A stretch of 52,258 nt of DNA, taken from NCBI GenBank assembly GCA_947630055.1, contig CANRGA010000006.1, positions 1 through 52,258 on the forward strand. Reading direction: 5' to 3'. Positions 1-52,258 of this stretch are shown here, one piece after another (position 1 is the stretch's first letter; the number at the start of each line of letters is the position of its first letter). The notes below the pieces were generated by a model, which was given only the letters and a program-made list of their open reading frames with translations, made no database searches and was not told the DNA's origin. Source of the DNA: an uncultured Bacilli bacterium. GTDB taxonomy: Bacteria; Bacillota_I; Bacilli_A; RF39; UBA660. A program made the translations under genes and the position numbers.

Positions 1-4
1 ACAT
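1..4 (-). CDS. Start of a leftward gene cut by the window edge
   Basis: Read on the minus strand, positions 20 to 10 give AGAAAGGATG, a good ribosome-binding site, followed after a short spacer by ATG at positions 4-2. Only the start codon and one more base lie inside the window, so the product is unknown. If real, the gene is divergent from surface protein A. Confidence 0.3.
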
Positions 5-25
5 AAAATCACATCCTTTCTAATA

Positions 26-58
26 GTACCATTTTTAAACCCCGAATAAAAGTGGTAC
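26..58. repeat. 11-bp inverted repeat between divergent genes
   Basis: Arms at 26-36 and 48-58 (GTACCATTTTT and AAAAGTGGTAC) pair over 11 bp with one G-T wobble around an 11-base loop. There is no T-run on either side, so it does not look like a terminator. It could be an operator, or a hairpin in the leader of the leftward gene. Function is unassigned. Confidence 0.45.
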
Positions 59-85
59 AAAAATATTGTAAACTGCCTTGAAAAA

Positions 86-125
86 TCTTGACTCTCGGGG
101 GGGGTATTATATAATAATCTTATAA
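86..125 (+). promoter_or_regulatory. G8-spacer promoter of surface protein A (likely phase-variable)
   Basis: The -35 TTGACT (88-93) and -10 TATAAT (110-115) are separated by 16 bp that contain eight consecutive G (97-104). The 40 bp at 86-125 are identical to 37702-37741 upstream of surface protein B. Homopolymers in promoter spacers are a known substrate for slipped-strand mispairing, which changes spacer length and therefore expression. G8 gives 16 bp and G9 would give the optimal 17 bp. The promoter elements are seen directly; phase variation is inferred. Confidence 0.8.
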
Positions 126-144
126 TAATAAGGAGAGTTATATA

Positions 145-1551
145 ATGATAAAAAAGAATAGAAAATATCTATTAGGAATAATAGGAATATTATTAATTTT
201 AATAATGTTTGTCGGAGTCAAATATATAATGAAACCAAAATATGTAGAATTACCCGAGGTAAAATTAAGAGAAATAAAAAGTAATAAATCATTTGCAATA
301 ATGATTCAGGAAAATAGTGAAAAAGATAAATATCAAGAATATCAAGAAAATACATGGCCAGGCGATGATTATCAATTTAAAGAAGCAAAATGTATAGATA
401 ATAATGGAGCAGAGGTAAAAGACGCCATAACATATAAAGATGGTAAAATAACATTAACAACAAATAAGACAATATATTGTACAGTATATTTTGATAAATC
501 AATAATAGGAAAGTTAAGAGAAACAGATACAAATAAAAATTTAAGTACAGATATACAAGGAGATATGTATAGATATCAAGGAACAGATAATGTAGCTAAT
601 TGGATATGTTTTGGAACAGAAGATAATTGTGGAACAAATGAAACAGATAGTGATGGGGATAGTATACCAGATGGAATAGATAAATATATGTATAGAATAA
701 TAGGAGTAACAAAAGAGGGACAATTATATTTATTAAAAGAAACATTTATTAAAGAAGGAAACATATTTGGATTTGCTTGGAATTCAAAATATTTAGTATC
801 TGATTGTTTAGGGGATAAATGTGAATGGCCAAATGTAGATATATATAAAAGACTAAATGGAACAAGTAATGGAGAAATTCCAGGATCAGGTTATAATAAT
901 GGCGCCAATACCGATATATTTGTAGATAGTACACAATATGATTATTTGCAATCAGGTGATAAAGATGGAGTAAATGGTGGAGAATCACCAAGTGAATGGT
1001 ATAATCTAATAGCATATCACGAATGGATGTATGGTGATACAAATATACACGATGGTAGTGCAAATGCATATAATGGTGATTATATGCATGCAATAGAAAC
1101 AGGGAAAACATCAGCAAAGAGAAGATGGCCAGATGAAGAACAAGGACAAACAACATGTAGTTCAATTTCAGAATGCGCTGAAAAAGATTATACATGGAGT
1201 AAAAGTGTACCAGCCAAAATAGGATTAATGTATATGCATGATGTAGATTATGCATATATAGGAGGAAATCCTGGAAATAGAGATAATATAAAAAATAGTT
1301 GGATTCATTTTAAAAAAGATGGATACAATACATCACGGGATTATGAATACTTGATCACTCGCTTTGGTATTGGTGATTTCAGCATGTTGGGTGTCTATTC
1401 ACGGACTGTGAATCCAATTGGTGTTCAGGGTGCAAGCTATATAATGGAGGATGATGCGTACCGTCCTGTCTTCTACCTTGAGTCAAGTGCAAAAATAGCA
1501 AGTGGAGATGGAACGAAATCAAATCCGTATATCCTAGATGTGCAAACATAA
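145..1551 (+). CDS. Membrane-anchored surface protein A, DUF6273-like, with diversified C-terminal segment
   Basis: The 468-residue protein has an N-terminal membrane anchor (about 8-29) and a predicted extracellular remainder. Residues 45-125 form a small domain with SFAIMIQ, TWPG and YCTVYFD motifs, shared with protein B (37784-39112). A DSDGDSIPDGID stretch at 168-179 resembles an Asp-rich calcium-binding loop (thrombospondin type-3 style). The end, RPVFYLES (440-447) plus SGDGTKSNPYIL, matches what I recall of the DUF6273-type surface proteins of gut Firmicutes; no search was run. Residues about 397-445 are encoded by DNA of about 45% G+C, far above the rest of the gene. The start is set by AGGAGAG at 131-137. 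It is monocistronic, between the G8 promoter and its own terminator. Ligand or adhesin function is inference. Confidence 0.75.
   Translation: MIKKNRKYLLGIIGILLILIMFVGVKYIMKPKYVELPEVKLREIKSNKSFAIMIQENSEKDKYQEYQENTWPGDDYQFKEAKCIDNNGAEVKDAITYKDGKITLTTNKTIYCTVYFDKSIIGKLRETDTNKNLSTDIQGDMYRYQGTDNVANWICFGTEDNCGTNETDSDGDSIPDGIDKYMYRIIGVTKEGQLYLLKETFIKEGNIFGFAWNSKYLVSDCLGDKCEWPNVDIYKRLNGTSNGEIPGSGYNNGANTDIFVDSTQYDYLQSGDKDGVNGGESPSEWYNLIAYHEWMYGDTNIHDGSANAYNGDYMHAIETGKTSAKRRWPDEEQGQTTCSSISECAEKDYTWSKSVPAKIGLMYMHDVDYAYIGGNPGNRDNIKNSWIHFKKDGYNTSRDYEYLITRFGIGDFSMLGVYSRTVNPIGVQGASYIMEDDAYRPVFYLESSAKIASGDGTKSNPYILDVQT
1336..1489 (+). other. G+C-rich variable segment of surface protein A
   Basis: By hand count this stretch is about 45% G+C in a gene otherwise near 28%. 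It is bounded by AAYACATCAC on the left and CTTGAGTCAAGTG on the right, both shared with gene B. Inside, codons differ strongly between A and B while anchor residues remain (TRF, VN, G, AS, RP). The pattern resembles the variable region of a diversity-generating retroelement target or a gene-conversion patch. Neither a template nor a reverse transcriptase is seen in this window. Confidence 0.55.
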
Positions 1552-1554
1552 TTT

Positions 1555-1578
1555 GAGACTTAGATAGTCTCTTTTATT
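1555..1578 (+). terminator. Intrinsic terminator of surface protein A
   Basis: GAGACT (1555-1560) pairs with AGTCTC (1566-1571) across a 5-base loop and is followed by TTTTATTATT. A similar GAGAC/GTCTC hairpin ends gene B. Confidence 0.75.
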
Positions 1579-1579
1579 A

Positions 1580-1608
1580 TTGTATTAAATTAAAATATTT
1601 GTTACTAT
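1580..1608 (+). promoter_or_regulatory. Promoter of the zinc-ribbon/zincin gene
   Basis: TTGTAT (1580-1585), a 17-bp spacer and TACTAT (1603-1608) lie about 20 bp before the start codon at 1628. Confidence 0.45.
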
Positions 1609-1627
1609 TTTATTAGGTTGTGAGTAA

Positions 1628-2890
1628 ATGAAAGGATATGAAAAATATTTTAATGATATATGTATAAGTACATATGCTAAAATTAAACCTTTAGTAGATT
1701 TTTTAAGACAAGGTAGAAAATGTCATAGTTGTGGTGGTCATATGACTGGTGATTATTGTACTTATTGTGGCTCTCTAGATATAGATGCTATTGATACTAT
1801 TAAAAAAATAGAAAAATATTTAGATAGATTTTTAATTCAAGTAGAAAATTTACCAATTAGAAAAGTAGATGCTAATAATTTATTATTTTCTTTAATATAT
1901 TCAATTGATATAACAGATACTACTAAAATAGATAACTTTTTAGATACTTTTTCTTATTATAAAACAATTAAAAAGTTTTATAATGAAATAAATAAAAAGT
2001 TATCTAAAGGAGAAGATATTGAAAAGTATGAAATACCTGCAATAGAGGCTTTAATATATCATGATTCAACTATATTTGATTTACAAAATATATTTAATTA
2101 TTTTATTAAAAATAGATTATTACAATTACCTAAATCTACTATTAGTGTAGAGGCTTTTCAAGAATTAATTAAAAATTTTACTTTACATCGAATGGAAGAA
2201 TATTGTAACTATCCTGTATGTTTAGTATTAAATGAAGAAGAATTTTTTGAACTTGGTAAAAATAATACTACAACAGCAGACTCTTGGTTTGATTTAATAA
2301 GATTATTAGATACGCAAATTAATAATTTATATTATAATGGCTCTAATAGTGTTTTAGGAGATATTTTTCATGAATTAGGGCATGAATTAATATTTGGTTT
2401 AATGGAAGATAATTCTTTGGAAGAATTACCACTTGTATTAGATTTTATTAAAGAACATGTAATATGTCGAGAGAATACCAAATATTATCAAGAAAATTAT
2501 CAATATGTTTCTTTTGAGTTATATGCTGATTTATTTATGTTTAGAAAGTTTACTAGTTATTTAAAAGAATTAGGCTGTGAATATATTATAAATTTTGATT
2601 ATGAAAAAGAAATATCTGAAAAATTACAAAATAAAAATAGAACTTATAATGGGGAAGTTACCACTATTGATATAGAATTTGAAAAAGAAATTAAAAATAG
2701 ACCAGAATTATTAGAAGAATTTCCTAAATTAAAATTATTATATATTGTAGAAAATGGCATAGTTAGATGTAAAACAAAAGATGAATTATTAAGTGATAAT
2801 AATAAAATGTTAGATAGTAGTAATATAACACCACCAGAAAAAGAAATATTAAGTGATTTTTATCAAAATTTAATTGGCAGATCAAGATAA
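1628..2890 (+). CDS. Zinc-ribbon protein with HELGH metallopeptidase-like motif
   Basis: The 420-residue protein has no signal peptide or membrane segment and is predicted to be cytoplasmic. Residues about 33-48 form a zinc ribbon (CHSCGG then YCTYCG). HELGHE begins at residue 248 inside DIFHELGHELIFG, and a possible third ligand lies in FELYAD (E297, D301). This HExxH...ExxAD layout is that of zincins such as the ImmA/IrrE type, though the rest of the chain is not recognised. It might be an active protease or a degenerate zincin used in sensing. The ribosome-binding site is weak (AGGTTGTGAG). It stands alone between the surface-protein terminator and the two small RNAs. Family assignment is by motif only. 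Confidence 0.65.
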   Translation: MKGYEKYFNDICISTYAKIKPLVDFLRQGRKCHSCGGHMTGDYCTYCGSLDIDAIDTIKKIEKYLDRFLIQVENLPIRKVDANNLLFSLIYSIDITDTTKIDNFLDTFSYYKTIKKFYNEINKKLSKGEDIEKYEIPAIEALIYHDSTIFDLQNIFNYFIKNRLLQLPKSTISVEAFQELIKNFTLHRMEEYCNYPVCLVLNEEEFFELGKNNTTTADSWFDLIRLLDTQINNLYYNGSNSVLGDIFHELGHELIFGLMEDNSLEELPLVLDFIKEHVICRENTKYYQENYQYVSFELYADLFMFRKFTSYLKELGCEYIINFDYEKEISEKLQNKNRTYNGEVTTIDIEFEKEIKNRPELLEEFPKLKLLYIVENGIVRCKTKDELLSDNNKMLDSSNITPPEKEILSDFYQNLIGRSR

Positions 2891-2897
2891 ATTTATA

Positions 2898-2949
2898 CCG
2901 GACATTATAACTAAAATCTATTGACTTTAATAATTAATAATGATAACAT
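2898..2949 (+). promoter_or_regulatory. Promoter of small RNA 1 with conserved upstream box
   Basis: TTGACT (2921-2926), 17 bp and TAACAT (2944-2949) precede the first small RNA. The 16-mer CCGGACATTATAACTA at 2898-2913 sits just upstream and recurs exactly at 3040-3055 before the second RNA. It may be a regulator-binding or UP-like element. Confidence 0.65.
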
Positions 2950-2956
2950 CATTAAT

Positions 2957-3028
2957 AGAAACGAGATACATCTTTAACCGGTTTCGAGTTGATAATCAAC
3001 CCTGTCGGTCGTTGTATCTCGTTTTTGT
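2957..3028 (+). ncRNA. Tandem structured small RNA, copy 1
   Basis: Three nested helices are visible. The outer stem is 12 bp (2959-2970 with 3013-3024), the middle is ACCG/CGGT (2977-2980 with 3006-3009), and the inner hairpin is GTTG-loop-CAAC (2988-3000). The outer stem is followed by a U-rich tail, so it doubles as an intrinsic terminator. Copy 2 keeps the inner and middle helices while its outer stem has a different sequence that still pairs. No open reading frame is apparent. I do not recognise a known RNA family; it could be a regulatory sRNA. Confidence 0.6.
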
Positions 3029-3039
3029 TTAAAAATATG

Positions 3040-3091
3040 CCGGACATTATAACTATGTTTTATTGACTATAGTAATTATTAGTGATACTAT
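3040..3091 (+). promoter_or_regulatory. Promoter of small RNA 2 with conserved upstream box
   Basis: The box CCGGACATTATAACTA (3040-3055) is followed by TTGACT (3063-3068), a 17-bp spacer and TACTAT (3086-3091). Spacing between box and promoter is the same as in copy 1. Confidence 0.65.
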
Positions 3092-3098
3092 CATTATC

Positions 3099-3170
3099 AG
3101 AAACAGATTACTCTACAAACCGGTCTAATAGTTGATTATCAACCATACCGGTCGGAGTAATCTGTTTTTA
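3099..3170 (+). ncRNA. Tandem structured small RNA, copy 2
   Basis: The outer stem of 13 bp (3101-3113 with 3155-3167) encloses ACCGG/CCGGT (3119-3123 with 3148-3152) and GTTG-ATTAT-CAAC (3131-3143), and ends in a U-run. The middle helix is one base pair longer than in copy 1. The outer-stem sequence is unrelated to copy 1, so many compensatory changes separate them, which argues for conserved RNA structure. Its function is not known. Confidence 0.6.
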
Positions 3171-3191
3171 TAATTTAAAAATTGTCTTTTC

Positions 3192-3220
3192 TTGTCAAAA
3201 GCCTTTAGTTTTAGTATACT
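3192..3220 (+). promoter_or_regulatory. Promoter of the TrmH-rimM-trmD operon
   Basis: TTGTCA (3192-3197), a 17-bp spacer and TATACT (3215-3220). Transcription would start near 3227, which excludes the upstream GTG codons as starts of the first gene. Confidence 0.65.
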
Positions 3221-3238
3221 AAAGATGTGGTGAAGATA

Positions 3239-3958
3239 ATGGAAATTACTAGTACTAATAATGAAAAAATTAAATTTTACCAAAAATTAAAACAAAAGAA
3301 ATATCGTGATCAAGAAAAGTTGTTTTTAGTAGAAGATGAGCATTTAGTAAATGAAGCCTTAAAAAAGGAAGTAGTAAAAGAAATATTTACTTTAGATAAA
3401 AATAAAACATATGATGTACCTACCTTTTATGTTAATGAAAAAGTTATGAAAGTTTTGTCAAGTCAAGTTACTAGTGCCAAAGTAATCGCTGTATGTAATC
3501 ATTTGCAAGAAAAAGAATATCAAGGTAATATAGTAGTTCTAGATAATATCCAAGATCCTGGTAATTTAGGTACTATAATAAGAAGTGCCGTTGCCTTTAA
3601 TTTTGATTCCATTATTTTAAGTGAAAACTCTGTTGATTTATATAATCCTAAAGTAATAAGAGCATCGGAAGGAATGCTATTTAATATTAATGTGATAAGA
3701 TGTGATATAAATAAGTTTTTAAATAATTTAGATAAAAGTTATACCAAAATTACGACTGATGTTAAAAATGGTAAAAATATTAAAGAGATAAAATTTGCTA
3801 AATGTGCCATTGTTATTGGTAATGAAGGTAGTGGAGTAAGTAGTGAAGTATCTTCTTTGTGTGATGAAAAAGTCTATATAAATATGAGTAGTAATTGTGA
3901 AAGTTTAAATGCCGGAGTATCTGCAAGTATCTTAATGTATGAGGTAAATAATGAATGA
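3239..3958 (+). CDS. TrmH/SpoU-family RNA 2'-O-ribose methyltransferase
   Basis: The 239-residue enzyme is predicted to use S-adenosylmethionine to methylate a ribose in rRNA or tRNA. The N-terminal part (KIKFYQKLKQKKYRDQ...FLVEDEHLV) is the substrate-binding domain typical of the RlmB/TrmH group. The SPOUT motifs are LDNIQDPGNLGTIIRSA, VIGNEGSGVS and SLNAGVSASILMYE. The ATG at 3239 is chosen because the promoter -10 ends at 3220 and GGTGA lies 5-9 bases upstream. It overlaps rimM by 8 bases and heads a translation-related operon. The exact target nucleotide cannot be told from sequence. Confidence 0.85.
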   Translation: MEITSTNNEKIKFYQKLKQKKYRDQEKLFLVEDEHLVNEALKKEVVKEIFTLDKNKTYDVPTFYVNEKVMKVLSSQVTSAKVIAVCNHLQEKEYQGNIVVLDNIQDPGNLGTIIRSAVAFNFDSIILSENSVDLYNPKVIRASEGMLFNINVIRCDINKFLNNLDKSYTKITTDVKNGKNIKEIKFAKCAIVIGNEGSGVSSEVSSLCDEKVYINMSSNCESLNAGVSASILMYEVNNE

Positions 3959-4445
3959 TTATGTATTCGTAGGTAAAATAATTAATACTTTTGGAATAAT
4001 TGGTGAACTTAAAGTACTAAGTGATTTTGAATTTAAAGAAAGAGTATTTAAAAAAGATTTTAATATTTATATTGGGGAAGATAAAATAAAAGAAGTAGTA
4101 AATACTTATCGTCATCATCAAGAATATGAATTAATAACTTTGATGGGTTACAATAATATTAATGAAGTTTTAAAATATAAAGGTAATGATATATATATTA
4201 AAAGAAGTGATTTAAAACTAGAAGATGATGAATATTTATTAAGTGATCTAATTGATTTAGATGTCTATGATGAAGATAAATATATCGGTAAAGTTATAGA
4301 TTATACAGAAACTAAAGAGTATTATTTATTAAAAGTTCATTTAGATAAAGATTATTATATACCTTGTATTTCCCATTTTATTAAAAATGTTGATTTAAAA
4401 AATAAAAGAATAGATACTAATAAAGGAAGTGATTTAATATTATGA
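3951..4445 (+). CDS. rimM: Ribosome maturation factor RimM
   Basis: This 164-residue protein assists late assembly of the 30S subunit by binding ribosomal protein S19. The N-terminal barrel opens with the family signature VGKIINTFGIIGELKV, and the C-terminal PRC-barrel ends with YYIPCISHFIKNVD. Its stop (TGA) overlaps the start of trmD in an ATGA junction, so the two are translationally coupled. The rimM-trmD pair is widely conserved in bacteria. Confidence 0.93.
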   Translation: MNDYVFVGKIINTFGIIGELKVLSDFEFKERVFKKDFNIYIGEDKIKEVVNTYRHHQEYELITLMGYNNINEVLKYKGNDIYIKRSDLKLEDDEYLLSDLIDLDVYDEDKYIGKVIDYTETKEYYLLKVHLDKDYYIPCISHFIKNVDLKNKRIDTNKGSDLIL

Positions 4446-5119
4446 AAATAGATATATTGACACTTTTTCCGAATATGTTTAATGGTTTTTTATCAGAATC
4501 TATTATTAAAAGAGCAATTAATGATAAATTAGTTGAAATTAATATCATAGATTTTCGAAAGTATTCTCCTTTTAAACATAACCAAGTTGATGATACTCCT
4601 TATGGTGGGGGTGCTGGCATGGTTTTAATGTGTGAACCAGTAGTTAGAGCAATTGAAGATTTAAAAACAGATGATTCATTAGTTATTCTAACCTGTCCGC
4701 AAGGTAAAGTATATAAACAAAGTGTAGCGAAAGATTTAAAAAAATATAAACATTTAATTATTGTCTGTGGTCATTATGAAGGATATGATGAACGGATCAG
4801 AAATTTTGTCGATTTAGAACTTAGTATTGGTGATTACATTTTAACTGGTGGAGAAATTCCTGCGATGGCTATAACTGATTCTGTCGTAAGATTAATTGAT
4901 GGCGTAATTAAAAAAGATTCTTATGAAGATGATTCATTTACCGATAACTTACTAGATTATCCAACCTATACTAAGCCAGTGGATTTTAGAGGACTTAAAG
5001 TACCAGATATACTTTTAAGTGGTAATCATCAAAAAATAGATGAATATAGAAGATTAGAACAAATAAAAAAGACTAAAGAAAAAAGGCCAGATTTAATGGA
5101 GAATAATAATGAAGATTAG
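4442..5119 (+). CDS. trmD: tRNA (guanine37-N1)-methyltransferase TrmD
   Basis: The 225-residue enzyme methylates G37 next to the anticodon, which prevents +1 frameshifting. The sequence begins KIDILTLFPNMF and carries the TrmD knot motifs: DDTPYGGGAGMV, VCGHYEGYDERI and SIGDYILTGGEIPAM, plus the C-terminal LSGNHQKIDEYRR. Length is near the family norm (about 230-250). It starts in an ATGA overlap with rimM and overlaps the next gene by 11 bases. Confidence 0.95.
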   Translation: MKIDILTLFPNMFNGFLSESIIKRAINDKLVEINIIDFRKYSPFKHNQVDDTPYGGGAGMVLMCEPVVRAIEDLKTDDSLVILTCPQGKVYKQSVAKDLKKYKHLIIVCGHYEGYDERIRNFVDLELSIGDYILTGGEIPAMAITDSVVRLIDGVIKKDSYEDDSFTDNLLDYPTYTKPVDFRGLKVPDILLSGNHQKIDEYRRLEQIKKTKEKRPDLMENNNED

Positions 5120-5474
5120 AGAAGTAAAAAATGATTTTAAAATAATTGAATTAAATGAAGAAAATGGTTTTAAAATGCAAAGAAATAATCTTAAAATAAC
5201 TATTTATGATACAGAAATAATTAATAATTTAATTAATAAAAATTTACAAAAAAAATACGGGCATTTACTTTATCTAGTGGCTAGTTTAAATGATAATAGT
5301 GATACTACTGATAGTGATGTATTTTTAGTTAGAAATAAAATAGCTGAATTAAGAAATATTATTATAACTAAATACGCTAAATTTCTAACTAAAAATACAT
5401 TAAATAAATATTTAAAAATGTTACTTTTATTAGATGAAAAAATTATCGTACCCAAAAAAACTAAAAGTCGATAA
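5109..5474 (+). CDS. Conserved-looking hypothetical protein after trmD
   Basis: The 121-residue, Lys/Asn/Ile-rich protein has no membrane segment and no motif I recognise. Two Leu/Ile-rich helical stretches (about 55-65 and 78-116) suggest an all-helical fold. GGAGA ends 6 bases before the ATG, and the 11-base overlap with trmD indicates one operon. Canonical Firmicutes have rplS here, whereas in this genome the hypothetical gene and a CAP-domain gene intervene. Function is unknown. Confidence 0.6.
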   Translation: MKIREVKNDFKIIELNEENGFKMQRNNLKITIYDTEIINNLINKNLQKKYGHLLYLVASLNDNSDTTDSDVFLVRNKIAELRNIIITKYAKFLTKNTLNKYLKMLLLLDEKIIVPKKTKSR

Positions 5475-5490
5475 TTTTTTTAATATCTTA

Positions 5491-5520
5491 TTGACAAGTA
5501 CATACGTTTGCATATATAAT
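5491..5520 (+). promoter_or_regulatory. Promoter of the CAP-domain gene
   Basis: Consensus TTGACA (5491-5496), 18-bp spacer and TATAAT (5515-5520). The spacer holds GTACATACGTTTG, which matches one half of a Bacillus-type LexA box (GTTTG) but has two mismatches in the other half, so SOS control is only a weak suggestion. Confidence 0.7.
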
Positions 5521-5586
5521 GGTATTGTTAAGGTACAATTAGAATAAAATTAAATATACCTTAACTAGTTTAGGGGATGATAAAAG

Positions 5587-6516
5587 ATGAAAAGAAAAAT
5601 TATTTTAATTTTTAGTATTGTTTTATTAGTTTTTAGTATATCTTTTTTAGTAGGTCAAAAAGTTGTTAGTAGTAGATTAAATGAAAATAATATAAATAGT
5701 AATGTCAAAAAAGAAAATAAAACTAACAATGAAGAAAATGAGAATAATGAAAAAGTAGAAGAAAATGAAAAAGAAGAAGTAGAAAATACAAAGGAAACAG
5801 ATACTGAAGGTAAAACTGATACTAAAAAGAATACTAGTACTGAAAAGAATGAAAATGTAAAAGATAATAGTAATACTACAATTACATCAAGTAATAAAAA
5901 TAGTGAAACTAATGAAACAAAAACGGAAACAATTGAAGAAAGTGAAGTATTAAGTACTAAATATGGTGTTAAATTCTTAAATGTGAAAAAATTTCAAGTT
6001 ACTACGAATAGTGAAGGCACTGTAGATAAAAAATTAATATCTACTTATAAAAGTATGGATAAATCTGGTTATAATGCTACTGCAAATGACTTAAAAAAAG
6101 AAGCAATAGATCTTGTTAATAGTAATTGGGATAAATATAATGAGGTATTAAATTATGTTAATACATATCGAAGTGAAGTAGGAGTATCATCTCTTACATT
6201 AGATCGCGATTTAAGTATTGCAGCAACAATTAGATCATTAGAAATGGCTTATACTGATAACATGTCACATACAAGACCAAATGGTAAAGACTGTTTTACG
6301 GTTTTAGACGAATTAAGTATATCTAGGGGACTTGCTTGGGGTGAAAATGTAGCAGCTGGTTATTCTTCACCAAAAGCCGTAGCTGAAGGCTGGAAAACTT
6401 CTCCTGGTCATTATGCTAATATGATTAAGTCAGAATATAGTAAAATAGGTATTGGTATGGCTCAACTATCTGGCACTAAATATGGTACCTATTGGGCACA
6501 GCTTTTCGTTGGTTAA
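5587..6516 (+). CDS. Membrane-anchored CAP (SCP/PR1) domain protein
   Basis: The 309-residue surface protein has a membrane segment at 4-25, a low-complexity Lys/Glu/Asn/Thr linker to about residue 120, and a C-terminal CAP domain (about 185-309). CAP signatures are present: LNYVNTYRSEVGVSSL, the His-containing DNMSHTRPNG, GENVAAG, WKTSPGHYANM and YGTYWAQLF. Bacterial CAP proteins are extracellular, and their biochemical role is mostly undefined (metal or lipid binding and peptidase activity have been proposed). The linker likely spans the cell wall. It is transcribed from its own consensus promoter. Confidence 0.85.
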   Translation: MKRKIILIFSIVLLVFSISFLVGQKVVSSRLNENNINSNVKKENKTNNEENENNEKVEENEKEEVENTKETDTEGKTDTKKNTSTEKNENVKDNSNTTITSSNKNSETNETKTETIEESEVLSTKYGVKFLNVKKFQVTTNSEGTVDKKLISTYKSMDKSGYNATANDLKKEAIDLVNSNWDKYNEVLNYVNTYRSEVGVSSLTLDRDLSIAATIRSLEMAYTDNMSHTRPNGKDCFTVLDELSISRGLAWGENVAAGYSSPKAVAEGWKTSPGHYANMIKSEYSKIGIGMAQLSGTKYGTYWAQLFVG

Positions 6517-6523
6517 AAAATAT

Positions 6524-6552
6524 TTGCTATAAAGTTAAAGTTGTGCTATAAT
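6524..6552 (+). promoter_or_regulatory. rplS promoter
   Basis: TTGCTA (6524-6529), 17-bp spacer and TATAAT (6547-6552), followed by a leader of about 80 bases before rplS. Confidence 0.7.
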
Positions 6553-6638
6553 TACTAGCGAGCCCAAAAGGCATGTAATCCGCTTAAAATAATTAATGAT
6601 TACAGTAGATATATTTATTAGAAAGGAGTGTATAAAAG
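6553..6638 (+). ncRNA. Candidate L19 ribosomal-protein leader
   Basis: The untranslated leader contains GCGAGCC...GGC segments and TAATC (near 6577) with a complementary GATTA (near 6599). Its position and layout fit the Firmicute L19 autoregulatory leader, where excess L19 would bind its mRNA. The match is from memory of the family layout; a covariance search would settle it. Confidence 0.45.
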
Positions 6639-6992
6639 ATGGCTAATTTAGTAGATAAAATTAATGACCGTCATATACGCAAAGACATTCCTGAATTTCG
6701 TGTAGGAGACACAGTTCGTGTTGATGTTTGGGTAAAAGAAGGTAAAAAGGAAAGAATCCAAGCTTTTGAAGGCTTAGTTGTAGCTAAAAAAGGTGGCAGT
6801 GTATCTGAAACTTTTTCTGTTCGTAAGACTTCAAGTGGTGTTGGTGTAACTAGAGTATTTCCAGTTAATGCACCAACAATTGACAAAATTACTGTTGTTA
6901 AAAAAGGAATGGTTAGACGAAGCAAACTTAACTTTGTTAAAGAAATGCGTAAAAAGTATAATAAAGAATATAAGGTTAAGGAAAGAAATTAA
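6639..6992 (+). CDS. rplS: 50S ribosomal protein L19
   Basis: The 117-residue protein lies at the 30S-50S interface of the large subunit. The family signature is clear: FRVGDTVRVDVWVKEGKKERIQAFEGLVVAKKGG, then SSGVGVTRVFPVNAPTI and RRSKLNFVKE. Length is standard. A strong ribosome-binding site, AAAGGAG, precedes the ATG. It is flanked by its own promoter with leader and a terminator overlapping its stop codon. Confidence 0.97.
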   Translation: MANLVDKINDRHIRKDIPEFRVGDTVRVDVWVKEGKKERIQAFEGLVVAKKGGSVSETFSVRKTSSGVGVTRVFPVNAPTIDKITVVKKGMVRRSKLNFVKEMRKKYNKEYKVKERN

Positions 6993-7017
6993 GGTAATTA
7001 ACCTTAATTTCTTTTAT
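6982..7017 (+). terminator. rplS terminator overlapping the stop codon
   Basis: A perfect 13-bp stem (6983-6995 with 7001-7013) with loop AATTA is followed by a T-rich tail. The rplS stop codon lies inside the left arm. Some read-through into lepB is plausible. Confidence 0.75.
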
Positions 7018-7035
7018 TTATAAGGAGATATTAGA

Positions 7036-7521
7036 ATGAAAATAATTAAAGAATTAATTCCCTATTTAGTTATTATTCTTGTGGTATTAGTAATTAGAAC
7101 ATTTATTATTACCCCTATTGTAGTTCAAGGTGAAAGTATGGTACCAACACTTGCTGGCAATGAAGTAATGATATTAAAAAAATATGATACAAATTATCAA
7201 AGATTTGATATAGTAGTTGTAAATAAAAGTGTAGAAGGCGATAACTTGATTAAAAGAGTTATTGGTCTTCCGGGAGAAACTATTAGATATACAAATGGTA
7301 AATTATATATTAATGATAAAGTAATAAAAGATAAATATGCCTTTGGTGTAACTAATGATTTTAGAGAAGTTAAACTTGGTAAAGATGAATATTTTTTAAT
7401 GGGTGATAATAGAGTAATCTCTCTTGATAGTAGAGCTTTAGGGATAATTAAACATGATGAAATTGAAGGAACAGTAGGTACAGTTATATATCCATTTAAT
7501 AAAATTGGTAAAGTAAAATGA
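7036..7521 (+). CDS. lepB: Type I signal peptidase LepB
   Basis: The 161-residue membrane peptidase removes signal peptides from secreted proteins. One N-terminal membrane segment (about 8-27) is followed by the catalytic serine in GESMVPT (S34) and the general-base lysine in LIKRVIGLPGE (K73). The later box YFLMGDNRVISLDSR is conserved. It is compact, like Gram-positive SipS-type enzymes. An ATGA overlap couples it to the next gene. Confidence 0.93.
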   Translation: MKIIKELIPYLVIILVVLVIRTFIITPIVVQGESMVPTLAGNEVMILKKYDTNYQRFDIVVVNKSVEGDNLIKRVIGLPGETIRYTNGKLYINDKVIKDKYAFGVTNDFREVKLGKDEYFLMGDNRVISLDSRALGIIKHDEIEGTVGTVIYPFNKIGKVK

Positions 7522-8228
7522 CTTTAGAAAAATTATATGAACAATATGAAGAATTAAAAAAACAAAAAGAAAACATTAACAATCAAATTAAAACTATTGA
7601 AAAACAAATTGAAGATAATGAAAAAAATGTTTTTCATCCTAAGTGGGGAAATTTGGAAGAGTGGGAATATATTCCAAAAAATATAAAAAAAGTAATTGTT
7701 GGTACATTTCCATCACAAAAAGTTTGTAATTCAGAAAAAGTAGACGAAGGCTTTTTTTATGAATCAGATAAAAATGATTTTTGGGATTTTTTTGATTTAA
7801 AAGGTAAAAGTAAAACAGAGAAAATATCATGGTGCAAAAATAATCATGTTGGCTTTTTAGATATAATAAAACAATGTAAAAGATTTGGAAATTTAAAAAA
7901 TTCAGAATTAATATATGATTCATATGATTGTAATTTGATTGATGTTAAAATTACTAATTTAAATAGTATTAATGAAAATGTTTTAATAATTTGCACAAGT
8001 TTAGATGAAACCTATGGCCCATTAAATTATTTAAAAAAATTGGGAGAGATAAGTTATGATAACAATTTAGGAAAAAATATAAAAAATGGAAATTTGAAAA
8101 TTGGCAATAAAAATTTAAAATTTGTAGCTTTACCTTCTCCTTCTCGTTTAAATCGAAAATATAATAGCAAAGAAGTTGTAGAGAAAGCTTATAAAACATA
8201 TATTTTGGGAAGTGATAAAAATGCATGA
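7518..8228 (+). CDS. Uracil-DNA-glycosylase-superfamily-like protein with N-terminal coiled coil
   Basis: The 236-residue protein begins with a Lys/Glu/Gln coiled coil (about 1-35). The core shows IVGTFPS (60-66), an aromatic FWDFF (88-92) and LPSPSRLNR (205-213), which together resemble motifs 1 and 2 of the UDG/MUG fold. The usual catalytic Asp/Asn of motif 1 is not obvious, so a repair activity is uncertain. The coding DNA is unusually rich in A-runs. It overlaps lepB by 4 bases and rbgA by 8, so it is embedded in the operon, at a place where most Firmicutes have lepB and rbgA adjacent. It may be a lineage-specific insertion. Confidence 0.55.
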   Translation: MTLEKLYEQYEELKKQKENINNQIKTIEKQIEDNEKNVFHPKWGNLEEWEYIPKNIKKVIVGTFPSQKVCNSEKVDEGFFYESDKNDFWDFFDLKGKSKTEKISWCKNNHVGFLDIIKQCKRFGNLKNSELIYDSYDCNLIDVKITNLNSINENVLIICTSLDETYGPLNYLKKLGEISYDNNLGKNIKNGNLKIGNKNLKFVALPSPSRLNRKYNSKEVVEKAYKTYILGSDKNA

Positions 8229-9072
8229 AAATAAAACCAATATTAATTGGTATCCAGGTCATATGGCTAAAACTAAAAGATTAATAAGTGATGAACTTAA
8301 AAATATTGATATAGTATATGAAGTAGTTGATGCCCGGATACCTTATTCTAGTAAAATAAAAGATATAGATAATTTAATTAAAAGTAAACAAAGAATTTTA
8401 ATTATGACTAAAAAAGATTTATGTGATATAAGTGTTACTAATAAGTGGGCAAAATATTATGAAAATAAAGGCTATAATGTTATAATTGCCGATTTAAAGG
8501 AAAATCAAGATTATAAGAAAATAATTGATTTAACTCATCAAATTACTAAAGATATTCAAGAAAAAAGATTAGCAAAAGGTTTAAAAGAAAAAGAAATAAG
8601 AGCTTTAGTAATTGGTATACCTAATGTTGGTAAAAGTACTTTAATTAATAGAATAACAGGTAAAAAAGCGGCTAGTGTGGAAAACAGACCGGGAGTTACT
8701 AAGAATTTAAATTATTTGAAAACAAATGCTGGAATTACTTTACTTGATACTCCAGGCATATTATGGCCAAAGTTAGATGAGGAAAAGGTTGCATTAAATA
8801 TTGCCTCTACTGGTGGTATTAAAAAAGAAGTGTTAAATTTAGATGAAATATGTCTCCATATCTTAAATTTTTTATATGAAAATTATCCGAATATTTTAAT
8901 GGAAAAATATGGTATAAATGATAATGATCCAATGATAATGTATGAAATTATTGCAAAAAAAATTGGGGCAATTAAAAATAATGAAATTGATTATGACAAA
9001 GTAAGTGAAAAAGTGTATAATGATTTAGTGGGGGAAAAAATCAAAGGAGTAACATTAGATAAATGGCAGTAG
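8221..9072 (+). CDS. rbgA: Ribosome biogenesis GTPase RbgA (YlqF)
   Basis: The circularly permuted GTPase drives a late step of 50S assembly. It opens with the hallmark INWYPGHMAK, then the motifs run in permuted order: G4 TKKD (63-66), G1 GIPNVGKST (132-140), G3 DTPG (176-179). The C-terminal RNA-binding helical domain follows. The ATG at 8221 is used because GGAAG lies about 9 bases upstream and the family normally begins just before this motif; the upstream GTG at 8212 is less likely. The last 10 bases overlap rnhB. Confidence 0.93.
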   Translation: MHENKTNINWYPGHMAKTKRLISDELKNIDIVYEVVDARIPYSSKIKDIDNLIKSKQRILIMTKKDLCDISVTNKWAKYYENKGYNVIIADLKENQDYKKIIDLTHQITKDIQEKRLAKGLKEKEIRALVIGIPNVGKSTLINRITGKKAASVENRPGVTKNLNYLKTNAGITLLDTPGILWPKLDEEKVALNIASTGGIKKEVLNLDEICLHILNFLYENYPNILMEKYGINDNDPMIMYEIIAKKIGAIKNNEIDYDKVSEKVYNDLVGEKIKGVTLDKWQ

Positions 9073-9683
9073 ACTTATTAAAATTTGAAACAGATTTATA
9101 TAATAAAGGTTATAAATTAATAGCTGGAACAGATGAAGCGGGAAGAGGTCCATTAGTAGGTCCAGTTGTAGCTGCAGCAGTAATCTTACCACCAAATTAT
9201 TATTTAGAAGGTTTAAATGATTCTAAAAAATTAAGTGAAAAAAAGCGTGAGATTTTTTATGATATTATTATGCGTGATGCTTTAAGTGTTGGTGTAGGTA
9301 TTGTATCGCCAAAAGAAATTGATGAAATAAACATTTTAGAAGCATCAAGAAAAGCAATGAATATTGCCTTGGATAATTTAAAAATTAAACCAGATTACAT
9401 TATAACTGATGCGATGAAATTAGATCGTGATGTTCCGGTTTTGCCAATTATTCATGGTGATGCTTTAAGTGAGACAATAGCGGCTTCTTCTGTCATTGCA
9501 AAAGTTACTAGGGATAGAATAATGGTTGAACTTGATAAAAAATATCCGATGTATGGTTTTGCTGAACATAAAGGATATCCAACAAAAAAACATATTGAAA
9601 AAATTCAAAAATATGGTATTATTGAAGAGTACCGAAAAACTTTTAAACCGGTAAAAAGTTTAATTAAGGAGAGTAGTAAATAA
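9063..9683 (+). CDS. rnhB: Ribonuclease HII
   Basis: The 206-residue enzyme cleaves RNA in RNA-DNA hybrids, including single misincorporated ribonucleotides. The active-site block GTDEAGRGPLVGPVVAAAV supplies D24 and E25, with further acidic residues in YIITDAMKLD. SSVIAKVTRD and YGFAEHKGYPTKKH complete the family pattern. rbgA-rnhB adjacency is standard in Firmicutes. The stop overlaps the next start (TAATG). Confidence 0.95.
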   Translation: MAVDLLKFETDLYNKGYKLIAGTDEAGRGPLVGPVVAAAVILPPNYYLEGLNDSKKLSEKKREIFYDIIMRDALSVGVGIVSPKEIDEINILEASRKAMNIALDNLKIKPDYIITDAMKLDRDVPVLPIIHGDALSETIAASSVIAKVTRDRIMVELDKKYPMYGFAEHKGYPTKKHIEKIQKYGIIEEYRKTFKPVKSLIKESSK

Positions 9684-12013
9684 TGGCAAAGAGTAAAAAG
9701 AAAAATAATACTGAAGGTAAAAAAATAGAAGAAAGTAAAGAAGAAGTAAAACAAGAGACTCAAAAACAAAATAATAAAAAAGCAACTAATAAAAAAGCAA
9801 AAACTACTAAAAAAGAAGTAGAAAATAAAATAGCAGAAGAAGAAGTAAAACAAGAAATAAAAGAAGAATTAAATAATAAAAAAGATGCTACTGAAGAAGA
9901 ATTTGCTAAAATATTAGATGAAGAAGAACATCATTTTTTTGATGATACTTTTGTTAAAAATGTATTATGGGTTACTTTATTCTTATTCTTAATTGAATTA
10001 ATTTTTAAAGCATTAAATGATTTTAGTATTTTTGATTATTCAACTTTAAGAATATTAATAAGTTGTTTTATGCTTTCATTTATAGTTACTTTTATAGGTA
10101 GTCTTACTAAAAGAAGATGGTTAAGAAATACTATTGTTTTGCTATTTATATTTGTTTATGCGTTTTATACATGGCTTCAACTTGGATTTATTAATTATTT
10201 AGGTGTATATATGTCATTTCATACGTCTAGTCAATTTGGAGCGGTTAAAGATTATATTGGTGATTATTTAAATTCTTTTAAATTAGTTTATTATGTAATT
10301 TTTACACCATTCATATTGGCAATTGTATATTATGTATTACGTAGAAAGAAAGAATATCAAAAAATTAAAATTAATAAAAAATATTTATTAACTATTCCAA
10401 CACTTATAATAAGTGGTATTCTTTATTACTTAACATTAACATTACCATTTATGCAAAATGAATTACAAATAAAAAGTAATATGAGTTTATTTGTTAATCC
10501 TGATGTACCAACAGTAGCAGTAAATCAATTTGGTACTACTGTATTTGGTTTAGTGGATTTAAAAAGTTTTTTATTACCAACAGAAGTAGCTGCTGAAGAA
10601 TTTAAAGCGAATGCTGAAGAAAATAATGAACCGGTAAGTAGACAAGTAAGTGAAGCATTAAAAACAATTGCTGAATCTGAAACAAATTCTAAATATAAAA
10701 GTTTAAATAATTATTTTGTATCACAAAAAGTTACTGATTATAATGAATATACTGGTATGTTTGAAGGTAAAAATGTTGTTGTTATTTTAATGGAATCAGT
10801 AAATGAAGCTATTATTGATGAAAAAAATTTCCCTAATTTCTATAAAATGTATAATGAAGGATGGCATTGGGAAAATAATTATTCACCAAGAAATAGTTGT
10901 GCAACAGGTAATAATGAATTTAGTGCTATGACTGGTTTATATTCAATTTATAATACATGTACAACTAATGTTTATCGTAATAATAAATATTTTGAAGCTA
11001 TCTTTAATTTATTTAATAATAAAGGTTATAATACAACTAGTATGCATGATTTTGTTCAATGGTATTATAAAAGAAAAACTTATCAACCAAATATGGGTAG
11101 TCAAAAATATTATGGCGCTGATGATTTAGATATTAAAACTGCTGGTTATTATGGTGAGTGGCCTAGTGATGAAGAATTTTTTGAAAAAGCGATGGATATT
11201 GTTTTAAATGATGATAGTAATAAACCATGGATGACTTGGCTTACAACTGTAACTAGCCATCAACCATATACTAATAATTCAACATATGGTAATTTATATA
11301 AAGATGATTTTAAAGCTCAAGGTTATTCTACATCAGTAAGTCGTTACCTATCTAAATTAAAAGTATTAGATAATGCTTTAGGTATAATGTTAGATAAGTT
11401 AGAGAAAGCCGGCGAACTTGATAATACGGTAATTGTTATGACTGGTGATCATTATCCATATGGTTTATCAAAATCTTCTGTTGCTGAAATGATTGATCAT
11501 GATTTATCTGAATATGAAATTGAAAAAACACCATTTGTTATTTATAATTCAACAATGACTCCAAAAACTTTTAAAGAATATAATTCATATATTAATTTAG
11601 TTCCAACTGTTGCTAATTTACTGGGCCTTGAATATGACCCAAGATTATATGCTGGTAGTGATGTTTTAAGTGATGATTATGAATCTAGAGTAGTATTTGC
11701 TGATGGTTCTTGGAAAAATGAGATAGCATATTATAATGCTTCAACTAGTAAAATAAAATATTATGGTGATAAAACTTATACTCCGGAAGAAATTCAAGCA
11801 ATAAACACAGAAGTTGGTTTAAAAATTGATATGAGTAGTAAAGCAATTAAATCAAATTATTTTAATTATTTGGAAAAAGAAATAGCAAAATATAATGAAG
11901 AACATAAAATGGTCTCAACACCGGAAGGAAATATTACACCATCTACTTCTGAAAATACCGATTTAACTGCAGAAGAAACTAATCAAAATAATAATGATGA
12001 TGTCGAAGAATAA
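9683..12013 (+). CDS. LtaS-like membrane sulfatase (lipoteichoic-acid-synthase family)
   Basis: The 776-residue protein has a long charged Lys/Glu cytoplasmic tail (1-90), about five membrane helices (93-255) and an extracellular alkaline-phosphatase-fold domain. Metal and catalytic residues are in place: E371 in ILMESVNEA, nucleophile T408 in SCATGNNEF, and D589/H590 in TGDHYPYG. The family polymerises glycerol-phosphate from phosphatidylglycerol or transfers such groups to surface polymers. Both the N-terminal tail and the acidic, Asn-rich C-terminal tail are longer than in typical LtaS. It shares a TAATG junction with rnhB and ends at a strong terminator, so it is the last gene of this operon. 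Confidence 0.85.
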   Translation: MAKSKKKNNTEGKKIEESKEEVKQETQKQNNKKATNKKAKTTKKEVENKIAEEEVKQEIKEELNNKKDATEEEFAKILDEEEHHFFDDTFVKNVLWVTLFLFLIELIFKALNDFSIFDYSTLRILISCFMLSFIVTFIGSLTKRRWLRNTIVLLFIFVYAFYTWLQLGFINYLGVYMSFHTSSQFGAVKDYIGDYLNSFKLVYYVIFTPFILAIVYYVLRRKKEYQKIKINKKYLLTIPTLIISGILYYLTLTLPFMQNELQIKSNMSLFVNPDVPTVAVNQFGTTVFGLVDLKSFLLPTEVAAEEFKANAEENNEPVSRQVSEALKTIAESETNSKYKSLNNYFVSQKVTDYNEYTGMFEGKNVVVILMESVNEAIIDEKNFPNFYKMYNEGWHWENNYSPRNSCATGNNEFSAMTGLYSIYNTCTTNVYRNNKYFEAIFNLFNNKGYNTTSMHDFVQWYYKRKTYQPNMGSQKYYGADDLDIKTAGYYGEWPSDEEFFEKAMDIVLNDDSNKPWMTWLTTVTSHQPYTNNSTYGNLYKDDFKAQGYSTSVSRYLSKLKVLDNALGIMLDKLEKAGELDNTVIVMTGDHYPYGLSKSSVAEMIDHDLSEYEIEKTPFVIYNSTMTPKTFKEYNSYINLVPTVANLLGLEYDPRLYAGSDVLSDDYESRVVFADGSWKNEIAYYNASTSKIKYYGDKTYTPEEIQAINTEVGLKIDMSSKAIKSNYFNYLEKEIAKYNEEHKMVSTPEGNITPSTSENTDLTAEETNQNNNDDVEE

Positions 12014-12033
12014 GCATAAGCTTATTCTTTTAT
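12006..12033 (+). terminator. Terminator of the lepB-ltaS operon
   Basis: A 10-bp stem (12006-12015 with 12020-12029), loop ATAA and a T-rich tail. The stop codon of the LtaS-like gene is inside the left arm. Confidence 0.8.
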
Positions 12034-12072
12034 ATTGCATATAAATTTTTTGTGAAAATAAAGCATTTTTTG

Positions 12073-12101
12073 TTTACAAAAAGATAAGTTTTAATTATAA
12101 T
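12073..12101 (+). promoter_or_regulatory. lon promoter
   Basis: TTTACA (12073-12078), 17 bp, TATAAT (12096-12101). No CIRCE copy is visible here, unlike at hrcA. Confidence 0.65.
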
Positions 12102-12125
12102 AAGTTTTATTGTGGGAGGTGCAAT

Positions 12126-14399
12126 ATGGATTACACACTACTTGTGATGATGCTTAAAGATTTAGTAATCTTACCTTTCCAAGAAATCAAAATAGAACTT
12201 AAAGATGAAATAAGTAAAAAGATAGTTAAAGTAAGTAATAAAAAATATAATAGTAGAGTTTTAATAGTGTCTCCTATTAGTCATGCTACTGATCCATCTA
12301 TTGAAGATTTACCTCAAGTTGGGGTTATTGCTTTAATTAAAAACAAATTAGAACTTTCTAATGGTAATTTAAGACTTACTTTAAGAGGAGAAAAAAGAGT
12401 AAGAATACTAAATTATGAATCATTTAGTAGTGATATAATCGATGCTGTTACGACTGATATAATACTTCCTAAATTAGATGCAGAAAAAGAAGAAGTAGTT
12501 AAAAACAAGTTAAAAGAAAATTTAACCGAATATATAAATTCTGCTCCCGATATTTCTAATAGTATTGTAAGAACAGTCGCGGAAAATGATGATTTAAATT
12601 TTTTAACTGATGCTATTACAACTTTTTTACCACTTAGTACGAAGAAAAAGTTAGAATACATGCAAGAGTTAAATAGTGAGAAAAGAGCAATTGCGTTAAT
12701 TAAGGATATTAAACAAGAAATTAAATATATTGAGTTAGAAGAAAAAATAGATAATAAAGTAGAAGTAAGTCTAACTAAAGAACAAGAAGAATTCTATTTA
12801 AAAACGAAAATAAAAGAAATTGAAAAAAAATTAGGCATAGATCAAAATAATAATATTAAAGAGTACTATGATAAATTAAAAGAATTAAATTTACCTAGTA
12901 AAACTAATAATAAATTATTAGATGAAATTAAAAAATTGGAGAGTATGCCAAGTAATTCACCAGAGATATCAGTGATATTAAATTACTTGGACTGGGTATT
13001 AAATTTACCTTGGCATACTCATAGTAAAGAAAATCTAAATGTTAAATCAGTTATAAGTGCTTTAAATAAAAGTCATTATGGTTTGTTTAATGTTAAAGAT
13101 AGAATTGAAGATTATATCAATATTAAAAATATTAATCCAGAACTACCTAGTCCAATTATTTGTTTAGTTGGTCCTCCTGGTGTTGGTAAAACAACTATTA
13201 CATCAAGTATTGCTAGTGCTTTAAATCGCGAATTTGCGAAAATTAGTGTAGGCGGCTTAAATGATTCAACTGAACTTATTGGATCTCGTCGTACTTATCT
13301 AGGAGCTCTTCCTGGTAAAATAATTCAAGCTATAAAAAAATGTCAAACCAATAATCCCGTTATCTTAATTGATGAAGTAGATAAAATGGTTAAAGATTAT
13401 AAAGGAGATCCTGCTAGTACTTTACTAGATATTCTAGATAGTACTCAAAATAAAACTTTTGTTGATAATTATATTGAAGAACCATTTGATTTAAGCAATG
13501 TCTTATTTATCTTAACTGCTAATAATGTATCAGATATTCCTTATACTTTATATGATAGATTAGAAATAATTGAGCTATCTAGTTATACTGTATTTGAAAA
13601 AATTGATATAGCAAAAAAATATATACTACCGAAAATTTATGAAGACTTTAAAATGAAAAGAAAGTTAACTATTAAAGATAGTACTTTAATATATTTAATT
13701 AATAATTATACAAAAGAAGCTGGAGTTAGAAATTTAGGTAGAGTATTAAGAACTTTAATTACAAAAATAATAACTGATAAAAAAGGAAGCTTTACAGTTA
13801 CTAATAAAATGATTAATAAATACTTAAAAGATATACCAAGTGAAGATGATAATATTAAAATAAAAGAGTCTGGGGTAGTAAATGCTCTTGCTTATACTTC
13901 TTTAGGAGGTAAAACGCTAAAAGTAGAATGTTCTATCTATGAAGGTAAGGGAGAAGTAATTGTTACTGGTTCTTTAGGAGACATCCTAAAAGAAAGTATT
14001 AAAGTTGCAACTTCTTATATTATGGAAAAGAAATACATAGATAGTGATATACTTAAAAATAAAACAATGCATATTCATTTATTTGATGGTGCTACGAAAA
14101 AAGAAGGGCCTTCTTGTGGGGTAGCCATTACAACAGTAATACTATCGAAAGTGATTAATAAAACTATACCAAGTGATATAGCATTTACGGGTGAAATTAC
14201 TCTAAAAGGATATATCTTAAAAATAGGTGGTTTAAAAGAAAAATTAATCGCAGCTTATAATGATGGTATTAAAAAAGTATATATACCTGCTTCTAATGAA
14301 AATGATTTAAAAGAATTACCTAAAGTAATTTTAGATAATTTAGAAATTAAATTAGTAAGTAATTATCAAACTATTTATGAAGATTTATTTTTAAAATAA
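12126..14399 (+). CDS. lon: ATP-dependent protease Lon
   Basis: This 757-residue cytoplasmic AAA+ serine protease degrades misfolded and regulatory proteins. The N-terminal substrate-binding domain (about 1-195) begins LPFQEIKIEL. The AAA+ module has Walker A GPPGVGKT (349-356), Walker B VILIDEVDK and sensor ILTANN. The protease domain has the catalytic serine in KEGPSCGVA (S663) and the lysine within GGLKEK. Length is close to the usual 770-800. It is preceded by GGGAGGT as ribosome-binding site and followed by an intrinsic terminator. In Bacillus, lon and spoVID lie in the same neighbourhood, as they do here. Confidence 0.95.
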   Translation: MDYTLLVMMLKDLVILPFQEIKIELKDEISKKIVKVSNKKYNSRVLIVSPISHATDPSIEDLPQVGVIALIKNKLELSNGNLRLTLRGEKRVRILNYESFSSDIIDAVTTDIILPKLDAEKEEVVKNKLKENLTEYINSAPDISNSIVRTVAENDDLNFLTDAITTFLPLSTKKKLEYMQELNSEKRAIALIKDIKQEIKYIELEEKIDNKVEVSLTKEQEEFYLKTKIKEIEKKLGIDQNNNIKEYYDKLKELNLPSKTNNKLLDEIKKLESMPSNSPEISVILNYLDWVLNLPWHTHSKENLNVKSVISALNKSHYGLFNVKDRIEDYINIKNINPELPSPIICLVGPPGVGKTTITSSIASALNREFAKISVGGLNDSTELIGSRRTYLGALPGKIIQAIKKCQTNNPVILIDEVDKMVKDYKGDPASTLLDILDSTQNKTFVDNYIEEPFDLSNVLFILTANNVSDIPYTLYDRLEIIELSSYTVFEKIDIAKKYILPKIYEDFKMKRKLTIKDSTLIYLINNYTKEAGVRNLGRVLRTLITKIITDKKGSFTVTNKMINKYLKDIPSEDDNIKIKESGVVNALAYTSLGGKTLKVECSIYEGKGEVIVTGSLGDILKESIKVATSYIMEKKYIDSDILKNKTMHIHLFDGATKKEGPSCGVAITTVILSKVINKTIPSDIAFTGEITLKGYILKIGGLKEKLIAAYNDGIKKVYIPASNENDLKELPKVILDNLEIKLVSNYQTIYEDLFLK

Positions 14400-14427
14400 T
14401 ATAGCTTAAAAGTTATATTATTTTTTT
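14395..14427 (+). terminator. lon terminator
   Basis: A 12-bp stem with one G-U pair (14395-14406 with 14411-14422), a 4-base loop and a run of T. The lon stop codon lies in the left arm. Confidence 0.75.
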
Positions 14428-14459
14428 ATTTACATAAATTTCTACTAGGAGATGATAAG

Positions 14460-15185
14460 ATGTTTATTAAAATACCTTTTGAAAGTACATTAGATTTTAA
14501 AACTAATATTTATGAAATTACCAAAATGAGTTTAGAACATGATTATAATGTAAGTGGTGGAGCAGTATTAGGTAATTTCTATGTAACAGGAGAATATCGT
14601 AGTCATGAAGTTTCTGTTAATAAAGAACCATTTAAATTTACTTTACCATTTGAAGTAGAACTTAGAGATGATATTGATTTAGATACCCTAGAATTTAATA
14701 TTGAAGATTTTTCTTATACCATTGAAGGAGAAAATCAATTAAAAGTAAATATTGAGTATTCTCTAGCAGCTGAAGAGAGAAAAGGCGAACTCATTGATAC
14801 CGATGGAGACGATGAAGATGTTTTTGAAGAAGTACCAGATGTTGAATTACAAAGAGAAATGGCTGAATTAGATGAATTAGTTAGTCAAGAAAAGGAAGAT
14901 GCAAAAGTAGAGAAAGATTTAGAAGAAACTAAACCCGTTGAAGAAGAACCAAATAAAGAAGATACTGAAAGAATTACAAAAGAACAAGAGAAAACAATTA
15001 TGGAAACGATAACATCTAGTGATGATACTTTTGTAACCTATCATGTACATATGGTAAAAGAAAGTGAAACAATGGAAAGTATTGCAACAATGTATAGTAT
15101 TCCTACCTCTTTATTACAAGAATATAATAATGTTGATACAATATCTCTTGGCGATAAAATATTAATACCTAAAGTTGATGAATAA
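14460..15185 (+). CDS. SpoVID-like protein with C-terminal LysM domain
   Basis: The 241-residue protein starts with a beta-rich domain (1-105) containing NVSGGAVLGNFYVTGEYRSH and a PFEVELRDDID segment, which resembles the N-terminal domain of spore-coat assembly protein SpoVID. An acidic Glu/Asp linker follows, then a LysM motif (about 196-240: YHVHMVKESETMESIATMYS...ILIPK). In Bacillus subtilis SpoVID guides encasement of the spore by the coat, and spoVID is followed by ysxE, exactly the arrangement here. AGGAG precedes the start. The assignment rests on domain order plus gene context; the N-terminal similarity is by eye. Confidence 0.7.
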   Translation: MFIKIPFESTLDFKTNIYEITKMSLEHDYNVSGGAVLGNFYVTGEYRSHEVSVNKEPFKFTLPFEVELRDDIDLDTLEFNIEDFSYTIEGENQLKVNIEYSLAAEERKGELIDTDGDDEDVFEEVPDVELQREMAELDELVSQEKEDAKVEKDLEETKPVEEEPNKEDTERITKEQEKTIMETITSSDDTFVTYHVHMVKESETMESIATMYSIPTSLLQEYNNVDTISLGDKILIPKVDE

Positions 15186-16068
15186 AATAGAATCATTAAA
15201 ATCACTTTATAAACCATATCGTTATACTATAAGAGGTAATGCAACTATCTTAGAGACTACCAGTGGAAATTTTGTCGTTAAGAAAAGACCTAAAAATAAA
15301 GATTTAATTGGCATCTTTAATTATTTAAAAATGCGTAATTTTAATGCTTTTCCGGAAATTTATGCTGATTCTAGAGATGATAATTATGTTTTTGAATATG
15401 TGGAAGATAATGGGGTAATAGATCCCTCTAAAAGTGAAGATTTAATATCACTAGTAGCCCTTCTTCATTCGAAAACATCTTTTAATAAAGAAGTATCAGA
15501 AGAAACATATAAAGAAATCTATGAAAATATTAAAAATAATATTTTATATTTACAAGATTATTATTTAAAGTATTATGATTTATTTATTAAAAGTATTTAT
15601 ATGTCACCATCAGAATATGAATTTGTGCGAAATTATAGCAAAATAAAAAGTGCTCTTGCTTTTTCGGAAAGAGAACTTGATGATTGGTATAGTTTAGTAA
15701 AAGAAAAGAAATCCGAAAGATTATCTTTAATTCATAATAATTTAAGTTTAGATCATTATATTAAAAGTGATCGAGATTACTTAATTAGTTGGGATCATGC
15801 TAAATTTGATACACCTATATTAGATTTATTTAAACTTTATCAAAATAATTATTGGGAATTAGAATTTTCTTCGATATATAAAAGATATTTAGCTATTACT
15901 ACATTATCAGAGCAAGAACAAAAATTATTTTTTATTCTTATTTCATTAGTACCAGAAATTAAGTTTACTAATGATGAATTTGAAACTTGTAAAAATATGC
16001 GAAAGAAATTAGATTATGTTTATAAAACGGAAAGTTTTTTAAAACCATACTATACGACTGATACATAA
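15178..16068 (+). CDS. ysxE: CotS/YsxE-family spore-coat kinase-like protein
   Basis: The 296-residue protein has an aminoglycoside-phosphotransferase/CotS-type kinase fold. An N-lobe contains FVVKKRPKN and YVFEYVEDN (hinge). The catalytic loop reads LIHNNLSLDHYI, where the usual H-x-D has become HNN, and the metal-binding Asp is in ISWDHAKFDTPILDL. The Asp-to-Asn change at the catalytic position suggests weak or no kinase activity, as in several coat proteins. It overlaps the SpoVID-like gene by 8 bases, matching the Bacillus spoVID-ysxE pair. The ATG at 15178 is preferred over the TTG at 15175. Confidence 0.7.
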   Translation: MNKIESLKSLYKPYRYTIRGNATILETTSGNFVVKKRPKNKDLIGIFNYLKMRNFNAFPEIYADSRDDNYVFEYVEDNGVIDPSKSEDLISLVALLHSKTSFNKEVSEETYKEIYENIKNNILYLQDYYLKYYDLFIKSIYMSPSEYEFVRNYSKIKSALAFSERELDDWYSLVKEKKSERLSLIHNNLSLDHYIKSDRDYLISWDHAKFDTPILDLFKLYQNNYWELEFSSIYKRYLAITTLSEQEQKLFFILISLVPEIKFTNDEFETCKNMRKKLDYVYKTESFLKPYYTTDT

Positions 16069-16212
16069 TACAAGTAAAATAATTTCAATAGTTAAAATAA
16101 AGATATTATATCTAAAGGGTAAAATAAAAGTAATAATAAGTTGATAAAAGATTAAGATACATAAACCAATAGCACAGAAGATATAAAAAGTAGGATTAGG
16201 GCGGTAAGGCAT
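16039..16212 (-). CDS. 57-residue hydrophobic membrane protein
   Basis: On the minus strand, GGTGAAG lies 5 bases before an ATG at 16212-16210, opening 57 codons that end in TAA at 16041-16039. The product begins MPYRPNPTFYIF and has two hydrophobic stretches (about 8-31 and 36-56) separated by PFRYN, so it is predicted to be a two-helix membrane protein. A TATAAT is visible upstream on the minus strand. Its 3' end overlaps the end of ysxE by about 30 bases in convergent orientation. I do not recognise a family, though many spore-former chromosomes carry such small membrane proteins. Confidence 0.55.
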   Translation of the reverse strand: MPYRPNPTFYIFCAIGLCILIFYQLIITFILPFRYNIFILTIEIILLVLCISRIVWF

Positions 16213-16249
16213 ATTTTCTTCACCTAGTATATTATATTAATAATTTAAA

Positions 16250-16281
16250 AAAGAGTGCTTATCTCAAGCATTTCTTTTTTT
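16250..16281 (+). terminator. Terminator between ysxE and hrcA
   Basis: AGAGTGCTT pairs with AAGCATTTCT with two wobbles and is followed by TTTTTT. A-runs upstream give a T-run on the other strand too, so it could act both ways. Confidence 0.55.
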
Positions 16282-16322
16282 ATTTTGTCTATTTTTTATT
16301 GCAAATGTAAAACTTTTAAAAA

Positions 16323-16396
16323 TTAGCACTCATATATTGACAAGTGCTAAGCATAATATTATAATGTAATTAGCATTTGAATTTATCGAGTGCTAA
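16323..16396 (+). promoter_or_regulatory. hrcA operon promoter with two CIRCE operators
   Basis: The promoter is TTGACA (16337-16342), 17 bp, TATAAT (16360-16365). One CIRCE-like inverted repeat overlaps the -35 (TTAGCACTC at 16323-16331, AAGTGCTAA at 16342-16350, spacing 10 rather than 9). A second lies downstream (TTAGCATTT at 16370-16378, N9, GAGTGCTAA at 16388-16396), with a degenerate left arm. HrcA is known to bind CIRCE, so the operon is expected to be heat-inducible and self-repressed. Confidence 0.9.
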
Positions 16397-16411
16397 TTTG
16401 GTGGTGATGCC

Positions 16412-17428
16412 ATGATTATGGATGAAAGGAAAAAAGCATTATTAAAAGAAATTGTTGAAACATATGTTAAGACAATTAAACCTGTTGGTAGTAATTCTTT
16501 ATGTAAGAAGTTAAAATGCTCAAGTGCCACGATTAGAAATGAAATGGTAGCCTTAGAAAATATGGGTTACATTGAAAAAAATCATATATCTAGTGGCAGG
16601 GTTCCAAGTGAACTTGGGTATCGTTATTATGTAGAGAATTTAATGGAACCAAAAGATTTAACTGGAGAAGACATGTTAAAGTTGCAAACAATATTCTCTA
16701 ATAATGACTTACAAGTTAGTGATGCAGTTAGTAAGTGTCTAGAAATTATTAGTGATTTAACTAACTATACATCAATTGTATTAGGTAAGAGTAGTAACGA
16801 TAATTTGCTTAAGCAAATAAATGTTATCGCTTTGGATGAAAGAAGAATAATTGCGGTTGTTTGTACCGATAAAGGAATAGTCGAAAATAAGCAATTTGTT
16901 CTTGATACTAATACAGATGTTAGCGAAATAGTTAAAACTAGTGAAATAATCAATAAAATGTTGGTAGGAACACCAATTAACAAAGTAGCGGAAAAATTGG
17001 AATTTGAAATAAAGCCAATTATTGCCAAAAGAATTAAAGATTATGAAACAGTTTATAATATTTTCTACGATGCATTTAATGATTTTATAAAACATAATAC
17101 TAATATGCATGTATCCGGAAGAGTTAATCTTTTAAAAGAACCAGAATATGAAACAACGGAAGATATTAAAAGAATCGCATCAAAACTAGAAGATGATTCA
17201 TTTAAAGAAATGGTTAGTAATATAGATGGTGGCGAAAATTTACAAATCTATATTGGTAAAGATTCTAATTTTGATGATAATGTTACAGTTATAAAGAAGA
17301 AATATAAATCTGGTGGCGAAGAAGGAACAATTGCGATAATTGGTCCGAAAAGAATGGAATATGAAAGAGTTGTATCACTACTTAATTATATGGTAGATAA
17401 GATCGAGGGAAAAGATGAAAGAAAATAG
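16412..17428 (+). CDS. hrcA: Heat-inducible transcription repressor HrcA
   Basis: The 338-residue repressor binds CIRCE and controls the chaperone genes that follow. The N-terminal winged helix (about 1-75) has VETYVKTIKPVGSNSLCKK, SSATIRNEMVALENMGYI and SSGRVPSELGYRYYV. The GAF-like and dimerisation parts follow, with the C-terminal YKSGGEEGTIAIIGPKRMEYERVVSLLNY. GGTGGTGAT is the ribosome-binding site; ATG at 16412 or 16418 are both possible. It overlaps grpE by 14 bases. Confidence 0.95.
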   Translation: MIMDERKKALLKEIVETYVKTIKPVGSNSLCKKLKCSSATIRNEMVALENMGYIEKNHISSGRVPSELGYRYYVENLMEPKDLTGEDMLKLQTIFSNNDLQVSDAVSKCLEIISDLTNYTSIVLGKSSNDNLLKQINVIALDERRIIAVVCTDKGIVENKQFVLDTNTDVSEIVKTSEIINKMLVGTPINKVAEKLEFEIKPIIAKRIKDYETVYNIFYDAFNDFIKHNTNMHVSGRVNLLKEPEYETTEDIKRIASKLEDDSFKEMVSNIDGGENLQIYIGKDSNFDDNVTVIKKKYKSGGEEGTIAIIGPKRMEYERVVSLLNYMVDKIEGKDERK

Positions 17429-17951
17429 TGAAGAAAAAATTGAAACTTTGGATGATGTTGTAAAGAATGAAAAACATCCAAAGAAAGAAAAGAAAAATAA
17501 AGAAGTAGAAAAATTACAAGAAGAAAAAAGAGATTTAAATGATAAATTACTTAGAATATCTGCCGAAATGCAGAATATGCGTAAAAGATATGATGAAGAA
17601 ATAGCTAGAATGTATAAATATGAAGGAGAAGGTTTAATAAAAGAATTATTAAGCACCTTAGATAATTTTGAAAGAGCTATTTCGCAAGATGATGATAATT
17701 TAGAAGATGAATTATCTAAATTCTTAAGCGGATTTAAACTAATATATAGTGAGTTCCGTACTAAATTAGAGAGTAAGGGGTTAAGTGAGATAAAATGTCA
17801 AGATGAAGCATTTGATCCTACTTTTATGGAAGCCGTTTTAACGGAAAAAGTAGAAGGAAAAGAATCAGGTATAGTCATTGACGTTTTACAAAAAGGATAT
17901 AAATTTAATGATAAAGTGATAAGACCAGCAATGGTTAAAGTTAGTGAATAA
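17415..17951 (+). CDS. grpE: Nucleotide exchange factor GrpE
   Basis: The 178-residue co-chaperone releases ADP from DnaK. A charged N-terminal coiled coil (about 20-85) leads into the head domain with LLSTLDNFERAI, FDPTFMEAVLTE and the C-terminal VLQKGYKFNDKVIRPAMVKVSE, all family signatures. The start lies within the end of hrcA, implying coupled translation. Confidence 0.95.
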   Translation: MKENSEEKIETLDDVVKNEKHPKKEKKNKEVEKLQEEKRDLNDKLLRISAEMQNMRKRYDEEIARMYKYEGEGLIKELLSTLDNFERAISQDDDNLEDELSKFLSGFKLIYSEFRTKLESKGLSEIKCQDEAFDPTFMEAVLTEKVEGKESGIVIDVLQKGYKFNDKVIRPAMVKVSE

Positions 17952-17985
17952 TAATACTCTAAAAAAAGAAAGGAAATGATTAATT

Positions 17986-19806
17986 ATGAGTAAAATTATA
18001 GGTATCGATTTAGGAACAACTAATAGTTGTGTTGCTGTCCTTGAAGGTGGCGAACCAAAAGTTATTCCTAATAGTGAAGGAAATAGAACAACTCCTTCTG
18101 TAGTAGCCTTTAAAGGCGATGAAGAATTAGTTGGTGAAACTGCCAAAAGACAAGCAGTTACAAATGTAAAAAATACTATTTCTTCAATTAAAAGAAAAAT
18201 GGGAACTAGTGAAAAAGTTGAGGCTAATGATAAGAAATATACACCAGAAGAAATTAGTGCTAAAATCTTAGCTAAACTTAAAAGTGATGCTGAAAGTTAT
18301 TTAGGTGAAAAAGTTACTAAAGCTGTTATAACAGTTCCAGCATACTTTAATGATGCTGAAAGACAAGCAACTAAAAATGCTGGTAAAATAGCAGGCTTAG
18401 ATGTTGAAAGAATTATTAATGAACCAACTGCTGCAGCACTTGCATATGGACTAGATAAACAAGATAAATTACAAACTATCTTAGTTTATGACCTAGGTGG
18501 TGGTACATTTGATGTATCTATTCTTGAGTTAGGTGATGGTGTTTTTGAAGTTAAGTCAACAAGTGGTAATAATCGTCTTGGTGGTGATGACTTTGATGCA
18601 AGAATCAGTGATTATTTAGTATCTGAATTTAAAAAAGAACATGGCGTTGATTTATCTAAAGATAAAATGGCTATGCAAAGAATTAAAGATGCTGCAGAAA
18701 AAGCTAAAAAAGATTTATCTGGTATGACAACTGCGCAAATAAGTCTTCCATTTGTAGCTCAAAGTGATGAAGGACCATTACATATGGAAATGAGTCTTAC
18801 AAAAGCTAAATTTGAAGATTTATGTCGTGATTTATTTGATTCAACTCTTGAACCAGTAAGAAAAGCACTTAAAGATGCTAAACTTACAAATAAAGACATT
18901 GATAAAGTTATCTTAGTTGGTGGATCAACTCGTATACCATACATTCAAGAATTAGTTAAAAAAGAATTAGGTCAAGAACCAAATAAAGGTGTTAACCCTG
19001 ATGAAGTTGTTGCCATGGGTGCAGCTATTCAAGGTGGTGTATTAACTGGCGAAGTTGATGATATTGTCCTTCTAGATGTAACACCATTATCATTAGGTAT
19101 TGAAACACTTGGTAATGTTATGACTGTTTTAATTCCAAGAAATACAACTATTCCAACAAGTAAGAGTCAAGTATTTAGTACAGCTGCTGATAATCAACCT
19201 GCTGTTGATATTCATGTTTTACAAGGTGAAAGACCAATGGCTTATGACAACAAAACTTTAGGAAACTTCCAACTTACTAATATTCCACCTGCAAAAAGAG
19301 GAATACCACAAATCGAAGTTACCTTTGATATCGATGCTAATGGTATCGTTAATGTTAAAGCTAAAGATTTAGGTACAGGTAAAGAACAATCAATTACTAT
19401 TACTTCAAGTACTAACCTTTCTGATGATGAAATCGATAAGATGGTTAAAGAAGCTGAGGCTAATAAAGAAGCTGATGAAAAGCGTAAAGAAGAAGCAGAA
19501 GTTAGAAATAATGCTGATTCAATGATTTTCCAAACTGAAAAAGCTCTTGAAGATTTAGGCGATAAAGTTGATGCTAAAGATAAAGAAAAAGCTGAAGATC
19601 TAATTAAAGAATTAAAGAGTGAATTAGAAGGTAAGGATACTGATAAAATTAAAGAAAAAACCGAAGAATTATCTAAAGTAGCTATGGATTTAGCAGCAAA
19701 GGTATATCAAAATGCAAATCCAAATAATAATACTGAAACTGAAACTACAACTGAAGAAAAGCCAAAAAAAGATGGTGTAGAAGAAGCTACATTTGAAGAA
19801 AAATAA
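17986..19806 (+). CDS. dnaK: Chaperone DnaK (Hsp70)
   Basis: This 606-residue Hsp70 binds exposed hydrophobic peptides in an ATP cycle. The ATPase domain opens [18 protein letters not shown], with [14 protein letters not shown] and [14 protein letters not shown]. The substrate domain starts near 380 ([14 protein letters not shown]). The lid is helical and the end is an acidic tail, EEATFEEK. It lacks the 24-residue insertion of Gram-negative DnaK, as expected for Firmicutes. AAAGGAAATG is the ribosome-binding site. Confidence 0.98.
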
Positions 19807-19812
19807 TAAATA

Positions 19813-19838
19813 TAAGGTTCTAGATAACTAGAACCTTA
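19813..19838 (+). repeat. Strong hairpin between dnaK and pepF without a T-run
   Basis: An 11-bp perfect stem (19813-19823 with 19828-19838) with loop ATAA follows the dnaK stop. There is no U-tract, so it is unlikely to terminate. It may stabilise the dnaK 3' end or mark a processing site that lowers pepF/dnaJ expression relative to dnaK. Confidence 0.5.
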
Positions 19839-19863
19839 ACTTTGTAAAAAGAAAGGTAAATGT

Positions 19864-21666
19864 ATGGCAAAGACAAGAAAAGATTTTAAAGATATATATA
19901 AATGGAATACTAAAGATTTATTTAATAGTGATGAAGAGTGTTTAAAAGAAATTAAAAAAATAGAAAAAGAATTACCCAAATATTCTAAATATGTTGGACA
20001 CATTTTAGATAGTGCGGATAGTTTATATGAATTATTAACTTTTGATATAAATTTATCAAGAGAAATAGAGAAGATATTTATCTATGCGCACATCAATAAT
20101 GATGCTGATACTAAAGACACTAAATATCAAGAATTATTTGGCTTGGCTAAAAATTTATATACTAAATATTTAGAAACTACCTCATTTATTGTGCCAGAGC
20201 TCATGGAAAGTGAATATGCAGTAGTAGAAAAATATTTGAATGAGAAAAAAGAATTACAAGAATTTACTAGAAATTTAAAACAAATTTATCGGGCTAAAAA
20301 ACATATTTTGAGTAAAGATGTGGAAAATGCTTTAAGTAATTATGCCAATTTAATGAGTTCACCTGATGAAATAATGGGTACATTAACTGATAGTGATTTT
20401 ACTTTTGATAGTATTATGGTTGATGGAAAAGAGACAGAACTTACCGAAAGTAATTATGCAATATATATAAGACATAATGATAGAGATGTCAGAAAACAAG
20501 CTTTTTTATCTTTATATAAAACTTATGCTCAATATAAAAACACTCTTGCGGTTATTTTAAAAAATGAAGTCGAAAAAAATGTTACTAGTGCTCGCCTTCG
20601 TAAATACAAAAATAGTTTAGAAGCATCACTTTTCCATGATGAAATTGATAGTAAAGTATATCATAATTTAATTACATCAATTCATAAACATTTACCTAGT
20701 TTGTATAAATATTGGCATTTAAAAAAGAAATTATTAAAAATAGATGAAATGCATTTGTATGATACTTATGCGGAAATTGATATTAAAGATGATAAAAAAT
20801 ATACTTATGAAGAAGCTAAAGATTTAGTTTTAGAAATAACTAAACCTTTGGGAGATACTTACGTTAAGGATTTAACAAACGCTTTTACTAATAGATGGAT
20901 AGATTCATGTAATAATGTTGGTAAAAGAGGAGGAGCTTATTGTACAGCTTGTTATGATGCTCATCCATATGTCTTAATGAGTTTTGAAGGTTTACTAAAT
21001 GATGTTTCAACTCTTGCTCATGAACTAGGTCATGCTATGCATTATTACTATGCGTGTGAGTCTCAAAAATATCAAGATTATAATTATAGTATTTTTGTGG
21101 CGGAGGTTGCTAGTCAAGTTAATGAAATTCTATTAAGTCGTTATTTACTTGATCATAGTAATAGTAAATTAGAGAAAATTAAAATAATTGATGATTTATT
21201 ACAAAAGTATAAAGCATCAATATTTAGACAAACAATGTTTGCGGAATTTGAATTATATATTCACGAATATACCGAAAATGGTGGTGTATTAACTTATCAA
21301 AATATGAGTGATAAATATTTAGAATTAAATAAAGAATATTTTGGTGATGATGTAGTAGTAGATGAAGAAATTAAATATGAATGGGAAAGAATACCTCATT
21401 TCTATATGGATTTTTATGTTTATCAATATGCTACTGGTTTTGCCGCAGCCATCTACCTTGCTAATCAAATCTATGAAGGTAATACTAAAGTAAGAGATAA
21501 TTATTTAGAATTTTTAAAATTAGGTTGTACGAAAAATCCAATTGATTCTCTTAAAGTTGCAGGTGTTGATATGACTAAAACAGAAGTATTTGACAATGCA
21601 ATTAAATTTATGGATGAATTAATAAGTGAGTATGACCATTTAATGGGAAGTGACGAAGATGAATAA
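19864..21666 (+). CDS. pepF: Oligoendopeptidase F (M3B metallopeptidase)
   Basis: The 600-residue cytoplasmic zinc peptidase cleaves oligopeptides of moderate length. The zinc motif HELGH is at 386-390 in [14 protein letters not shown], with the third ligand in [11 protein letters not shown]. The family C-terminal block [14 protein letters not shown] is present. Length is typical. Its position between dnaK and dnaJ is unusual; it overlaps dnaJ by 8 bases, so it should be induced with the heat-shock genes and could help clear peptides released by Lon and other proteases. Confidence 0.95.
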
Positions 21667-22777
21667 GAAAGATTATTATGAAACTCTTGGAGTATCTAAA
21701 AATGCCACTGATGAAGAAATCAAAAGAGCTTTTAGAGTTTTAGCTAAAAAATATCACCCAGATGTTAATAAAGAACCGGGTGCAGCTGAAAAATTTAAAG
21801 AAATAGGAGAAGCTTATCAAGTTTTATCAGACAAAAATAAAAGAGCACAATACGATCAATATGGCCATGCAGCATTCGAAAATGGCGGAGCATCTAACTT
21901 TGATATGGGTGATATCGATTTAGATGATATCTTATCAAGTATCTTTGGGGGAGGATTCAGTGGTTTTTCATCTTTCTCTGGCTTTGGCGGAAGAGAACGT
22001 GGCCGAAGTAGAGCAAGACGTGGTGATGATTTACTAATGCGTATTCATCTTACTTTTGATGAGGCTGTATATGGTTGTAAAAAAGATATAAAAGTGAGTG
22101 TTAATGAAGAGTGTGATGAATGTCATGGTACTGGTGGTTTTGGTGAAGCTACTTGTAGTATGTGTGGTGGTCTTGGCGTTGTAAGAGATGAACAAAGAAC
22201 ATTATTTGGTATTATGCAAACGCAAAAGACTTGTCCAAACTGTCGTGGTACTGGTAAAACATTTAAAGAAATTTGCTCTGCTTGCCGTGGTGAAGGAAGA
22301 GTAAAGAAAAATAAAACTTTAACCGTAACTATTCCAGCTGGTGTTGATAATGGTAGTCAACTTAGACTTTCTGGTAAAGGTGGTGCTGGTATTAATGGTG
22401 GTGAAAATGGTGATATTTATTTAGAGTTTAGTGTATCCGATCATAAATACTTTGAAAGACAAGATGATGATATTTACCTAGAAGTACCAGTAACAATTAC
22501 CGATGCTATTCTTGGTTGTAAAAAGGAAATACCTACACTTGATGGTAATGGTTATATTGAAATTAAACCAGGAACACAAAATTATACGAAATTAAAATTA
22601 AAAGGTAAAGGTATTAAAAATGCTAGTAATAAAACTACTGGTGATATGTATGTTGTTATAAATGTTATTATTCCAACTAAACTATCACGAAAACAAAAAG
22701 AGTTACTTAGTGAACTAGCAGATACTGATTTAGAGAGTGAACCAGAGTTTAGGGATTTTGAAAAAGCTTTAAAATAA
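21659..22777 (+). CDS. dnaJ: Chaperone DnaJ
   Basis: This DnaK co-chaperone of 372 residues has the J-domain ([14 protein letters not shown]...YHPDVNK with the HPD motif), a Gly/Phe/Ser-rich linker ([15 protein letters not shown]), and four zinc-finger repeats: [24 protein letters not shown] and CSACRGEG. Two C-terminal beta domains follow. The ATG at 21659 is favoured by GGAAGTGA upstream; a GTG at 21650 is the alternative. Confidence 0.96.
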
Positions 22778-22801
22778 GAGAAGAAATTCTTTTATTTTTT
22801 T
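22773..22801 (+). terminator. Terminator of the heat-shock operon
   Basis: A 10-bp stem with one wobble (22773-22782 with 22787-22796), loop GAAA and a T-run. Confidence 0.75.
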
Positions 22802-22809
22802 AGTTTAAT

Positions 22810-22838
22810 TTGACAACATATTTGATATTTAATATAAT
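22810..22838 (+). promoter_or_regulatory. Consensus promoter of surface protein C
   Basis: TTGACA (22810-22815), 17 bp, TATAAT (22833-22838). There is no homopolymer in the spacer, in contrast to the promoters of proteins A and B. Confidence 0.8.
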
Positions 22839-22860
22839 TATTTATGAGGATTGATGCTAG

Positions 22861-24111
22861 ATGAAAGAGCCAATTTTAGTCAAATTAAAAATGAAAAAAG
22901 GTTATAAACGAAGTTTATCTTTTTTAAGTATCTTAATTATTGCTATTGCCTCTTTAGGAGTTGGTTATTTATTCTATGATAAAGTAATAAAAGCTGATAT
23001 TGAGGTTAATGGTGCTTTATCAATCAATTATATAAGTGGTAAAAGTTTTAATATAAAAAATAATGAAACTATTAAATTTTCGGTATCTAATGCTTCTGAT
23101 AAGGTTAATTATTATAATATTGGCTTTATGAAAATTAGAGGCGAAGGTACTTATAAAATTATGAATAATAATAAACTAGTTACTGAAGGTGCCTTAAGTA
23201 GTAGTGATGAAATAAGTACAGATTTTGTTAGTATTGATACTTTAGAAACTAAAGAATATACTATTCTAATTACTAATAAAGGAAAAGATAATTTAAAAGG
23301 ATCTTTAAATATTCGTCCCCAAGCAGGTGTAGTAAAAACATTTGCTGATACCATTTTAGAAAATGTTAAACCATCTGATGATGCTCTAACTAAAGTAGGA
23401 GAAGAAGCTGCTATTGAAGATGAAGGACTTATTAAAAATAGCGATGATTCTGGAGTTAGTTATTATTTTAGAGGCAATGTAAAAAATAATTATGTGTCTT
23501 TTGCTAATCTGACATGGCGTATTGTTAGAATTAATGGTGATGGTACAATTAGAATGATATTAGATGACATTATAAGTGAAAGTGCTAATTATAAGAATGA
23601 TGAATCTGAATCATTGTTATATCAAGATTCTTATATAAATACAGCCTTAGAAAATTGGTATCAAGAAAATTTAAGAAATTATACTAGTAATATTGCTACA
23701 ACTAATTATTGTAATGATATTAGTCATGATGATGCCAATAACTATTTACCTTATAGTAGAATTATGACTAATAAAATACCTACTTTAAATTGTTTAGGAA
23801 ATACCTTTAAAAATAATATTGGCATACTTTCTATTGATGAAGTTATTTTAGCGGGAGCTAGTCCAACTAATACTAATCAAAGTTATTATTTATATAATCC
23901 TAATATTAACGATGCTTGGTTTACTATGACAGGTTCAGGTGGTAGTGAAAAAGTTATAAATTTATTTGTAGCTGATGCTAATGGTAATATTAAAACAAAT
24001 ATTACTAGTAGTACTTATGAAAGAGTAAGACCAGTTATTAATTTAATAAAAAATACGGAAGTAACTGGTAATGGTACAATAGATAATCCTTATAAAGTTA
24101 TTACTAAATAA
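22861..24111 (+). CDS. Membrane-anchored surface protein C, DUF6273-like
   Basis: The 416-residue protein has a positively charged N-terminus and membrane anchor (about 17-40), a beta-rich domain (45-160), and a C-terminal domain starting with YYFRGNVKNNYVSFANLTWRIV and ending VRPVINLIKNTE (389-400) plus VTGNGTIDNPYKVI. This end matches the RPVFYLES...SGDGTKSNPYIL terminus of proteins A and B, so the three are distant relatives. Unlike A and B, the segment before the RPV motif has ordinary AT-rich composition. It is transcribed alone. An extracellular role is likely; the function is unknown. Confidence 0.65.
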   Translation: MKEPILVKLKMKKGYKRSLSFLSILIIAIASLGVGYLFYDKVIKADIEVNGALSINYISGKSFNIKNNETIKFSVSNASDKVNYYNIGFMKIRGEGTYKIMNNNKLVTEGALSSSDEISTDFVSIDTLETKEYTILITNKGKDNLKGSLNIRPQAGVVKTFADTILENVKPSDDALTKVGEEAAIEDEGLIKNSDDSGVSYYFRGNVKNNYVSFANLTWRIVRINGDGTIRMILDDIISESANYKNDESESLLYQDSYINTALENWYQENLRNYTSNIATTNYCNDISHDDANNYLPYSRIMTNKIPTLNCLGNTFKNNIGILSIDEVILAGASPTNTNQSYYLYNPNINDAWFTMTGSGGSEKVINLFVADANGNIKTNITSSTYERVRPVINLIKNTEVTGNGTIDNPYKVITK

Positions 24112-24113
24112 TA

Positions 24114-24142
24114 TTGTTAAGTGTAAACATATATGTTATAAT
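24114..24142 (+). promoter_or_regulatory. Promoter before the acidic membrane protein gene
   Basis: TTGTTA (24114-24119), 17 bp, TATAAT (24137-24142), about 90 bp before the next coding sequence. Confidence 0.6.
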
Positions 24143-24197
24143 AAGTGTCAATATTTGCTAATATTTATGTAAAGCAGATGTTAGGCACTTATTTTTA
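24143..24197 (+). other. Long-loop hairpin with T-run in the leader
   Basis: TAAGTGTC (24143-24150) can pair with GGCACTTA (24185-24192), which is followed by TTTTTATA. The loop holds a smaller ATATT/AATAT hairpin. It may terminate the upstream gene or act as a leader element or small RNA; the left arm sits near the likely transcription start, so its role is unclear. Confidence 0.35.
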
Positions 24198-24235
24198 TAT
24201 ACATTAAGTGTTAAAATAATTATGTGGTGATAAAT

Positions 24236-24847
24236 ATGAATTTTTTTAGAGATATTTATACATTTATTAAATGTTTAGGATTTGTGGATATAACATTTTT
24301 TATCGCGGTAATAACTTTATTAATTTTAATTGTAACGTTAATATACTTTATTAAAATAAATAAAGATGATCCTTTAGATGAAAATGATTTTTTCCCACCA
24401 GCAGGTAATAAGAAAGATGAGGATAATAAAAAGGATGAAATGATTAATAAGGTTGATAACACTGAAATAAAAGAAACAGATGAAAAAGTTAATAACGAAG
24501 AAATTACTTATAATGATGAAGAAGGAGAACTTTTAGATTTAGAAGGTTTAACCAAAAAATTGCAAGAAGATAAATTAGCGGGTAATTTGAGTTGTGATTC
24601 TTATGAAAAAGATCAAGAAGAAAAAGCTATTATTAGTTATGATGAGCTTTTACAAAGACAAAATAAATATGCTGTTAATTATGAAAAAGAAGAAATTATT
24701 GATGATTTAGTGGTAAAAAAAGTTGATTTAAATGACTTAGTAAATAAAGATGAACAAGTAAAGATTAAAGAAGTAAGAGTTATAAGTTATGAAAAAGAAG
24801 AAGCATTTTTAAATGCTTTAAAAGAACTTAATAGTTTATTAAATTAA
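24236..24847 (+). CDS. Membrane-anchored acidic protein of unknown function
   Basis: The 203-residue protein has one membrane helix (about 16-38) after a short hydrophobic start and then a Lys/Glu/Asp-rich, probably coiled-coil tail with PPAGNKKDEDNKKDE and repeated EKEE patterns. Residues 25-203 should be mostly cytoplasmic if the short N-terminus is outside. The ATG at 24236 follows GTGGTGAT; an in-frame GTG at 24224 is less likely. It lies directly upstream of mtaB and is probably cotranscribed. No family is recognised. Confidence 0.55.
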   Translation: MNFFRDIYTFIKCLGFVDITFFIAVITLLILIVTLIYFIKINKDDPLDENDFFPPAGNKKDEDNKKDEMINKVDNTEIKETDEKVNNEEITYNDEEGELLDLEGLTKKLQEDKLAGNLSCDSYEKDQEEKAIISYDELLQRQNKYAVNYEKEEIIDDLVVKKVDLNDLVNKDEQVKIKEVRVISYEKEEAFLNALKELNSLLN

Positions 24848-24859
24848 AGGGTGGTTAAA

Positions 24860-26119
24860 GTGAAGTTTTATATTGAAACTTTTGGTTGTAAAGTAAATAC
24901 TTATGAATCAAATTATATTAAAGAGTCACTTTTAAAAAGTGGTTTTCTTTTTGTACCTGAAATGCCAAATGCAGATATTATTATTATTAATACATGTACA
25001 GTTACTAATACAGCTGATAGTAAATGTAAGAAATTTGTTAGAAGAGTAAGAAGAGAAAATCCTAAAAGTATTTTAGTAGTAGTGGGCTGTAGTGTTCAAA
25101 ATAATTTTACTGAATATCAAGATATGAATATCGATATTCTTTTAGGTAATATAGGTAAATCTAAATTACCAGAAATTATTAAAAATTATTTACAAACCAA
25201 AGAAAAATATAATTATTATGAACAAACACGCGATTTATCATTTGAAGATATGGTCATTAATGATTTTGATCATACGAGAGCATTTATCAAAATTCAAGAT
25301 GGTTGTGATAATTTTTGTTCTTATTGTATAATTCCATTTATGCGTGGTAAATGTCGAAGCAAAGATTTTGAAGAAATAAGAAAAGAAGCTAATGACTTAG
25401 TTAGTACTCATCATCATGAAATAGTTTTAACGGGTATTCATACGGGTTCTTATAATTGCGAAGGTAAAGATTTAGTTGACGTTATTAATGAGTTATCTAA
25501 AATAAATGGTTTAGATCGTATTAGACTTTCTAGTGTGGAAATAACTGAACTTAATGATAAATTTATGAATATGTTAAAGGTAAATGATAAATTCTGTAAT
25601 CATTTACATATCCCACTACAAGCAGGGAGTGATAATACTTTAAAGAAAATGAATCGTAAATATGATATGAATTATTTCTTTAATAAAATAAATGAAATTA
25701 GAAAAATAAGACCAGATATTTCTATAACAACAGATATAATAGTAGGATTTCCTGAAGAGACTGATAGTGATTTTGAAGAAACTTATGAAAATGCTAAAAA
25801 ATTAAAATTTAGTAAAATTCATGTATTTCCATATTCTAAAAGGAATGGAACAAAAGCTAGTTTAATGAAAGAAGTATCATCTACCGAAAAAACTAATCGA
25901 GTTCATAAGTTGTTAGATCTTTCAAATATATTAGAACAAGAATATGCTGAAAAGTTTATTGGTAGGGATGTTGATGTTTTAATTGAAGAGGTTCATGATA
26001 ATGAAAGTGTTGGTCATACTTCTAATTATTTAAAAGTAGTAATTCCTAAAAAATTAATAAAAAATAAAATATATAAAGTTAAATATGAATTAAATGTAAA
26101 AGAAACAGTTAATAATTAA
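24860..26119 (+). CDS. mtaB: tRNA N6-threonylcarbamoyladenosine methylthiotransferase MtaB
   Basis: This radical-SAM enzyme adds a methylthio group to t6A37 of ANN-decoding tRNAs. The N-terminal domain holds three cluster cysteines (C10 in ETFGCKVN, then NTCTVT and GCSVQ). The radical-SAM motif is C149-x3-C153-x2-C156 in GCDNFCSYCIIPFMRG. HLHIPLQAGSD and the C-terminal TRAM-like region follow. The sequence ETFGCKVN and the overall pattern fit MtaB rather than MiaB. The start is taken as GTG 24860, 7 bases after AAAGGGTGG; GTG 24851 would lie within that site. Confidence 0.9.
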   Translation: MKFYIETFGCKVNTYESNYIKESLLKSGFLFVPEMPNADIIIINTCTVTNTADSKCKKFVRRVRRENPKSILVVVGCSVQNNFTEYQDMNIDILLGNIGKSKLPEIIKNYLQTKEKYNYYEQTRDLSFEDMVINDFDHTRAFIKIQDGCDNFCSYCIIPFMRGKCRSKDFEEIRKEANDLVSTHHHEIVLTGIHTGSYNCEGKDLVDVINELSKINGLDRIRLSSVEITELNDKFMNMLKVNDKFCNHLHIPLQAGSDNTLKKMNRKYDMNYFFNKINEIRKIRPDISITTDIIVGFPEETDSDFEETYENAKKLKFSKIHVFPYSKRNGTKASLMKEVSSTEKTNRVHKLLDLSNILEQEYAEKFIGRDVDVLIEEVHDNESVGHTSNYLKVVIPKKLIKNKIYKVKYELNVKETVNN

Positions 26120-26137
26120 TTTACTGTTTCTTTTTTA
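26101..26137 (+). terminator. mtaB terminator
   Basis: AGAAACAGT (26101-26109) pairs with ACTGTTTCT (26123-26131), followed by a T-run. The stop codon lies in the loop. Confidence 0.75.
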
Positions 26138-26211
26138 GTGTCTACTTTACATAAAATTTATGTGTTTTTTTAATAATTTATAGTATAATTATAATGTAGG
26201 AAGTGATATTT

Positions 26212-27339
26212 ATGAAAAACAAATTAGAAAAAGAAATAGACACTAAAGAATTAAATGATGTCATAAGCTTATCTAAAAAAATCTTAAAAATATTATATTT
26301 TGTTTTTATAGCATGTTTAATATTAGCATCAATTATAGCTATTCAAAAATTAAATATTTTAAATATAATTTTAGATTTTTTAAGAGTTATTAGCCCATTT
26401 TTTATTGGCTTTGTACTTGCCTGGTATTTAAGACCTCTTGCACTTAAATTAAGTGAGAAAATTCATAGTAAGACATTAAGTGCAATAATAATTTTCTCAT
26501 CATTTATATTAATAATTACTTTATTATTATATATATTTGTTCCAACTGTATATGATGAAGTAAATGAGTTAGTTGGTTTACTTCCTAGTTGGATGGAAAG
26601 TATTACTAAAGGTATTACAGACTTCTTTGTTAAGTTTGAAGAAAATGGTTTAAATCTAGGTGATTTTCCAGAAAAATTACTTGCTAATATTACCTCATTT
26701 GGTATGGATATTGCCAAAAATTTACCAAATACAATTATTTCCTTTGTAGTTGCATTATTTAGTGGTATTGGTACATTTGCAATGGGACTTATTATTGGTA
26801 TTTATATGTTAATTGATTATGATAATATTGCTGATCATTTTAAAAAATTATTTCCTCAAAAATTTACTAATGATATTCATCATTTAGCTACAAGAATGAG
26901 TAGTGAAGTAAGAAAATGTGTTAATGGTACTTTTGTGGTAGCTTTAATGGTTTTGATTTGTGATTCAGTAGGTTTTGCTTTAGTTGGTTTAAATGCTCCA
27001 ATATTATTTGGCTTATTCTGTGGTATTACAGATTTAATTCCATTTATTGGTCCATATATTGGAGGAGCAGTTGCAGTTATTGTTGGTCTTACCCAAGATC
27101 CATTAATAGGTATTGGTACATTAATTATTTGTGTTATTGTTCAAATAGTAGAAAATTATATTTTACAACCAATTGTTATGAGTAGAGCAAGTAGTATTCA
27201 TCCAGTTATAATAATTATTGCCTTACTTGTATTTGGCCATTTCTTTGGTATTTTAGGTATGGTTTTAGCAACACCAATCTTAACTATTTTAAGAGTGTTA
27301 TTGGAATTTACCAATGAAAAATTAAAAATATTTGATTAA
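26212..27339 (+). CDS. AI-2E/PerM-family membrane transporter (YtvI-like)
   Basis: The 375-residue protein has about seven membrane helices: 30-50, 62-78, 95-118, a central soluble part, then 180-205, 235-265, 270-300 and 340-365. Family signatures include FIGFVLAWYLRPL, FVVALMVLICDSVGFALVGLNAPILFGLF and the DLIPFIGPYIGGAVAVIVGL block. Members were named for AI-2 export, but many are Na+/H+ antiporters or sporulation-associated (YtvI); substrate cannot be inferred here. Two overlapping TATAAT boxes at 26184-26195 lie before AGGAAGTGA and the ATG at 26212. Confidence 0.85.
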   Translation: MKNKLEKEIDTKELNDVISLSKKILKILYFVFIACLILASIIAIQKLNILNIILDFLRVISPFFIGFVLAWYLRPLALKLSEKIHSKTLSAIIIFSSFILIITLLLYIFVPTVYDEVNELVGLLPSWMESITKGITDFFVKFEENGLNLGDFPEKLLANITSFGMDIAKNLPNTIISFVVALFSGIGTFAMGLIIGIYMLIDYDNIADHFKKLFPQKFTNDIHHLATRMSSEVRKCVNGTFVVALMVLICDSVGFALVGLNAPILFGLFCGITDLIPFIGPYIGGAVAVIVGLTQDPLIGIGTLIICVIVQIVENYILQPIVMSRASSIHPVIIIIALLVFGHFFGILGMVLATPILTILRVLLEFTNEKLKIFD

Positions 27340-27378
27340 AAGTTGTTTAAAAAATAAATAAATTATGTTATATTATAG

Positions 27379-27570
27379 AAGTAATCGATGAAAAAAGATG
27401 TATTTAAATTATTTTTAAAAAGAGAGTTAGTGGTAGGTGTAAACTAATAAAAGAATTTAAGTATTGCTACTTTTGGAGATTAATCGGCATATTAGTCGTT
27501 AAAAAAATTAAGTAAATAAAAGGATGGTACCGTCTAAAAAAGACTCCTTAGAAGTATCATTCTTTTTATT
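27379..27570 (+). promoter_or_regulatory. T-box leader, specifier GCT (alanine)
   Basis: Stem I carries AGAGAGTTAGTGG and GTGTAAACTAAT. The specifier loop has GCT at 27466-27468, the T-box GGATGGTACCG is at 27522-27532, and the terminator arm GTATCATTC precedes a T-run (27561-27570). Uncharged tRNA-Ala should stabilise the antiterminator and switch on the downstream dNMP-kinase-like gene and alaS. The specifier matches the downstream synthetase, which supports the call. Confidence 0.9.
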
Positions 27571-27592
27571 ATAAGGAAAGGTGAAGATAAAA

Positions 27593-28117
27593 ATGAGAAT
27601 ATTCTTAATTGCAGGTAAAGCTGGGAGTGGAAAAGGAGAAGTAGCAAAAATAATTAAAGAATACTATATTTATAAATTAGAAAAATGTGTTATTACTGAA
27701 TATAGTAAGCCTTTAAAAAAATTTGCTCAAGAACTTACTGACTGGGATGGAAATCCTAATACTAAGCCAAGAAAATATTTACAAGATTTAGGTGATCAAA
27801 TTAGAAAGATCGATGGTAAATACTTTATTAATAAGATGCTTGATGATTTAAAAATTTATGAAACTTTAGTAGATAATGTTGTTATTAGTGATGTTAGAAT
27901 GCCAGATGAAATTGAAGATATCAAACTTAATTATGATAATGTTTATTCAATTTGTGTAGAAAATCAATTTAGTGAAAGTAAACTTACATTAGAAGAACAA
28001 TCACATATAACTGAAACAGCTTTAGAAGATTATGCTGAGTTTGACTATATTCTTGCTAATGACACATATGAAAATTTAAAAGATAAAGTGTTTAAATTTT
28101 TGGAAGGAATAAAATAA
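27593..28117 (+). CDS. Deoxynucleoside-monophosphate-kinase-like P-loop protein
   Basis: The 174-residue protein has a P-loop GKAGSGKGE (8-16), a middle YLQDLGDQIRKID region and ISDVRMPDEIE, which resemble phage-type dNMP kinases (T4 gp1-like). It would phosphorylate a (deoxy)nucleotide; the substrate is not determinable. It lies between the alanine T-box and alaS, whose start abuts its stop (TAATG), so it is under alanine-tRNA control. GGAAAGGTGA precedes the ATG at 27593. The pairing with alaS is odd and may be a lineage feature. Confidence 0.65.
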   Translation: MRIFLIAGKAGSGKGEVAKIIKEYYIYKLEKCVITEYSKPLKKFAQELTDWDGNPNTKPRKYLQDLGDQIRKIDGKYFINKMLDDLKIYETLVDNVVISDVRMPDEIEDIKLNYDNVYSICVENQFSESKLTLEEQSHITETALEDYAEFDYILANDTYENLKDKVFKFLEGIK

Positions 28118-29892
28118 TGAAAGTAACAGCTAGTGAACTTAGAGAGAAATATCTTAATTTTTTTGCGAGTAAAGATCATAAAATTATTCCATCTGCATCT
28201 ATAGTACCGGAAAATGATCCAACTGTTTTGTTTACTACAGCGGGTATGCATCCTTTGGTACCTTATCTTTTGGGAGAAAGTCATCCAAGTGGTAAAAGAC
28301 TTACTGACGTGCAAAAATGTATTAGAACAAGTGATATTGATGAAGTTGGTGATGCTTCTCACTTAACATTTTTTGAAATGCTAGGTAATTGGAGTTTAGG
28401 TGATTATTTTAAAAAAGAAGCCATTACTTATAGTTATGAATTTTTAACTAGTGAAAAGTATTTAAATATTCCCAAAGATAGATTATATTTTACAGTTTTT
28501 GCAGGTGATAAAGATTTTCCTCGAGATAATGAATCATATGAGATATGGAGAAGTCTAGGAGTAGAGGAAGATCATTTATTCTTTCTACCAAAAGAAAATA
28601 ATTTTTGGATTTTAGGTAGTGGTATTGGTCCATGCGGACCTGATACCGAAATGTTTTATGATACAGGAAAAGAAAAATGTTCTCCTGAATGTAATCCAGC
28701 TTGTGACTGTGGAAAATACCTAGAAATTTGGAATGATGTCTTTATGGAATACTATAAAGATGAAGAAGGTAATTTATCTAAATTAAAACAACAAAATGTT
28801 GATACTGGTATGGGTTTAGAGAGAACTATTACCGTTTTAAATGGTCTTGCTAGTGTTTATGATTCTGATATCTTTAGTGGTATTAAAAGTAAGTTAGAAG
28901 AGCTTTCCAATTTAAAATATGAAGATAATTTATCAAGTTTTCGTATTATTATGGATCATCTTCGAACAAGTACTTTTATTTTAGCGGATGATCATGGTAT
29001 AACTCCATCAAATATTGGCGCAGGTTATGTTTTAAGAAGACTTTTAAGAAGAACAATTCGTCATTTAAGGAAATTAAATATTAATGATTATGTTTTAAAT
29101 GATTTAGCAGGTATCTATATTGATGAATATGCTGATGTTTATCCAGAACTATTAAAAAACAAAGAAGTTGTATTTAGTGAACTAGAAAAAGAATACAATA
29201 AATTTAGTCATACTTTAAAAGATGGAGAAAGATTATTTTATAAAACAATTCGTCATTTAGAAGGCAATACTTTAAGTGGTAAGGATGCTTTTAAATTATT
29301 TGATACATTTGGTTTTCCAATTGAAATGACGGAAGAACTTGCGAAAGAAAATAATTTAAGTGTTGATATAGATGAATTTAATAAATGTTTTAAAGAACAT
29401 CAAGAAAAATCCAGAACAATTGATGCTGGATCATTTAAAGGTGGTTTAGCTGATCATTCTATTGAATCAACTAAATATCATACTTTAGCGCATTTACTTC
29501 TTGCTACACTACAAGAAATATATGGCAAAGATGTTATGCAAAAGGGATGTAATATTACAACTGAAAGGATAAGATTTGATTTTAATTGTGATCATAAATT
29601 AACTGATGAAGAAAAGAAAAGAGTAGAAGATAGGGTTAATGAAATGATTAAAACTAATACTCCAGTTACATTTGAAGAGATTCCTTATGAACAAGCTAAG
29701 GCTGAGGGGGCACATGGTACTTTTGATGACAAATATGGTAGTATTGTTAAAGTTTATACAATTGGTAATTTATCAAAAGAAATTTGTGGTGGTCCACATG
29801 TTGAAAATACTGGCGTATTAGGTCACTTTAGAATTATTAAAGAAGAATCATCATCAGCTGGTGTAAGAAGAATTAAAGGTATACTAGAATAA
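28117..29892 (+). CDS. alaS: Alanine-tRNA ligase, short form without C-Ala domain
   Basis: The 591-residue enzyme charges tRNA-Ala. The aminoacylation domain has FFASKDHKIIPSASIVP and FTTAGMHPLVPYLLG, and GAGYVLRRLLRRTIRHL belongs to the tRNA-recognition helices. The editing domain is complete, with HTLAH (455-459) and CGGPH (557-561). The chain stops right after the editing domain, so the C-terminal C-Ala/dimerisation part of the usual 870-residue enzyme is absent. An insert, CSPECNPACDCGKYLEIW (near 188-205), has four cysteines suited to bind zinc. The ending is natural (terminator immediately after), so this is a short form and not a broken gene. Confidence 0.93.
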   Translation: MKVTASELREKYLNFFASKDHKIIPSASIVPENDPTVLFTTAGMHPLVPYLLGESHPSGKRLTDVQKCIRTSDIDEVGDASHLTFFEMLGNWSLGDYFKKEAITYSYEFLTSEKYLNIPKDRLYFTVFAGDKDFPRDNESYEIWRSLGVEEDHLFFLPKENNFWILGSGIGPCGPDTEMFYDTGKEKCSPECNPACDCGKYLEIWNDVFMEYYKDEEGNLSKLKQQNVDTGMGLERTITVLNGLASVYDSDIFSGIKSKLEELSNLKYEDNLSSFRIIMDHLRTSTFILADDHGITPSNIGAGYVLRRLLRRTIRHLRKLNINDYVLNDLAGIYIDEYADVYPELLKNKEVVFSELEKEYNKFSHTLKDGERLFYKTIRHLEGNTLSGKDAFKLFDTFGFPIEMTEELAKENNLSVDIDEFNKCFKEHQEKSRTIDAGSFKGGLADHSIESTKYHTLAHLLLATLQEIYGKDVMQKGCNITTERIRFDFNCDHKLTDEEKKRVEDRVNEMIKTNTPVTFEEIPYEQAKAEGAHGTFDDKYGSIVKVYTIGNLSKEICGGPHVENTGVLGHFRIIKEESSSAGVRRIKGILE

Positions 29893-29909
29893 ACTAGTAT
29901 ATCTTTTTT
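29878..29909 (+). terminator. alaS terminator
   Basis: A 10-bp stem with one wobble (29878-29887 with 29894-29903), a 6-base loop and a T-run. Confidence 0.8.
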
Positions 29910-29911
29910 CA

Positions 29912-29940
29912 TTGTAAAAAATAAAGACATAAGTTATAAT
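29912..29940 (+). promoter_or_regulatory. Promoter of the pilin-like operon
   Basis: TTGTAA (29912-29917), 17 bp, TATAAT (29935-29940). Confidence 0.65.
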
Positions 29941-29962
29941 TAATAATAGGGAAGTGGGATAC

Positions 29963-30535
29963 ATGAACAAAAATGGCTTTGTCTTTGTTGAAACTATTGT
30001 AGCTATTGTTGTTCTAACTAGTGCCTTGCTTCTTTTATATTCATCCTTTAATAATGTTTTACAGTCTGAAAAAACGAGAGTTGATTATGATGATATTGCC
30101 TATATATATCGAACTCAATATTTAAAAAATACTTTAGATGATTTAAATATTAAACCAATTTTAGTGGAACTTGAAAGTAATCAAAACAAATATTTTACTA
30201 CTATTGGTACAGATACAAATAATTTATTTTCTAGTGAAGAAAAAAAAGTGTATTTTAATAAATTATTAACAGATTATGAAGTAAAACAAATGATTATTTT
30301 GAAGGAAAATAAAATAGATAATTTAAAAAATTGTAATTTAAATTGTACAAACGATAATAAATGTAATGAAACAGAAAATTGTAATAGTTTGTATATGGAA
30401 ATTAGCGAAGAAATGCTTGCATATTTAAAAACAATATATGTTGATTTTAATTGTCAATATATTTTAGCCGTTGAATATGAAACATGTCAAAATAATAGTA
30501 ATTGCAAGCATCTTTATAGTTGGGTAAGTGTGTAA
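29963..30535 (+). CDS. Type IV pilin-like protein 1
   Basis: The 190-residue protein starts MNKNGFVFVETIVAIVVL, a prepilin leader with cleavage expected after Gly5 and the conserved Glu at position +5 of the mature chain, followed by a hydrophobic helix to about residue 28. The outer part has a cysteine cluster (NCNLNC, KCNETENC, then CQ, CQN and C), which may form disulfides. Such proteins assemble into type IV pili or competence pseudopili after processing by a prepilin peptidase. It is the first of three clustered pilin-like genes; assembly ATPase and platform genes are not in this window. Confidence 0.75.
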   Translation: MNKNGFVFVETIVAIVVLTSALLLLYSSFNNVLQSEKTRVDYDDIAYIYRTQYLKNTLDDLNIKPILVELESNQNKYFTTIGTDTNNLFSSEEKKVYFNKLLTDYEVKQMIILKENKIDNLKNCNLNCTNDNKCNETENCNSLYMEISEEMLAYLKTIYVDFNCQYILAVEYETCQNNSNCKHLYSWVSV

Positions 30536-30537
30536 AA

Positions 30538-30924
30538 ATGAAAAAAAATGGTTTTGTATCAACAACATTAATATATACATTTTTTATTATATTTTTAACT
30601 TTAATGATATTTCTTTTAAATTCTTATTCTCGTAATAGATATTTATTATCTACATATAAATATGATATTAAAAAATCTTTTGCTGAGAATAATGGTGCCA
30701 ATAGTAAATCAGATCTTGAAGTTTATTTTATGGTATGGAATAAAGAATCTTTAGAATATGAACTTGCTAATGATTTACCTGAAGGTTATATATTAGAAAA
30801 GGAATTAAGTAGTTGTAAAAATGGTTCAACAATTGATTTTGTTGATAATAAAGTAGCAATAACTTCACAAGGCAAAGATACTTGTTATTTATATTTTAAA
30901 CCATTAGATGAGGGTAATGTATGA
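30538..30924 (+). CDS. Type IV pilin-like protein 2 (minor pilin candidate)
   Basis: The 128-residue protein begins MKKNGFVSTTLIYTFFIIF. Gly5 followed by a hydrophobic helix is prepilin-like, but the +5 residue is Thr rather than Glu, as in some minor pilins that initiate or cap the fibre. It starts 2 bases after the previous stop and ends in an ATGA overlap with the next gene, so the three genes are cotranscribed. The outer part is small and has two cysteines. Confidence 0.6.
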   Translation: MKKNGFVSTTLIYTFFIIFLTLMIFLLNSYSRNRYLLSTYKYDIKKSFAENNGANSKSDLEVYFMVWNKESLEYELANDLPEGYILEKELSSCKNGSTIDFVDNKVAITSQGKDTCYLYFKPLDEGNV

Positions 30925-31553
30925 AAAAATTAAATAATAAGGGTATGTCTTTAATGGAACTTTTAGTAAGTATTATTTTAATTAGTATAGTATTAACTTT
31001 TTTATTTCAATTACTAACTGATTTAAAAAATGAAACTGATAAAAATGATTTTGCTTATAATAATCAAATTAATCGCGCAGAAATAATTAAAACAATTGAA
31101 AGTGATTTAGAAAAATATTCATTAATAGGTATTAGTGATAGTACTACAGATAATATAAAAATTAATTTTCATTATTTAAATGGTAAAACTAGTATTTTAA
31201 ATACTAAAAAAGAAAATTATAAAAATGAATTAGGTGAAGATGATATTAGATATTTTATTTCTTATACCAATGTTTTAGGAGAAAAGACTTCTTGGCAAAT
31301 TTTAGGGGGAGATATTGGTAATTGTTATGATTTTACTTTTTATAAAGATTCATTAGCTAATAATTATCATTTTAAATTAAATTTATATGTTTATAATAAT
31401 CCATATAATGAGAAAAATAATATTGATATTAATAATCCCGTTGATGATATTGAAATTACTTATGCATCTTTAAATACTTATTTAAAAAGTGAAAATAATT
31501 ATTTAACAATAGAGGAAAATAGTAATAAAAAAATAAATATTTGTACTAAGTAG
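30921..31553 (+). CDS. Type IV pilin-like protein 3
   Basis: The 210-residue protein has the leader MKKLNNKGMSLMELLVSIIL, with cleavage expected after Gly8 and Glu at +5, then a hydrophobic helix. The remainder is a hydrophilic, Asn/Asp-rich globular part with WQILGGDIGNCYDFTF. It resembles ComGF/ComGG-position pseudopilins in size and order, but a specific name is not justified. Its 3' end overlaps ylbJ by 51 bases in convergent orientation. Confidence 0.7.
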   Translation: MKKLNNKGMSLMELLVSIILISIVLTFLFQLLTDLKNETDKNDFAYNNQINRAEIIKTIESDLEKYSLIGISDSTTDNIKINFHYLNGKTSILNTKKENYKNELGEDDIRYFISYTNVLGEKTSWQILGGDIGNCYDFTFYKDSLANNYHFKLNLYVYNNPYNEKNNIDINNPVDDIEITYASLNTYLKSENNYLTIEENSNKKINICTK

Positions 31554-32435
31554 TACATGTAATATTCTCCCGCTAAAAAAATTTTGATATTTAATATTTG
31601 TATCACTTATAATATTAAGTATTTGCGTATGAATAGAGAGCCCTCCAAAAGAGATAATAGATAACGCTATTATCTCTTTTATAATACTTAATATATTTAA
31701 ATTAGTTAAAATATTTAAACTTTGAGTAATTTCTAGTATACCTCTTAAAATAACTTCTCCAAAGATATTTAAAGGTATTATTTTCAGTAAATAATTAGAT
31801 ATAATCATATAAAAGGTAATTGTTCCTAAAATCATTAAAAGGGTATTAAAACTTTTACTAATAGCATTAGGTATTAATTTAATAATATTAATATTTTCTT
31901 TATTTTTAATAGTTATATTACTATTACTATTATTAGATTTATTTTTACGATAAAATAAACCAATTAATAAATTAGTTATGTAATGAATAATAATTATTTT
32001 TAAAGTAATAAATTTATTAAAAGAAATACTTAAAATATTATATAAAAATAAAGGATTACTAAAAAATGTAAAACTAATTAATTTATTAGCGTCATTTTCA
32101 TTAATACTATTATTATTAAGCATTTCTTTTATAATATAAGCAGATGATGGAGTACCACTAAATAAACATAAAATAAAGCATTCTAAAGAAGTACCAGATA
32201 CATGATATATTTTATTAAATATGGGACTAATTAAATTACATAAATTATCTAGAATATGACTATTAATAATTAAATCGTTTAAGATAAACATAATAAATAG
32301 AGAAGGAAATACTTTGTTAAGCCAAAGTATAACAGCATCATTAATAGAAGTTTGTAAAATAAAATTATATTTAAATAATAAATAGATAAAGGTAAATAAT
32401 AAAATTATTGTGAAAATTTTTTTTAGTTTATTCAT
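31503..32435 (-). CDS. ylbJ: Sporulation integral membrane protein YlbJ
   Basis: The 310-residue protein has about eight membrane helices with Gate-type motifs. The FPSLFIMFILNDLI stretch and SGTPSSAYIIKEML match the YlbJ/nucleoside-recognition family, with a second half SFNTLLMILGTITFYM. In Bacillus, YlbJ is a mother-cell protein needed for a heat-resistant spore cortex, and ylbJ lies close to ylbL, as here (although divergent). GGAGTTTAATT precedes the ATG on the minus strand. An ancestral or active sporulation programme is inferred, not shown. Confidence 0.75.
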   Translation of the reverse strand: MNKLKKIFTIILLFTFIYLLFKYNFILQTSINDAVILWLNKVFPSLFIMFILNDLIINSHILDNLCNLISPIFNKIYHVSGTSLECFILCLFSGTPSSAYIIKEMLNNNSINENDANKLISFTFFSNPLFLYNILSISFNKFITLKIIIIHYITNLLIGLFYRKNKSNNSNSNITIKNKENINIIKLIPNAISKSFNTLLMILGTITFYMIISNYLLKIIPLNIFGEVILRGILEITQSLNILTNLNILSIIKEIIALSIISFGGLSIHTQILNIISDTNIKYQNFFSGRILHVLLSTNIYFFITIFLYC

Positions 32436-32475
32436 AATTAAACTCCAAAGTGTTATAATGAATTAAGGTGATATA

Positions 32476-33486
32476 ATGTTTAATAAATTATATGAGAAAA
32501 TTAAAAAATTTTTCAAAGAGAATTATAAATTTTTAATTGTCATGAGTATTTTAATTTTTGTATTTTATTATGAATATCCATATGTTATTTATAAAAGTGG
32601 GGGTACAATTAATTTAGAAGATCGGGTAGTTATAGATAAAAAATATACGGAAGAAGGAACTTTATCGATGAGTTATGTTACAGCAATGAAGGGAACAGCA
32701 CCATTTATATTACTTTCTTATATATTACCTGATTGGGATTTAGTACCTTTAAAAGAAATTACTAATGATAATAGTTATGATGAAGTTATTGAAGTTGGAA
32801 AAGAATATTTAAATGAAGGAATAGATAATGCAATAATATCAGCTTTTAGAGAATCTGATTATAGTATTGATATTACTAAAACTATTAGTAGAGTTATTTA
32901 TATTAGTGAAGATGCTAAAACTAATATAAAAATTGGTGATGAGATAATAAGTGTTAATGATAAAAAAGTTAAAAATTTAGATGAACTAAGAGCTTATATC
33001 AATACTTTAAAAGAAAATGATAAAGTTAAAGTTCAAGTTAAGCATGATAAAAAAGAATATGAAAGATACGCTATTATTTATAAAGAAAAAGATGATTCTT
33101 TAAAAATAGGAGTTGCTTTTAGTGAAGCATATGAATATAAAACAGAAATACCAGTATCAGTAAAGATGAAAAGTAATGAATCTGGTAGTAGTGGTGGTTT
33201 GATGATGAGTCTTGCTATCTATAATGCTTTAACTGATGAAGATATTACCCATGGTCTTAATATTGTAGGTACAGGAGCAATTACTAGTGATGGGGTAGTT
33301 GAAGAAATAGATGGAGTTAAATATAAAGTTCTAGGAGCCGAACGAAAACATGCTGATATATTTTTATGTCCAGAAGAAAATTATGAAGAGGCATTAAAGA
33401 TAAAAAAGAAAAGAAATTTAAAGATCGAAATAGTTAAAGTTAAAACATTAAAAGATGCCATTCTTTATTTAGAAAACTTAAAATAA
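32476..33486 (+). CDS. ylbL: YlbL/SepM-type PDZ and Lon-like serine protease
   Basis: The 336-residue protein has an N-terminal membrane anchor (about 15-38), an extracellular region with a PDZ domain (around 150-210: IKIGDEIISVNDKKVKNLDELRAYI) and a C-terminal Lon-type protease domain. The catalytic Ser is in ESGSSGGLMMSLAIYN, and the Lys is in the following EIDGVKYKVLGAERKHAD region. Relatives include Bacillus YlbL and streptococcal SepM, which processes signalling peptides. AAGGTGATATA precedes the ATG. It is divergent from ylbJ and shares a 40-bp intergenic region. Confidence 0.88.
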   Translation: MFNKLYEKIKKFFKENYKFLIVMSILIFVFYYEYPYVIYKSGGTINLEDRVVIDKKYTEEGTLSMSYVTAMKGTAPFILLSYILPDWDLVPLKEITNDNSYDEVIEVGKEYLNEGIDNAIISAFRESDYSIDITKTISRVIYISEDAKTNIKIGDEIISVNDKKVKNLDELRAYINTLKENDKVKVQVKHDKKEYERYAIIYKEKDDSLKIGVAFSEAYEYKTEIPVSVKMKSNESGSSGGLMMSLAIYNALTDEDITHGLNIVGTGAITSDGVVEEIDGVKYKVLGAERKHADIFLCPEENYEEALKIKKKRNLKIEIVKVKTLKDAILYLENLK

Positions 33487-33520
33487 TATCTTTACATTAA
33501 AAAGTGAAAATCAAATGTCA

Positions 33521-33547
33521 AGGAGAGTAAAATATTCTCCTTTTTAT
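33521..33547 (+). terminator. ylbL terminator
   Basis: An 8-bp stem (GGAGAGTA with TATTCTCC, 33522-33540) and TTTTTATATT. Confidence 0.75.
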
Positions 33548-33548
33548 A

Positions 33549-33577
33549 TTGTCATAATAATTTGAACGAACTAAAAT
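33549..33577 (+). promoter_or_regulatory. Promoter of the transglutaminase-like gene
   Basis: TTGTCA (33549-33554), 17 bp, TAAAAT (33572-33577). Confidence 0.55.
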
Positions 33578-33620
33578 AATATTAGAGAAGATGGATATAA
33601 TAGAAAAGGATGGTAATAAA

Positions 33621-34898
33621 ATGAAAAAAGAGGCTAAAAGTGAAAAAATAACAGAAGTAAAAGAGGGAGAAAAACCTAAAAACAAATCAAAAAAGACTAT
33701 AATAATAGTGGTTACTATTATTATAATATTACTAGTAATATTAGCAGGAGTTGGTACATATCTTTTTATGTATAATAAAAAGGCAACTGTAAAATATGAA
33801 AATAAAATAAAAGAAATATCTAAACAAAATAGTATGGCTATTATAGATTATAAAGAAGAAGTAGATAATAATACTACTTGGACCTATGAAGATTTAGAAA
33901 GTAAATTAATTGATAAAGATAAACTTGCTAAAGGTACAGAAGTAAAAATAACAATTAATGATGAGGTATTTAAAGAAGGAGATACTTATACTTTTGTAAT
34001 TGGCGAAACTAAAATAGATATTTATTTAAATAAAACTTATACTTATAAAGTATTTAAAGAAGAAACAGAAGTAATTGAAAATAAAAAAGAGATAGTTATT
34101 ACTATTAAAGATACTGTTGCTCCTGTATTAGAAGGAGTTAAAAATCAAACTATCACCGTAGGAGATACCATAGACTTACTTAAAGGTATTACTGCTAAAG
34201 ATGAAGTAGATGGCGATATTGAAGTAAAAGTTGAAGGTGAAGTTGATACTAAAAAAGCAGGTACTTATAAAGTAAAAATTTATGCTGAAGATAAAAGTGG
34301 TAATAGAGCTGAACAAGAAATGACAGTTACTGTTAAAAAGAAAACTACAACTACAACTACAAAACCTAGCACTGGATCAAGTTCAAGTAGTTCATCTGGT
34401 AGTGGTTCATCTGGTAGTTCTAGTAGTGGCTCAACATCTGGATGTACTTATACTGCAAAATTAAAAAAGCATGGATATAAATCAAATGATAAAGATGCTT
34501 GTAACAAAGATGATCAAGCTACAAAAGTAGCTAAACAAATTGCTGATGAAATTAATTCTAAAGGTGGGACACAATTAGAAAGAGTTCGAGCTGCAGCAGA
34601 GAGAGTTAACAAATATGTTGAAAAGGCGACTTACACTAATCAAGATCCTGATTATAGAACAGCATATGGATTATTTTTTAAAGGTGTATATACATGTGCT
34701 GGAGCTACAAGAACATTAATACTTATATTAGAGCAAATGGGATTTACAAATATAACTCATGCTAATGAAAATGGCGATACTCATCAATGGGTAATTCTTA
34801 CCATGGATGGTAAAAAAGGCTTTGCTGATGGACAAATTGGTCAAGCTGATTATGGTTGCCATTTTGTTGATGATGAATGTATTGCAGCAGAAGGTTAA
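33621..34898 (+). CDS. Membrane-anchored Ig-like plus transglutaminase-like surface protein
   Basis: The 425-residue protein has a Lys/Glu-rich cytoplasmic start, a membrane helix (about 27-50), a beta-rich region, and an Ig-like domain of the DUF5011 type (about 165-235: DTVAPVLEGVKNQTITVGDTIDLL...YAEDKSGNRAEQE). A Thr then Ser/Gly linker (about 240-275) follows. The C-terminal domain has a transglutaminase/peptidase triad: C359 (TCAGATR), H388 (THQWV) and D403 (FADGQ). It may cross-link or cleave surface peptides. The start ATG 33621 is chosen because AAAGGATGG lies upstream and the promoter makes the ATG at 33591 nearly leaderless. Confidence 0.8.
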   Translation: MKKEAKSEKITEVKEGEKPKNKSKKTIIIVVTIIIILLVILAGVGTYLFMYNKKATVKYENKIKEISKQNSMAIIDYKEEVDNNTTWTYEDLESKLIDKDKLAKGTEVKITINDEVFKEGDTYTFVIGETKIDIYLNKTYTYKVFKEETEVIENKKEIVITIKDTVAPVLEGVKNQTITVGDTIDLLKGITAKDEVDGDIEVKVEGEVDTKKAGTYKVKIYAEDKSGNRAEQEMTVTVKKKTTTTTTKPSTGSSSSSSSGSGSSGSSSSGSTSGCTYTAKLKKHGYKSNDKDACNKDDQATKVAKQIADEINSKGGTQLERVRAAAERVNKYVEKATYTNQDPDYRTAYGLFFKGVYTCAGATRTLILILEQMGFTNITHANENGDTHQWVILTMDGKKGFADGQIGQADYGCHFVDDECIAAEG

Positions 34899-34915
34899 AA
34901 ATACTAGGTGATTAA

Positions 34916-35389
34916 ATGAAGAAATTGTTGGTATTGATTTTAAGCTTATTTCTTTTAACATCTTGTGGTAGTAAAAAAAGTGAAGTTACATTAAATGGTA
35001 AAGAATATAATTTAAATGATGTTATATATGTCAATTTAAGTTTAGATACTAAAGATAGTAAAGTTAGTATTTGTCCTACTATTAAGATATCTAAAGATGA
35101 TGAAAGTGATCCAAATAATGTTATAAAATATTTAGATTATAGTTTAGATAATTTAGAAGTTTTTAATTATAATGTTAAAGAATTAAATGAAACTCATGAT
35201 AAAACTAATTGGTATTTAAAATTAAATTTAGAAAAAATGAGTGCAGATAATATTGATAATATTAATGACTTAATTAAATTAAAATTAACTGTTAAAGAAA
35301 AAGGCGATTATCATATAGCAATTGATAATAATGATGAAGAATGTTATACAAAATATAAAGATAATTTAAAATTAGAAATAACCAAATAA
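34916..35389 (+). CDS. Small lipoprotein
   Basis: The 157-residue protein has a type II signal peptide with lipobox LLTSC (Cys17), so it is predicted to be lipidated and outside the membrane. The mature part is beta-rich with paired cysteines (one in SICPTI, one in DEECYTKY). AGGTGATTAA precedes the ATG, and it lies 17 bases after the transglutaminase-like gene, probably in one transcript, so it may work with it. No family is recognised. Confidence 0.75.
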   Translation: MKKLLVLILSLFLLTSCGSKKSEVTLNGKEYNLNDVIYVNLSLDTKDSKVSICPTIKISKDDESDPNNVIKYLDYSLDNLEVFNYNVKELNETHDKTNWYLKLNLEKMSADNIDNINDLIKLKLTVKEKGDYHIAIDNNDEECYTKYKDNLKLEITK

Positions 35390-35405
35390 GTTATTTCTTT
35401 TTTAT
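35375..35405 (+). terminator. Terminator after the lipoprotein gene
   Basis: GAAATAAC (35375-35382) pairs with GTTATTTC (35390-35397) and is followed by a T-run. Confidence 0.75.
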
Positions 35406-35440
35406 TAAATATATTTTATAATTTAGTTATGGAAAGTATT

Positions 35441-37627
35441 ATGTATGCAGAAGTTTTAATTGAATATCCAACCAAAAAAATTGATAAATATTTTACTTAT
35501 AAAATATCAGAACATTTAATTAATATTATAAATGTCGGTATGAAAGTAAAAGTACCATTCGGTAGTAAAGTTATCAATGGTTTTGTTATGCAAATAAAGA
35601 ATATTTATAATGAAGAATATGAATTAAAAGAAATAATAGATGTTGTAGATAGAGAATTAATATTAAATGATGAATTAATGAGACTAGGCCATTATTTGCA
35701 AGAAAAAACTTTATGTCCTTTAATTAGTGCTTATCAAACTATGTTACCATCATCTCTTAAAATAAAAGATAATAATACTGATTATAATTACTATAAAACT
35801 TATCTTGTTTTAAATAAAAGTAAAGATGAAATAAATGAATATTTAAAAATACAAAAAAAAGAAACTAAACAAACTTTATTATTAAAAGAATTAATAAATA
35901 CTGATAAGGTACTTAAAAAAGATTATGCATCTTATGTAGTAAAAGCTTTAATAGAAAAAGAATTAATTAAAGAAGTAAAAGAACAAGAATACAGGATTAA
36001 TAAAAAATCTAATATTAATTTAGTTAAAAATAAATTAAATGAAGAACAATTAAATGCTTTTAATACTATTAAAAATACGCAAAATAATACAACTTTTCTT
36101 TTAGAAGGTATTACTGGTTCTGGTAAAACAGAAGTATATTTAAATTTAATTGAAGATGTAATAAAAAAAGGTAAAACAGCCATTATGTTAGTGCCAGAAA
36201 TATCTTTAACTATGCAAGTAGTAGATCGCTTTTATGAATGGTTTGGTGAAAATGTTGCTATTTTTCATAGTGCTTTATCTAGTGGTGAAAAATATGATGA
36301 ATATTTAAAAATTATTAGAGGAGAAGTTAAAGTAGTAGTGGGCACTCGTTCGGCTATTTTTACTCCTTTAAAAAATATTGGTATTATTATTATTGATGAA
36401 GAACATAGTGATACTTATAAACAAGATAATATGCCAAGATATAATGCGATAGATATTGCCAAAGTGAGATGTGAATATCACAATTGTCCATTAGTTTTAG
36501 GTAGTGCGACTCCTACTTTAGAGACGCGAGCAAGAGCGATAAAGGGAGTATATAAGCATCTCCATTTAACTAAACGAGCAGGTGAAGGTACTTTACCAAC
36601 AGTTAAAATAATTGATATGGTTAGTGAAATTAAAAAAGGTAATTTTATTTTTAGTGATGAATTAATTGAAAATCTTAATAATATTTTAAATAATCATATG
36701 CAAGCCATAATTTTACTTAATAGAAGAGGATATTCTACAACAATAAATTGTTCTAATTGTGGTTTTACTTATAAATGTCCTAATTGTGATATTACACTGA
36801 CTTATCATAAATCTACTAATAATTTAAGGTGCCATTATTGTGGTTATACTACATTTAAAGAAGAAAAATGTCCTAATTGTGGCGAAGATGGCCTAAATTA
36901 TTTAGGCTTAGGTACGGAAAAAGTAGAAGCAGAACTAAAAAAAATAATACCTGATGCTAGAGTTATTAGAATGGATCAAGATACAACAACAAAAAAAGGC
37001 GCTCATGAAAGAATAATTGAATCATTTAAAAATCATGAATATGATATTTTACTAGGTACACAAATGATTAGTAAAGGACTCGATTTTCCTTTTGTTACTT
37101 TAGTAGGTATTATTAACGCTGATAATTCTTTAAATATTCCTGATTTTCGTAGTAATGAAAAAACATTTTCTCTTTTATACCAAGCTAGTGGTAGAGCCGG
37201 AAGAAGTAGTTATCCTGGAAGTGTAATACTCCAAACTTATAATCCTGATAATTATGTTTTAAATTGTGTTAAAAATAATGATTTTAATAGTTTTTATAAT
37301 TATGAAATGAATATTAGAAAAATTCTTAAATATCCTCCATACTATTATTTAGTTAGTTTAAAAATAGTATCTAGTGATTATAAAACATCTTTAGAACATG
37401 CTACTAAAATATGTAATTATTTAAAAAATAATATAGCTGAAGAATCTATTATTTTAGGACCAACTACTGCTAATTTATTTAAACTTAATAATAATTATCG
37501 CTTTCAAATAGTTATTAAGTATCGTTTTGATAATAAATTAATGCATATTTTAAAAGAACTCGATAATATTTATTTAAATGAAAATAAAGTAAACTTAGAA
37601 ATAGATATTGATCCATTACATATATAA
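35441..37627 (+). CDS. priA: Primosomal helicase PriA
   Basis: This 728-residue 3'-5' DNA helicase restarts stalled forks. An N-terminal DNA-binding domain (YAEVLIEYPTKKIDKYFTY...VKVPFG) precedes Walker A GITGSGKT (223-230), the Walker B DEEH (IIDEEHSDTYKQ), and paired zinc-binding motifs CSNCGFTYKCPNCD and CHYCG...CPNCG. GLGTEKVEAEL and the C-terminal helicase motifs (ASGRAGRSSYPGSVILQT) complete it. A TATAAT at 35417-35422 is the likely -10. The ATG at 35441 follows GGAAAG; the in-frame ATG at 35429 would be nearly leaderless. Confidence 0.95.
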   Translation: MYAEVLIEYPTKKIDKYFTYKISEHLINIINVGMKVKVPFGSKVINGFVMQIKNIYNEEYELKEIIDVVDRELILNDELMRLGHYLQEKTLCPLISAYQTMLPSSLKIKDNNTDYNYYKTYLVLNKSKDEINEYLKIQKKETKQTLLLKELINTDKVLKKDYASYVVKALIEKELIKEVKEQEYRINKKSNINLVKNKLNEEQLNAFNTIKNTQNNTTFLLEGITGSGKTEVYLNLIEDVIKKGKTAIMLVPEISLTMQVVDRFYEWFGENVAIFHSALSSGEKYDEYLKIIRGEVKVVVGTRSAIFTPLKNIGIIIIDEEHSDTYKQDNMPRYNAIDIAKVRCEYHNCPLVLGSATPTLETRARAIKGVYKHLHLTKRAGEGTLPTVKIIDMVSEIKKGNFIFSDELIENLNNILNNHMQAIILLNRRGYSTTINCSNCGFTYKCPNCDITLTYHKSTNNLRCHYCGYTTFKEEKCPNCGEDGLNYLGLGTEKVEAELKKIIPDARVIRMDQDTTTKKGAHERIIESFKNHEYDILLGTQMISKGLDFPFVTLVGIINADNSLNIPDFRSNEKTFSLLYQASGRAGRSSYPGSVILQTYNPDNYVLNCVKNNDFNSFYNYEMNIRKILKYPPYYYLVSLKIVSSDYKTSLEHATKICNYLKNNIAEESIILGPTTANLFKLNNNYRFQIVIKYRFDNKLMHILKELDNIYLNENKVNLEIDIDPLHI

Positions 37628-37701
37628 TGTCTAGTTTTAGAAGTTTTGAAATAACGAAAAACACCAATATGCTTTTTTGTTTGAAAAAAAATTTCAAAAA
37701 T

Positions 37702-37741
37702 TCTTGACTCTCGGGGGGGGTATTATATAATAATCTTATAA
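37702..37741 (+). promoter_or_regulatory. G8-spacer promoter of surface protein B (likely phase-variable)
   Basis: TTGACT (37704-37709), 16-bp spacer with G8 (37713-37720), TATAAT (37726-37731). All 40 bases are identical to 86-125, although sequence on both sides differs. Exact conservation of a promoter with a mutable tract between paralogues 37 kb apart points to recent duplication, gene conversion or strong selection. Confidence 0.8.
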
Positions 37742-37783
37742 AATAAAGTGCAATGATACGACATATAAAGAGAGGATAAGATT

Positions 37784-39112
37784 ATGAAAGAAAAATATTT
37801 AAAATGTTTAATAGTAATTGTAGTAATAATAATTGGAGGATTATTTATATATCAAAATATAAATAAAGAAAATAAGCCATTGCCTGAAGTAAAGTTAAAA
37901 GAAATTGTAAATAAAAATAAATCATTTGCCATAATGATACAAAATGAAAATGGTTATAAAGAATATAATAGTGATACGTGGCCAGGTAATGGTTATAAAT
38001 TTAAAGAATTTAAATGTATAGATAATAATGGTGATGAAATAAAAGAAGCAGTCACATATGAAGAAGGTAAAATAACATTAACTACAAATAAGACAGTATA
38101 TTGTACAGTTTATTTTGATTATAAAGGAACAATAAATATATTAAGAGAGAATGATTCAAATAAAAATTTAAGTTCAGATATACAAGGAGATATGTATAGA
38201 TATCAAGGAACAGATGACGTACCAAATTGGATATGTTTTGGAACAAGTAATTTAAGTGAATGTACAAATGAAACAAATAGTGATGGAGATAGTATACCAG
38301 ATGGAATAGATAAATATATGTATAGAATAATAGGAGTAACCGAAGAAGGACAATTATATTTATTAAAAGAAACATTCTTAAAAGAAGGCGAAACAAATAA
38401 ATTTAAATGGAATACAAAAAATCTAATATCAGACTGTCTAGGAGAAACATGTGAATGGCCAAATACTGATATGTATAAGAGACTAAATGGTGAAGCATCA
38501 AATGGGAATCCAATTTTTATAAATAATGGTGAATATGAATATATGTCACAAGATACTGAATGGTACAATTTAATAGGAGATCATAACTGGATGTATGGAG
38601 ATACAAATAATACATCAAGCTTAGTAGCGTTTAACGGAAATGAAATGTATGCAATAGAAACAGGAAAGACGAAAACAAAAAGAATATGGCCAGATGAGGA
38701 AACACAAACAACATGTAGTAGTGATAATCCATGTACAGAAAAAGAATATACATGGAGTAAAAGTACAAATGCCAAAATAGGATTAATGTATATGCATGAT
38801 ATAGATTATGCATATACAGGAGGAAATCCAGGAAATGATACAAATATAAAAAATAGTTGGGTACATTTCCAAAAAGATGAATATAACACATCACCAAATC
38901 TTGAATGGTTGACGACTCGCTTTGCTTCCTTTGGTGCGGCTTCTTGGGCGTATGTTGCGGCCCGGCGGGTGAATGATGACGGCGCACTGAACGCCAGCAC
39001 TTTGACTCTTGAGTTAGGTGCGCGTCCTGTTTTCTATCTTGAGTCAAGTGTAAAAATAGCAAGTGGCTCTGGTACTAAATCTAATCCATATATACTAGAT
39101 GTTCAAGAATAA
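37784..39112 (+). CDS. Membrane-anchored surface protein B, paralogue of A
   Basis: The 442-residue protein is similar along its length to protein A: membrane helix (about 5-24), the SFAIMIQ...TWPG...YCTVYFD domain (45-115), NSDGDSIPDGID (165-176), a shared TRRIWPDEE/CSS region, and a C-terminus with RPVFYLES (414-421) and SGSGTKSNPYIL. Residues about 371-413 are encoded by DNA of about 54% G+C, with codons such as GCG, CGG and GCC that are rare elsewhere. GAGAGGAT is the ribosome-binding site. It is monocistronic with its own terminator. A variable ligand-binding or antigenic role is inferred from the layout. Confidence 0.75.
   Translation: MKEKYLKCLIVIVVIIIGGLFIYQNINKENKPLPEVKLKEIVNKNKSFAIMIQNENGYKEYNSDTWPGNGYKFKEFKCIDNNGDEIKEAVTYEEGKITLTTNKTVYCTVYFDYKGTINILRENDSNKNLSSDIQGDMYRYQGTDDVPNWICFGTSNLSECTNETNSDGDSIPDGIDKYMYRIIGVTEEGQLYLLKETFLKEGETNKFKWNTKNLISDCLGETCEWPNTDMYKRLNGEASNGNPIFINNGEYEYMSQDTEWYNLIGDHNWMYGDTNNTSSLVAFNGNEMYAIETGKTKTKRIWPDEETQTTCSSDNPCTEKEYTWSKSTNAKIGLMYMHDIDYAYTGGNPGNDTNIKNSWVHFQKDEYNTSPNLEWLTTRFASFGAASWAYVAARRVNDDGALNASTLTLELGARPVFYLESSVKIASGSGTKSNPYILDVQE
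38895..39050 (+). other. G+C-rich variable segment of surface protein B
   Basis: Hand count gives about 54% G+C over about 150 bp. Aligned with the A segment, 20 codons before RP keep only V, N, G, A, S; most other codons differ at two or three positions. The edges (ACATCAC left, CTTGAGTCAAGTG right) are the same as in A. The C-terminal VNxxG...RPVxYL layout resembles targets of diversity-generating retroelements, as far as I recall that family. No template copy is seen in this window. Confidence 0.55.
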
Positions 39113-39115
39113 TTA

Positions 39116-39140
39116 GAGACTAATATATGTCTCCTTTTTC
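39116..39140 (+). terminator. Terminator of surface protein B
   Basis: GAGAC (39116-39120) pairs with GTCTC (39129-39133), followed by CTTTTTC. Confidence 0.65.
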
Positions 39141-39157
39141 TATATTTAAATATATAC

Positions 39158-39186
39158 TTTTCATAATAAGAAAAATATGCTATAAT
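39158..39186 (+). promoter_or_regulatory. Promoter of the WG-like repeat protein pair
   Basis: TTTTCA (39158-39163), 17 bp, TATAAT (39181-39186) with an upstream TGC (extended -10 like). Confidence 0.6.
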
Positions 39187-39211
39187 CACTTTAGAATATA
39201 GGAGTGTAAAT

Positions 39212-41185
39212 ATGAATGAGTTTGATTATGAAAATGAAATCATTGAAGTAGACAATGATAAATCAAAAAAAGAAGATGCTAATATCGAAATTTTAGATGC
39301 TGTTAAAAAGGAAGAAAAAAAGCCAAAGAAAAATAAGAAATCAATTAAAGAAAAGTGGGATGAATTAACTAAAAAACAAAAGACAATTATCATTGTCATT
39401 AGTGTAGTAGTTTTATTACTTATTATTGGGTTGATTTTATATTTTACTGTGTTTAGAAAAACAGAATCTGACAAACCTAAAGAAAAACCTGTTGTAGTGG
39501 AAAAGGATAATTATCGTTATGAAGATGGTAAGTTAATTTTTTTAGATAAAAGTGAAAAAGAAATTGGTACTTATGAATGTAAAAATAAAAATAGCGATAA
39601 ATGTATGGTAGCTAAAAATGACTATTCTACAGATACATTTGAAAGAATAATATCAGTTGATGAAAATGATAAAGAAATAGAAAAAACAAGTCAAATATAT
39701 CATGATAATTATGTCTTTGTTAAAGATGGAGAAGATATTGTAATTTATGATATTAAAAAAGGCGAAAGTGATTTAAAATTAAAAACTATAAAAACATACG
39801 GTACAGATGATTTAGCTGTAGTAGAAGATGATAATAGTAAATATGGTTTAATGGAAATAAAAAGTACTGGTTATGAATATTTAATTAAACCTAATTATGA
39901 TAATTTAGGAATTATTAATACTGAACTTTCTTATTTAATTGCTAAAGATAAAGATAAAACATATATAATTGATACTAGTGATAAAAAAATAAGTAGTGCA
40001 TTTTCTAGTAATATTATGAGTGTTAATAAAAATTATGTAGTTATATCTAATGGTAGTTCATATAGTTTATATAATTATAGTAATAAAGAATTATTATCTG
40101 GTTATGATTATATTGGATTACATAGTAATTTAATTTCTTTAGTTAATTCTAAAAAATTATATTTAAGAGATAATGAACTTAATAAATTATATGAAGATGG
40201 TATTAGATTAGATAGTACAGATTATGTTAAAAAATATGTTTATGATAAAGATAATCGTTTAGTAGAAACTAAAAAAGCATATGAAGTAACCATAAATAAT
40301 GATGAGATATCTGTAACTATTGGTGATAAGACACAAACATTAAATTTAGTTGAAGGTAAAGTAAGTAGTAATTTAAAATATATGAATTACTTTGATGGTA
40401 AAATTTATTTCTATCGTGATGAAGAGAAAAAAGATTTATTAGGTACATATACTTGTACTAATAAAAATAATTTAACTGATAAAGATCCTAGTTTAAATAA
40501 ATGTCATATTTATACTGAAAAAGAAACTACTAGTGGTATTTATAATAATGAATATGTATTTATTTATGATAATTATACAAGTAATGATGGTAAGATATAT
40601 TTATATGATTTGAAAACTAGTAAAACTAAAGGAACATATAGTAAAATAGAATTTATTGATTCAAAAGCTTTAGATAGTGAAGTAAAACAAATATATACTA
40701 ACTCATTATTTGTTAAAGCTACTAGTGCAACAGGGGCAAATAAAGGTAATTTAGGTGTTATTGAAATAACTAGTGAAAAAGCAACAGGTAAAGTAAGCTT
40801 TAATTACAAAAGTATAGAATTATCTAATAATTATTATATATTAGTTGATAAAGACAATTCTTATAGTTTATATGATAGTAAATTTAATCATGTAAATGAG
40901 AGATTTGATGAATTAAAAACATTTACTAATTATTATGTTGGTATATTTAATAATAAATTAAATGTATATGGTTATGATAGTAATAAAGGTAAATTATTAA
41001 AAGAATTAGATGTTAAAGGAAGTAAATGGGAATTTACTGACAATGCTAATAAAGGATTTACAATTACTATAAATGGTACGCCACATAACTATGATAAAGA
41101 TGGAGCTGAAATTGCACCAGAAAATAATCAAGTTACTGATCCTAATGTTGGCCCTGTAGAAAATGGAACAACTGATGAAGGATAA
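39212..41185 (+). CDS. Large membrane-anchored repeat protein (WG/propeller-like)
   Basis: The 657-residue protein has an acidic/Lys-rich cytoplasmic segment (1-55), a membrane helix (about 57-80) and an extracellular part rich in short beta-strand repeats such as KYGLMEIKSTGYEYLIKPNYDNLGII and YNYSNKELLSGYDYIGL, which resemble WG repeats or a beta-propeller. A cysteine-containing unit of the form KLxFxD...GTYxC...C appears near residue 105 (YECKNKNSDKC) and again near 415 (YTCTNKN...KC), so the ectodomain is internally duplicated. The end is Pro/Asn/Glu-rich. It overlaps the next, related gene by 11-23 bases. Function is unknown; surface binding or scaffolding is possible. Confidence 0.65.
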   Translation: MNEFDYENEIIEVDNDKSKKEDANIEILDAVKKEEKKPKKNKKSIKEKWDELTKKQKTIIIVISVVVLLLIIGLILYFTVFRKTESDKPKEKPVVVEKDNYRYEDGKLIFLDKSEKEIGTYECKNKNSDKCMVAKNDYSTDTFERIISVDENDKEIEKTSQIYHDNYVFVKDGEDIVIYDIKKGESDLKLKTIKTYGTDDLAVVEDDNSKYGLMEIKSTGYEYLIKPNYDNLGIINTELSYLIAKDKDKTYIIDTSDKKISSAFSSNIMSVNKNYVVISNGSSYSLYNYSNKELLSGYDYIGLHSNLISLVNSKKLYLRDNELNKLYEDGIRLDSTDYVKKYVYDKDNRLVETKKAYEVTINNDEISVTIGDKTQTLNLVEGKVSSNLKYMNYFDGKIYFYRDEEKKDLLGTYTCTNKNNLTDKDPSLNKCHIYTEKETTSGIYNNEYVFIYDNYTSNDGKIYLYDLKTSKTKGTYSKIEFIDSKALDSEVKQIYTNSLFVKATSATGANKGNLGVIEITSEKATGKVSFNYKSIELSNNYYILVDKDNSYSLYDSKFNHVNERFDELKTFTNYYVGIFNNKLNVYGYDSNKGKLLKELDVKGSKWEFTDNANKGFTITINGTPHNYDKDGAEIAPENNQVTDPNVGPVENGTTDEG

Positions 41186-42095
41186 AAAACCAGTTTTAAT
41201 TACTATTGTTGTTTTACTTTTAATATTTACACCATTAACTGTTATTAGTGCATTTGTTAAAGTTGGTAAAAATCCTTTGGATGAAAATCCTGGTCATGAT
41301 TTTTATTACGAAAATAAATTATGGTTTTATGATGATAATAATGAATTAATTAGTAAATATGAATGTAAAACAACAAAATGTGATTTAGCAACTACAACGA
41401 TAACAGATAATGAATATGGAATTAATTATTATAAAGATGGAAAGTTAACTAAAGTTAATAATAACAATAAGTTTACTTTTATTAAAGATGGTGTTTTAAC
41501 ATATTTAGTTAATGTTTCTAGTGGAACTGCTTTGCAAAAATATTTACAAATAAAAAATTACAATACTAAAGTAGAAGAAGATATATATATTTTACAAAAT
41601 GAAAATAAATTATGGGGAGCATTAAGTATTGGTGATGCTTTAAGTCCTGTTATACCATTTGAATATGATTTTTTAGGTATTTTAAATAATGTAAGTGATG
41701 ATTATTTAAAAGTAAATGATTTTATTGCTTTAAAAAATAATAAATGGTGTTTAATAGATAAAAATGATTCAATTGTAAGTAGTTATTATAATGAACCAAT
41801 TATTGATTATAGTTCTAAATATATTATAACTAAAGCTAATAATCGTATTAAAATATATGATTATGAGGGATTAGAATATTTAAATAATTTGAATTTTAGT
41901 GATTATGCTTTATATAATGATTACATTGGTTTACTTATGAATAATATGGTATATATTTATAATAATTTAAATAGTAATTATATAAAAAGCATTAATATAA
42001 ATAGTACTGGTAGTACTGGAAAATTAACTATAAGAGAAGAAAATAATCAAATAGCAGTGAAAATTGGCGATAATATAGTAAGCTACTTGAATTAA
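41175..42095 (+). CDS. Membrane-anchored WG-like repeat protein, related to the preceding gene
   Basis: The protein of about 306 residues has an N-terminal membrane helix (about 5-28) and an ectodomain with the same unit as its neighbour: KLWFYDDNNELISKYECKTTKC. Further repeats are LWGALSIGDALSPVIPFEYDFLGIL and WCLIDKNDSIVSSYYNEPIIDY, typical of WG-like modules. It looks like a shorter paralogue of the preceding gene. The start is uncertain: ATG 41175 is used; ATG 41163 is in frame and would add four residues. The genes overlap, so they are cotranscribed and may form a complex. Confidence 0.65.
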   Translation: MKDKKPVLITIVVLLLIFTPLTVISAFVKVGKNPLDENPGHDFYYENKLWFYDDNNELISKYECKTTKCDLATTTITDNEYGINYYKDGKLTKVNNNNKFTFIKDGVLTYLVNVSSGTALQKYLQIKNYNTKVEEDIYILQNENKLWGALSIGDALSPVIPFEYDFLGILNNVSDDYLKVNDFIALKNNKWCLIDKNDSIVSSYYNEPIIDYSSKYIITKANNRIKIYDYEGLEYLNNLNFSDYALYNDYIGLLMNNMVYIYNNLNSNYIKSININSTGSTGKLTIREENNQIAVKIGDNIVSYLN

Positions 42096-42115
42096 TAAAG
42101 TATATTTGTTAAAAT
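42087..42115 (+). promoter_or_regulatory. Promoter of the valS T-box operon
   Basis: TTGAAT (42087-42092), 17 bp, TAAAAT (42110-42115). Confidence 0.55.
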
Positions 42116-42121
42116 ATTTTA

Positions 42122-42317
42122 AGAAATTTATATGTTGATGGAAGAGGAATATATTAAAGTATTATAAAGAGAGTTAGTGGAAGGTGTAAACTAATTAAGA
42201 AATAATATTATTTGTTGCTTCTAGAGTATAAAAGCAGAAATGCGTTATAATTTTGAAGTTAAAATAAAGGTGGTACCGTGAGATATTCTCACCCTTTGGT
42301 AACCATCTTTTTTATTT
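42122..42317 (+). promoter_or_regulatory. T-box leader, specifier GTT (valine)
   Basis: AGAGAGTTAGTGG and GTGTAAACTAAT of Stem I match the alanine T-box at 27379-27570. Aligning the two places GTT at 42214-42216 in the specifier position. The T-box AAAGGTGGTACCG ends at 42278, and the terminator stem ending in GGTAACCATC is followed by a T-run. It should raise expression of the HD-domain gene and valS when tRNA-Val is uncharged. Confidence 0.9.
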
Positions 42318-42334
42318 GAAAGGGAGGTTAAAAT

Positions 42335-43114
42335 ATGGATTTTGCAATAAAGGCATTTAAAGAATATGTAGAACAATTTGATAAAAATAATGCTAATATT
42401 AATTCCAAAATAGAGCATACATTTCGAGTTGTTGATCTTGCAAAAGAATTAGCAGCCAAAATGAATTTAAATAAAGAAGACACTGAACTTATAATGATTA
42501 TTGCTTTATTACATGATATTGGGCGTTTTTATCAAGTAAAATTACATGATAGTTTTTCTGATTTTATATTTGATCATGCTGCTTATGGGGTAGAATATTT
42601 ATTTAATGAAGGCCATATAAAAGATTATGTAATTACAAGAGATAATGATGAAATAATTAAAAATGCTATATATTATCATAGTCGTTATACAGCGGATATT
42701 CCCCAATTTGATGAAAGAACTACTATGTTTGTCAATTTAATTAGAGATTTAGATAAAATTGATATTTATTATGTAGTTTATTTAAAAGGACATCCAATAT
42801 TTTCTAAAAATGAAATTAGTCCTAGTTATTTAGAAGATATTTTAAATAAGAGATTAATAAAAAGAATTAGTAATGAAAAGAAAACGGATGGCTTTATTAC
42901 TTTATGTGGTTTTATCTATGATTTTAATTATAAAGATAGTGTTAAGTTATTAAAAGAAAAGAAATATTTAGATTTGTGGTTTTCTAAAGTTAAAGTTTTA
43001 GACAATAAAGAATTATTTTTGAAATTAAAGCAAGATGTTTATGATGAGATGAATGAAAGACTAATTAATCGTGAAGATGAAGTTATTAGAAAGTTAGGTG
43101 TAAGAAAATGTTAG
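42335..43114 (+). CDS. HD-domain phosphohydrolase
   Basis: The 259-residue protein has the HD metal site: H28 (IEHTFRV), H60-D61 (ALLHDIGRF), a further His in YYHSRYT and Asp in [11 protein letters not shown] proteins usually hydrolyse phosphomonoesters or phosphodiesters of nucleotides; the substrate is unknown here. AAGGGAGG precedes the ATG. It overlaps valS by 7 bases and lies under the valine T-box, so it is induced on valine starvation together with the synthetase. Confidence 0.85.
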
Positions 43115-45627
43115 ATACTAAATATAATCATGAATTAATTGAAAAAAATAGATATGAAAGTTGGCTTAATCATCATTATTTTGAATGTGGTGATACAACA
43201 AAAAAGCCATATTCAATAGTTATACCCCCTCCTAATGTAACTGGTAAATTACATTTAGGTCATGCTTGGGATACAGCATTACAAGATATTATAATTCGTT
43301 TTAAAAGAATGCAAGGTTATGACTGTTTATGGCTTCCAGGTACTGATCATGCTGCAATTGCTACTGAGGCTAAAGTAGTTGCTAGAATTAAAGAAGCTGG
43401 TATTAATAAGTATGAACTTGGAAGAGAAGGGTTCCTAAAAGAGTGCTTTAAATGGACTGATGAACATAAAAACATTATTCATGAACAATGGGCAAAACTT
43501 GGCCTATCAGTTGATTTATCAAAAGAAAGATTTACTTTAGATGAAGGGATGGCTAAAGCTGTAAGATATGTTTTTGTTAAATTATATGAAGAAGGTTTAA
43601 TTTATCGTGGTGAAAAAATAATCAATTGGGATCCAGTTGCTAAAACAGCTTTATCTAATGAAGAGGTAATATATAAAGATGTTCCGGGAGCTTTTTATCA
43701 TCTTAAATATTATATTGAAGGAACTGAAGATTATTTAGAAGTAGCTACAACGAGACCAGAAACTTTATTTGGTGATACTGCTGTAGCTGTTAATCCAGAT
43801 GATGAACGTTATAAAGATTTAATTGGTAAAAATGTTATTTTACCTATTGTGGGTAAATTAATTCCGATAATTGGTGATGAACATGCTGATCCAAAGTTTG
43901 GTACTGGTGTTGTTAAAATTACTCCTGCTCATGATCCAAATGACTTTGAAGTAGGGTTAAGACATAATTTAGAACGTATTAAAGTCCTAAATGAAGATGG
44001 CACTATGAATGAAAATGCTATGGGTTATGTTGGTATGGATCGTTTTTCTTGTCGTGAAAAGTTAATAAATGATTTGAACGTTCAAGGGCTACTTATTAAA
44101 ATAGAAGAAATTACTCACTCTGTTGGGCATTCTGAGCGTACTGATGCGATGGTTGAACCATATCTTTCCCTTCAATGGTTTGTTAAAATGGATAAACTAG
44201 CAAAAAGAGTAGTCGAAAATCAAAAAGATAAAGATAATAAAGTAAACTTTATTCCACCACGCTTTGAAAAAATTATGAATAATTGGATGAGTGATTGTCA
44301 TGACTGGTGTATCTCGCGTCAACTTTGGTGGGGACATCAAATACCAGCATGGTATAAGGATGATGAAGTATATGTAGGTATGGATGCACCTAAGGGTGAT
44401 GGATGGAAACAAGATGAAGATGTGTTAGATACTTGGTTTTCTTCTGCGCTTTGGCCATTTGCAACAATGGGTTGGCCAGATGAGACTGATTTGTATAAAC
44501 GTTATTTTCCAACGAATACGCTAGTTACTGGTTATGATATTATCTTTTTCTGGGTATGTCGTATGACTTTCCAAAGTCTAGAATTTACTGATAAAAGGCC
44601 TTTTGAGCATTGTTTAATTCATGGTTTAATTAGAGATAAATTAGGAAGAAAAATGAGTAAATCTTTAGGTAATGGTGTAGATCCGATGGATATGATCGAA
44701 AAATACGGTGCTGATGCCTTAAGATATTATTTAACAACTACAACTGCACCAGGAATGGATTTAAGGTTTGATGAAGAAAGATTAAAATCAACTTGGAACT
44801 TTATTAATAAATTATGGAATGCCTCTCGTTTTGTTTTAATGAATATTGAGAGTGTTAAAGAAATAAAATTAGAAAATTTAAACGATGCTGATAAATGGAT
44901 TTTAACTAAACTTAACCATACGATTAAAGATGTAACTAAATATATGGAAAAATTTGAATTTAATAATGTTAATGCGATAATATACTCATTTATTTGGAAT
45001 GATTTCTGTGATAATTATATTGAAATGGCTAAATTTAGTATAGATGATAATAATACTAAGAGTACGCTTTTATATACTTTAACTTGTATTTTAAAAATGT
45101 TACATCCATTTATGCCTTATGTAACTGATGCTATCTATGAATATTTACCAGTTAAAGATGCGGAAAATATTATGGTTAGTAGTTATCCAGTATATGATAA
45201 AAAACAAATATTCAAAGAAGAAGAATTATTAATTGATGATACAATTGAATTTATTAAAAACTTTAGAACTACAATAAAAGAAAATAATATAAGTAAAACA
45301 TATCAAGTTAAATTAAATTCAGGTAATGATTTAATTATCAAGATGTTAAAATTAAAAGAAAAATTAATAGATAAAGATTTAGATATTACTAAATTTAAAG
45401 TAAATTCTAAAAATTATGAAGCAGTTATCTATTATGAAAAAGTGGTTAGTAAAGAAGAAGAAGCTTTAAAAGAAAAACAAATTGAAGAATTAAAAAATTC
45501 TATTAAGAAAAGAGAAGGACTTTTAAATAATCAAAATTTTGTCAGTAAGGCTCCAAAAGATTTAGTTGCAAAAGAACAAGAAAAATTGCAAAATGAAAAA
45601 GAAGAATTAGCAAAATTATTAAGTTAA
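43108..45627 (+). CDS. valS: Valine-tRNA ligase
   Basis: This 839-residue class I synthetase charges tRNA-Val and edits threonine. The HIGH motif is HLGH (49-52) in [16 protein letters not shown], the editing CP1 domain includes [17 protein letters not shown], and KMSKS is at 515-519. A C-terminal coiled coil (from about 780, [21 protein letters not shown]) is the tRNA-binding arm. Length is near normal. The specifier codon of the upstream T-box agrees. Confidence 0.97.
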
Positions 45628-45638
45628 TTCTTTTTTTT
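45604..45638 (+). terminator. Probable valS terminator
   Basis: GAATTA (45604-45609) can pair with TAATTC near the stop codon across a 13-base loop, followed by eight T. The stem is short, so this is moderate evidence. Confidence 0.45.
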
Positions 45639-45648
45639 AAAAATATTA

Positions 45649-45678
45649 TTGACAAATATGTGTTCGTAGTAGTATAGT
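45649..45678 (+). promoter_or_regulatory. Promoter of the ORF6N gene, possible LexA half-site
   Basis: TTGACA (45649-45654), 18 bp, TATAGT (45673-45678). The spacer holds CAAATATGTGTTCG (45653-45666): one half (GTTCG) matches a Bacillus-type LexA box and the other (CAAAT) has two mismatches. SOS control would suit a phage-type regulator but is only suggestive. Confidence 0.55.
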
Positions 45679-45712
45679 TAATTTACAATTAAACTAGATA
45701 GGGGGAATTGGT

Positions 45713-46597
45713 ATGAATAGTTTAACTGTAAATGATAAAAACATAACTAATATGATTTATGAAATTAGGGGTAAACAAGTAATGCTAGATAGTGATTTAG
45801 CAAATCTTTATGGTGTAGAAACAAAAAGAATTAATGAAGCTGTAAGAAATAATCCAGAAAAATTTCCAGAAAGATTCTCTTGGCTATTGTCCGATAATGA
45901 ATGGAACTTTTTAAGGTCGAAAATTTCGACCTTAAAAACTCAAAAAAACGGAAGAGGAACACACAGAAAATACTTACCGCGTGTATTTAACGAACAAGGA
46001 GTAGCGATGCTTGCTACTATTTTAAAATCTGATGTTGCTATAAAAGTAAGTATTGCAATTATGGATGCTTTTGTTTTAATGCGAAAATATATTTCTAATG
46101 AATTAATTGAGCAAAAATATATTAACAATTTAGTAATTAAACATGATGAAGATATCAAATTATTACAAGAATCATTTAATAAATTTGAAGAGAAAAGAAA
46201 AAGTAATGAAATATATTTTAATGGGCAGATATACGATGCATACTCTAAGATATTAGATATAATAAAAGAAGCAAAAAAAGAATTAATCATAATAGATAAT
46301 TATGCTGATAAAAATATGTTAGATATGATAAGAAATATTAAAGTAAATACAACTATAATATGTAAAGAAAAATGTTTATTAAAAGAAATAGATATAAAGA
46401 AATATAATGAACAATATGATAATTTAAAAGTAATCTATAATAATACATTTCACGATAGATATATTATATTAGATAAAAAAACTATCTATCATTGTGGTAC
46501 ATCATTAAATCACATAGGTAGTAAAACATTTTCTATCAATAAATTAGAAGATAAAGAAGTAATTGATGCTTTACTTAATAAAATAAAAAATATATAA
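45713..46597 (+). CDS. ORF6N-domain regulator with PLD-like C-terminal region
   Basis: The 294-residue protein has an N-terminal ORF6N domain (about 8-115: IYEIRGKQVMLDSDLANLYGVET and LPRVFNEQGVAMLATIL), known from phage antirepressors and related to KilA-N. A helical linker (120-160) follows. The C-terminal region is phospholipase-D-like (LIIIDNYADKNMLDMI, then HDRYIILD from H247, then GTSLNHIGSKTFSI). It is widespread in bacteria as a stand-alone gene of uncertain role. Codons for LRSKISTLK (from 45911) form a near-perfect palindrome that recurs in varied form downstream. GGGGGAATTGGT is the ribosome-binding site. Origin by phage-type transfer is likely; no other phage genes are seen. Confidence 0.8.
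   Translation: MNSLTVNDKNITNMIYEIRGKQVMLDSDLANLYGVETKRINEAVRNNPEKFPERFSWLLSDNEWNFLRSKISTLKTQKNGRGTHRKYLPRVFNEQGVAMLATILKSDVAIKVSIAIMDAFVLMRKYISNELIEQKYINNLVIKHDEDIKLLQESFNKFEEKRKSNEIYFNGQIYDAYSKILDIIKEAKKELIIIDNYADKNMLDMIRNIKVNTTIICKEKCLLKEIDIKKYNEQYDNLKVIYNNTFHDRYIILDKKTIYHCGTSLNHIGSKTFSINKLEDKEVIDALLNKIKNI
45908..45938. repeat. 31-bp palindrome inside the ORF6N gene
   Basis: Arms of 15 bp flank a single central A (45923); the inner arm is TTAAGGTCGAAA. It encodes the LRSKISTLK stretch. Seven related palindromes with the same 12+1+12 core lie at 46636-47008, downstream of the gene. Confidence 0.85.
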
Positions 46598-46635
46598 GAC
46601 GATATAAGAATTTATATTTTGTATTATCAAAAAAT

Positions 46636-47008
46636 CTAAAGTTTCATTTTGGAATCTTAGATGAAGTAAGATGTTTTAGTCACAATTTGTGACTAAAAAA
46701 TAAACATTACAACTTGTGAGGAAGTAAAAAAGTTAGTATATTTGGTTTCAAATTGAAACCAAATATGATTCATATAATAATAACTACAATAAACGTAAAT
46801 GCCTTGAGGTCACAATTTGTAACCTCAAATTTAAATATCAGATGTTAAAAATTTAGAAAATAAACTTGAAGTCCCAAATTGGGACTTCAAATGTTATAAC
46901 TTTTAATAATTAATTGTAAATACATTTCAAAATTTGTGGTTTCAAATTAAAACTAAAAATTTATTTGAATTTAAGCAAATAATTTAAGGTCAAAATTTTT
47001 GAACTTAA
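46636..47008. repeat. Array of seven related palindromes in the gap after the ORF6N gene
   Basis: The gap 46598-47191 has no gene. It holds seven palindromes of 25-29 bp, each with a one-base centre: 46636-46660 (imperfect), 46674-46698 (perfect), 46738-46766 (perfect, 14-bp arms), 46804-46828 (one mismatch), 46866-46890 (perfect), 46934-46958 (three mismatches) and 46984-47008 (one mismatch). Left arms include TTTTAGTCACAA, TTGAGGTCACAA, TTGAAGTCCCAA and TTAAGGTCAAAA. Centres are 38 to 68 bp apart, mostly 62-68. Arms vary between copies but usually with matching changes in the partner arm. Read in one frame several spell variants of the ORF6N segment, for example LRSQFVTSN and LKSQIGTSN. Confidence 0.8.
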
Positions 47009-47191
47009 AAGAAAGAAATTCATTGGAAACAATTACTAGATTTTTTTATAATGGTAAATACTTTACACTTATTTTGACAAGTTTTGTCGAATGTATTGCA
47101 TATTTACATTATTTGTACTTAAATATATTTTTAAGCAAAGAGAAGTAGTATAAAAATTCTATTTGCTATATAATTATGAAAGGTGAGTATA

Positions 47192-49384
47192 ATGTTAAAG
47201 TTAAAAGATGTTTCAAAATTTTATTATCAAGATGGTGTTATAGCGACTGGTTTTAGTAAAGTGAATCTAGAATTATTTTTAGGTGAATTTGTGGTTATTA
47301 CAGGTGAATCAGGTTCTGGTAAGTCAACCCTTTTAAATGTTTTATCTGGTTTAGATACTTATGAAGATGGGGAAATGTTTATTAATGGTGAAGAGACTAG
47401 TCATTATACTGAAGATGATTATTTAGAATATCGAAGAAAATATGTTAGTAATATTTTTCAAAACTTTAATTTAGTTAATAGTTATACTGTTTATCAAAAT
47501 ATTGAACTTGCTATGCTTATGAATGGCAAGAATAAAAAAGATGTTAAAAAATATATTAATGAATTAATTAATAAAGTAGGTTTAAAAAAATATCGCAATA
47601 CTCATGTTTCAAAATTATCAGGTGGCCAAAAGCAAAGAGTAGCAATAGCAAGAGCTCTTGCCAATGATACCCCTATAATAGTGGCTGATGAACCAACCGG
47701 AGCTCTAGATAGTGCCGCATCTGCTAGTATTTTAAAGTTACTTCATGAAATTTCTAAAGATAAATTAGTTATTGTCGTAACTCATAATAAAGCTGAGATA
47801 GAAAAATATGCTACAAGACTTATTAGAATGCATGATGGTAAAATTTTAGAAAATAAAGTATTAAATAAAATCAATTTAGATAAAGATATAAAAGAAAAAG
47901 ATGTTAATGATATAACATTTATAAGTAAACTTAGATTAGGAATTCGTAATGCTTTTAATATTCCCGTTAAATTTATTTTAATGTTTATAATATTTATGCT
48001 AATAACCATAACTTTAATTAGTAATTATGGTGGTTTTAAAATATCTGAATATGAAGAATTAAGTAATTTTAATAATTTTTTTGAGGACTCTTCTGATAAA
48101 AGAATAGTTTTAAATAAAAAGGATAAAACACCATTTACTGAAGAAGATTATAAATTAATAGAAGCTAATAAAAATATTGATTATATAACTAAAAATGATT
48201 TGATCAATGATTATACTTTATATATAAATAATAATAGTAATTTATATATTGATGGAAAAATAAATAGAACAAAAATTACTAAAGTAGATGTTGGAAGACT
48301 TCCAGATAAAGATAATGAAATTGTTATTATTGGGCACCCTGATAACTGGTATTTAAGTGATATGCAAGAAGAATTATTAAATGATACATTTACTTTAGAT
48401 GATATTATGATAATAGATAATCTTAAAGTAGTAGGAATTATTTATGATAAAAATGAAAATGATTATAGTGTTAAGTTTTCTTTTACTGATAATTTACTTA
48501 GTAAAATAGAAGATAATTTAAATAAAAATTATATCAGAATAAGTTATCAAATTAATAAACAATATTTAAATAGTGAAGAAATATATTTAAATATTATTTC
48601 TAGTGATAAAGTAGCTAAAGGTAATGTTTATTTAAATGAAAATCTTAATGTATATTGTAAAAATAATAATTGTTTAAATAAAACTTTAACTATTAATACC
48701 CAAAACATCTATGTAGATGAATCTCATGATTATAAAATAGTTAAATTGTATAATAAAGATAATATTAAGAAATTATTAGATACTAAGTATAATGAAGATG
48801 AATATATTGTTTATTTAAATAATGAAGATTATCAAGAATTATTTCATCAAAATAATTATCAAGTAAGTGTTTATATTAAAGAAATAAAAGATTTAGATAA
48901 TACTTTAGAAGAATTAAATAATTTAAATTATAATACTTTAAGTTTAAGACTTAGTAAAAGTAGTGAAACTGAACTTGCTTTAAAAATATTTAGAATATTT
49001 AGATTAATTGTTACTATTATTTTAGTTTTAACTTTATTCTTTATTACTTATTTTATTATGAAAATAATATATAAATCAAGAAATAGTTATTATACAACTT
49101 TAAGAACATTAGGTGGTACAAAACAAGTATGTGTAAGTATTTTAATGGGCGAACTTACTACTTTAGCAATACTAACTTATAGCATCTTTCTAATCTTTAT
49201 CTATTTAATTAAGCAAAATATTATTAATTTTGAATATTTCCAAACTATGACTAAATATATAGGAATAGAAGAATTTTTATTAGTATTTTTGATATTAATT
49301 ATTTTATCAGTATTAATGTCTTTAAGATATGGTAGAAAGATATTTAAAAATTCCATTATTAAAACATATGGAGAAAGGATTTAA
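47192..49384 (+). CDS. ABC transporter, fused ATPase and FtsX-like permease (first of a pair)
   Basis: The 730-residue protein has an N-terminal ATPase of MacB/LolD type: Walker A GESGSGKST (38-46), signature LSGGQ (142-146), Walker B with ADEPTGALD (165-173). A membrane helix near 257-278 precedes a large extracellular domain (about 280-605) and three terminal helices of an FtsX/MacB permease (about 610-725). The fold is of mechanotransmission ABC systems that extrude peptides or lipoproteins, not small molecules through a channel. ATG 47192 is chosen with AAAGGTGAG upstream. It lies 2 bases before the second transporter gene, so the two likely form a heterodimer. Confidence 0.85.
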   Translation: MLKLKDVSKFYYQDGVIATGFSKVNLELFLGEFVVITGESGSGKSTLLNVLSGLDTYEDGEMFINGEETSHYTEDDYLEYRRKYVSNIFQNFNLVNSYTVYQNIELAMLMNGKNKKDVKKYINELINKVGLKKYRNTHVSKLSGGQKQRVAIARALANDTPIIVADEPTGALDSAASASILKLLHEISKDKLVIVVTHNKAEIEKYATRLIRMHDGKILENKVLNKINLDKDIKEKDVNDITFISKLRLGIRNAFNIPVKFILMFIIFMLITITLISNYGGFKISEYEELSNFNNFFEDSSDKRIVLNKKDKTPFTEEDYKLIEANKNIDYITKNDLINDYTLYINNNSNLYIDGKINRTKITKVDVGRLPDKDNEIVIIGHPDNWYLSDMQEELLNDTFTLDDIMIIDNLKVVGIIYDKNENDYSVKFSFTDNLLSKIEDNLNKNYIRISYQINKQYLNSEEIYLNIISSDKVAKGNVYLNENLNVYCKNNNCLNKTLTINTQNIYVDESHDYKIVKLYNKDNIKKLLDTKYNEDEYIVYLNNEDYQELFHQNNYQVSVYIKEIKDLDNTLEELNNLNYNTLSLRLSKSSETELALKIFRIFRLIVTIILVLTLFFITYFIMKIIYKSRNSYYTTLRTLGGTKQVCVSILMGELTTLAILTYSIFLIFIYLIKQNIINFEYFQTMTKYIGIEEFLLVFLILIILSVLMSLRYGRKIFKNSIIKTYGERI

Positions 49385-49386
49385 TT

Positions 49387-51816
49387 ATGATAAAGTTAGA
49401 AAGTGTAAATAAATATTTTAATAGATATCGTAAAAATCAAATTCATGTCATAAATAATGCAACGATTAATTTTCCTGAAACTGGTTTAGTTGCTCTTCTT
49501 GGTCCATCAGGTAGTGGTAAAACAACTCTTTTAAATGCTATCGGTGGTCTAGATAAAGTATCAAGTGGTAATATTTATGTAAATGGGATGAAAATAACTA
49601 AGAAAAGTAGTTATAAAATAGATAAGATAAGAAATTTAAATATTGGTTATATTTTTCAAGATTATAAATTAGTAGATCATTTATCAGTCTTTGATAATGT
49701 TTCGCTATCTTTAAAATTAATTGGTATTAAAGATAAAGAATTGATAGAAAAACGAGTATTATATGTTTTAGATAAAGTGGGGTTAAAGAGATTTAAAAAT
49801 AGACCAGCCAGTATGTTGTCTGGTGGTGAAAGACAAAGAGTAGGAATAGCAAGAGCCTTAGTTAAAAATCCAAAAATAATTATAGCGGATGAACCAACTG
49901 GTAACTTAGATAGTAGAGTAAGTTTAGAGATTATGAATATTATTAAAAGTATTTCTAATAATACTTTAGTAATACTTGTAACTCATGAAGAAGAATTAGC
50001 TAGATTTTATGCAAGTAAAATTGTGGAACTTAAAGATGGTACTATTACAAAAGTTTATGATAATAAAGATTCATCGTCGCTTGATTATGAAATAGAGAAT
50101 CATATTTATTTAAAAGATTATAAAGATATTCAAAAAATAAATAAAGATAATGTCAATATTAATATTTATCGAAATAATAATGAACCATTAGATTTAAATA
50201 TAGTTTTTAAAAATGGTAATATTTATGTAAATAGTAAAACTGAAGAAAAAATAGAAGTCGTAGAAAATAATTCGCACATTGAATTAATTGATGATCATTA
50301 TCAAAAAATAAATCTTAAGTCAACAGATAATTTAGATTTTGATATGAATAAGATAAGTAATCAAAATTTAAAGACATCTTATAGTAGTATTTTTCATCTA
50401 GCATCATTCATTCCATATGGCTTTAAAAAAGTAATTAATTATCCAGTATTAAAGAAAATATTACTCGGTGGTTTCTTTCTATCTGGTATGTTTATTTTCT
50501 ATTCAATTGCATCGATATTTGCTACTTTAAATATTAAAGATGAAGATTTTATTACAATGAATAAAAATTATTTAATTACGCCAGTAAAAAATATAAAAGT
50601 AGATGATTATTTAGCATTAGAAAGTAATGATGTTATAGATTATATTTTGCCTAGTAATAGTTTAATTAATTTAAAAATACATTACGATAAATATTTACAA
50701 ACAGCATATTCTGATAGTAATATTAGTGTCTCTTTATCTGATATCAATAATTTAAATAAAAATAGTATTATTTTAGGGAGATATCCTGAAAATAACTTAG
50801 AAATAGTAGTAGATAAAATGGCTTTAAATAAATTTATTGAAAATAATATGTATGCTACCGAAGCTGGGTTTGGTGCACTAGAAGATTATCTAAATCATGA
50901 AGTTACTTTGCAAAACAATTTAACTCTTACTATAGTAGGAATTAGTGATGATAATGAACCAAATATGTATGCTAGTAAAGATATGTTTATTAATATTGTT
51001 GCGAATAACAATAAAGATGATATGGGAGTAGAAAATAATTATATTTATAGTGATTATAACTTTTATTTAGATAAATATGTTAAACTTACTAAAGGAAGAC
51101 TTCCTAGTAATGATTATGAAATAGTAGTAAATAGCAATTTAAGTTATGAAATGCCTTTAAATAAGAAAATTAATATTAAAATAAATAATCATAAATTAAA
51201 GGTAGTGGGATATTATGAGAATATTACTGATACTTTTTATAATATATATCTTACAAATAGTAATACGATTAAGTATGATTTAATTAATAATGCTAGTAAT
51301 TTAGCTATATATAGTAATAATAAAGATAAAGCTTTATCATTTATGCAAAATCAAAAATATAATGTCAAAGATGCTTATAATTATGCAAAAGATAATTATT
51401 TAAAATTAAAAAAAGATAGTATGGTGTCTACTTTGATATTATCTAGCATTATTTTAGGAGTATCTTTAATCGAAATAGTTTTAATGATTAGATCATCATT
51501 CTTATCGAGAATTAAAGAAGTAGGAATATATAGAGCGATTGGTTTAAAGAAAAGTGATATTTATAAAATGTTTGCAGGTGAAATATTAGCAATAACAACT
51601 ATTGCTAGTATCTTAGGTATATCATTTATGACTTATATATTATATTCTGTATCATCTATAGAATTTATTAAAAACTTATTTATGGTAAATATCTTTACTT
51701 ATTTAATTAGTATTATTCTTGTCTATATATTCAATTTAGTATTTGGATTATTACCAGTATTTAATACAATTAGAAAAACACCAGCTCAAATTCTTTCTAG
51801 ACATGATGTTGATTAG
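49387..51816 (+). CDS. ABC transporter, fused ATPase and FtsX-like permease (second of a pair)
   Basis: The 809-residue partner has Walker A GPSGSGKTT (39-47), LSGGERQR and ADEPTGNLDS, then a basic linker, a membrane helix at about 352-376, a large extracellular domain, and three C-terminal helices (about 680-800) with RIKEVGIYRAIGLKKSDIYKMF, the conserved FtsX coupling motif. Both ATPase sites look complete. Together with the preceding gene it should make a four-plus-four helix exporter or a surface-stress module such as the bacitracin-type. No two-component system or lipoprotein gene is adjacent, so the substrate is open. Confidence 0.85.
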   Translation: MIKLESVNKYFNRYRKNQIHVINNATINFPETGLVALLGPSGSGKTTLLNAIGGLDKVSSGNIYVNGMKITKKSSYKIDKIRNLNIGYIFQDYKLVDHLSVFDNVSLSLKLIGIKDKELIEKRVLYVLDKVGLKRFKNRPASMLSGGERQRVGIARALVKNPKIIIADEPTGNLDSRVSLEIMNIIKSISNNTLVILVTHEEELARFYASKIVELKDGTITKVYDNKDSSSLDYEIENHIYLKDYKDIQKINKDNVNINIYRNNNEPLDLNIVFKNGNIYVNSKTEEKIEVVENNSHIELIDDHYQKINLKSTDNLDFDMNKISNQNLKTSYSSIFHLASFIPYGFKKVINYPVLKKILLGGFFLSGMFIFYSIASIFATLNIKDEDFITMNKNYLITPVKNIKVDDYLALESNDVIDYILPSNSLINLKIHYDKYLQTAYSDSNISVSLSDINNLNKNSIILGRYPENNLEIVVDKMALNKFIENNMYATEAGFGALEDYLNHEVTLQNNLTLTIVGISDDNEPNMYASKDMFINIVANNNKDDMGVENNYIYSDYNFYLDKYVKLTKGRLPSNDYEIVVNSNLSYEMPLNKKINIKINNHKLKVVGYYENITDTFYNIYLTNSNTIKYDLINNASNLAIYSNNKDKALSFMQNQKYNVKDAYNYAKDNYLKLKKDSMVSTLILSSIILGVSLIEIVLMIRSSFLSRIKEVGIYRAIGLKKSDIYKMFAGEILAITTIASILGISFMTYILYSVSSIEFIKNLFMVNIFTYLISIILVYIFNLVFGLLPVFNTIRKTPAQILSRHDVD

Positions 51817-51839
51817 TATAAATACATCGTCAATAAATT

Positions 51840-51868
51840 TTGAAATAATTAATAATATATCTTATAAT
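51840..51868 (+). promoter_or_regulatory. Promoter of the frameshifted small gene
   Basis: TTGAAA (51840-51845), 17 bp, TATAAT (51863-51868), followed by a strong ribosome-binding site CTAGGGGG. Confidence 0.65.
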
Positions 51869-51886
51869 TAGGCTAGGGGGATATAT

Positions 51887-52107
51887 ATGAATTTTAGTGT
51901 ACAAGATATTTTAGGTTTTGCTCAAACGTGTGATTTAGAATAAGATTTTATCAAAGTAAAATAGAAACAGATCCTGATGCAGCCCAAAAAGTTGAATATT
52001 ATAAATCATTACAAGAACATATTATAGTGGCATTAACAACTGCCCAAAATTTTAAAGAATACGCTGATCAACTTATGCCAAAAGAAGAATATAAGCCAAG
52101 TTTATAA
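51887..52107 (+). pseudogene. Small gene broken by a frameshift
   Basis: A good promoter, GGGGG ribosome-binding site and ATG (51887) open MNFSVQDILGFAQTCDLE, which stops at 51941-51943. The -1 frame continues from about 51937 without a start codon: it reads IRFYQSKIETDPDAAQ, EYYKSLQEHIIVALTTAQNF and EYADQLMPKEEYKPSL, stopping at 52105-52107. Joined, this would be a soluble helical protein of about 73 residues. No classic slippery heptamer is seen at the junction, so a one-base indel or a sequencing error is more likely than programmed frameshifting. The family is not recognised. Confidence 0.6.
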
Positions 52108-52114
52108 TAGAAAG

Positions 52115-52141
52115 TCTTGCATAAATTTTGCAAGATTTTTT
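52115..52141 (+). terminator. Terminator after the frameshifted gene
   Basis: TCTTGCA (52115-52121) pairs with TGCAAGA (52129-52135), then six T. Confidence 0.8.
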
Positions 52142-52144
52142 ATG

Positions 52145-52171
52145 CAATAAAAAAACAAGCAATGGGCTTGT
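52145..52171 (-). terminator. Terminator of tRNA-Glu (minus strand)
   Basis: On the minus strand ACAAGC (52171-52166) pairs with GCTTGT (52160-52155) and is followed by a T-run from the plus-strand A-run at 52149-52155. Confidence 0.75.
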
Positions 52172-52182
52172 AGATTACTAAA

Positions 52183-52258
52183 TGGTGACCCGTACGGGAT
52201 TTGAACCCATGAATGCATGCGTGAAAGGCATGTGTGTTCAACCACTTCACCAACGGGC
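52183..52258 (-). tRNA. tRNA-Glu (UUC), cut by one base at the window end
   Basis: The reverse complement ends in CCA, which is encoded at 52185-52183. The acceptor GCCCGT pairs with ACGGG(T); the first G of the usual GGCCCGT lies beyond the window. The anticodon stem CATGC/GCATG encloses the loop CTTTCAC with anticodon TTC (52225-52223). The T-arm TTCAAAT loop and D-arm are present. It may head a tRNA cluster outside the window. Confidence 0.95.

Follow-up and report, generated by a model that had tools for sequence, protein, structure and literature searches.

Poly-G promoter spacers upstream of surface-protein genes in an uncultured gut Bacilli bacterium and their likely role in phase variation

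Two identical promoters in the genome of an uncultured Bacilli bacterium, each carrying a run of eight G between its hexamers, precede two paralogous surface-protein genes. This raises the question of whether these genes are switched by slippage in the G tract. The window, which is the whole stretch of DNA analysed (52,258 nucleotides), corresponds to contig C6 in a genome of 1.19 Mb that is assembled into 60 contigs. Both sites likely belong to a set of phase-variable promoters that spans the genome and is switched by slippage; the support for this reading is strong but indirect, and is based on neither reads nor strains nor expression data.

Window promoters and the proteins encoded behind them

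Both promoters have the structure TTGACT-CTC-G8-TATTA-TATAAT (88-115 and 37704-37731) with a spacer of 16 bp each, and all window features given here are on the forward strand. Promoter 1 consists of the -35 hexamer TTGACT (88-93), which recurs in the promoter block genome-wide, the G8 tract (97-104) within the spacer (94-109) and the -10 hexamer TATAAT (110-115). It is followed by a putative ribosome-binding site AGGAGAG (131-137), inferred from its position before the ATG at 145, and by the gene of surface protein P0001 (145-1551, 468 aa). In promoter 2, the -35 hexamer TTGACT (37704-37709), the G8 tract (37713-37720; spacer 37710-37725) and the -10 hexamer TATAAT (37726-37731) precede an inferred ribosome-binding site GAGAGG (37770-37775) and the gene of surface protein P0002 (37784-39112, 442 aa). 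The 40-bp blocks at 86-125 and 37702-37741 are identical. A homopolymer located between -35 and -10 is one criterion for a promoter of the porA type, and it is met.

The heptamer GGGGGGG matches in the window solely within the two G8 runs; 0.14 matches are expected per shuffled window and none of 100 dinucleotide shuffles of the window reached 4 matches. An earlier note, made without database searches, had placed G8 between TTGACT and TATAAT with a 16-bp spacer, had reported the same 40 bp at 37702-37741 before the paralogue, had judged an eight-G run very unlikely by chance and had seen no third copy in the window. These statements held: every coordinate was confirmed, the block identity is exact and the shuffles agree with the chance estimate.

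P0001 comprises an N-terminal membrane helix, a small beta domain and a C-terminal DUF6273-related domain. P0001 and P0002 are paralogous, membrane-anchored and 64% identical. No Pfam or NCBIfam family scored above cut-off for either protein; both are tied to DUF6273 via a protein encoded on contig C28. A fold search gave a single significant PDB match, 9qa6 (T. ramosa IgA peptidase, E=8e-6), with a TM of 0.34, and matches to C-type lectins were non-significant; hence, no function was assigned from this search. Between promoter and start codon, the leader AAAGTGCAATGATACGACATATAAAGAGAGG is conserved (window 37745-37775 and most other copies), and it is partly common to paralogues lacking a poly-G promoter.

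The promoter set in the genome and in relatives

The suggested genome search for further genes behind the same 40-mer was performed with BLAST, and the block matches 29 places. The exact pattern TTGAC-G-TATAAT is found in 22 of these (21 with G8, one with G6 on C26), and a spacer of 18 bp was counted in three of the 29 (C28, C35:4152 and C4:60717). A second layout, TTGACT plus 10 nt plus G8 plus TATACT or TATAAT (spacer 18 bp), precedes three tandem genes on C5 and one gene on C35. In total, the genome has at least 33 poly-G promoters and one coding G8 (C5), i.e., at least 34 tracts, which is a lower bound since the end letters of the scan pattern miss a few sites. The mention of two promoters in the earlier note was therefore an undercount. 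G8 is present in 33 of the 34 tracts and the G6 on C26 is the sole one of the 33 promoters to differ. Except for isolated G6 runs, all listed runs of G ≥ 6 in the genome belong to the promoter and coding set. Within the genome, a 30-bp block TCGGGGGGGGTATTATATAATAATCTTATA is conserved among the promoters, and conservation among the copies extends to the leader and N-terminal sequences. Several poly-G promoters run into contig ends. The contig start of the window (1-77) is itself an assembly fork, caused by either a repeat or strain variation.

Thirteen promoters, including those of P0001 and P0002, drive one family of ~450 aa with an N-terminal membrane helix, and seven drive a second family of ~500 aa with a signal-like N-terminus. 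Two more (C28 and C18) precede larger proteins related to the first family, of which that on C28 carries DUF6273. The remaining promoters lie before a DltA-like AMP-binding enzyme (ligase), an acyltransferase-3 protein, secreted InlB-type repeat proteins and another secreted protein. About 20 of the poly-G-driven genes encode paralogous surface proteins. The products are thus membrane-anchored or secreted proteins and surface-modification enzymes, and the criterion that genes behind such promoters encode surface-exposed products is met, with exposure itself being inferred. In relatives, 43 of 45 tested poly-G genes are homologues of P0001.

Some paralogues have no poly-G tract. Those without one in the promoter (L036, L037, L039, L040, L041 and L044) often have a divergent upstream gene resembling a helix-turn-helix regulator. 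Two control modes might exist in one family, a tentative suggestion inferred from sequence alone.

Of the 385 genomes of the same family (order), which represent 117 genera, 91 genomes from 40 genera carry TTGAC..G≥7..TATAAT; a reversed-pattern control over those 385 genomes gave zero matches. Most of the 37 genomes of the same genus hold several G≥7 tracts. Nearly all block matches with a name are MAGs named "uncultured Bacilli bacterium" that bear the label Lapin (rabbit). No strains of the window species were found by a strict pattern scan of genome contigs. Of 92 G≥7 tracts of the same genus, 65 lie inside the spacer of a strong -35/-10 pair; among 25 tracts from other families of the class, none does.

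From 36 of the 91 genomes, 134 promoters were listed, with tracts of G7-G16, spacers mostly of 15-20 bp, a left flank of 0-9 nt and a right flank of 0-10 nt. Tract placement ranges from flush with the -35 to flush with the -10 hexamer (layouts 0+8, 2+5, 3+5, 5+3 and 10+0 nt), and the flanks are unrelated between the 40 genera. This range of placement together with unrelated flanks is easier to reconcile with a mutable spacer than with a fixed operator. In two genomes (G302 and G349), tracts of G12-16 directly adjoin TATAAT and are of unequal length between copies within one genome. Promoter anatomy, copy number, restriction to surface-related genes and recurrence across genera with unrelated flanks are directly shown by these comparisons.

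A 17-bp spacer is the usual optimum for σ70 promoters. Among the poly-G promoters of many genomes, it is rarer than 16 or 18-19 bp: 9 of the 134 promoters have a spacer of 17 bp, 33 have 16 bp, 28 have 18 bp and 32 have 19 bp; in our own count, the window genome has none at 17 bp. This tally is descriptive, as the sites are related and the -10 hexamers were called by consensus. If it is real, most copies sit beside the 17-bp optimum.

Tract length, coding tracts and a retroelement

When two promoters of one genome agreed in 25 flanking bases, their tract lengths were unequal in 132 of 269 pairs (eight rabbit-gut genomes); same-flank pairs from the promoters listed for other genera were unequal in 32 of 64 cases. 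As an example, CANQIY has ten G9, eleven G8 and one G7. Identical-flank pairs within one genome are not independent events. A further criterion of the porA type, i.e., different tract length in near-identical promoters, is met in related genomes; in the window genome it rests on one of 33 promoters only. The divergence in tract length of otherwise identical promoters in related genomes is a direct observation, as are the out-of-frame coding tracts described below.

In the window genome, class-A sites differ in tract length at 0.083 compared to 0.098 per flanking base, i.e., there is no excess. With near-uniform tracts, hypermutability is not shown there, and G8 is short for a hypermutable tract, which counts against the slippage reading. 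Uniform G8 may reflect real stability, selection for the 16-bp spacer or assembly collapse of near-identical repeats, and these alternatives are not separable here; the assembly may possibly have homogenised the tracts. As the leader nearby is conserved too, recent duplication accounts for part of the block identity. The earlier note had named uniform G8 in all deep read sets and strains as a refuting outcome; in the assemblies, the window genome is near-uniform (33/34), and related genomes vary (132/269 pairs). Of 38 genomes, 34 have MutS and 34 have MutL, and the window genome has both. Loss of mismatch repair as a cause of slippage was therefore rejected, and slippage should be dampened. 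Compensation of tract length by flank length gave a weak signal (p=0.07; for the set of 134 promoters shuffle p=0.04, Spearman not significant) and is not claimed.

The same type of tract occurs within reading frames. At C5:2178 (L044), a G8 close to the start codon is followed by a stop after 19 codons, another frame is open for ~690 codons, and G9 would restore a single frame. In the congener G019, the four examined paralogues (L111, L116, L121 and L131) have G9 and reach a stop codon after 29 codons; a different frame is open for ~250 codons, and G8 would join the frames. G019 holds more tracts of the same sequence, which were not translated; the counts cover the four only. The criterion for a coding contingency locus, a 5' homopolymer with a long downstream frame out of phase, is met for C5:2178 and the four G019 paralogues. 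Retention of open frames behind broken ones argues that tract length shifts back and forth.

On C43, a poly-G-driven surface gene is followed by a template repeat, a MutS-I-like ORF, an Avd-like ORF and a reverse transcriptase (RT). The MutS-like, Avd and RT genes of this element (L279, L029) reach down to ~5930. Profile matches are RVT_1, bAvd-like below its cut-off and a MutS_I-like ORF. Over 112 nt, the template (8137-8248) differs from the variable region (8454-8565) at 22 positions, and 22/22 mismatches are at template adenines. The criterion for a diversity-generating retroelement (DGR) which targets a poly-G-driven gene is met. Further RT/Avd/MutS-like sets are present on C28 and C3 (16.4-18.2 kb); a template repeat for C28 was looked for and not found. 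On C3:14540-18240, a template-like repeat occurs in four tandem copies (L280:41, 504, 1062 and 1526) that lack a long reading frame and adjoin genes of the MutS-like, Avd and RT types; this may be a multi-template retroelement that serves the second surface family.

The C-terminal region of P0002 (38949-39030) resembles a DGR variable region and diverges from the C43 template preferentially at adenines (changed at 18 of 28 A sites compared to 13 of 54 other sites, p=0.0005; upstream control p=1). The C-terminal region of P0001 alignable to this template (1358-1471) shows only a weak adenine bias (p=0.03; upstream control p=0.88). Thus, the window genes have adenine-biased divergence from the C43 template only, without a matching template repeat. 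In rabbit relatives, an RT directly downstream of poly-G genes (within 3.5 kb) was found in 0 of 34 cases; hence, coupling of poly-G promoters and a retroelement is shown in the window genome only.

Interpretation and comparison with known systems

In the proposed mechanism, RNA polymerase with the housekeeping sigma factor would read TTGACT and TATAAT. Much of the spacer consists of the poly-G tract, where slipped-strand mispairing at replication would add or remove one G. The spacer would move among ~15, 16 and 17 bp, and transcription of that one surface protein would go up or down. Since each paralogue has its own tract, different surface combinations could arise among cells of one clone; for a few genes, a tract of the same type inside the reading frame would act as an on/off frameshift switch. 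By analogy with porA and tp0126, G8 (16 bp) is predicted to be intermediate, G9 (17 bp) strong, G7 (15 bp) weak and the G6 on C26 (14 bp) off. Slippage as the cause, useful rates within populations and the effect of 1 bp on transcription are all inferred; such a 1-bp effect is known for porA and tp0126, and an influence of tract length on transcription is described for tprL as well. The slippage switch by spacer change which the earlier note had proposed is supported indirectly; neither switching nor read-level mixtures nor transcription was observed.

The G tract could instead be a fixed motif, i.e., an activator or repressor site for a surface regulon with constrained length. Near-uniform G8, the conserved 30-bp block in the window genome and the fact that every target is surface-related speak for it. 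However, the distance of the tract from the -10 and -35 hexamers changes by up to 9-10 bp from one architecture to another, the flanks in different genera are unrelated, same-flank promoters vary in tract length and the same tract is also found within reading frames; a fixed motif is thus very unlikely. We regard it as even less probable that the tract is a roleless, frozen by-product of duplication, carried along when block and gene family spread together. The conserved leader and N-terminal sequences in the window genome would fit recent spread, but G8 is also found in distinct promoters of unrelated genes (DltA-like ligase, acyltransferase, InlB-repeat proteins) and poly-G spacers persist in 40 genera despite diverged flanks.

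As a further alternative, identical blocks could recombine, site-specifically or homologously, and switch expression by shuffling promoters, without slippage. The block coincides with the end of many contigs. C27 shares a 77-bp overlap with C44, and the first 76 bases of C6 and C16 are the same before the two contigs continue into different poly-G surface genes; these contig-end overlaps of 77 and 76 bp imply branching of the assembly graph at the blocks or immediately upstream of them. However, short-read assembly is expected to break at repeats of such length, and most paralogues have an intact block of their own, so no promoter needs to move. Shuffling is therefore also considered very unlikely, although invertases were not scanned for.

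Slippage in the promoter set remains the preferred reading, and a bolder version is possible but less likely than not: surface diversification in two layers across the family of small-genome gut Bacilli. Tens of poly-G promoters would mostly have a spacer of 16 or 18-19 bp, beside the 17-bp optimum, leaving most paralogues weak at any given moment and one slip from strong, and DGRs would rewrite the lectin-like C-termini of the same proteins. Poly-G spacer switches are a textbook feature of a few pathogens with one to several loci each. The presence of 20-40 poly-G promoters per 1.2-Mb genome in uncultured gut Bacilli, together with the spread of this architecture over 40 genera, points to slippage-driven surface variation as a major strategy among ordinary gut residents. 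The promoter set also offers an extensive natural experiment on the tuning of promoters by spacer length, and coupling of poly-G tracts and a retroelement would unite two diversification mechanisms in one cell.

The likeness to known phase-variable surface antigens which the earlier note had proposed held, with porA, tp0126 and vlp as precedents. The mechanism is already known from these; new are the lineage, the scale and the retroelement as a second layer. In Neisseria meningitidis, porA has poly-G in the σ70 spacer of a surface-protein gene and one-base steps alter its expression (PMC3639595, PMC2791445); compared to 11G, expression is 2.2-fold lower at 10G and 13-fold lower at 9G (PMC3639595). 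In contrast to this one locus with G9-G11 in a Gram-negative pathogen, at least 30 loci per genome with a G8 mode are present in uncultured gut Bacilli, with the effect unmeasured. Treponema pallidum has several poly-G promoters of surface genes (tp0126, tprL, tprE/G/J); the tp0126 tract lies between -35 and -10, its promoter is optimal at a 17-bp spacer and the tprL tract varies between 7 and 11 G (PMC7864442). Unlike here, these are outer-membrane proteins of a spirochaete with fewer loci and no common promoter cassette on such a scale.

Mycoplasma hyorhinis vlp and M. mycoides vmm are surface families in which each member has its own variable-repeat promoter, with poly-A in vlp and a dinucleotide repeat in the spacer in vmm (PMC10502178). 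They differ in repeat base and scale, and the vlp and vmm families are smaller. Pilus clusters of Bifidobacterium breve, a gut commensal, use poly-G slippage for surface structures and resemble the coding tracts of C5 and G019 (PMC9187656); there, the G tract lies in the coding sequence and not in a promoter. DGRs of Faecalibacterium prophages share RT, Avd, changes between template and variable region only at template A, and DUF6273 variable proteins (PMC11792537), whereas in the window genome the target gene is also located behind a poly-G promoter.
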